A DNA stretch of 38,364 bases from a virus. Position numbers and translations under genes: made by a program. The stretch spans positions 1-38,364 of the IMG/VR virus record IMGVR_UViG_3300025122_000057; one strand, 5' to 3'. The notes below the pieces were generated by a model. That model saw nothing but the letters and a program-made list of their open reading frames with translations. It did not search any database and was not told where the DNA came from. Shown here piece after piece: positions 1 to 38,364 of this stretch; within the stretch, counting starts at the first letter, position 1; each line of letters begins with the position of its first letter.

Positions 1-6429: not shown

Positions 6430-6666
6430 TCACTTCCTTCTGGGCAAATCTGCATCCGTGATGTTAAGGTTCTTGGCCTTCACCACCGCCCAAATCTTCT
6501 CCAGAGTCAATGCCCGCTCAGCGACAGCCATGCTATCCACTTCTGCGGCGGCTCTCGCCGCAACGGCATCAGGATGGTTGTGTGCCGCTTCTCTTGCATC
6601 AGCTTCGGCTTCTTCTGCTGGTGTTAAGGGGAGCCTCTCGCCGTTGATCGTCTTTGTTCTAGGCAT
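6430..6666 (-). CDS. Small protein downstream of tail fibre (78 aa)
   Basis: The 78-aa protein begins MPRTKTINGERLPLTPAEEAEADARE. It has an acidic, Ala-rich helical middle and a short Lys/Arg-rich end. It starts inside the last eight bases of the tail fibre gene, so it is probably translated by coupling. The LTPAEEAEADARE stretch occurs in many small phage proteins next to tail fibres. It may be a fibre chaperone or virion-associated protein, but this is a guess. Confidence 0.65.
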   Translation of the reverse strand: MPRTKTINGERLPLTPAEEAEADAREAAHNHPDAVAARAAAEVDSMAVAERALTLEKIWAVVKAKNLNITDADLPRRK

Positions 6667-8041
6667 TTTTTAACCCATACATGTTAATGGTGCCAGTTTC
6701 TAAGTTACCGGAACTGAACAGGAACTGGAGCGCGTCAACATCAGCGGCGCTTATACGATATCCACCGCCAAAGATTATATTCGGCTGCGCAGCCGCCGCC
6801 CCGCCTGGCCACATCAACTGCCATGTGATAGAGGTATTTTCCGCCAGATGTGGACCATGTACCCACACCTGGCCGCTAACCCCATGCTCACCGGCAGCAC
6901 TGCCGACTCCTTGACTGGCAGTTGTGTTGCCAGTCAGTCCGATGTGAGCATCGGCCGCATCATAGTCCTGTCTGTCCACAGTCTCATACAAAAGCCATGC
7001 GTTCCACGCATAATCTGATGCACCAGTATCGTAACTAGAACCCCCATCTGTCGAGGTCGTTAGGTCTAAAAACGCTTTGTCCGTTGCCGGAACTACATTC
7101 ATTAACTCAAATAAGTAGGCGTCGTACTCGCTTGCATCGAACGCGGTGAAGTTAGCCGTGGCGTCGTTGGATATATCGGTGGAGGTAAGGAATGCCCAAC
7201 CGCCACCCCCCGCGCCCGGCGCCGTTGCGTCGACTTGGTAGTTCGTGCACCGCCAGTTGCCCGCGCTTTCCTCAACGAACTCCGCGATGTCACCAGCGGC
7301 GGTCGTAATATCGTCGTTGCCGGGTAGGATCAGGTTCGTCGCGTTGTAAGTCAGCGTCAGCACTTGATCGAACTGGAGGCGGACAACTGTTCCCACCGCT
7401 TGCGTGACGATGCTCGTGATCGCCGTCGCCATATTGACGTCGAAGAAGTTGCCGTCGGTGCCAAGGGTGAGCGCACCGGCAGTCGCGGTCGTGAGGTCCG
7501 CCCCCTTCGCCCACCGAACGATTTGACTGTTCGCATCCAGCGGGCCCCCGAGCTGTGGTGTCGTATCCTCGACGATGTTCAGAAGCCCCGCGTCGGTCCT
7601 TGCGACATCGAGGTCGGGGAGGAGGGTGCGGAAATAGTCGTTGGTGCCGTCCTTCACCAAGATGACGCGCATTCCCGCCAAGAGCATGGAGGACGACAAC
7701 GATGCCCCACGGTTGTCGCGCAGCGAGATCGCGCCGATCGAGTTGATGTTGATCGACGCCGGCCCCGTGATTGGGTTGGCACCCATCGTGAACCCGATGA
7801 GCGTGTTCGCGATGTAGTTCGACGTCGTCCCCGTCAGCGTCAGCGAGGTTCTGTTCGAGGTGAACTGGATCACCGAGCCGGAAAGAGTCGCCAGCGGCGC
7901 CGTCGCCAGGTCGAAATAAAACCTGGCGAGCAGCCCCTCGAGTGCGCGAGCTCCATTGTTGACGGCAGACGGCGCCATGTTCTCGGGAAAGCGCCCCGTG
8001 TTCGAGGCGTCCGTTACGTCGAGGTCGTGGATTTCAGCCAA
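6659..8041 (-). CDS. Tail fibre / receptor-binding protein
   Basis: A 460-aa protein. Residues 1-40 (DLDVTDASNTGRFPENMAPSAVNN) are a conserved N-terminal virion-binding region shared by many phage tail fibres. They are followed by strand-rich repeats with GPASININSIG, a phage-fibre stalk (about 60-250) and a C-terminal globular region with Gly-rich and YDTG-type segments. It likely binds a host surface glycan or protein. The start is TTG at 8041, supported by GGAGG six bases upstream. It follows the ejection genes and precedes the lysis block. Confidence 0.85.
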   Translation of the reverse strand: MAEIHDLDVTDASNTGRFPENMAPSAVNNGARALEGLLARFYFDLATAPLATLSGSVIQFTSNRTSLTLTGTTSNYIANTLIGFTMGANPITGPASININSIGAISLRDNRGASLSSSMLLAGMRVILVKDGTNDYFRTLLPDLDVARTDAGLLNIVEDTTPQLGGPLDANSQIVRWAKGADLTTATAGALTLGTDGNFFDVNMATAITSIVTQAVGTVVRLQFDQVLTLTYNATNLILPGNDDITTAAGDIAEFVEESAGNWRCTNYQVDATAPGAGGGGWAFLTSTDISNDATANFTAFDASEYDAYLFELMNVVPATDKAFLDLTTSTDGGSSYDTGASDYAWNAWLLYETVDRQDYDAADAHIGLTGNTTASQGVGSAAGEHGVSGQVWVHGPHLAENTSITWQLMWPGGAAAAQPNIIFGGGYRISAADVDALQFLFSSGNLETGTINMYGLKNA

Positions 8042-8050
8042 GGTCGCCTC

Positions 8051-10114
8051 CTATTCAATGAGCCCGCGAACCGCGCTCGTCGCCTCACCGGACCCACGGC
8101 CAGAAAGTTCGCCGGCGCCGATCGCCAGGCCACGGATCAGGGGGTGCTTCGGTTGGCCTCGGGTCGGCGGGTTTGCGCGCAGCCATAGCAGGGCCTGGTT
8201 GCGGACCACCGGGTCACGGCTCGCGAGCGCCTTCGAGAGGGCGTCGTAGACCTCCGGCGGCGTGCCCGTGGGGACCAGGCCCCTCGCAGCTTGGCGCCCG
8301 ATACCGGCCTGCACCAGGGAACTCCCGAAGGGTGCTTTGCTGCCAAGTACCGCACCGAGATGCCCTAAACGCTTTCTGATCCCACCGCTCGGGTCCTCCT
8401 CGAGGGGCGCCGTCGATCCCCTGCCTACGCCACGGTATGATTGGTCGAACTTCTGCTCGGCGACCAAGCGCCGGGCCGCGTCGGTATAGGCCTTGCGACT
8501 CGGGAAAATCGACGCGATCTGGCGGCGGATGGCCTTGTTGCCGAAGATGCGGTTCACGGCCGCGGAGTTGTCGCCAACCCTCTCCACCATATTGACGAGC
8601 GTCCTCGAGGCGGCGTTGCGATATGCGACGCGGCCGGCGTTCGAAAGTGCGTCCAGCTTCGCCGCGTTCGCCTCGGGCGAGAGGTTGAGAAAGTTCTTGC
8701 CGTCCCGCAACGCCTGGAGCACCTCGGCGTCGCCGCCGTACTGCCTGCGCGCCTTCGCGTACAGGGACTTCTCCGCGCCGCCCGTCAGCCTATCGAGTTC
8801 CTTGTTGATAGCCCGCGCCGCGCCCTGGAGAACCCGCCCCATGTGCGTCGGGGCGCCCGTTAATTCGTTCTGGTAGGCCTTCTTCTGGCCCAACGCATCG
8901 AAGCCACGCTTGATATAGTCCCAGGTCTCGAGGGAAAGGCCCTTCGCCACCCCGGGACGGGCCACGGGGTCCATCAGGCCGACCTCCCTTGCGTACCGAG
9001 CCGCCTGGGTGAGTTCCTGGTCAACCGGCCCCAGCCACTTTACCTCGCCACCAGCTCGCTCGAGCGCGGCAATGTCGCTGGCCTCTTTGAGTGCCTTCTT
9101 TCCCTGCTTCGTCTGTAGGATCGCCTGGAGCCGCGGCGTCATCGCGATGACCGGGTGCGCCTCTTTTGCCGCCGTGTAAACCTCGTCCCCACCCTTCCGA
9201 AGGTTGGCGATAAACGCCTGCTCGGCACCTTCGAAGTCTCCAGGCCCCAGGTGTTTGGTCACGATCCCGGTGATCCGATCGCTCGCCCCGTCGGCCCTGG
9301 TCTCGACCATGCCGATGATACGGTTGCGGGCGGGTCCCACCGGGCCCGCAGTCCGCCTGGCGAGTTCCAATACGTTTTCGCCGCCGGTGTCCAGCACAGC
9401 CGCCTGGGGGCCCAACTCGTGCGCCCGTGCTTCGGCCCGGGGAGCGGAGACCTGGTCAGCCCTGAACGCGTTGCCCATGATGCGCTGCATTTCGGCCTCG
9501 GGGTCCGATCTGCCTTTCCAAAGGCTCTTCGCCTTCTGCCACCCCCGTGGGGCGTAGACGCCGACGCCGTGGATCAGGCCCGCCGTACCAGCCCCAAGCG
9601 CCGCCCCTATGCCAGTCCCGACCGCCCGATCGGTGACACCCGACATGAAGCTGCCCTCGGGGTCGGGGTCCGATGAGCCGCCACCGAACAGTCCGCCCCA
9701 GAAGGTCCCCAGGCCGGTGGTCTTCATCCACGCCGGCAGGCGACTGAACGCATTAGCGATCCGCGTGCCTTGAGAGAGACCACCCGTCGCCACGGTTGAC
9801 AGCACGCTGCCAGCGATCTCGCCGGGGAGCCTTATGCCGAGGGGGATGTCCTGGTCGCGGGCCCGCTGCTTGGTCACGTTCTCCGCGTAGGACGGCGGCT
9901 GCTCGCCCGAGAGTGGCGATTCGCCCATGGCGGCCTTGCCGTGCCAACCGACCGCGGTGTCGCCGGCGCCGGCGATCTCGTCCATGTATGAACCGGTCAC
10001 GCCGGAGGCGATGGACCGCACGATGTCATCGACGCGCCTGAACACGCCGCGCTGTGGGCCGGGCAGTCGCCTTGCCCGGGCGCGATTAACGGCGGCCTGC
10101 TGTTCCGGGTTCAT
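8051..10114 (-). CDS. Large ejection/internal virion protein (687 aa)
   Basis: A long Ala/Gly-rich helical protein of the phage ejection type. It has an N-terminal amphipathic region, glycine-rich small-residue segments that could insert in membrane (about 100-115 and 170-195, GIGAALGAGTAGL), a long helical core and a low-complexity end. Proteins of this kind leave the capsid with DNA and form a conduit across the envelope in P22-like phages. I see no lytic transglycosylase motif. It overlaps the upstream gene by four bases. Confidence 0.75.
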   Translation of the reverse strand: MNPEQQAAVNRARARRLPGPQRGVFRRVDDIVRSIASGVTGSYMDEIAGAGDTAVGWHGKAAMGESPLSGEQPPSYAENVTKQRARDQDIPLGIRLPGEIAGSVLSTVATGGLSQGTRIANAFSRLPAWMKTTGLGTFWGGLFGGGSSDPDPEGSFMSGVTDRAVGTGIGAALGAGTAGLIHGVGVYAPRGWQKAKSLWKGRSDPEAEMQRIMGNAFRADQVSAPRAEARAHELGPQAAVLDTGGENVLELARRTAGPVGPARNRIIGMVETRADGASDRITGIVTKHLGPGDFEGAEQAFIANLRKGGDEVYTAAKEAHPVIAMTPRLQAILQTKQGKKALKEASDIAALERAGGEVKWLGPVDQELTQAARYAREVGLMDPVARPGVAKGLSLETWDYIKRGFDALGQKKAYQNELTGAPTHMGRVLQGAARAINKELDRLTGGAEKSLYAKARRQYGGDAEVLQALRDGKNFLNLSPEANAAKLDALSNAGRVAYRNAASRTLVNMVERVGDNSAAVNRIFGNKAIRRQIASIFPSRKAYTDAARRLVAEQKFDQSYRGVGRGSTAPLEEDPSGGIRKRLGHLGAVLGSKAPFGSSLVQAGIGRQAARGLVPTGTPPEVYDALSKALASRDPVVRNQALLWLRANPPTRGQPKHPLIRGLAIGAGELSGRGSGEATSAVRGLIE

Positions 10115-11676
10115 CGGAAGAGTTCCTTGTCCGTATCTGGCATATTGTCCCAGTCCTCCTGGGAAACATTGTCAGGCTTCGGCGGCGGCACCATGGGCCT
10201 ATTGAAGATGTCAGGAACCTTTAACTCCGGGCGTTGCTCGTAGACGCCAGAAAGGGCCGCCTGGTTGTTGAACATAGGCAAGGAGGTTCGATTGTATTTG
10301 CGAATCTTTTCTTGCACGATGTCGTGGAGTAGTTGCCGCACAACTTCTGGGTGGCGCGTTGCGTTTGGCTCGCCGCCCAACGCTGCGATCAGGCGTAGTG
10401 CCTCCCGGTCGCTCAACTGGCCGCCGCCCACGATGTCCTTCCGCACTCGCCCGAGCAGGCCTTCCACCTGACCCTTCTGTTTCATCACCGAGATTTCGTC
10501 CTTGTCGGGGATGTGGCCGAGGATGGTCTTGACGGCACCGCCCCAAGCATCGGCAACCAGCTTCCAGCCGTAAGGCGTTCCGGCCACCTCCTCGTAGTAT
10601 CTTGTGATCTGGTTGACCTCTCCTTCAACCTCGCCCATGGATTCCGTGAGTTCGTACAACCCGCTTGCCGTCATTCGCTCTCGGCCGGTGTTGGTCGGAC
10701 TGGTAAAGATCGCGCCCTTTGGTTTCACCCTGATGTCTTGGGTCTCGGGATCACGGTAAAACCGTTTTTTCTGAGTGGGGTCCCACCACGACGTGACGAC
10801 AGGGCCGAGCGTGCCGTCCTCATTCTTCGGAAGCCGTATGCGCCATTCGGCCTTGCTCGTATTAGGATCATCTGGATCGTCGGGCGTGTCGGGCTTCCAC
10901 TCGGTCGCTTTCCTGAGAGCGCCCAGCCATCGAGACACCGACTTCTGGAGAGCTGGGTTTGTCGGATCAGCGGCAAGCGCCTCTTGCGCTTTCGCCAGGC
11001 CAGCTTCCAACGTAGCAATGTTGCCCCGACCGGTAAGGGTTTTCGCCTTCGGCCCGCCGACTGAAACCCACTTGCCGTTGTCCCAGTATCCCTTCTGCTC
11101 GCGGCCCTGGGGATCGAACCACGACGTCATGGTCGGCGCTTTGCTGGCCGTCTTTTGGAACTCCATCAGGGACTCGGTGGCCTTCATGGGGTCCGCCTGG
11201 GCCTGGGCAGCGACGATGCGCCGCTGCATCGGGTCCATGTTCGCGTACATCTCCCACTGCCCGCCACTCACCGCGTCCTGCGGCTGGCCGGGGTCGGCAC
11301 GCTCGTATCCGGCGATGTCCATCGACGGCGGCGTGTCGTACGCCGTCCGCACTCGCCCGCCGTCTGGGTCTATCCACGGCGAACCGATCGCCGCGTACAT
11401 GCGATCGCGATTTTTCAATTCCTTCGCGCGCGCATCCTTCCTGTACTGGAGCTCCTCCATCCGCCATTGATGTAGCTGGCGGTCGCGCTCGTCGAGCCGG
11501 TCCTGCTTCATGCTCGTCTGGAACGCGTTCAGTCCCGAGGCGAGTGCCTTCTGCGCCGCGGCCGGATCGGTGGTTCGCGCGCCGCCGCTCATCAGGTGAG
11601 CTCCGAGCAGACCGAGGCTAGACCCGAACCCCTGCTGCGACGGCCACTTGAGCTTTTGAAGGAAGTCGAATGCCAT
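10111..11676 (-). CDS. Internal/ejection protein (521 aa)
   Basis: A 521-aa protein. The first 30 residues are Gly/Leu-rich (GFGSSLGLLGAHLMSGG). They are followed by a charged coiled coil (about 55-100), repeated Gly-Trp-Asp segments (TSWFDPQGREQKGYWDNG and a second copy near residue 295, TSWWDPTQKKRF) and a helical C-terminal domain. The duplicated TSWxDP unit suggests internal repeats. The class of protein, location and neighbours suggest a DNA-ejection or internal virion protein, though no named family is certain. Confidence 0.7.
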   Translation of the reverse strand: MAFDFLQKLKWPSQQGFGSSLGLLGAHLMSGGARTTDPAAAQKALASGLNAFQTSMKQDRLDERDRQLHQWRMEELQYRKDARAKELKNRDRMYAAIGSPWIDPDGGRVRTAYDTPPSMDIAGYERADPGQPQDAVSGGQWEMYANMDPMQRRIVAAQAQADPMKATESLMEFQKTASKAPTMTSWFDPQGREQKGYWDNGKWVSVGGPKAKTLTGRGNIATLEAGLAKAQEALAADPTNPALQKSVSRWLGALRKATEWKPDTPDDPDDPNTSKAEWRIRLPKNEDGTLGPVVTSWWDPTQKKRFYRDPETQDIRVKPKGAIFTSPTNTGRERMTASGLYELTESMGEVEGEVNQITRYYEEVAGTPYGWKLVADAWGGAVKTILGHIPDKDEISVMKQKGQVEGLLGRVRKDIVGGGQLSDREALRLIAALGGEPNATRHPEVVRQLLHDIVQEKIRKYNRTSLPMFNNQAALSGVYEQRPELKVPDIFNRPMVPPPKPDNVSQEDWDNMPDTDKELFR

Positions 11677-11679
11677 GGC

Positions 11680-12660
11680 CTACCCCTTTCCCGCGCCCGT
11701 GTCACCCGCCATGCTGCCCTGGTCGCGCTCGATGGCGCTGCGGAGACCGGCCGCGATGCCGCCGAGACCAGGGGGGCCGCCGCCACCACCGCCTTGATCC
11801 AGGATGTCAGGGCGGGCACCGCCGCCACTGAGCGCGCTGGTCTCTTCGTACATGCCGCTCCTCGGCGCGAAGAAATCCCGAGTGCTCGGCCCCGCGAACC
11901 CCGACGAGTATGGACTGATGTTGGACCTCACCGACGCGGCGCGCCGACCGCCGAGCAAGTCGCTGATCGCGCGCGTAATCGGCCCCGGCCGCTGCGGGCC
12001 GGTACCTTCGCCGCCCTCCCCGGAGTACTGCCCTGGCGACGGGGCTACCGGATCGGTCGGGGTCCTCCAGCCATCGGGGTAAAGATCGCCGGGCGGTGGC
12101 ATGTCGCCGATCATGTCGCCCTCGCGAACGTCCACGCCCCTCTCCAGTCCATATTTTTTGTCGATCACACCGCCGACGTCGCCGCCACCCGGCACCATGC
12201 CCCCCAGCGCCGCGCCGGCACCGGCGCCCAGCACGCTGCCAACGAGGCGGCCCGGCCCCCAGGTGACATCGTATTCTTTCTCGCCGGTCAACGGGTTCCC
12301 GTAACGGTCGATATGACCGCCGCCGATCCCTAGGGCCCGATTCGCCAAGAACGTGCCAACATTCGGCCTGCTCACCGCGCCGTACGGGTTCTCCATCCAG
12401 TCGTAGGGGATGCCCTCTGGCGAGGTTTCCGGCCCCCTGCGGCCCCCACCCCCACCCCACGGCGAGTCCTCGTTCTCGCCCTCCTCCATGATGAGGCGGA
12501 TCGCCTGCGCCATCACGGGGTTCGGTGCGGCCGGCGTCACGGGATTGTCCCACTCGTCCTCCCACGGCAGCGTCAGGCTCGGCTTGTACCCAGGCGGACC
12601 CTCGGGCATGATGAACTCCCCGGTGATCGGGTCCCAGTAGTTCGACGGAGGGATCGGCAT
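11680..12660 (-). CDS. Gly/Pro-rich virion protein (326 aa)
   Basis: The 326-aa protein has low-complexity Gly/Pro/Asp regions and one small-residue hydrophobic segment near residues 140-158 (LVGSVLGAGAGAALGGMV). It begins MPIPPSNYWDPITGEFIMPEG. Proteins with this composition sit in the ejection-protein cluster of podophages and often accompany DNA entry. The start at 12660 lies nine bases after the upstream stop, and the C-terminus ends four bases before the next gene. Confident as a gene, tentative on role. Confidence 0.7.
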   Translation of the reverse strand: MPIPPSNYWDPITGEFIMPEGPPGYKPSLTLPWEDEWDNPVTPAAPNPVMAQAIRLIMEEGENEDSPWGGGGGRRGPETSPEGIPYDWMENPYGAVSRPNVGTFLANRALGIGGGHIDRYGNPLTGEKEYDVTWGPGRLVGSVLGAGAGAALGGMVPGGGDVGGVIDKKYGLERGVDVREGDMIGDMPPPGDLYPDGWRTPTDPVAPSPGQYSGEGGEGTGPQRPGPITRAISDLLGGRRAASVRSNISPYSSGFAGPSTRDFFAPRSGMYEETSALSGGGARPDILDQGGGGGGPPGLGGIAAGLRSAIERDQGSMAGDTGAGKG

Positions 12661-12669
12661 CGCGCGCTC

Positions 12670-13446
12670 CTACTTGAACAGGCCGGTCTTCGGGTTGAAC
12701 AGATCGTTGCCGATGCCAGCAAGACCGGCCCCGGCTCCCAGGCCCGCCATAAGCGGGTTGGAGTACGTCGGCTGCGACGTATTGGTGATGCCGCCGCTAC
12801 CGTAGCCGCCGGTGACGTTGCCCATGTATTGGGCGAGTTTCGCGGCGTCCACGTTTTGCTCGAAATCATGGCGCGCGATCGCATCGGAGAGTTCCGCACC
12901 GGCGAGTCCCTCGCGCTGGGCGCCGACTTGGCTGAGGATGCCCGGCCGCCACGCCGCGGCTTGGGGCGCCGCTGAGACGGCCCCGAGCTGGCGACCGCGC
13001 TCCTGGTTCAGATACGGCGACATGCCCGTGGCGATCCCACGGCCCATGGCTTCGGCGTGGCCCGGCGATCCGAACCGGCCACTACGGGCAAACTGCGTGT
13101 CCACCCCCGGTCGCACCTGGGATGTCACGCCCTCAAGGAGGCCCTTGTAGACCGGGTTGTCGGGTTGTAAGTAGTCGCCGCTGATCGTCTTGCCGAGCTG
13201 GGTTTCGGCACCGCCTATGAGGCCACCGGGATCGCGGGCTTGGGCCGTGCGGATGTCGATTGCCTCTTCTGTCTCCGGCGCGAACGGCGTGACCGTGGAA
13301 CTCGGGAAATACTGCGGTTTAGGCCCCTCGTATTGCTCCTTGGCCGCCCCGAATCCCGCCTTGAGATAGTCCTGCTGCGGCCCCCACGGGTCCTGGTTCA
13401 CCGTTTGCGTTGTTACCGCCGGCGCGCTTGATCCGCCAGTCGTCAT
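12670..13446 (-). CDS. Virion-associated protein in the ejection cluster (258 aa)
   Basis: The 258-aa protein begins MTTGGSSAPAVTTQTVN and continues with a PWGPQQDYLKAGF segment common in podophage proteins of this position. It has an Ala/Gly-rich helical middle and a C-terminal glycine-rich stretch (LMAGLGAGAGLAGIGNDL) with possible membrane affinity. The start at 13446 overlaps the preceding stop by four bases; the longer frame to 13563 would run into that gene. Likely a minor tail or ejection protein. Confidence 0.75.
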   Translation of the reverse strand: MTTGGSSAPAVTTQTVNQDPWGPQQDYLKAGFGAAKEQYEGPKPQYFPSSTVTPFAPETEEAIDIRTAQARDPGGLIGGAETQLGKTISGDYLQPDNPVYKGLLEGVTSQVRPGVDTQFARSGRFGSPGHAEAMGRGIATGMSPYLNQERGRQLGAVSAAPQAAAWRPGILSQVGAQREGLAGAELSDAIARHDFEQNVDAAKLAQYMGNVTGGYGSGGITNTSQPTYSNPLMAGLGAGAGLAGIGNDLFNPKTGLFK

Positions 13447-13850
13447 GTCAGTACCTTTCGGTAAATGCTGAATGCGTCCTCGTAGCCTTGATCGCGGAGC
13501 AGCCTGACCCACCCCTTGCGGCCGCCACCCTCGATGAAGGCGCACCCCTGCGCCCGTGCCCATTCGCTGATGCCGGCGTCAAGGTGAACCCAGTTTTCGA
13601 CCGCTTGGCCGCCGACAACCAGAATCCAGCACGCCTTTGCCCGAGGAAACTGGACGACGTGCCCGATCGCGCAGGCGTGGACGTCCTCGTCGTCCTCCGC
13701 GATCCAGAGCTGCATCTCGCCACGGAGACACATTGAGAGAACGTCCTCCGGCTTGTAGCCGATGCCGTGGTCGAGCGCCGCAGCGACCCATGCCTCGATG
13801 CGGGGCCAGTAAACGGGGATTTGATCAAGGTCTGCATGTACTAGCCTCAT
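13443..13850 (-). CDS. GNAT-like acyltransferase-fold protein (135 aa)
   Basis: A 135-aa protein with the GNAT-like pattern common in tail or head regions of podophages. An N-terminal helix (PVYWPRIEAWVAAALDHG) is followed by LWIAEDDEDVHACAIGHVV strands and a C-terminal GCAFIEGGGRKGWVRLL segment. The usual acetyl-CoA loop (R/Q-x-x-G-x-G/A) is not clearly present, so catalysis is uncertain. A structural or host-modifying role is possible. It overlaps both neighbours by four bases as ATGA. Confidence 0.75.
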   Translation of the reverse strand: MRLVHADLDQIPVYWPRIEAWVAAALDHGIGYKPEDVLSMCLRGEMQLWIAEDDEDVHACAIGHVVQFPRAKACWILVVGGQAVENWVHLDAGISEWARAQGCAFIEGGGRKGWVRLLRDQGYEDAFSIYRKVLT

Positions 13851-14287
13851 AGTGCCGTAGCGTTTCCAATCGAGCCGATCAATCTCCAGTTCGTCCCATC
13901 AGACTGCATCGTGCGGACGGCGTTTTGCTGAGTGAGCGAGATCGAACTTGAGCCATCGATCGTCTCTGAGCCGACCGGATCGATGACCACGAGGTTCTCG
14001 CTCGCGTCCGTTTTCTTGACGCTCACCACTTGGCCCTGGCGGCCGGTAGCCGTCAGCAGGAACACGCTCAGATCGGCGGCGGTGGCACCGGCCAGGATCA
14101 GGCTGTCCAGGTCGATCATGGTGTAGGTCGTGCTGCACGTCGTTGTCCCAACCGGATGCTTGCGGGTGTTCTCCTGGAGGACCCTGATTGCCTGCGAGAC
14201 GAGCACCAACCATTCGCGTGGATTGGGCCACGCGAGCGGCACCGATGGCTGGCCGCGGAAGTCTTTGCGAGGGCTAGAGAGTGCCAT
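13847..14287 (-). CDS. Beta-rich virion protein (146 aa)
   Basis: A 146-aa protein. The first 50 residues are polar; from about residue 55 it shows alternating beta strands (YTMIDLDSLILAGA, GQVVSVKKTDASENLVVIDP, ISLTQQNAVRTMQSDGTNWRLIG). The final segment resembles short tail-fibre or decoration domains that read out as xxTMxSDGTxWxxIG. It is probably a minor tail or fibre-attachment component. It starts at an ATG one base into the preceding gene's TGA (TGATG), between the gp10-like and GNAT-like genes. Confidence 0.7.
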   Translation of the reverse strand: MALSSPRKDFRGQPSVPLAWPNPREWLVLVSQAIRVLQENTRKHPVGTTTCSTTYTMIDLDSLILAGATAADLSVFLLTATGRQGQVVSVKKTDASENLVVIDPVGSETIDGSSSISLTQQNAVRTMQSDGTNWRLIGSIGNATAL

Positions 14288-15795
14288 CAGCGTTTCCCCA
14301 ACGGTCCCTCAAAATCGAGTTTCAGTCCCTGGACGTGCGACCACGATGTGCTCGAACTCAGCGACAAGCGAAAGCGATGGTACATCCCATCGCCGCGCAC
14401 CGGGCAAGTGCCACTAGCGTTCATGGCGGCGGCGCTACGGTAGGTGACGGTATCCTTGAGGCGTTGCCGAGCCGCCAGAGAAACATTGGCATCACCCGCA
14501 TCGACTAGGGGGGACACGCCGTTGACCTGGGATCGGTGACCGGGAGAGAGCTGCACGTCGCCGGTCACGATCGTCGCTGCGAGGGTGGCGCCGGTGAAGT
14601 AGCCGAGCCTGTGCGCTTGGTTGATTGCGCCGAAGCGGTACTGGCCGCCCTTCCAGCGATCACTGTCGAAACTCTCGGGGAACAGACTGGCGTTGTCGAT
14701 GTCCGTGCCAACCGCGGCATCCAGGCCGTCCAAGGTCTCGCCCTGCGTGGCGGTGGTCAGCAGCACCTCAGTGTCGATGACCGCCTCGGCCCACTTGTTC
14801 TCGTCGTATTTGCACATGAGCACCCGGTTGGGCAGCGTCGTCTTGTCGGTGCCGGGGAAGGCCCACGCCACGATTTTGTTCGGAGGATCGATGGCGGCCG
14901 TCACATAGCGGCGGTCGGTGATGGCGAACTGGTCCCAGAAGTAGCGGTCGATGCGGTCGCTTCCAATCGGCTGGACGGCGCCGTTGACGATTGACATGAA
15001 CCCATCTTCCGAGATGTAAAAGGCCGCTCCTTTGTGGCCGATCACCGAGCCGGCGATCGGAGTGCCGGGCGCATACTCGATCGGGAACAACTCGAATACC
15101 GTTCCACCGCCGACGTAGCGCATAGTGCGTACCATCGAATCCTGGAAGATGAGCCCATATTCGGTGCCGCCGATTATCCGCTGGACCCCGCCGCCGGTGA
15201 CGAGGTCTTCGTAGTCCGATTGGGTTGTGGCACTCGGGGCAAAGTCCGTCTCATCGCCGATCGCCGACCAACGGATGCGGCTTGGGTTTATGCCGTCGGC
15301 GTCGTTGATCCAGCCAAGGACCACGAACCGGTGGACGATGCCGACGTGCTTCGCCTTCGGGGCATTGCTTACAGGCGAGGAAATCATGTTGGCGAAGTTT
15401 TCGGTGGTCCCTTTGCCGATCGTGATGGACTGGACGGCGTCTTGGAAGTTCGTCGCGATGACCTTGTCGTTCTGGTTCCAGAGCGCGAACTCCCAGTTGT
15501 CCTCGTCGATGCTTGTGTATGCGGAGAGGCTCTCGTCGGTAAATGTCGCGCCGGGCGGGAGTTCGTAAAGCTTGGTCGCATCGCCCGTGTAGATGTAGAC
15601 GGTCGAGTTGTTGTCGCGCACCGAGATCGCGCCACGGGCTCTTGCCGTCATCGCATCTGAAATCACCGTCAGGTCTCGGAACGGTCCATACGACTTCGCT
15701 CGGGGGATCACGTTACGCGCCGTGATGATTTCCAGGCCACCGAACGGCGGCTGGTCCGTTGCGAGCTGACCGAAGGGTAGGGTGAGTTCGCCCAT
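14287..15795 (-). CDS. P22 gp10-like packaged-DNA stabilisation/tail protein
   Basis: The 502-aa, beta-rich protein begins MGELTLPFGQLATDQPPFGG and reads as a set of strand-rich units with repeated Trp/Tyr and Gly-Asp turns (IYTGDATKLYELP, YRFGAINQAHRLGYF). This resembles the P22 gp10 group of tail-hub proteins that bind below the portal-gp4 ring and close the DNA channel. Its place directly after the gp4-like adaptor gene matches that role. The start forms TGATG with the preceding stop. Assignment is by position and general fold pattern, not a catalytic motif. Confidence 0.75.
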   Translation of the reverse strand: MGELTLPFGQLATDQPPFGGLEIITARNVIPRAKSYGPFRDLTVISDAMTARARGAISVRDNNSTVYIYTGDATKLYELPPGATFTDESLSAYTSIDEDNWEFALWNQNDKVIATNFQDAVQSITIGKGTTENFANMISSPVSNAPKAKHVGIVHRFVVLGWINDADGINPSRIRWSAIGDETDFAPSATTQSDYEDLVTGGGVQRIIGGTEYGLIFQDSMVRTMRYVGGGTVFELFPIEYAPGTPIAGSVIGHKGAAFYISEDGFMSIVNGAVQPIGSDRIDRYFWDQFAITDRRYVTAAIDPPNKIVAWAFPGTDKTTLPNRVLMCKYDENKWAEAVIDTEVLLTTATQGETLDGLDAAVGTDIDNASLFPESFDSDRWKGGQYRFGAINQAHRLGYFTGATLAATIVTGDVQLSPGHRSQVNGVSPLVDAGDANVSLAARQRLKDTVTYRSAAAMNASGTCPVRGDGMYHRFRLSLSSSTSWSHVQGLKLDFEGPLGKR

Positions 15796-16550
15796 CAGAT
15801 GAAATACGGTCGGATGCGGCCCGTCGCCACTGCGTCGGCCGTCTCGTCCGAGAGCTTGCCGTATGCGATCTTCTCGGCGATCGAGAGGTACGGCTCACCG
15901 CGCGCCTCGAGCATCTTCATGTCGAGCATGGCGGCTTGGTCTCGAGCGTAGTTGATCTGGAACCCGGCCTTGGCGCGTGCCCGGATGAGTTCCTCACCAT
16001 CGGTGGTCCATCCATCGAGGTGGTTGACATGCGATCCGCTTGAGGTGGCCGTCAACGACCCGCCACCCATGGTGATGATCGCGCAGTAGGACCCCGTGAG
16101 CGATGTCGGCCGGAACCGGCGGATGTAGGAGCCGAATGCAGTGTATGCCCCGTTCGGGGTGATCGGGCCGAAGCGGATGACGTTGCCGTAGATGACGTAT
16201 TCGGACGGCACCCCGGGCGAGCCGGAGACCTGGAGATCGCGCTCCTCGACCGCTTCCCAGGCCCGCTTGCGCTGGAAGACGAACGCGCCCGCATAGGAAA
16301 TCTTGAGCGAATCCATACGAACGAAATCCGCCGGCAGCGAGTAGATCGCCGTGCCGTTGACCGTCGTGAACAGCGCCGTCTGGCGCACCTGGTTCCACCG
16401 AAACCGCGCGCTCTCGTAGTGCTGAATCGCCGAGTTGATCTCGCGGTTTATCGCATAGCCGACCGACAGCGAGGGCGAGCCGATGATGTCCGAGGCCTGG
16501 CGGTCGAGTTCGTCAGCGATGCGGAGCCTGAGTGCGTTAGTGTCGGGCAT
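15795..16550 (-). CDS. P22 gp4-like portal adaptor / head completion protein
   Basis: A 251-aa protein with an N-terminal helical domain (LRIADELDRQASDIIGSPSL, then INREINSAIQHYES) and the conserved FTTVNGTAIYSLPADFVRMDSLKI segment (about residues 55-80). This strand-turn motif followed by D/M-x-L marks podophage adaptor proteins. Gp4-like proteins attach under the portal and allow tail assembly. The start is TAATG, overlapping the preceding stop by one base. It is followed at once by the gp10-like gene, the order found in P22-like tails. Confidence 0.82.
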   Translation of the reverse strand: MPDTNALRLRIADELDRQASDIIGSPSLSVGYAINREINSAIQHYESARFRWNQVRQTALFTTVNGTAIYSLPADFVRMDSLKISYAGAFVFQRKRAWEAVEERDLQVSGSPGVPSEYVIYGNVIRFGPITPNGAYTAFGSYIRRFRPTSLTGSYCAIITMGGGSLTATSSGSHVNHLDGWTTDGEELIRARAKAGFQINYARDQAAMLDMKMLEARGEPYLSIAEKIAYGKLSDETADAVATGRIRPYFI

Positions 16551-16786
16551 TATTTCCCTTTTGTTTCGCGTTCAAGTTCGTTTCGCCGAAACGAGTGTGA
16601 ACGCTTCTTCGCCGCACTTATCGCGTCGTTCACGGAATCAAACGTCTTGCCACTGAGCGGCTTCCTCTTGCCTTGGCGGTAAAGGTCTGTGGCAGCTTTT
16701 TCGTTGAACTCACCGTCAACGACGCCCTTGATGTTCACCCATTTTCCGCCGCGGCCGCGGATCGTAATGGACTGCTCGTGGGACAT
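16550..16786 (-). CDS. Small basic protein (78 aa)
   Basis: A 78-aa protein. The N-terminal strand pair (SITIRGRGGKWVNIKGVVDG) is followed by a Lys/Arg-rich helical region. A small Gly-Lys-Trp-rich beta unit like this is found in several tiny phage proteins of unknown role. AGGA lies upstream of the ATG at 16786. It is one of five small genes packed between the glycosyl block and the tail adaptor, and nothing more specific can be said. Confidence 0.7.
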   Translation of the reverse strand: MSHEQSITIRGRGGKWVNIKGVVDGEFNEKAATDLYRQGKRKPLSGKTFDSVNDAISAAKKRSHSFRRNELERETKGK

Positions 16787-16787
16787 C

Positions 16788-16925
16788 CTATCGTTTCCTC
16801 TTCGCCATGTGCCGGAACTCCTTCGCCACCTTGAGGGGCGGGCACTTACCCTTGGCCTTCGCCCGCCCCTTGGACGTCGAACACATCGCCATGTAGCGTT
16901 GCTGTCGCCGCGTCTTGGCGGGCAT
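16788..16925 (-). CDS. DUF3008-like small basic protein (45 aa)
   Basis: The 45-residue protein begins MPAKTRRQQRYMAMCST and continues KGRAKAKGKCPPLKVAKEFRHM, with many Lys and Arg. The MPAKxxxQQRxM start with a following VAKEF helix resembles DUF3008-like small phage proteins of unknown function. Two Cys residues are present. It sits two bases from the 16928 gene and one base from the 16786 start, so it is part of a tight operon. Confidence 0.7.
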   Translation of the reverse strand: MPAKTRRQQRYMAMCSTSKGRAKAKGKCPPLKVAKEFRHMAKRKR

Positions 16926-16927
16926 GG

Positions 16928-17089
16928 CTACTTCTTCGGAACGAGGGCGGTGTTCCCGATCTTCACGCTCTCCTCGGCGGTCTTACCGTCCTTGAGCGCC
17001 TTGTTGGCCGCCTCGGCCCACCTTCTCTTCTTCGCCGCAGTGGTTGCCTTCAATGTGAACCTTGGGGCGTCCTCATGCTTCCATGTCAT
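16928..17089 (-). CDS. Small basic protein (53 aa)
   Basis: A 53-residue product starting MTWKHEDAPRFTLK and ending KIGNTALVPKK, with an Ala/Lys-rich helix in the middle (TTAAKKRRWAEAANKALKDG). The ATG at 17089 has AGGAG eight bases upstream. It overlaps the 3' end of the zinc-finger frame by 17 bases. The helical AAxKRRWAEAANKAL motif resembles small phage proteins encoded near virion genes; function unknown. Confidence 0.7.
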   Translation of the reverse strand: MTWKHEDAPRFTLKATTAAKKRRWAEAANKALKDGKTAEESVKIGNTALVPKK

Positions 17090-17438
17090 CCGAATCTCCT
17101 GTGCAGCGTTTCATGTGCCCAGCGATTCCGCGCCCGACGTGCTCGCCACAGTTCGGGCATACGCCTCTTAGCTGTACCCATGCGGGCCCGGGTTCTTGCC
17201 GCTGGTCTTCCCGCCTCGGCTCTTCTGCCTGGCGTCTGAGCGCAGGCCCGTCCGCATGGTCCCGGTGCCCATATGCGTCCCCTCGGCCGTTGAGTGGCCC
17301 CCCGCGCTCGGGGTCACGTCCTTGCCCGGGGTGTTCCGACCCTGCCAGCCGGGTCCGCTCTTGTGCGTCTTTGAGGTGCCCATCTTTGGCTCTCCTTTCG
17401 TCCTCTGACCTGAGTCTCACAACCCCACGTCGCCGCAT
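17073..17438 (-). CDS. Overlapping frame ending in a Cys/His zinc finger
   Basis: This frame ends VCPNCGEHVGRGIAGHMKRC, a C-x2-C-x11-H-x3-C zinc-binding pattern of about 19 residues, followed by a short acidic tail. An ATG at 17438 with AGGAG seven bases upstream opens the frame, but its middle lies across the 71-aa gene in another frame and has poor codon quality. No other start codon precedes the finger. Either the whole 121-aa frame is translated, or the finger is reached by a -1 frameshift from the 71-aa gene. The finger itself looks real. Confidence 0.45.
   Translation of the reverse strand: MRRRGVVRLRSEDERRAKDGHLKDAQERTRLAGSEHPGQGRDPERGGPLNGRGDAYGHRDHADGPALRRQAEEPRREDQRQEPGPAWVQLRGVCPNCGEHVGRGIAGHMKRCTGDSDDMEA
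17168..17383 (-). CDS. Gly/Lys/Thr-rich small protein (71 aa)
   Basis: The 71-codon frame begins MGTSKTHKSGPGWQ and is rich in Gly, Thr and Lys, ending GKNPGPHGYS. AAGGAG sits eight bases upstream of the ATG, and third positions are strongly GC. The composition suggests a flexible, possibly nucleic-acid-binding or virion-associated protein. No family is recognised. A CCCGGGC heptamer (17186..17192, read on the minus strand) lies shortly before the stop in slip-compatible phase, which would join the C-terminal zinc finger. Confidence 0.65.
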   Translation of the reverse strand: MGTSKTHKSGPGWQGRNTPGKDVTPSAGGHSTAEGTHMGTGTMRTGLRSDARQKSRGGKTSGKNPGPHGYS

Positions 17439-17462
17439 CTCAGGCTCCTACGGCTGGGTTGT

Positions 17463-18224
17463 TCATGCGCTCGCCGCTTGCAGCGGGTAATCAACCACTT
17501 GGCTGTTCGCGGCCTCCTCGTAGTACCCCCACCACTCGTTCGCATAGGCCGATCCCTCGTGGCCTTCCATGTCTGGCGTGCCCCGGGTGTAGTGGACGAG
17601 CTTCGGCTCGAGATCGGGCGACGAGTGCCCTTCGAGCCAGTTCCACGCCTCCGGTAGCTCGCCGATCGCGTCGTCCTCGAACCCTTGCAGACCGTGCAGC
17701 GAGCCCCCGTCCCAGTTGTTGACGGCAAACTTTGTCCAGGTGCGGCACCGCTCGGGACACATGAGCATGACGCTCGACCAGTTCTTCCGCTCGTAGGTCG
17801 TCTGGAGGACGCCGTCGAGCTTCTCGCGTTCCCGCGGTCGGTGGTCATGCTTGACGACGAACAGGCTCTTCTGGGCGTCGACGTGCGCCACGAGCTCGGC
17901 GATGTCGGCCCGCCACATCATGTCGGCGTCCGTGAACAGCACCCAGCGGCTGCCGTACTCCTCGAGCCCCGGCACGCAGAAACGGGTGAATGAGAACTGG
18001 GTCGAGAACGGCTTGCCGTCGGTGTCGTCCCACATCTGGCCGCGGTGGTCGACGTGGTAGGACCTCCAATACTCGCCCCGCTTCCGCAAGTCCCGATCGA
18101 TCAGCGGCACGACATGGACTGGGATGGTCGCGTGCCGCATCAGCGACGCCACGGCGACCTGGTAGGCCGCGTAGTCGCGCGGGTCCCACCCGATATAGAC
18201 CTTGATGTTGTCGATTTTTCGCAT
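17463..18224 (-). CDS. GT8-like nucleotide-sugar glycosyltransferase
   Basis: The 253-aa protein has the GT-A layout. An N-terminal strand-turn (VYIGWDPRD, residues 9-17) is followed by AVASLMRHA, a VPLIDR strand, and a DAD metal-binding motif in VLFTDADMMWRADI (about 99-101). Later come LQGFEDDAIGELPEAWN and a C-terminal KLVHYT segment that closes the donor site. Such enzymes move a sugar from a nucleotide donor. ATG at 18224 is chosen over 18230 because GGAAGGA abuts the latter. It is the last gene of the glycosyl/methyl/radical-SAM block. Confidence 0.85.
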   Translation of the reverse strand: MRKIDNIKVYIGWDPRDYAAYQVAVASLMRHATIPVHVVPLIDRDLRKRGEYWRSYHVDHRGQMWDDTDGKPFSTQFSFTRFCVPGLEEYGSRWVLFTDADMMWRADIAELVAHVDAQKSLFVVKHDHRPREREKLDGVLQTTYERKNWSSVMLMCPERCRTWTKFAVNNWDGGSLHGLQGFEDDAIGELPEAWNWLEGHSSPDLEPKLVHYTRGTPDMEGHEGSAYANEWWGYYEEAANSQVVDYPLQAASA

Positions 18225-18239
18225 TTTCATTCCTTCCGT

Positions 18240-19184
18240 TTACGCGTAGGCGACGCAGTGCTCGCAGGCCGTGCCGCGAACGTCGCCCTTGAGGTGCTCC
18301 GTGCGGAGTCGTTGGAACTTGTCTGAGTGCCAGGCGCCCATGAAGTTCTCATCGAGGAGGTTCCCCATGTCGAAGCGCCCGTCGTGGTCGAAGCAGCACG
18401 CGGCCAGGCGGCCGTCGTGGGTCACCCGGGCCTCGGTGAAGAGCGACCAGCACGGCACCGGCTCTTGCATGTTCCCGGCGCGACCCGGGTTGCCGGCGCG
18501 CACCGCCCACCCCTTGTCCGACGAATCGGCGCCGGTCAGATCGGCCTGGCTGTAGAGCGGCAGCGCGTAGACCTCGTCGAGGTAGGGGGCGACCTTATCG
18601 ACGAGCGCCCGCATACGGCGCCCCTGGTCCGCGTCATAGTCGATGTAGGAGGCGTAGAGACCGCACGTGTAGTCGCCTCCGTCGCGAATCTCCTTGGCCT
18701 CGCGGATGCTCATTAGGAGACGCTGGAAGAGCGCCGGCTTCACCCTGGTGATCTCGGCGAACTGCTCGGCGTCGGCGTAGTTGAGGCTGAACTTGAGACT
18801 GTCCAGGCCAGCGGCCAGGTAGCTCTCGATCTTCTCGTAGTTGAGCGCCGTGCCGTTCGTCGTCAGGAACACATAGGGGAAACCCTGACGCTTGGCCTCC
18901 GCGATCGCCTCGTCCAGCCACGGGAGGATGCTGCTTTCGCCGAGGAAGAACATGCCCACCTCCTCGACGCCCGCGGCGCGGAGCTCGGGTAGGAGTTTCT
19001 GCGAATAGAACTCCCAGTCCATGTCCGACTTGTCGCGAAGGTTCGATGCCGTGGCGCAGAACGAGCACTGAAGGTTGCAACGGGCGGTGAGTTCGATCTT
19101 GACCGACTTCGGGCAGGGCGGCGCCGGTATCCGGTGCTGCTCTTGCATATGGGTGATGGCGTCGACGCGTTCGGTGATACTCAT
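18240..19184 (-). CDS. Radical SAM protein with SPASM-type C-terminus
   Basis: A 314-aa protein with the radical SAM cluster CNLQCSFC (C36, C40, C43; CX3CX2C). Supporting segments include VGMFFLGESSILPWLDEAI, VFLTTNGTALNYEKI and LDSLKFSLNY. The C-terminal third carries CWSLF, then GRLAACCFDHDGRF and TACEHC, Cys motifs like SPASM/twitch domains that hold extra Fe-S clusters. Members act on peptides, sugars or sugar alcohols. The start is ATGA-coupled to the methyltransferase gene. Substrate unknown; neighbouring glycosyltransferases suggest a sugar or glycosylated protein. Confidence 0.88.
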   Translation of the reverse strand: MSITERVDAITHMQEQHRIPAPPCPKSVKIELTARCNLQCSFCATASNLRDKSDMDWEFYSQKLLPELRAAGVEEVGMFFLGESSILPWLDEAIAEAKRQGFPYVFLTTNGTALNYEKIESYLAAGLDSLKFSLNYADAEQFAEITRVKPALFQRLLMSIREAKEIRDGGDYTCGLYASYIDYDADQGRRMRALVDKVAPYLDEVYALPLYSQADLTGADSSDKGWAVRAGNPGRAGNMQEPVPCWSLFTEARVTHDGRLAACCFDHDGRFDMGNLLDENFMGAWHSDKFQRLRTEHLKGDVRGTACEHCVAYA

Positions 19185-19714
19185 GCGTCTTCCCCGTTCG
19201 GGCCCTTCGCCAGGGCAAACACCGCGAACTCGCCGTCGACTGCGTTGAACAGACGCAAGTCCCATCGTTCCATGATCTTCGGGAGCCACCACTGGGAGGG
19301 CTGTACGATCAGATGCGCGTTGCGCCCATCGGCCAGGAACTTGACGGCCAAGCGGGTTGCGACCGTCATGAAGATGCCAGCCTTGGTGCAGCGTTGGAGA
19401 TCGTCGAGGACGGTGTCGAGACAGTCGGGTTCGATATGCTCAAGCACGTCCAAGCACACGACCAGGTTGGCGGGTTCCGGGGGGTCATCCTTGCCGTCAA
19501 CCGCCGGGTCGTATTCTTTGATGAGCATGTGGCTGAGCGCGCGTCCGAGGTAGCCCTTGCCGCACCCGTAGTCGAGGATGTCTTCGGTCCCCAGAACCCT
19601 GGCGAGTTCGCGCACTTGGGGCGTATGCTTGCCGCTGGAACCGCCCGCGCCGTAGTCGGGACGGTCGGCGTGGAGCTGCTTGTTAAGCTCCCGGTAATCT
19701 TCCGTGATGAGCAT
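19181..19714 (-). CDS. Class I SAM-dependent methyltransferase
   Basis: The 177-aa protein has motif I ILDYGCGKGYLG (about residues 46-57), the acidic motif-II/III area (IKEYDPAVDG) and LVVCLDVLEHIEPD, a common motif-IV pattern. It lacks the NPPY/DPPY of DNA N6 methylases, so a small molecule, sugar or protein is more likely as substrate. It is coupled to the radical SAM gene by an ATGA overlap and lies two bases downstream of the polyvalent-protein gene. Sugar O-methylation would fit the context. Confidence 0.85.
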   Translation of the reverse strand: MLITEDYRELNKQLHADRPDYGAGGSSGKHTPQVRELARVLGTEDILDYGCGKGYLGRALSHMLIKEYDPAVDGKDDPPEPANLVVCLDVLEHIEPDCLDTVLDDLQRCTKAGIFMTVATRLAVKFLADGRNAHLIVQPSQWWLPKIMERWDLRLFNAVDGEFAVFALAKGPNGEDA

Positions 19715-19716
19715 TT

Positions 19717-21864
19717 TTACATTTCTTCCATGTTGAGCAGGCCGCTCGGCTCATTGCCGGGCTGCGATAGCTGCGACCCTAACAGACCGGCGCCCCCGAG
19801 GGCCACACCGCCTTTGAGTATGTCTTCGAACATCTCCGGGGTCACCTTGAGCGCCCAGAGGCTCGGCATCGCGGGCTTGGTCGCACTTCCCTTCGTCACC
19901 TCCGCGCCGCCCTTGCGGTATTTCTTCGCGGCCTTGCGGGCGGCGTTGGCGATCCGGTTGTCGTACAGGTCCCGGAAGAACTTGCCTCCGACCTCTATGT
20001 TGAGGCCGTCGAGGGTGTTGCGGCGCGCACGATCCGCGAGGCCGCCGCCCGGACGCGCTGTAATATCCTGCATCTTTTGTGCCGTCTCATCCCCCAGCAG
20101 CTTGCTCAGGCGGTCGGTCGTCAACCCGGTTTCCTTGAGGACGTGTTTGTTGCCCGGAGGGGCGGACCACCCGTTGACGTCGTAGGTCCCATCATCATTC
20201 AACCGCCATCGGACAGCATCAATCTTCTTAGACTTCCCCCACTTCTTGATTGGGATCTCGGCCGGCACCCAGGTGACGTAATCGATGCCCGGCTTGCCCG
20301 CCGCGCGCAGCTCCTTATCCCGCTTCGCCGCGCCGTACAGGAACCGGCGAAACAAGAGGTCAGGCCAGTTCTTCTTGAAGGGGGCGTCGGGAACAGTGCC
20401 GCTAGGGCGAGTAGGATCAGCGAGGTCTTCCAGTTGTAACATTCTATCGTACTGCACTTCAGTCAGCGGGGTTCCTCTAGTTTCTCTTGTCGCCATCGCG
20501 TCTTGTGTGCGAAGTGCTGTTAGTTCTTGAACCTCTTCCGCACTCATTCCCCCATCCGACCCATACCCCTGCTTCGCGCCCTTCTCGTGGAGCTCGCTTT
20601 GGAACTCGAGGGCGTTGTAGGCGCGGCCCTTGACGCCGTTGACGAAAACCTCCCGCTCATCATGCCGGAACCAGCCAAGGACGTTCTTGTGCTCTGAATA
20701 GTGGCTGCCAACGAAATCCCCCCCAGTGCCCCGCGTTTCCTCAGCCGCCCGCAGGGTCGACTGGAGGAGGTCTTGCTCGTCGTAAAGAGCCTCGGCCTGC
20801 TGCTGCACCGCACGCGGTCGTTCATGGATGCTCGGATATGTCGCCGTTATTGCGTGGAGCTCCTCCTCGACCTCGTTCAAACGAACCTGGGATCGGCTGG
20901 GAGGACGGCCCGGTGTCCCCGGCGCCCGCTCCAGCCGCACCGCGACCTCCCCGTAGTTCTCGCCGCCGGGCAGCTCCGGGTACTGGTAGGAGGAATATTC
21001 GGTTGAGTTGCGACCGCCGAAGTGGGTTGTGTCGTAGATTTCGTCTAGGCTGCCGACAATCCGCTTGGCCTCTGTGCTCAGGCTCGGGATCCTAGCCACC
21101 TCCTCGGCGCTGAACATCGCCCCCGTGCGCGGATCGCCCGGGCCGAAGTCAATCCGGTATCTGATTGTGGAGGCGTCGTCGACAACCGGGTGTACGCCGG
21201 CCCCTTCCAGTATGGACGCCTGTTGCGAATAGGTCTCTTTCCATTCCGCGAGCCCAGCCTCGAGGTTTGGCTCCGAGGTCTTGACCTCGTCCACCAACCG
21301 CATCGGGTTGGCTTCCGCCTGGGCCTGCAGCCCGCTTTTGGTAACCGGCCCCTCGCCCTCAAGCATCTTCCCGACGCCCGTGTATTCCAACTCGTCCGCA
21401 CTCACCCCGCCGGGAGTTTTCGCGATAACGCCCCGCGCTTGACCCGCCGTCATCTTCTCCTGCGGCAACGCCTCCAGGGCGCCGGGCACCCGCGGGCGGT
21501 AGGCGCCGAGCAGCGCCGGCACGCCCTTGCCGACGGTTTTCATGATGCCGGCCCCGAACATATTCTCGCCGTGCCACTGGGCCTCCAGCGCCATGTCCTC
21601 GGGCGTGCCCATGCCGATCTTCCCCTTCGGCGCGGCGGCCCTGGCGGCGGCGTTCCGGTCCATCGCCTCCTTGATGTGTGGCGGCGGTGCCAGGAACTTT
21701 TGAACCTCCGCCAGCGGGTTTACCTTGCCAGGGGGCGCGTAGCCGCCGCCCAGGGCCTTCACAAGCGCGGCGTGCTGGTTTGGCACCGGAGGCCGCCCGA
21801 GCGCGCCCAGGATCGCCTGCGGACCCGGCTGGTACTGGTCGAGGTATTCATTCAGCAGCGGCAT
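19717..21864 (-). CDS. Large polyvalent-type phage protein (715 aa)
   Basis: A 715-aa multidomain protein. Residues about 156-168 (SADELEYTGVGKML) open a region seen in phage large polyvalent proteins. Residues 394-430 (NVLGWFRHDE, then LEFQSELHEKG) and 492-507 (PDAPFKKNWPDLLFRR) match the domain usually read as HxxEPNVLxHxR...EIQSDWHQ...PDAPFKKxW in such proteins. The biochemical activity of that domain is undefined. The N-terminal and C-terminal parts are Gly/Ala-rich. These proteins are often packaged and injected. Here it lies inside the glycosyl/radical-SAM block. The ATG shares one base with the upstream stop. Confidence 0.75.
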   Translation of the reverse strand: MPLLNEYLDQYQPGPQAILGALGRPPVPNQHAALVKALGGGYAPPGKVNPLAEVQKFLAPPPHIKEAMDRNAAARAAAPKGKIGMGTPEDMALEAQWHGENMFGAGIMKTVGKGVPALLGAYRPRVPGALEALPQEKMTAGQARGVIAKTPGGVSADELEYTGVGKMLEGEGPVTKSGLQAQAEANPMRLVDEVKTSEPNLEAGLAEWKETYSQQASILEGAGVHPVVDDASTIRYRIDFGPGDPRTGAMFSAEEVARIPSLSTEAKRIVGSLDEIYDTTHFGGRNSTEYSSYQYPELPGGENYGEVAVRLERAPGTPGRPPSRSQVRLNEVEEELHAITATYPSIHERPRAVQQQAEALYDEQDLLQSTLRAAEETRGTGGDFVGSHYSEHKNVLGWFRHDEREVFVNGVKGRAYNALEFQSELHEKGAKQGYGSDGGMSAEEVQELTALRTQDAMATRETRGTPLTEVQYDRMLQLEDLADPTRPSGTVPDAPFKKNWPDLLFRRFLYGAAKRDKELRAAGKPGIDYVTWVPAEIPIKKWGKSKKIDAVRWRLNDDGTYDVNGWSAPPGNKHVLKETGLTTDRLSKLLGDETAQKMQDITARPGGGLADRARRNTLDGLNIEVGGKFFRDLYDNRIANAARKAAKKYRKGGAEVTKGSATKPAMPSLWALKVTPEMFEDILKGGVALGGAGLLGSQLSQPGNEPSGLLNMEEM

Positions 21865-23351
21865 CAGGCGGCTTTCCCTTCCCGCTCCCGCAAGAACACG
21901 GCCAGGCGGGCGTTGACCTCCTCGACGACGGGCGTCCAGTCCCTGGTGTCCTTGGCTTGGCGTATCTGCGTCACGGACCCATACCAGTGCATGACCTCGC
22001 CCGAATCGGCGCTGTAGCGCCATGACGGCTGCGAGGGCGTCAGGCACCAGCACGGGATGCCCAGTGCGCCGGCGACGTGGATCGTCGTCTGGCAAACGGA
22101 GATCACCAGGTCGAGGGATGCGATCAGCGACACCAGGGCATCGATGTCGTTCGGCTTGCCGGTCTCCGGGTGGCGTGCCTCGACCGCCTCCGGCCAGTGG
22201 TGGAGCGTGGTGCCCGTGGCCTTGAGCACCTCGTCGACGTTCATCCTGGCGGTGGCGTCGTACTGGAGCGATACCCAGGTGGCGTCGTACTCCTTGAACA
22301 ACGGCTCGAACAGGAGCGGGTGGAACGATCGCGCCTCGTTGCGCGTCGATGGGACGCCGCCCTGCCAGGCGAGGCCGATGCGGGGCCTGTCACCCAGCTT
22401 ATTGAGCTTCGCGCGCCAACCGGCCACCGCGTGGGGATCGGCCTTGAGGTAGGGGGTGCGCGGGCAGTCAGCCGGGTTGCGCCGGAACAGCTTGGGCAGC
22501 GATCCGAGCGGCAGCTTGAAGTCAGGCTTCTCATGATTCTCGATCCAGCCGCGACCGTCGACGTGATCGGTGCCATGCACCAGGTGGGCGTCGGGGAACG
22601 ATCGCACAAACAGGCGCTCCAGGCGCGGCGACGGCTCAAGGATGATGTCGGCTCCGGTGGCGAGCGCGTCGGGGATGCAGCTCGAGAACATGATCTCGTC
22701 GCCCATGCCCTGCTCGCCGTGAATGACGACCGTTCCATGTGAAACGCCGTCCCACATCGGCGTCATGCCGTCGGGTCCGTGGTAGTTGCGCTCCCAGATA
22801 TTCTCGTTGGCGCCGCCAATCAGCCTGGTCTCGTGGAGCTCCCAGGCCTCGTCCCAGCGCGACATCTCGAGCAGCGCCATCGCCTTGTGCCACTGCGCCT
22901 TGACGTGGTCGGAGTCTTTGGCGAGGGCCTTGTCGGCCCACTCGAGCGCGATCTCCGGCGTCCCCCGGTTGAGGTGCAGGCCGCTGACGTTGGTCGGGAC
23001 GTCGGGGTGGTCGATGTACTTCCCCGCCTTCTTGCAGCAGTAGGCGGCCTTGTCCCATTCGTTGACGCCGCGGAACGCCATGCCGAGGTTGTTCCAGGCC
23101 TCGCCGAACGTCGGCTCAGCTTGCGTGATCTGGGTGAAAAGCTGGATCGCGAGACCGTAGTTGCCGCGCGTCAGATGAAGCGATGCCAGGACGTAGAGCA
23201 CGATCGGGTGCCCCAGGTTCTGGCACAGTATTTCGTTGAGGAGACGCTCCGACTTGTCGAGGTCTACCGGATACGGATTTCCTTTGTCGTCCCGGCCCTC
23301 AAGCGAGAACTTCGCCTCGTTGAAGACGTCTTCCGCAAGTACAAGTTCCAA
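21864..23351 (-). CDS. TPR-domain glycosyltransferase (GT9/heptosyltransferase-like)
   Basis: The 495-aa protein has TPR-type helical pairs at about residues 40-175 (repeated ALA-W/Y-x-x-A patterns such as WNNLGMAFRGVNEWDKAAYCC). A GT-B domain follows with VVIHGEQGMGDEIMFSSCI near residue 212 and PRIGLAWQGG near 330. SLIASLDLVISVCQTTIHVAGALG near 420 is typical of heptosyltransferase/GT9-like donor binding. Such enzymes add sugars to lipid or protein acceptors; the TPR part may recruit a protein. Start TTG at 23351 has GGAGG six bases upstream. Confidence 0.85.
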   Translation of the reverse strand: MELVLAEDVFNEAKFSLEGRDDKGNPYPVDLDKSERLLNEILCQNLGHPIVLYVLASLHLTRGNYGLAIQLFTQITQAEPTFGEAWNNLGMAFRGVNEWDKAAYCCKKAGKYIDHPDVPTNVSGLHLNRGTPEIALEWADKALAKDSDHVKAQWHKAMALLEMSRWDEAWELHETRLIGGANENIWERNYHGPDGMTPMWDGVSHGTVVIHGEQGMGDEIMFSSCIPDALATGADIILEPSPRLERLFVRSFPDAHLVHGTDHVDGRGWIENHEKPDFKLPLGSLPKLFRRNPADCPRTPYLKADPHAVAGWRAKLNKLGDRPRIGLAWQGGVPSTRNEARSFHPLLFEPLFKEYDATWVSLQYDATARMNVDEVLKATGTTLHHWPEAVEARHPETGKPNDIDALVSLIASLDLVISVCQTTIHVAGALGIPCWCLTPSQPSWRYSADSGEVMHWYGSVTQIRQAKDTRDWTPVVEEVNARLAVFLREREGKAA

Positions 23352-23366
23352 CCGATGCCTCCGTTG

Positions 23367-23403
23367 AAAAACACGGGGCCGCCCTGTGGTTATGGACGGC
23401 CCC
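23367..23403 (-). terminator. Intrinsic terminator after the capsid/decoration genes
   Basis: On the minus strand a 10-bp stem, GGGGCCGTCC with GGGCGGCCCC (one G-U pair) around a nine-base loop, is followed by GTG and five T. It lies downstream of the decoration gene and only about five bases before the ribosome-binding site of the TPR glycosyltransferase gene, so it likely reduces downstream transcription. Confidence 0.82.
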
Positions 23404-23431
23404 GCGAGTTGCCGTACACGGAAGGAACCGT

Positions 23432-23923
23432 CTAACGGATAGTTGAGCGCCCAGCAAGCCCATCCATGGTGTAGAACAGCATCCAGGTGAGCACAAGGCT
23501 CGCGGAGATAGCCGTCCTCAAAACCATTTGAATCCGGGCTGTCGCCGGCTGCACATCATCCGAAAGCGAGATGCGAACCGGCATGAGGTCGCCGCCCATC
23601 GGCGCTCGGTAATACGAACGCCCGAAGGTGCCCGCGATCACCTGGATCGACCCCGAGTGTGAGAGGGTCAACGACAACGAGGTCATCGCTTGGATGCCAC
23701 TGGGCGAAGCCGACGTCCCGATTTCGATGCTTTGCTCTGCTGCGCCGCTCTGGTAACGATACCACCAGTCGACGAGCGTCGCCCCGCTGGGGACAAAGTT
23801 GAGCAAAACCACGCTCGACGCCGTGCCTGTAGCGGACACTGACACATGAGCGCCGACTGGTATGATGCCCGTATGCGTGGCTTTGACGTTTGCGTTGAGC
23901 AAGGAGGCTGTAAATGTTGACAT
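23432..23923 (-). CDS. Capsid decoration-like protein (163 aa)
   Basis: The 163-aa beta-rich protein (ASLLNANVKATHTG, SSVVLLNFVPSGATLVDWWY, GRSYYRAPMGGDLMPVRIS) directly follows the major capsid gene. A strong AGGAGGT lies before its ATG. This context is common for capsid decoration or head-fibre proteins that stabilise the shell. The C-terminus has a hydrophobic stretch (ISASLVLTWMLFYTM), unusual for such a protein and possibly membrane-active. No named family is certain. Confidence 0.65.
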   Translation of the reverse strand: MSTFTASLLNANVKATHTGIIPVGAHVSVSATGTASSVVLLNFVPSGATLVDWWYRYQSGAAEQSIEIGTSASPSGIQAMTSLSLTLSHSGSIQVIAGTFGRSYYRAPMGGDLMPVRISLSDDVQPATARIQMVLRTAISASLVLTWMLFYTMDGLAGRSTIR

Positions 23924-23937
23924 GGTTCATACCTCCT

Positions 23938-25035
23938 TTACTGCGGGTTCGGGGCGTAGGTCTGGCACACGATCGTTGAGAAATCGATCGAGTTGTAGAC
24001 CATCTTCTTTAGGCCCCAAATCATTGCAGCGGAGACGCCGAGCTGGTTCTCGTAGTCGAACAGCTCTTCGACCCACTTCATCTGCGTGCCCTTGTCCCGT
24101 CGTCCAGTACCAAAACACGCGGCTTGAGCTCCGCAGAGCACGGCCCTGCGGAAGTCGTTGTTGCCGGATGCGGTCGGTGCCGGAATACGGGTGCTCTCGT
24201 GGAGAACCACGCCGTTGTACTCGCCCAACGCCCCGTTGAAGATCGGGTTATCCATCTCCCCACCCTGGATGCGGGAACGCTGGAGATCGTACCAGGTGAC
24301 CGTGTTCGCCGAGTTGTTGGCCCGGAGCATCCGCGTCTGGTTGGGATGGATGAACATGACGTACTTGTACTGACCGTTGATCCGAAGCGGCCGGATCAGC
24401 GGACTCGCGATCTTGGCAAGGTTGATTGCCTTGTCGATCGCGAGCGGCGTGAACACCAGGCCACGGGCCGAAGCCGAGGCGGTGGTGGTGGCAGTAAGCG
24501 AAGCGGTCGTCGAGGTTGTCCCGTCCCCGTAGATGATGCGGCCATTGGCCGACGCCGTGCCCGTAGGCGCGGTCGGAGCCTGCATACCCGCATAGGTTTC
24601 GGATACGGAAACATTCCCGGCGATCTGGTTGATGAAGGAATCGTCGATGCGGTCGGCCCACCAGTCCCTCAAACCGTCGAGGCCCTCTTCGCGCACGCTG
24701 AACGGCACACGCTGCTCCGACATTTCACCGTCTGATCGGACGGCATGGCGAAGCTGGTTGATGAAGAGGTTGTCGTTGTAGGTCACCAGCGACTCCTCAT
24801 TGCCCTCCAAAGTCCCGTCACCCAACACGCCGGCTCCGGTGAGCTGCATACGCAACCCGACCCGGATGCGATCACCGGCGGACTTGTTGAGTTCTTTCTT
24901 GACGTAAACTAGGGAGTCCTTACTCGTGCCCATGAAGCGGGACACGAAGGTCTCCTTGAGAGCCTCGCGAAGTAGCTTCTTCGACCAAATCTTGACGGCT
25001 AGGGGATGGTTGACCGGATAAGCGGTCGTTGCCAT
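23938..25035 (-). CDS. N4-gp56/DUF4043-type major capsid protein
   Basis: The 365-aa protein reads as the DUF4043 / N4 gp56-type capsid family. It has NHPLAVKIWSKKLLREAL near the start, FMGTSKDSLVYVKKELNKSAGDRI, GVLGDGTLEGNEESL and a later INLAKIASPLIRPLRIN with VMFIHPNQTRMLR. These form the HK97-fold shell in several podophages. The length is typical. GAGGA precedes the ATG. Its leader is long (about 190 bases) and structured, with a likely promoter-operator inside and next to the RHH gene. Confidence 0.92.
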   Translation of the reverse strand: MATTAYPVNHPLAVKIWSKKLLREALKETFVSRFMGTSKDSLVYVKKELNKSAGDRIRVGLRMQLTGAGVLGDGTLEGNEESLVTYNDNLFINQLRHAVRSDGEMSEQRVPFSVREEGLDGLRDWWADRIDDSFINQIAGNVSVSETYAGMQAPTAPTGTASANGRIIYGDGTTSTTASLTATTTASASARGLVFTPLAIDKAINLAKIASPLIRPLRINGQYKYVMFIHPNQTRMLRANNSANTVTWYDLQRSRIQGGEMDNPIFNGALGEYNGVVLHESTRIPAPTASGNNDFRRAVLCGAQAACFGTGRRDKGTQMKWVEELFDYENQLGVSAAMIWGLKKMVYNSIDFSTIVCQTYAPNPQ

Positions 25036-25224
25036 CGTAGGTCCTCACAGTTGCGAGTCCAGGCACAGAGCTCATTCTCCGTGCCGCGATGACCATCCTG
25101 GAGGTCTGCCGAACCGGCCTAACTAGGGGCCGTACCCGAACGGCGTTTTTGCTGGGACGCCTTAACCCGAACCCGCTTCATGTACCCAGCGGTGGGGCTA
25201 GCAACTCGGTGGATGCCGAAACCT
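25036..25224 (-). other. Long structured leader of the capsid gene
   Basis: This 189-base gap has no convincing gene. Read on the minus strand it is the 5' leader of the capsid message from the promoter at 25222..25250. Besides the ribosome-binding site (GAGGA) it contains a G/C-rich imperfect stem, CGGCC..TA with TAGGCCG, near the middle. It may contribute to mRNA stability, as expected for a high-expression capsid gene. Confidence 0.4.
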
Positions 25225-25250
25225 CTAGACGAGAGCTTTCGGTTTGTCAA
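25222..25250 (-). promoter_or_regulatory. Capsid promoter with a dyad in its spacer
   Basis: On the minus strand TTGACA (25250-25245) is followed after 17 bases by TAGAGG (25227-25222) as a weak -10. The spacer and -10 contain a dyad, CCGAAA..CTCT with AGAG..TTTCGG around a five-base centre (25216..25242). The promoter overlaps the end of the RHH gene, whose product may bind the dyad and control the capsid transcript. Confidence 0.4.
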
Positions 25251-25428
25251 CTTTCTTCTGGAGACGGTTGACCATGGTTTTCTTCCAGTGCTGGCGCGTG
25301 AGGTACTCCACGGCCGCGCTCCTGGTCGGCTGTTCGTCCTTCTGTTTGCCGATCGACCGTGCCAACGCATCGAGGTGATCGATGGTGTCCTGGGGCAAAA
25401 ACAGGACCACCTTGAAGGTGAGGCTCAC
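25225..25428 (-). CDS. Ribbon-helix-helix-like small regulator (67 aa)
   Basis: The 67-aa protein has a short strand (LTFKVVLFLPQDT), helix A (IDHLDALARSIGK), a loop, and helix B (TRSAAVEYLTRQHWKKT) followed by a basic tail. This is the ribbon-helix-helix order of Arc/MetJ and CopG types, with residues in the first strand contacting DNA. It is read from GTG at 25428, overlapping the scaffold stop. A regulator between scaffold and capsid genes is unusual; a capsid-promoter or early-operon regulator is possible. Confidence in the fold is moderate. Confidence 0.65.
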   Translation of the reverse strand: MSLTFKVVLFLPQDTIDHLDALARSIGKQKDEQPTRSAAVEYLTRQHWKKTMVNRLQKKVDKPKALV

Positions 25429-26375
25429 CCAAGCAGCCCCCGATCGCGAGCCTTGTTCCACATCACGTCGAACTCTGGATCGTCCTCGTCCATCCCCGCG
25501 AGTCGCTCGAGAGACACGGCGGGCACCCTTCCGCCCTTCGGGCCGCCGAGGCTGCGGCTGGCGCCCTGGCCGGCCTCGATCCGAGCGAGCTTATCTTCGT
25601 CGGTTTCCGCTCCGGCGGCCGATTCGTCGGCGCCGTTGCCGCTAGGCGGCGCGGCTTTGAACCCACGGGCCTTGGCGTAGTTGAACAGCACCTCGGCCGG
25701 GTTCTTCCCGGCCTGCAAGGCACGCCCCGCGATCTGCCCTTCCTCGAGCTTGATGATATGCTCACGTTGCTTCGGGTTGTCGTAGCCGAGCGTCTCGAGG
25801 TCCTTGCTGCGAACGTCGGCCAGCCACCTATACGCCTCGCTGTACTCCGGCTGGGTCTCCATGAACGATCGCGTCTCGCTCTCGTAGCGGCCCATGAGTT
25901 CGTTCTCGACGCCGCGGTCGGCTTCGGCAGCCAACTGCTCCTGGGTGTGCCCCATGAGGCCGGCCACTTGCTTCTGGAGGACTTCGTTCGTCGCCTGGAG
26001 GTGGCCGAGCGGGTCCGCCTCGTAGTCGGGAATCTCCTCGGGCATTTCCCCCGCGGCGTCGGCGGCTTGCCCTTGGCGATCGATCCGAAAGCGCTCGAAC
26101 AGCGTCTCCATGCGCACGATCTTGTCGCGGAGATCCTGGGTCTCTTCCCGTGCAGCCCGCGTTTGCTGGCGCTGCTCGGCTAGTACGGCAACCGGAACGT
26201 GGTCGCCCGTGGGCGTCTCCTCGCCATCTTCGCCGGCCGCAGCAGCTTCCTCTTGACCTTCAGCTTCGCCAGCAAGCTCTTCATCGCCCGTGGCGACTTC
26301 TTCATCCACCTCGGCGCTGAGGGCCTCCTCATCCGGTTCGGATTCGATGTGGTCGATTACGCTGGTTTCGCCCAT
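25425..26375 (-). CDS. Scaffold protein
   Basis: A 316-aa, highly acidic, helical protein with an N-terminal Glu/Ala-rich region (residues 5-60), a coiled coil (about 68-105, RQQTRAAREETQDLRDKIVRM), a conserved middle and an acidic C-terminal tail. Scaffold proteins have this composition and lie between portal and capsid genes as here. It would guide assembly of the procapsid and leave before or during packaging. GGAGGG precedes the ATG at 26375. The short basic C-terminus (NKARDRGLLG) may bind capsid. Confidence 0.85.
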   Translation of the reverse strand: MGETSVIDHIESEPDEEALSAEVDEEVATGDEELAGEAEGQEEAAAAGEDGEETPTGDHVPVAVLAEQRQQTRAAREETQDLRDKIVRMETLFERFRIDRQGQAADAAGEMPEEIPDYEADPLGHLQATNEVLQKQVAGLMGHTQEQLAAEADRGVENELMGRYESETRSFMETQPEYSEAYRWLADVRSKDLETLGYDNPKQREHIIKLEEGQIAGRALQAGKNPAEVLFNYAKARGFKAAPPSGNGADESAAGAETDEDKLARIEAGQGASRSLGGPKGGRVPAVSLERLAGMDEDDPEFDVMWNKARDRGLLG

Positions 26376-26415
26376 TTTTCCCTCCGTTAGAGCGAGGCGT
26401 AGCGCCCGCGCCCTC

Positions 26416-28521
26416 CTATGTGTTTACGCTGGCGCCGCCGTTGTTCCGCGCTTGCGCCTCGGCTGCCCGATCGGCGCGCTCGATTTCGGCGTCGGCCTTG
26501 GCACCGGCGATCGTCGACTCGATCTGAAGTTCCCGCTCAGCCAGCGCCATCTTGTGTTCTAGAGCCCGCACCTCAAGGGCGTGCTTGCGTTCAAGAGTCT
26601 CCATCTCGGCTTGGTGCTTGGCGATGGCGAGCTGCTCCTCGTGCTGCTGCTCGGCTGCCTTCATCTCCAGATCGGCTTGGGTCTCAGCCTGTTTAAGTTG
26701 GATGTTTGCCTCGGCCTCCGCGCGTTTGTCCTTGAGAGCCGCGTTCTCTTGCTGGAGCTTCTCGATGATTTGGCGCCCTTCTTCCATCTGTTTTTGGATC
26801 GCCTCGGGGTCAGCGCCTGCGGATTTCTCGATGAGAGCCTTCCATTTGTGTGCCAACGAGGACGGCAGCGGCGCGTAATCGAGCAGCTCCGGCGGCAACG
26901 GCACTCCCATCTTGCCGAGGATCGGCATCATCTGGACCATCGACCCGAACACCCGCTCCTTCATGTTCGGGCTGGTCGGGCTCTCGTCGACGATGATGTC
27001 GTAGGTGGCCGCTTCCTCCTGTTTCGCGAGCGGAACAAACTGCTCGTTGCCGTTCTGGCCCATGATGCGGATCAGTCGGCCGTCGCTCATGAACTTCTGA
27101 ATGAAGTGGAGGAGCACCCGGCCCTGGTCCTTGCGGTACTTTCGGAGCGAATCGAACAGCGGCGCCAGGATGGTCAGGCCCGCCTGCTTGCGCTGGTGTT
27201 CAAGGATACCGGGCTGGTCGCGATCAGCGAACCCGAGGAGCTCGAGGTTGACGCCCGTGACCTCGTGGACGGCGTCCATAGAAAACGCCATCAGGCGATC
27301 GAGGCCGACTGGGTAGTCGACCACCGGCTTGGGCATGATTTTGCCTTGGCTGAGTGCACCGGGTTTAAACTTGTGAACGGCGTCGGAGCTCGCCCAGGTC
27401 GCCTCCAGATCGGCCATGTCATCGACAGCGTCCGCCTCGATCATGATGCCGCCCTTGGCACCCTTGTTGAGGATGTCCAAGATTTGCGAGAAAAACTTGT
27501 TGCCCCAGCGTTGCGGGTCCTTCATCGCGCGCACGATGCCGAACCAGATGTTTTTGTTCCGGTTCCGCTTGTAGGTCATACAGCGAAAGGTGGGCCCGTC
27601 TGGGTAGGGGCAGTCGCCTTCCTCGAGTACGGTGCCGCCGGCAATGAAGGCTCGTTTCCACTGCACGCCATCTTGCCTCACGGCGGGAATGCCCCGCTCC
27701 TCGAGCTTACCCCTGAGCTTGTCGTACTGGTCGCTCGACATCGACGCCGCGCGCTTGCCGACCCGATAGCTTCCGACCTTTTCGGCCCACTGGACGTGGG
27801 CCACCCGTATGGTCGGGCGTCCCCGTGGGCCGGCCCCGCCTGATTGCTGCTCGCGGTATGCATCTTGGGGGTAGACGTGGGTTCGTATCGAGGTGTCGTC
27901 CTCGCCCTCGTCCCACGGTGAACTCGCCGCCACCAAGTCGGCATCGGGCCATTCGTCCTCGAACTCCGCGATGCTCATCTGGCGAATGTGCATCTTCCAC
28001 CGAGCATCGACGATGTTACGTTTCCGCGCACCCGGGTCCCAGTACATTTCGAGGGGATCAAGCCGCTCAGTGATGGCGATACCGTCGGGATCGGTCACGT
28101 AGTCCATCCGGGTCTCGGTCCATCCCATGCCGGTGGTGCACATGTCCTCGAACGCGTCGGTCTCCTCATCCTCGGTGTCGGTCTGATCGCGGGTCCACTC
28201 TGCGGCCGCAGTGAGCACTTCGTTGACCTGGACATCGCCGACCTCGCGGGGAATGAACCTGGTCTCCTGGCGGTTGGAGACCTCGGACCCGACGATGACG
28301 TTGATGGTTCTCAGGATTCGGTTGAAGGTGACCGCGGGGCGCTGCTGGTCGGTCAGGGACTGGAGATCGTCCGACGCCCACTGCTCGCCGGCGACCATGT
28401 CGTAGTCTTCCTTCGCCTCGACCCGCCAGTCGCTGGTGTGGTCGCGGCTGTCGCGCCAGAGTCGGTGAACCATCTGGACAACATCGGGGAGCGCATCATC
28501 TGTGGTGGTTTCGTCTGCCAT
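26416..28521 (-). CDS. P22-type portal protein
   Basis: The 701-aa protein has the P22 gp1-like plan. An N-terminal segment (VQMVHRLWRDSRDHTSDWR), RPAVTFNRILRTINVIVGSE and MYWDPGARKRNIVDARWKMH are typical clip/wing elements. The centre includes KNIWFGIVRAMKDPQRWGNKFFSQILDIL. A C-terminal coiled coil follows (about 570-690, rich in Glu, Gln and Lys), the barrel-like extension. It is the dodecameric channel for packaging and ejection. CACGGAAGGA at 28543..28552 and a second AAAGGA lie in the leader. Upstream, the weak pair TTGCCC/TATTTA could be a promoter. Confidence 0.93.
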   Translation of the reverse strand: MADETTTDDALPDVVQMVHRLWRDSRDHTSDWRVEAKEDYDMVAGEQWASDDLQSLTDQQRPAVTFNRILRTINVIVGSEVSNRQETRFIPREVGDVQVNEVLTAAAEWTRDQTDTEDEETDAFEDMCTTGMGWTETRMDYVTDPDGIAITERLDPLEMYWDPGARKRNIVDARWKMHIRQMSIAEFEDEWPDADLVAASSPWDEGEDDTSIRTHVYPQDAYREQQSGGAGPRGRPTIRVAHVQWAEKVGSYRVGKRAASMSSDQYDKLRGKLEERGIPAVRQDGVQWKRAFIAGGTVLEEGDCPYPDGPTFRCMTYKRNRNKNIWFGIVRAMKDPQRWGNKFFSQILDILNKGAKGGIMIEADAVDDMADLEATWASSDAVHKFKPGALSQGKIMPKPVVDYPVGLDRLMAFSMDAVHEVTGVNLELLGFADRDQPGILEHQRKQAGLTILAPLFDSLRKYRKDQGRVLLHFIQKFMSDGRLIRIMGQNGNEQFVPLAKQEEAATYDIIVDESPTSPNMKERVFGSMVQMMPILGKMGVPLPPELLDYAPLPSSLAHKWKALIEKSAGADPEAIQKQMEEGRQIIEKLQQENAALKDKRAEAEANIQLKQAETQADLEMKAAEQQHEEQLAIAKHQAEMETLERKHALEVRALEHKMALAERELQIESTIAGAKADAEIERADRAAEAQARNNGGASVNT

Positions 28522-28607
28522 ACACTGCGTCCTTTCGGTGGTTCCTTCCGTGGACGGCGCAGCTTACAGGCCTCTAAATAGCCTCCTCGAGCTCTATGGG
28601 CAAACAA

Positions 28608-28973
28608 TCATTCGAGGCACGTCACGGCGTCGGCGAGGACGACGCCAGGCAAGTCCCCGGCCGACCAGCGGAATCCCGGATTCCCGTTTGTCGCGGGCGA
28701 AGCGACATACCAGACGTCGGTCTCGGTCGATCGTCGGAAGAGGCACTCCACGACGCGCAACGGGACCCGGCGATGGCCGGCGCCTTCGGCAAACCCTTCC
28801 GCCTGGTCGCGGTCAGTAAACACCGTGAGCGGGCCGCAGCCCTCGTTAGGCATGGCGACGACGTGGGCCTCGTAGGTGACGCGCGCAGCATCGTAATACT
28901 CGCGGTGCATGATCGGCGACGTGCGTAGCGTCGGCGTGATCACCTTGAAACCTCGCTCAAGGGAGGCGGTCAT
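28608..28973 (-). CDS. Hypothetical protein upstream of portal (121 aa)
   Basis: A 121-aa protein starting MTASLERGFKVITPT. It reads as a small alpha/beta fold with VTYEAHVVAMPNEGCGPLTVF and VPLRVVECLFRRSTET strands. The end has DAVTCLE. I do not recognise a family. The start at 28973 is set by CACGGAAGGA just upstream (28981..28990), a leader motif shared with other genes of this operon. It lies between an HTH gene and the portal gene. Confidence 0.65.
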   Translation of the reverse strand: MTASLERGFKVITPTLRTSPIMHREYYDAARVTYEAHVVAMPNEGCGPLTVFTDRDQAEGFAEGAGHRRVPLRVVECLFRRSTETDVWYVASPATNGNPGFRWSAGDLPGVVLADAVTCLE

Positions 28974-29001
28974 GGGTAGGTCCTTCCGTGTTTCGAGCAT
29001 T

Positions 29002-29250
29002 TTAGTGTCGGCCGCCGGCCACCGCAAGCAGTTCTGCGCGGACAGTCTGCTCGATCGCCAGGTGGAAACCCAGCACGTTCAGGCACGCCTCGGCGTTGAC
29101 CAGGTCAGGCACGGAGGTGTGCCGCCACCGGTAGATCACGCAGTCGCTGACGCCCGCGCGCCGGCCCAGCTCGATCGGCGACATGTCCTGCCGGCGGGCC
29201 TCCTCGAGGATGAACCGACCGATCGGGTGGGCCTTGGACAGGCCCTTCAT
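29002..29250 (-). CDS. XRE-type HTH protein next to terminase (82 aa)
   Basis: The 82-aa protein has a central helix-turn-helix, residues about 22-45 (MSPIELGRRAGVSDCVIYRW, RHTS), of the XRE or transposase-like type. It is ATGA-coupled to the terminase large subunit gene. An HTH protein of this size next to TerL might assist packaging-site recognition or be a late regulator. The C-terminal helix (VLGFHLAIEQTVRAELLAV) may dimerise. Two alternatives cannot be separated from sequence alone. Confidence 0.75.
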   Translation of the reverse strand: MKGLSKAHPIGRFILEEARRQDMSPIELGRRAGVSDCVIYRWRHTSVPDLVNAEACLNVLGFHLAIEQTVRAELLAVAGGRH

Positions 29251-30671
29251 GCCGACCACGGGCTGCGCGGCGTGCGGGTGTCGCCGCCGGAGTACCGATC
29301 GCGGCGCTTCCGTGGTGCCGATCGTGGATCGTGGTGGGCCATGGCGCCCGTGCGGAAGCCGTCGGCTCCGTGGCTCGAAAAGTCGTGCCGGGGCGTCGGT
29401 TTGTAGTAGGGCCGGTCCTCGGTGCTCTTGCTCTCGTCTTGATCCTTCCGGTAGGACCGCAGCATGATCAGCCCGTCCTCGCACCGGTCTTCGTCGAACC
29501 AGCACCGTGGCAGTATCTGGCGCACCCGATGGATGCCGACCAGGACGTCGGTACGGGGCTGCACCTCGACATCGATGCCGAGATCGCCGGCCATCGCCGA
29601 CAAAGGCTGACCCTTTGAGGCCAGGGTCTTGTGCCCGCCGTCGTGCGGCCAGAGGTGCCGCCCGTAGATCATGGACCGCTCCTGGCGCTTGTCCTCGAGC
29701 ATCGAGGCCCAGTCGCTGATCAGCGCCCCGTTGGCCTCCCAATAGTCGATGACGTGAAACTCAGGCCCGGCTTGCTGGACGAACCAAGTAGCGAACGCAT
29801 CCGAGTGCCCCAGATCGCTCCAGGTGTCGACCTTGAGCGCCGGGTCGTGCGGCACCCGGCAGATGCGGCCATCCTTCTGGGCGGCGATCATCTGGTCGCC
29901 GTAGTACGACCCGATCAGGGGCGCGTCTTCGGAGCACCAGTACTCCTGGAGGAGGTGTTCCTCGCTGGCGCCTTCCCGGCGCTCGAGATCGATCTTGGCG
30001 AGCGAGATCGACTTGGTGTCGTCGACGGTGAGCTTCTCCGCAAACCACTCGTCGAGGTCTTTTACATTACGGAACAACTTGGCGGCGTGGTTCTGACCTC
30101 TTGGGGTCCAAATAAAGATCGCCCAGCCGCCGTTCTCCGAAAGAATGGGCCGAATATAGTTCCAAGCATTGGGGTCGCTCAGGCTCCACTCCGAGAACAC
30201 CACGCCGATCGGATTGGTGCCCACCAGGGCGTCGTAGTTGTCCGATCCGACGCAGTACCAGATCGAGCCGTTGTGCAGCTCGAGCTTCATCTCGTCATGG
30301 CGAACGTGGCGGACCAGGCCGACGGGCCCGCCGTCTTCGTCGCGCTTGTCAGGCTCGCGCCAGCCGGGCCACGCATCGAGCTGACGGTGCGGCGGCTCGT
30401 TCGGGTTGTCGCTCTCGACGATCCCCTCCCAGATCACCTTCCGCGCCTGCCGGAGCGTCGGCAGCATGTGCCAGTACGCCCCGATTCGCCGCTGCGACGC
30501 GACCGTGGTCCACCGCAGCGCCGTCGTGTCCTTGCCCGATCGGCGGTGCCACTTGAGCGCCGCGCGCAGGCCGCCGCCGTCCATAAAATGCCACAGGGGG
30601 CGCTGGTAGTCCCGGCAATGCCAGCCGCCTGCAGGGAGGATGATGCGGGACGGGGCGCCGGCGACGTTCAT
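29247..30671 (-). CDS. Terminase large subunit
   Basis: The 474-aa protein has a Walker A-like WHRRSGKDTT (residues 41-50), a hydrophobic Walker B ending in Glu161 (GVVFSEW), an FIWTPRGQNHAAKLF coupling segment and a C-terminal nuclease domain beginning KVDTWSDLGHSDAFATWF. The DLGxSD motif is a standard catalytic acidic patch. It powers DNA packaging and cuts the concatemer. Its neighbours are TerS upstream (through a small membrane-protein gene) and the portal downstream, the usual order. Confidence 0.94.
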   Translation of the reverse strand: MNVAGAPSRIILPAGGWHCRDYQRPLWHFMDGGGLRAALKWHRRSGKDTTALRWTTVASQRRIGAYWHMLPTLRQARKVIWEGIVESDNPNEPPHRQLDAWPGWREPDKRDEDGGPVGLVRHVRHDEMKLELHNGSIWYCVGSDNYDALVGTNPIGVVFSEWSLSDPNAWNYIRPILSENGGWAIFIWTPRGQNHAAKLFRNVKDLDEWFAEKLTVDDTKSISLAKIDLERREGASEEHLLQEYWCSEDAPLIGSYYGDQMIAAQKDGRICRVPHDPALKVDTWSDLGHSDAFATWFVQQAGPEFHVIDYWEANGALISDWASMLEDKRQERSMIYGRHLWPHDGGHKTLASKGQPLSAMAGDLGIDVEVQPRTDVLVGIHRVRQILPRCWFDEDRCEDGLIMLRSYRKDQDESKSTEDRPYYKPTPRHDFSSHGADGFRTGAMAHHDPRSAPRKRRDRYSGGDTRTPRSPWSA

Positions 30672-30799
30672 CCGATCACGGCCTGGATCAGGTAGCTCAA
30701 CACGACGGCCAAGGCGATGACCAGGACCATGACGACGAAGTTCCGATGCCGTGCCCGGCGAAGGCCGGCACCCATCGTCCGCACCAGGGCGGGCCTCAC
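30668..30799 (-). CDS. Single-pass membrane protein between terminase genes (43 aa)
   Basis: The 43-aa product from GTG at 30799 has an Arg-rich N-terminus and one hydrophobic helix (FVVMVLVIALAVVLSYLIQAV, about residues 21-41). Its start overlaps the TerS stop and its stop overlaps the TerL start (ATGA), so it is translationally coupled to both. A short positive-inside membrane anchor is clear. Function unknown; it could be a holin/superinfection-exclusion-type peptide, but position gives no firm clue. Confidence 0.7.
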   Translation of the reverse strand: MRPALVRTMGAGLRRARHRNFVVMVLVIALAVVLSYLIQAVIG

Positions 30800-31263
30800 A
30801 GGGGCATCTCCTTGACCTCGGTCTGGGGCGTGAGCTCGATCATGGGCGGCTCCGACTTGCTCTCGATCTCGCGGGGCCGCGTCGGATCGATCAGCTCGAC
30901 CACCAGGCGCATCTCCCCGCCGACCGCTCCGGCCTTGCCGTCGGCGAAGTCCCCAGCCCGCTCGGCCTCCGGCCGGTCCTTCCATCCGCCGCGGCACCGC
31001 AGCCAGAAGATCGCCGCTTGGATCGAACCCTTGTCGTCGCTGGTAGCCTTCTGGAACAACGACTGGGCCACCTTCATGTTGGCCTTGTGCAGCCCGAACG
31101 CGATCTCCTCCTTGAAGTATTTACGCACGGTCAGATGCGAGATCGTCTTCCCGGTGACCTGGTGGCGCACCAGCTTGCCGATGACCTCCTGGGGAATGCC
31201 GTAGGCGGTCATCGTCTCGACCTGGGCCCGCTGTTCAGCCGTCGGCTCGAACTTTACTGCCAC
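30796..31263 (-). CDS. Terminase small subunit-like protein
   Basis: The 155-aa protein has an N-terminal helix-turn-helix region (QRAQVETMTAYGIPQEVIGKLV, then TGKTISHLTVRKYFKEE) and a helical oligomerisation part (LHKANMKVAQSLFQKATSDDKGSIQAAIFWLRCRGGW, about 57-95). Many phage TerS proteins have this layout, including the FWLRCRGGW segment. It recognises packaging DNA and recruits TerL. It is read from GTG at 31263 and overlaps the methylase 3' end by 29 bases. The acidic-basic tail is poorly conserved. Confidence 0.87.
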   Translation of the reverse strand: MAVKFEPTAEQRAQVETMTAYGIPQEVIGKLVRHQVTGKTISHLTVRKYFKEEIAFGLHKANMKVAQSLFQKATSDDKGSIQAAIFWLRCRGGWKDRPEAERAGDFADGKAGAVGGEMRLVVELIDPTRPREIESKSEPPMIELTPQTEVKEMPL

Positions 31264-32533
31264 CGAATGGTTCCCCTGTGGCCTCGAGGGTAGCGGTCTG
31301 GCCTGTGAACGCCTGCCATCGCTTCACGGCTAGGTCAACGTAAACTGGATTGATCTCGATGGCTAGGCAACGCCGCCCCAGCATCTCGGCGGCAATTATG
31401 GTAGTTCCAGAACCCACGAATGGGTCATACACCGCCTCGCCGCGCTCGGAGTTGTTGGCGATGGGCCGGCGCATGGCCTCTGCTGGCTTCTGCGTCGAGT
31501 GCCCGGTCTCCGAGGCACGATGGGTGATTTCCCAGACGGTAGACTGGTCACGGGCGCCTTGCCAGTGTCCGTTCTTTCCGTTCCGCACCGCATAAGCGCA
31601 CGGCTCATGGCTCCAGTGGTAGTTGCCGCGACCTATGATGGTGCGGTTTTTGTTCCAGACGATTACGGCGCGGAGTGCAAACCCAGCCGACTTGATGCTC
31701 GCAAACACCTCATCGGCGTGAAGGCTCGCATGCCAGATGTAGGCGACGTCGCCGGCGAACAACGACCACGTGGCCGTCCAGTCGGCTTGGTCGTCGTTGT
31801 CAACGCGGCCGACGGCCTTGGCCCCAACCGGACTGCCGCCGAATCCCTTGGTCCTACTGACCCGCGTCCGCCAGTCCGCCTCATAGTTCACGCCATACGG
31901 CGGGTCCGTGACCATCAGGTGGGGGGCATGGTCGCCCACACAGGCCGCCACGTCGGCTTTATCGGTCGAGTCGCCGCATAGGAGCCTGTGGTCGCCCAGC
32001 AGCCACACGTCGCCGACTTTCGAGAGGGGGTCCGTGGGCAGCGCCGGCGCGGCATCGGGGTCGGTCAGGCCTTCGTACCCATCGATGTTCAGCCGGGCGA
32101 GCTCGCTGGTGTCGAAGCCAAGCGGCCGGAGGTCGAAGTCCGCGCCCCGGAGCGCGCCGATCTCGAGCGTGAGGAGGCCCAGGTCCCACGCCGCCTCCTC
32201 GCCCGAACGGTTGTCGGCGATCCGGTACGCGGCGGCTTCGGCGAGCGTCAACTCGGCGACGTGCACCGGCACCTCCTTGAGGCCGAGCGACCTGGCGGCC
32301 AGCAGCCGGCCGTGGCCCACGATAACCACCCCCGCGCCGTCGACCACGATGGGCTGACGCCAGCCGTACTCGTTGATCGAGGCGGCGATCTTGGCGACCG
32401 CCTTGTCGGAAATCTTGCGGGGGTTGCGAGGGTAGGGTTTGACGTCGCCGATCGGGCGCACTTCCACGGCGATGGTGGGGCTGGGGAGCCCAGCGGGGGC
32501 GCTCCCCCAGTCTTCCTCGAGATCCGGTGTCAC
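31235..32533 (-). CDS. ParB-domain/beta-class DNA N6/N4 methyltransferase
   Basis: The 432-aa protein starts with a ParB/sulfiredoxin-like domain (residues about 22-105, GHGRLLAA motif at 73-80). Motif IV DPPYGVNY is at 210-217 and motif I DPFVGSGTT at 370-378, the order of beta-class DNA adenine/cytosine-N4 methylases. DPPY favours N6-adenine. ParB-methylase fusions are common in phages; the ParB part may bind DNA or nucleotide. The GTG at 32533 follows GGAG; a longer frame to 32755 would overlap the preceding gene. Likely self-DNA protection or regulation. Confidence 0.92.
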   Translation of the reverse strand: MTPDLEEDWGSAPAGLPSPTIAVEVRPIGDVKPYPRNPRKISDKAVAKIAASINEYGWRQPIVVDGAGVVIVGHGRLLAARSLGLKEVPVHVAELTLAEAAAYRIADNRSGEEAAWDLGLLTLEIGALRGADFDLRPLGFDTSELARLNIDGYEGLTDPDAAPALPTDPLSKVGDVWLLGDHRLLCGDSTDKADVAACVGDHAPHLMVTDPPYGVNYEADWRTRVSRTKGFGGSPVGAKAVGRVDNDDQADWTATWSLFAGDVAYIWHASLHADEVFASIKSAGFALRAVIVWNKNRTIIGRGNYHWSHEPCAYAVRNGKNGHWQGARDQSTVWEITHRASETGHSTQKPAEAMRRPIANNSERGEAVYDPFVGSGTTIIAAEMLGRRCLAIEINPVYVDLAVKRWQAFTGQTATLEATGEPFGGSKVRADG

Positions 32534-32613
32534 GGGTTCTCCGCGAAAGGATGGGGCCGAGCCGCCTGGGAAAAACGACCCGGCCCCCGGCTCTATGACT
32601 CCGCAGACCCTCC

Positions 32614-33216
32614 TTACACCTCCAAGTCCATCTGCGTCAACAAGCTGTCGGGCGTGCGAAGGTAGTGCGACTCCCGGTATTCCCGCACGGCATTGCGGCC
32701 TTCGTCCGTTGGATGGATGATCTTCAGAGTGTGACCAACCCGCTCGCGTATCCAAGCCACGGGAACCTTCCGACAGGCCGTGCGGTTTAGTTGCTTTGAA
32801 ATGGTCTCTTCAAATTCATCCACCGCCGGCCAGAAACACTCTCGCAGAGCCTGGAAGTCGATGATGTGGCAGGCGACAGTCAGGTTCTTGCAGCACATCG
32901 CGTAGACCAGCCAGTCAGCTTGGCCGTATTTCATCCAGCCGTCGCTCTCCCGACCGGGCACGGTGCAGCTCGTCGTCTCAAGGGTGACGGCCGCGTATTC
33001 GCCACGCACGATCTTCTCCTCGACACACGTCGCCTGCCCGCCTTCGCGCTGCAAGATGGTGTCCACCGCATAACGCTTCTGGAGAGTGCCAGCCAAGCGG
33101 CCCTTGTCGATGTAGACATAGCGGCCCTCGAGGGCGAAGCTGCCGTATAGACCCGGGCCGAGGACGAGGTCCCTGACCTTCCGCTGCGCCGCGTTGTCGA
33201 TATGAAACCGGCTCAT
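32614..33216 (-). CDS. Candidate PD-(D/E)XK nuclease-like protein (200 aa)
   Basis: The 200-aa protein contains D52, followed after a 13-residue loop by VEEK (E66-x-K68), then AAVTLETTS and GWMKYGQADWLVYA (93-106). This spacing fits the PD-(D/E)XK nuclease core, and the GW..xxADWLVYAM segment resembles the sheet-helix after it in phage or restriction-like nucleases. A C-terminal region has KIIHPTDEGRNAVREY. It lies between two ParB-methylase genes, so a restriction-type or genome-exchange role is plausible. The catalytic assignment is my inference. Confidence 0.5.
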   Translation of the reverse strand: MSRFHIDNAAQRKVRDLVLGPGLYGSFALEGRYVYIDKGRLAGTLQKRYAVDTILQREGGQATCVEEKIVRGEYAAVTLETTSCTVPGRESDGWMKYGQADWLVYAMCCKNLTVACHIIDFQALRECFWPAVDEFEETISKQLNRTACRKVPVAWIRERVGHTLKIIHPTDEGRNAVREYRESHYLRTPDSLLTQMDLEV

Positions 33217-33380
33217 CCATCCGCCCTTCCTTTCTCCCCGGCCACCAGAATCAGTTGGAGCGTTTCCTTTGCCACTGCCCAGCCATGATCATGGATATCG
33301 CTCAGAAGCATGGTGAGATCGAAGTCGTTGAGGCTTCGCACCGCCGCCAATTCACCACTTGATATCTGCTGGTTGATCAT
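33213..33380 (-). CDS. Small protein in the methylase operon (55 aa)
   Basis: The 55-aa product begins MINQQISSGELAAVRSLND and is all helical, with a middle segment LTMLLSDIHDHGWAVAKETL. Its ATG shares a base with the methylase stop (TGATG), and its stop overlaps the next ATG (ATGA). No family is recognised. The close coupling suggests a partner of the flanking methylase or the nuclease-like protein; a protein-protein adaptor would fit its size, but there is no direct evidence. Confidence 0.65.
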   Translation of the reverse strand: MINQQISSGELAAVRSLNDFDLTMLLSDIHDHGWAVAKETLQLILVAGEKGRADG

Positions 33381-34447
33381 CAGACCACCTTGAAAAGGTT
33401 GCTGAACCCATCCCGCTCCGTGCGCTGGAACGCCTCGCCGAAGGGCGGATAGGACGCCCGCTGCACGATCTCGTAGAAAATATCCGGCTTGTCGCTGTGC
33501 TTGCTGACCGGCGCCTCGAAATGCGTGGCGATGTTGTCGGCCCGGGTTCGGAGCTCGCCGCGCAAACCAAATAGGACATGCTCCGTCGAATTGCGGAAGT
33601 AGGATCCCAGCCCCCACCGCGGTTTGACCCAGGTGAGCACGGTCTTGTGGGCGAACCCCCAGTGCTTCATCAGATCTGCGGCCCGGGTGATGAAGTTGTT
33701 GGTGGTCCAGAGATAAAGATGGCAATTGTCCTCGGCCCAGTCGGGAACGGGCAGGGCCAGCAGCTCTTCGTGCGTCATGGTGGCATAACCCGGCGCCGCC
33801 CGGCCGGCAAGGGACAGCCACTCGTAGTCCCACGGTGGATCGATCACGAGGGTCTTGTGCCTGCCTTCGACGGGCTCGAGAGACATCACCGCCGCTTCAT
33901 CGCGGGCCTGCTTGAGCTTCCGATGGGCGCCCGTCACATTGCCGGCCCGGTCCATCTCCTCGACCAGGTGGCCGAACCGCTCGGGCTCCTCCTCGGCGGC
34001 GTCAACCACGTCCTTGATCTTCTCGACCGTGCGACCAGATACCCCGGCGAAGGCGCCGATCTTGTCAACTGACCGCCCTGCCGCCGTGTGCGAAACTTTC
34101 GCGTTTGGAAGGTTGGCTGTCCGACGCTCCTCCGCCGCCGCCTTCTCTTGCGGCTCCAATGCTCGCCGGATCGCATCTATCTCGCTCGGCGTGAAGTCCT
34201 TGCGTATGGCGTTCTCTGCGAACTCTCCGCGCACCACCTCGGCAAGATCAACGACGGTGGCGGGAATATCATCGAGCCCGAGCTGCTTGAATGCCTCGAG
34301 TCGGCGCTGACCAGCGATCAGCATGTTGTCAGGCGTGACGACGATGGGGTGGAGAAGGCCCACCTCCTGGATGCTGGCGACGAGCGACGTGAGATCGCCC
34401 AGCTCCTTGCGATGGCGTCGGCCAACCTTGATCGTGGAGATTTTCAT
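33380..34447 (-). CDS. ParB-domain/MT-A70 DNA adenine methyltransferase
   Basis: A 355-aa fusion. Residues 1-100 form a ParB-like domain with AGQRRLEA (45-52) and FAENAIRKDFTPSE, and a middle region to about 185 has GVSGRTVEKIKDV, a helix-turn-helix pattern. The C-terminal MT-A70 domain carries DPPWDYEW with DPPW at 203-206, then LYLWTTNNF and EHVLFGLRGE. MT-A70 proteins methylate adenine N6. It may act as an orphan DNA methylase. A 24-codon DUF7220-like relic overlaps its start by four bases. Confidence 0.92.
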   Translation of the reverse strand: MKISTIKVGRRHRKELGDLTSLVASIQEVGLLHPIVVTPDNMLIAGQRRLEAFKQLGLDDIPATVVDLAEVVRGEFAENAIRKDFTPSEIDAIRRALEPQEKAAAEERRTANLPNAKVSHTAAGRSVDKIGAFAGVSGRTVEKIKDVVDAAEEEPERFGHLVEEMDRAGNVTGAHRKLKQARDEAAVMSLEPVEGRHKTLVIDPPWDYEWLSLAGRAAPGYATMTHEELLALPVPDWAEDNCHLYLWTTNNFITRAADLMKHWGFAHKTVLTWVKPRWGLGSYFRNSTEHVLFGLRGELRTRADNIATHFEAPVSKHSDKPDIFYEIVQRASYPPFGEAFQRTERDGFSNLFKVV

Positions 34448-34518
34448 CTGAACCTCTCAAATACCCGCCTGTTGGTGGTCGCTTCCACGAGCGACATCGT
34501 GCGGCTCTGACGACTCAT
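34444..34518 (-). pseudogene. Internally deleted DUF7220-like membrane protein relic (24 codons)
   Basis: The 24-codon frame reads MSRQSRTMSLVEATTN directly followed by RRVFERFR. In DUF7220-type phage proteins MSLVEAxxN is the start of a two-segment membrane protein and RRLFERLR is its usual end; here the whole membrane part is missing without a frameshift. It is ATGA-coupled to the methylase gene. I interpret it as an in-frame deletion remnant, though it could act as a short leader peptide. Confidence 0.55.
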
Positions 34519-34549
34519 ATCAAGCCGTGGCGCTCGTCCTTGGAGGCGC

Positions 34550-35179
34550 TCACAACTCCACCTCCTCGGCCTGGCGGCCACGGACCCGGTCGATGATCGC
34601 TTTCGCCGTCTCGCCCAGGTTGCCCGCCAGCTTGTTGTCTTTCGCCGTCACTGGTCCCCACCGCTCAAGGCACTGCGCCTCGTGCTCGACGATGTGCACC
34701 TCGACCTGGTCGTTGCTGATGTGGACCTCCTCGGCGCCGTCACGGAGCTGCGTGCAGGCCTCGGCGAACAGCCACCGCTTGATGTCGCCGGCGCCGCGCT
34801 CCTTGAACTGGCGCCGGCACAGGCACGTCTCGACCGGGCCCGCGATCAGGCGCCGCTGGACGTAGTCCCAGGCCTTCGTCGATCGCTGGGCCACACCGAG
34901 CTCGGCGGCGCTGATCTTCCGCGGCTCGTCGACCATCAGCGATTCGCACGCCTTCCGGTACGTCGAGGGCAGAGGCCAGGTGTTCCGCTCCCAGGTGCGG
35001 CGCACGATCGCCGCCGCCTTCGCCAGGACCTCCTCGGGGAAGTCAAGCATCCCGACCGCATCCTCGAGCCAAGCGTCTCGCGTCCAGCCTCGAGGCGGAT
35101 CGCCGCGGCCCTCGAGTGGGTCATAGATCAATGATCGGACCAAATGTCGCCGGTCCAGCAATGGCACTAGGTTGCCCAT
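34550..35179 (-). CDS. Replication-module protein (209 aa)
   Basis: A 209-aa helical protein with a Trp-rich middle (WERNTWPLPSTYRKACESLM) and a KDNKLAGNLGETAKAII end. It lies just downstream of the DUF1376 gene, where helicase-loader or replication-accessory proteins often occur. CACGGAAGGA (35187..35196) sets the start at 35179, giving a 59-base overlap with the preceding gene. Two Cys residues in ETCLCRRQ are the only motif-like element. No family is recognised. Confidence 0.7.
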   Translation of the reverse strand: MGNLVPLLDRRHLVRSLIYDPLEGRGDPPRGWTRDAWLEDAVGMLDFPEEVLAKAAAIVRRTWERNTWPLPSTYRKACESLMVDEPRKISAAELGVAQRSTKAWDYVQRRLIAGPVETCLCRRQFKERGAGDIKRWLFAEACTQLRDGAEEVHISNDQVEVHIVEHEAQCLERWGPVTAKDNKLAGNLGETAKAIIDRVRGRQAEEVEL

Positions 35180-35999
35180 CGTCTTCTCCTTCCGTGATTG
35201 CGATCGTTGTCGCGTCGTCATCATACAGCCGGCGCCAAGCCGCGTCCATTTCTGCTCGCTGGCGCGCGACCATCGCATCCTCCCGCCGGAGGATCGATTC
35301 GTCGTACTGGTCGTTCCAACCATGCTGGTTGATCCAGGTCACCATGTGTCGCGTCTTCGTCTCGGTCAGGGCGCATTGGAGGCAGTAGGCCGAAGCAGCG
35401 CGCAGAATCGGTCGAGGATCGAGCTGCGGTTTCACAACGTGTTTTTCCCACGCCGCTCTCGCTGCCTGCTTCGAGCCTTTCATCATGTCGACCGATCTCC
35501 AGCTCTCCCAGCCGACATCGAAGCCCGTCATGTAGACCTGGCCGTTCACCTTCGCGGGCAAATCGGTTGTTTCATCGCGCGCGCGCATGTCGAGCGAAGC
35601 TCGACTGTCCTCTCCTCTCCTCTCCTCTCCTCTAGGGGCGTGACTAACGCGTGACGGACGCGTGACACCATCTTGACTTGTCAGTGCCTTGCGGTGTCGT
35701 TTTTGACGTGCTGCACCGTCGCGTCTTTTGATGTACGCGGCCTCGAGTTCAGCTTCGCACCTGGTGTGCGTTAGTAACGCGTTACGTTTCTTGAAGAGCG
35801 GGACGACTTCGTCGCGGACGTTTTGCCAGTCCTCGAGGCTGCATCCGACGATGGAAGCGAGCGCCCGGTCGTCGATCGGGAGGGGTGCTTCGTAGAGGTA
35901 GTAGTGATCGAGGAGGAGGTTGTAGGCACCGTGGGCAGCGAGGCTGAGCCGCCACGTGTCGTTGCGGTAATCGGTTGGGGACTTTGGATACCAGTCCAT
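35121..35999 (-). CDS. DUF1376-type replication initiation-like protein
   Basis: The 292-aa protein begins MDWYPKSPTDYRNDT and continues SLAAHGAYNLLLDHYYLYEAPLPIDD, with LASIVGC, a clear DUF1376 (YdaU-like) N-terminal domain. A basic linker (about residues 105-150) contains five AGAGG units on the coding strand, followed by a helical C-terminal domain with WESWRSVDMMKGSKQAARAAW. Such proteins act in phage replication initiation. Start 35999 has GAGGG upstream; 36014 is an alternative. It is the first gene of the long minus operon. Confidence 0.82.
   Translation of the reverse strand: MDWYPKSPTDYRNDTWRLSLAAHGAYNLLLDHYYLYEAPLPIDDRALASIVGCSLEDWQNVRDEVVPLFKKRNALLTHTRCEAELEAAYIKRRDGAARQKRHRKALTSQDGVTRPSRVSHAPRGEERRGEDSRASLDMRARDETTDLPAKVNGQVYMTGFDVGWESWRSVDMMKGSKQAARAAWEKHVVKPQLDPRPILRAASAYCLQCALTETKTRHMVTWINQHGWNDQYDESILRREDAMVARQRAEMDAAWRRLYDDDATTIAITEGEDDGQPSAIAGPATFGPIIDL
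35609..35633. repeat. Five tandem CCTCT units inside the replication gene
   Basis: Five perfect head-to-tail CCTCT copies (AGAGG on the coding strand) encode the Arg/Gly/Glu linker of the DUF1376-type protein. A gain or loss of one unit shifts the frame by five bases, so slippage would truncate the C-terminal domain. Confidence 0.9.
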
Positions 36000-36142
36000 G
36001 GGCAGGGCCCTCATGATCGCGCGCCGTCTCAAGTCGACGCAGGGTGGTGGAGGGGGCAGACCGGTGGATCATGTCACCAGCCGCCCGCCTCCGCAGCCGG
36101 AGCTACCAGGTGGCCTCCTGGTCCGACGTCGTCGTCGCAGCC

Positions 36143-36172
36143 ATGATCGGGATGAAAACGGGCATTTGTCAA
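36143..36172 (-). promoter_or_regulatory. Possible promoter for the replication/late minus operon
   Basis: On the minus strand a perfect TTGACA (36172-36167) is followed after 18 bases by GATCAT (36148-36143), a weak -10. It reads towards the DUF1376 gene, about 140 bases upstream of its start. The adjacent bases GCATTTGTCAAG resemble one half of the shared operator. The remaining 36033..36142 has no convincing gene. Confidence 0.35.
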
Positions 36173-36185
36173 GGCCGCAAAAAAA

Positions 36186-36199
36186 GAGCATTTCTGCTC
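36186..36199. promoter_or_regulatory. Operator-like dyad in the right control region
   Basis: GAGCA-TTTC-TGCTC is a perfect 5+4+5 inverted repeat. Its core AGCATTTCTGCT differs from the 1882..1897 operator core (AGCATTTGTGCT) by one central base. Another half-site TGCTC lies at 36219-36223, inside the plus promoter. The most likely binder is the HTH protein at 1606..1848. Confidence 0.6.
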
Positions 36200-36208
36200 A
36201 CTTTTCTC

Positions 36209-36236
36209 TGGACATATCTGCTCGATGCCCTATTAT
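36209..36236 (+). promoter_or_regulatory. Strong promoter of the right-arm operon
   Basis: TGGACA (36209-36214) and TATTAT (36231-36236), each five of six consensus bases, are separated by 16 bases. The spacer contains a TGCTC operator half-site. Transcription would begin about 36243, with a 40-base leader to the 36283 gene. It would run through the radical SAM gene and across the junction. Confidence 0.7.
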
Positions 36237-36282
36237 TTCTCGTGAGGCCGGGCGCCGCCTGACCCAAACCGAGGAACAGCCC

Positions 36283-36591
36283 ATGACCAACAAGCTCCAC
36301 AACCTCCGCAGCGAGACCCTCGCTGACCGGCTCGGCGACCTGGACGTGCAGATCAAGGCGCTCCAGGCTGCCGCCGGCGAGCTCAAGACCGAGCTCAAGG
36401 ATCGCGGCGTCGGCACGAGCGTCGGCTCCCGGTTCCAGGTCAACGTCGCCGAGACCAGCCGCTGCACGCTGGACCAGAAGGCGCTGGTCGTAGCGTTCGG
36501 CGACGAAGCTCTCGATCCCTTCCGCACCTTCGCCACGGTCGTGACCGTCAAGGTCACAGTCCGCAAGGACAAGCTGGCGGCGGCGGCGTAA
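36283..36591 (+). CDS. Coiled-coil early protein (102 aa)
   Basis: The 102-aa protein begins MTNKLHNLRSETLADRLGD. It has an N-terminal helical coiled coil (LGDLDVQIKALQAAAGELKTELKD, residues about 18-40) and a C-terminal domain with RFQVNVAETSRCTLDQKALV and VTVKVTVRK. This arrangement resembles small early phage proteins that affect host nucleases or DNA binding, but I do not assign one. GAGGAAC precedes the ATG. It is the first gene after the right-arm promoter and before a terminator. Confidence 0.7.
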   Translation: MTNKLHNLRSETLADRLGDLDVQIKALQAAAGELKTELKDRGVGTSVGSRFQVNVAETSRCTLDQKALVVAFGDEALDPFRTFATVVTVKVTVRKDKLAAAA

Positions 36592-36607
36592 CCTACCTCC
36601 CAACTGG

Positions 36608-36632
36608 CGGGGCCGCGCGCCCCGTCCTTTTT
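36608..36632 (+). terminator. Probable intrinsic terminator after the first right-arm gene
   Basis: CGGGG and CCCCG form a five-base GC stem around a seven-base loop, followed after GTCC-type bases by five T at 36628-36632. It is short and may be leaky, allowing partial readthrough to later small genes. Confidence 0.5.
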
Positions 36633-36653
36633 CCCTCCATCAGGAACATGAAC

Positions 36654-36917
36654 ATGACCACCTTCGCCACCCAGACCACCGAGAAGGAGCACACCATGGC
36701 TAGAGCGCTGAGCCGAAACGAATGGGACGAAATGCTGGGCAGCACCGCCTCGCGCCGCGTCATCGACACCCTCGAATATCAGCTCTACGTCGCGAGGTAC
36801 TGCCGGCAGGCGCAGAGCCTGTACGAACACCCCGACGACGAACTGATCGAACACTACACCCGGGACATCGAAGACCTCCGCGTGGCGCTGTCCGGCCTCT
36901 ACAGGAGGCTGGCATGA
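36654..36917 (+). CDS. Small helical early protein (87 aa)
   Basis: The 87-aa protein has MTTFATQTTEKEHT at the start, ALSRNEWDEMLGSTASRRVIDTLEYQLYVARYC in the middle and a helical C-terminus. The start is uncertain: 36648 lies too close to AGGA, 36654 is placed eight bases from it, and 36696 has AAGGAG. GC-rich third positions between 36654 and 36695 favour 36654. The family is unknown. It couples to the next gene by ATGA. Confidence 0.65.
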   Translation: MTTFATQTTEKEHTMARALSRNEWDEMLGSTASRRVIDTLEYQLYVARYCRQAQSLYEHPDDELIEHYTRDIEDLRVALSGLYRRLA

Positions 36918-37057
36918 GCATCTCGAACCCGCAGACCTACAGGGATCTGGAACTAGCCTACAATGGGCCGATCCCGGCCGAGGAGCTGGAGCGGGTGCGC
37001 AACATCGAGTTCCGGCGCCGCCAGGCCAGAGAGGATGCGGCCTCACCAGACAACTGA
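36914..37057 (+). CDS. Tiny protein (47 aa)
   Basis: The 47-aa product starts MSISNPQTYRDLELAYNG and ends REDAASPDN, with a helix of charged residues (EELERVRNIEFRRRQARED). AGGAGG precedes the ATG, which overlaps the preceding stop. No family is recognised. The 141-base gap after it (37058..37198) contains only a possible 12-codon frame beginning MFQQASGGVSGH at 37073 and the next gene's ribosome-binding site. Confidence 0.6.
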   Translation: MSISNPQTYRDLELAYNGPIPAEELERVRNIEFRRRQAREDAASPDN

Positions 37058-37198
37058 AACCGGCCGGGATGTTCCAGCAGGCGAGCGGCGGCGTCAGCGG
37101 CCACTAAGGGCAAGACAGGCGCCCTGCCGAGCGGTCCCGGCCATCACATGGCGCCGCCAAGGGCACCAACCGCCGCACTACTGTGGAAGGGACGCGGC

Positions 37199-38227
37199 GT
37201 GAACATTCGCCTCACTCAGATTGACGGCAAGCTGCCCAACTTGGCGCTGATGAAGCTGGCGGCGTGGCACCGCTACCAGGGCGATCGCGTTCATTTCACA
37301 AAGAACATTGAGCGCGACATGTTGGAGGCGGAATACGACCGCGTCTACGGCTCGGCGATCTTTAGTTTCAGCGCCGAGCGCGTCGGTCGGTTTCGCCGCC
37401 AGTTTCCGCAGGCCATTGTGGGCGGGACGTGGAACCCAGTGGATCGGACGACGGTCGAGGACTTCATCGGTGAACACCCTGACCGATATGATTATTCGAT
37501 CTATCCGAGGTTTGATGGGTCTATCGGATTCACCCAGCGCGGCTGCCGGTTCAAGTGTGGATTCTGTGTGGTTCCCAAGAAGGAAGGGAAGCCCGCGTCG
37601 GTCAATACCATCGCCGACATCTGGCGTGGCGATCCTCGGCCGCGACATCTTCACCTCTTAGACAATGATTTTTTCGGGCAGCCTCGCGATCAATGGCAGA
37701 GGCGGATCGAGGAAATACGCGACGGCGCCTTCAAGGTGTGTCTCAACCAGGGGATCAACATCCGCATGATTGACGACGCCAGCGCCTCGGCGCTCTCATC
37801 GATCAAGATCCGGGACGATCAGTTCAAGGTGCGGCGCCTGTACACCGCCTGGGACAACCTCGGCGACGAGCACCGCTTCATGCGCGGCGTCGAAACCCTT
37901 GAGCGGCACGGCATCCCACCGCAGTGTCTGATGGTCTACATGCTGGTCGGCTACGACCGCCGGGAGACTTGGGCGCGCGTCATGTACCGATTTGAGAAGA
38001 TGGCGAGCTTGGGCATCCGCCCATACCCGATGGTGTTTGAGAATCGGCACCGAACCTTGCCTCTCGGCAGCACGAATCAACGCCTCGCCAATAGAACTCT
38101 TGGGGAGTTCCAGCGATGGGCAATCCGCAAGGCGTACACCTTCGTCTCGTTCCAAGATTATGACGTGAATGCCAAGGGGCGTGCGGAGGTGGGACAACTG
38201 GCGCTGGAGTACGATACATCTCAATGA
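37199..38227 (+). CDS. B12-domain-type radical SAM protein
   Basis: The 342-aa protein has an N-terminal Rossmann-like domain resembling a B12-binding domain (NLALMKLAAWHRYQGDRVHFT, then YDRVYGSAIFSFS, residues about 14-58). The radical SAM cluster CRFKCGFC follows (C116, C120, C123), then LHLLDNDFFG and LNQGINIRMID. No cobalamin ligand His is obvious. GTG at 37199 has AAGGGA upstream. Members of this phage group are uncharacterised; RNA or small-molecule modification is possible. It ends the right-arm operon before the junction ORF. Confidence 0.87.
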   Translation: MNIRLTQIDGKLPNLALMKLAAWHRYQGDRVHFTKNIERDMLEAEYDRVYGSAIFSFSAERVGRFRRQFPQAIVGGTWNPVDRTTVEDFIGEHPDRYDYSIYPRFDGSIGFTQRGCRFKCGFCVVPKKEGKPASVNTIADIWRGDPRPRHLHLLDNDFFGQPRDQWQRRIEEIRDGAFKVCLNQGINIRMIDDASASALSSIKIRDDQFKVRRLYTAWDNLGDEHRFMRGVETLERHGIPPQCLMVYMLVGYDRRETWARVMYRFEKMASLGIRPYPMVFENRHRTLPLGSTNQRLANRTLGEFQRWAIRKAYTFVSFQDYDVNAKGRAEVGQLALEYDTSQ

Positions 38228-38238
38228 ACAGGAGTGAA

Positions 38239-38364
38239 CCATGACCCCAGCGACTCTGATTCACCGCCTTTTTCGCGCTCTATTCCGGCGACCCCGCACT
38301 TTCGCGGAGCACCGAGACGATTGCAAAATGCGGGGGTTACTGGTGAGCCACGTCGTTGCGGCGA
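38239..38364. repeat. Right copy of 126-bp terminal direct repeat
   Basis: Identical to 16..141. It follows GAACAGGAGTGAA, which supplies the ribosome-binding site for the 50-aa ORF beginning at 38241. The window ends within that ORF; its remaining bases are in the left copy. Confidence 0.93.

Follow-up and report, generated by a model that had tools for sequence, protein, structure and literature searches.

Glycosylation of the virion has been demonstrated in few phages. In mycobacteriophages, phage-encoded glycosyltransferases decorate capsid and tail-tube proteins, on the account of Freeman et al. (2023, Cell Host Microbe) as given in PMC12619734. The locus considered here, a predicted system of this kind, shares with that case the encoding of phage glycosyltransferases together with virion genes; the phages are unrelated, and the present module differs in that its TPR enzyme is OGT-like, in that it includes a methyltransferase and in many cases a radical SAM enzyme, and in its linkage to a separate capsid cement protein. 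Nearer in design are Pam1 (ON014753; capsid 7EEL) and Pam5, which like the source phage encode TerL, portal, scaffold, major capsid protein (MCP), cement, adaptor, needle head and an acetyltransferase. Their cement protein is homologous to that of the source phage, and in Pam1 its gene lies 18 bases from that of the MCP; unlike the source phage, they have no enzyme cassette between cement and adaptor, and their MCP is only distantly related. In Ralstonia phage GP4 the cement protein is trimeric and sits on the outside of the capsid (PMC9698820). At the site of the block, Podoviridae sp. ctDrO704 (MW202512, from a Manatee Spring metagenome) carries a TPR protein, an HNH gene, a methyltransferase annotated as FkbM and a galT-like GT8 enzyme, but neither the radical SAM gene nor the 715-aa gene of the source phage; the record is silent on function. 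Literature searches found no description of this module, nor of radical SAM or TPR-OGT cassettes in phages. The parts are of known kinds; the combination, its fixed site and its joint turnover with the cement gene are new.

The window, the whole of IMG/VR record IMGVR_UViG_3300025122_000057 (38,364 bases), belongs to a podovirus of the cyanophage Pam1 type, with the head-to-tail gene order of Pam1 (TerL, portal, scaffold, MCP, cement, adaptor, nozzle). All structural genes are on the minus strand, where they read TerL, portal (PF16510), scaffold, MCP (Phage_capsid_3, PF13252; 23938..25035; Pfam 1e-61, PHROG major head protein), a 163-aa protein, the enzyme block, genes of 71 and 78 aa, tail adaptor (SU10_adaptor, PF24175; 15795..16550; E 1.1e-11) and the tail nozzle or needle-head protein (14287..15795), recognised by its position, as in Pam1, and by 27.9% identity to the ‘phage stabilization protein’ of locus L002. 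The 163-aa protein is the cement; the block is thus an insertion into a Pam1-like architecture, between cement and adaptor genes. Its right-hand flank is the small 71-aa gene (17168..17383, minus strand), which precedes the adaptor in near relatives. By MCP (43-45% identity), the cultured relatives are Microcystis phage Mae-JY35, Rhizobium phage RHph_Y1_10 and Paracoccus phage KLEP18-1; the block is absent from these three, which have the order MCP, one small gene, adaptor.

The block consists of five open, co-directional minus-strand reading frames, running from 23351 to 17463, with their catalytic signatures intact. An initial annotation, made from the letters of the window, had described such a block between head and tail genes, and it is real. 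The genes were said to overlap mostly by 1-4 bases, which holds for two of the four junctions: TPR-GT9 overlaps the 715-aa gene by 1 base and the methyltransferase overlaps the radical SAM gene by 4, whereas gaps of 2 and 9 bases separate the 715-aa gene from the methyltransferase and the radical SAM gene from the GT8-like one. Profile searches bore out the calls of TPR, methyltransferase and radical SAM/SPASM domains; for GT9 and GT8 they gave matches that were weak or confined to relatives, and for a polyvalent protein none. The cement gene and terminator upstream of the block had been overlooked.

The first gene (21864..23351, minus strand, TTG start) encodes a 495-aa protein in which profiles, an AF2 model and Foldseek recognise an N-terminal TPR superhelix and a GT9-like glycosyltransferase domain. 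The TPR part passes profile cut-offs. PF01075 matches weakly in six of 27 family members at E<0.1 (best 2e-4), the copy of the source phage not among them, and 1psw matches the C-terminal profile at E 0.07. There is a GEQGxGDE signature, of which G215, G217 and D218 are invariant across 51 relatives. The model (pLDDT 95) has the TPR followed by a two-lobed glycosyltransferase domain, and SPINDLY and OGT are its top full-length Foldseek matches, at low TM-scores (0.3-0.4); the architecture is of the OGT/SPINDLY type, a TPR superhelix fused to a GT-B domain. Eukaryotic OGT and SPINDLY and the bacterial OGT homologues (GT41) share this order, but TPR-GT9 departs from them in those scores, in a catalytic domain that is GT9-like and in having only about five TPR units. 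It is not a member of GT41, because that domain is GT9-like by sequence; the C-terminal profile matched no GT41 chain, and sequence matches to OGT fall on the TPR part. OGT and SPINDLY hold their protein substrates with the TPR superhelix, and the model suggests that TPR-GT9 may work like them without being one of them.

The methyltransferase (19181..19714, minus strand; 177 aa) is a class I SAM enzyme: PF13489 matches at 1.3e-6 (28.7 bits, cut-off 27), and motif I, DYGCGK, is conserved, with D48, G50 and G52 invariant. The radical SAM/SPASM enzyme (18240..19184, minus strand) scores 54.7 bits in its core (PF04055, 1.8e-14) and 44.2 bits in its SPASM domain (PF13186, 2.3e-11), against curated cut-offs of 29.5 and 21.5; the CX3CX2C motif and the SPASM cysteines C245, C263, C264, C307 and C310 are all invariant in four homologues. 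The gene most likely starts at 19184, giving 314 aa, rather than at the start of the longer ORF. BtrN, a radical SAM dehydrogenase acting on an aminocyclitol, is the top solved-structure match of the family profile (E 3e-15), the resemblance being confined to about 100 residues of the radical SAM core. The GT8-like glycosyltransferase (17463..18230, minus strand; 255 aa) matches PHROG 28018 at 6e-59, and D101 and D103 of its DAD motif are invariant; PF01501 (GT8) recognises the copy in L006 (30.7 bits, cut-off 24.3) and, weakly, that in L008, with no match in the source phage. Chromosomal homologues of the SPASM enzyme, 58-66% identical, occur in Rhodospirillales, Magnetococcales, Burkholderiales and other Proteobacteria MAGs, with TPR-GT9 genes nearby in L167-L169, L171, L177 and L197; a Pfam search of the genes around these homologues gave nothing informative. 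Such loci are a possible source of the phage module, and offer a hint that SPASM and TPR-GT9 enzymes work together outside phages.

The remaining gene (19717..21864, minus strand) encodes a 715-aa protein and is an insertion private to the source phage. It had been named a polyvalent protein, a reading that did not survive: no Pfam family matches at E<1, hence no polyvalent-protein domain was found, and there is no PHROG match. A profile search found no homologue among 165 other loci, and in the phage collection the protein has a single relative, a portion of a large protein encoded by Dolichospermum phage Dfl-JY45. As the gene is absent from the cassettes of all relatives, it was ruled out as a member of the module.

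Upstream of the enzymes lies the gene for the capsid cement (decoration) protein (23432..23923, minus strand; 163 aa), the proposed glycan acceptor, identified by profile, Foldseek and gene position. A profile of 45 relatives matches the solved cement proteins of Pam1 (7eel_H, E 9.5e-9) and GP4 (8h89_J, 8.9e-7); the AF2 model, all beta with a mean pLDDT of 77, finds the same two at the top in Foldseek (4.3e-5 and 1.8e-3), the KHP40 cement trimer coming next among phage proteins. The gene begins 14 bases after the MCP and precedes the adaptor module, which is the position of the annotated cement genes of Pam1 and Pam5; in KLEP18-1 the gene so placed is annotated as a structural protein. The Ser/Thr fraction of the cement is 0.221 in genomes with the cassette and 0.198 in those without (p 0.015, uncorrected for kinship). 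Between cement and enzymes stands an intrinsic terminator-like hairpin (23367..23406, minus strand; dG -28.3 kcal/mol, followed by TTTTT), which the standard consensus scan misses: its loop is of 9 bases, and the scan allows 8. Counted within 130 bases after the cement gene at -10 kcal/mol or better, terminators occur in 38 of 73 genomes with the cassette and 11 of 67 without, as compared with about 4% in dinucleotide shuffles. They recur at one position with unrelated sequences. Such a terminator would fit expression of the enzymes below the level of the capsid proteins.

To see how the block fares among relatives, IMG/VR was scanned with SPASM and MCP alignments (best 80 per query), alignments being needed since single-protein scans reach only the closest relatives. 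This yielded 243 loci with a Pam1-like MCP and a readable site, 146 after reduction to less than 90% MCP identity. TPR-GT9 is found downstream of the MCP in 73 of the 146 and is absent there in the other 73, an even ratio that reflects the sampling and says nothing of population frequency. Of the 55 cassettes spanned as far as the adaptor, every one begins with TPR-GT9: 32 read TPR-GT9, methyltransferase, GT8; eight have the order of the source phage, with SPASM before GT8; the rest are subsets or rearrangements. Additional genes in other cassettes encode FkbM and other methyltransferases, GT1-like and GT29-like enzymes and HNH endonucleases, and nearly everything in the cassettes is a glycan-tailoring enzyme. 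The state of the cassette must change 11 times on the MCP tree, with at least six of the changes forced by well-supported branches; gene order and content are kept across very divergent capsids. The recurrence of the same genes, in the same order and at the same site, in dozens of relatives places the arrangement far beyond chance. Four genes of the block (TPR-GT9, methyltransferase, radical SAM/SPASM and GT8-like) thus form a recurrent module, with the 715-aa gene outside it. The proposal that the genes constitute a modification pathway keeps, in this respect, four of its five members; synteny, which was the check suggested for it, is found at one site rather than a scatter of genes, and the position inside the structural operon, thought unusual, is the standard cassette site of this phage group.

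Variants of the site were also seen. Podoviruses with another capsid type (L013, L035, L042, L045, L049, L051, L057 and L058) carry TPR-GT9, SPASM and GT8, and a homologous adaptor comes next; in most of these, the type being recognised by eye, a conserved 110-aa gene replaces the cement before the cassette. HNH genes lie inside or beside cassettes in L002 (23077-23553), L006 (9546-9998) and L009 (4200-4709 and 5478-5963), and in L009 an HNH endonuclease occupies the place expected of SPASM. A 65-kb phage with a different backbone (L007:11897-14179) has SPASM, GT8 and then a 760-aa fusion of Methyltransf_24 and an MptE-like part that weakly resembles PseD, a flagellin-modification protein; the fusion would be another enzyme of protein-glycosylation type beside this pair. 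In L304 (9573-14366) an alternative cassette follows the cement: a glycosyltransferase-like protein, one that by eye is sulfotransferase-like (IFVHIPRTGGSSIE), a methyltransferase-like protein and SPASM, its TPR-GT9 being located upstream of the portal; sulfation of the glycan is possible there. In the cassette-less L229 (5950-6507) a short glycosyltransferase-like protein (LFLDSDMTFPND) stands alone between cement and pre-adaptor gene, perhaps as a minimal or decayed cassette.

What changes along with the cassette is the cement. Among genome pairs with MCPs 74-90% identical, which are not independent of one another, median cement similarity is 0.67 when both have the cassette, 0.40 when neither has it and 0.08 when one does; the corresponding values are 0.59, 0.63 and 0.55 for the adaptor and 0.37, 0.44 and 0.31 for the scaffold. 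When cassette labels are permuted over MCP clades in a regression on MCP similarity, the discordance effect is -0.219 for cement (p 0.001), and the four other genes show no such effect (adaptor +0.008, scaffold -0.016, portal +0.029, nozzle +0.010). Individual cases are plain. In the tightest contrast, L232, with the cassette, and L230, without it, have MCPs 85% and cements 23% identical, whereas L232 and L220, both with the cassette, are at 79% and 61%. L220 and L216 differ in the cassette and have cements 27% identical, while the small gene before the adaptor, comparable to the 71-aa gene of the source phage, is conserved at 61% (43/71); the exchanged segment therefore comprises cement and cassette and ends before the next gene. 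One close pair, L070 and L304, breaks the rule with cement at 51%, and is instructive because L304 has alternative enzymes at the site, SPASM included. Cement and cassette, then, are exchanged together; adaptor, scaffold, portal and nozzle are not. The main weakness of this result as a sign of function is that cement and cassette adjoin, so that joint exchange may be simple linkage.

Several other measures were set aside. A division into two cement classes at first separated cassette from empty genomes (47/47 versus 2/23); it was dropped, as 16 of the 146 genomes have class-A-like cement without a cassette, as do Pam1 and Pam5. An independent-pairs test of cement class against cassette over the 146 genomes was uninformative and was replaced by the matched-MCP similarities. 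Mirror-tree signal with TPR-GT9 is 0.37 for scaffold and 0.24 for cement over the same 33 genomes; with scaffold scoring at least as high, co-evolution of this kind was dropped as support for the cement. A matched-genome Wilcoxon test also flags the nozzle (p 0.0015, n=22), which the clade-permutation regression does not; kinship among the genomes makes such Wilcoxon p-values untrustworthy.

One way to understand these observations is that Pam1-like podoviruses glycosylate their virions by means of the four conserved genes, as a swappable module, with cement as the likeliest acceptor; we give this about an even chance. What counts most against it is that linkage could by itself explain the joint exchange and that phages lacking this cement carry the same cassette; class-A-like cement in genomes that have no cassette, a mirror-tree signal that is not particular to cement, and the low TM-scores to OGT and SPINDLY count against it too. 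We infer the pathway itself, from donor sugar and acceptor through the glycan and the order of steps to the function of the coat, from the genes and their neighbours. TPR-GT9 would use its TPR superhelix to dock a virion protein, on whose Ser/Thr it would place the first sugar; the acceptor would most likely be the cement, a trimeric Ig-like protein whose gene lies just upstream and which would coat the exterior of the head; the GT8-like enzyme would extend the glycan; and the methyltransferase, with the radical SAM/SPASM enzyme where present, would cap or remodel the sugar. The terminator after the cement gene would hold down expression of the enzymes relative to the capsid proteins, and the coat might help adsorption, add stability, or let the phage escape whatever recognises its capsid. 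O-glycosylation of head protein is suggested by a TPR-fused glycosyltransferase adjoining a surface protein that is abundant and rich in Ser/Thr. By analogy with the exchange of capsule or O-antigen loci among bacteria, a narrower form of the proposal has the OGT-like enzyme O-glycosylating the cement, the other three enzymes tailoring the product, and the whole being exchanged as one capsid-surface type; this we hold somewhat short of even odds.

A second perspective supposes that the module glycosylates another virion protein (the MCP, the adaptor or a tail protein) and that the cement is co-exchanged merely as a neighbour. The cement cannot be the acceptor in every phage, because the podoviruses with another capsid carry TPR-GT9, SPASM and GT8 before the adaptor with no class-A cement detected (e.g. 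L013, L042, L045, L049, L057); divergence of TPR-GT9 tracks the scaffold as well as the cement. If mere nearness were at work, however, the adaptor and pre-adaptor gene, equally close on the far side, should turn over too, and they are not exchanged; nor does class-B cement ever occur with a cassette (0/39). We consider this alternative unlikely.

The enzymes might instead act on the host envelope, altering LPS, capsule or S-layer late in infection, which would keep progeny from adsorbing to debris or prevent superinfection. A typical GT9 enzyme is an LPS heptosyltransferase, and GT8 enzymes act on LPS as well; the chromosomal SPASM homologues of Rhodospirillales, Magnetococcales and Burkholderiales, some beside TPR-GT9 genes, are compatible with such a role. 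On this account cement turnover with the cassette is not predicted, the genes lie within a late structural operon, and the structurally known TPR-fused glycosyltransferases act on proteins. A serotype-conversion cassette of Gtr type is ruled out, as none of the five proteins matches the GtrA flippase or GtrB bactoprenol glucosyltransferase family. Action on the envelope thus seems improbable. The initial annotation had left open decoration of the virion or a change of the host surface; no sign of superinfection or LPS function was found, and decoration is the better supported, given the late structural position, the exchange of cement with the cassette, and the OGT/SPY-like first enzyme.

That the cassette is cargo at a recombination-prone site, moved along with the cement through linkage and unrelated to the capsid, is very unlikely: adjacent genes do exchange jointly without a functional link, and the HNH genes of L002, L006 and L009 indicate a site active in gene transfer, but conserved order and content across divergent capsids, contents devoted almost wholly to glycan tailoring, the absence of any cassette beside class-B cement and a terminator recurring with unrelated sequences all speak against it.

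If virion glycosylation is the right account, it would be a trait widespread in a large group of podoviruses from the environment, swappable, and coupled to an outer-capsid protein that is itself exchangeable; the module would also provide bacterial protein O-glycosylation in simple form, with the natural acceptor encoded next to the enzyme. Radical SAM/SPASM enzymes would gain a role in virion assembly, for which we know of no earlier proposal. Matched pairs such as L232 and L230, alike in MCP and differing in cement and cassette, would directly test why phages glycosylate their heads.

Two further features of the window lie outside the block. A second, unrelated radical SAM-like protein of 359 aa, with CX3CX2C, is encoded near the right end of the record (37148-38227, plus strand), divergent from the structural operon; PF04055 matches it at E 0.0011, under the cut-off. 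Upstream of TerL, at 31235-34447, two proteins read by eye as fusions of ParB-like and DNA-methyltransferase parts are encoded.
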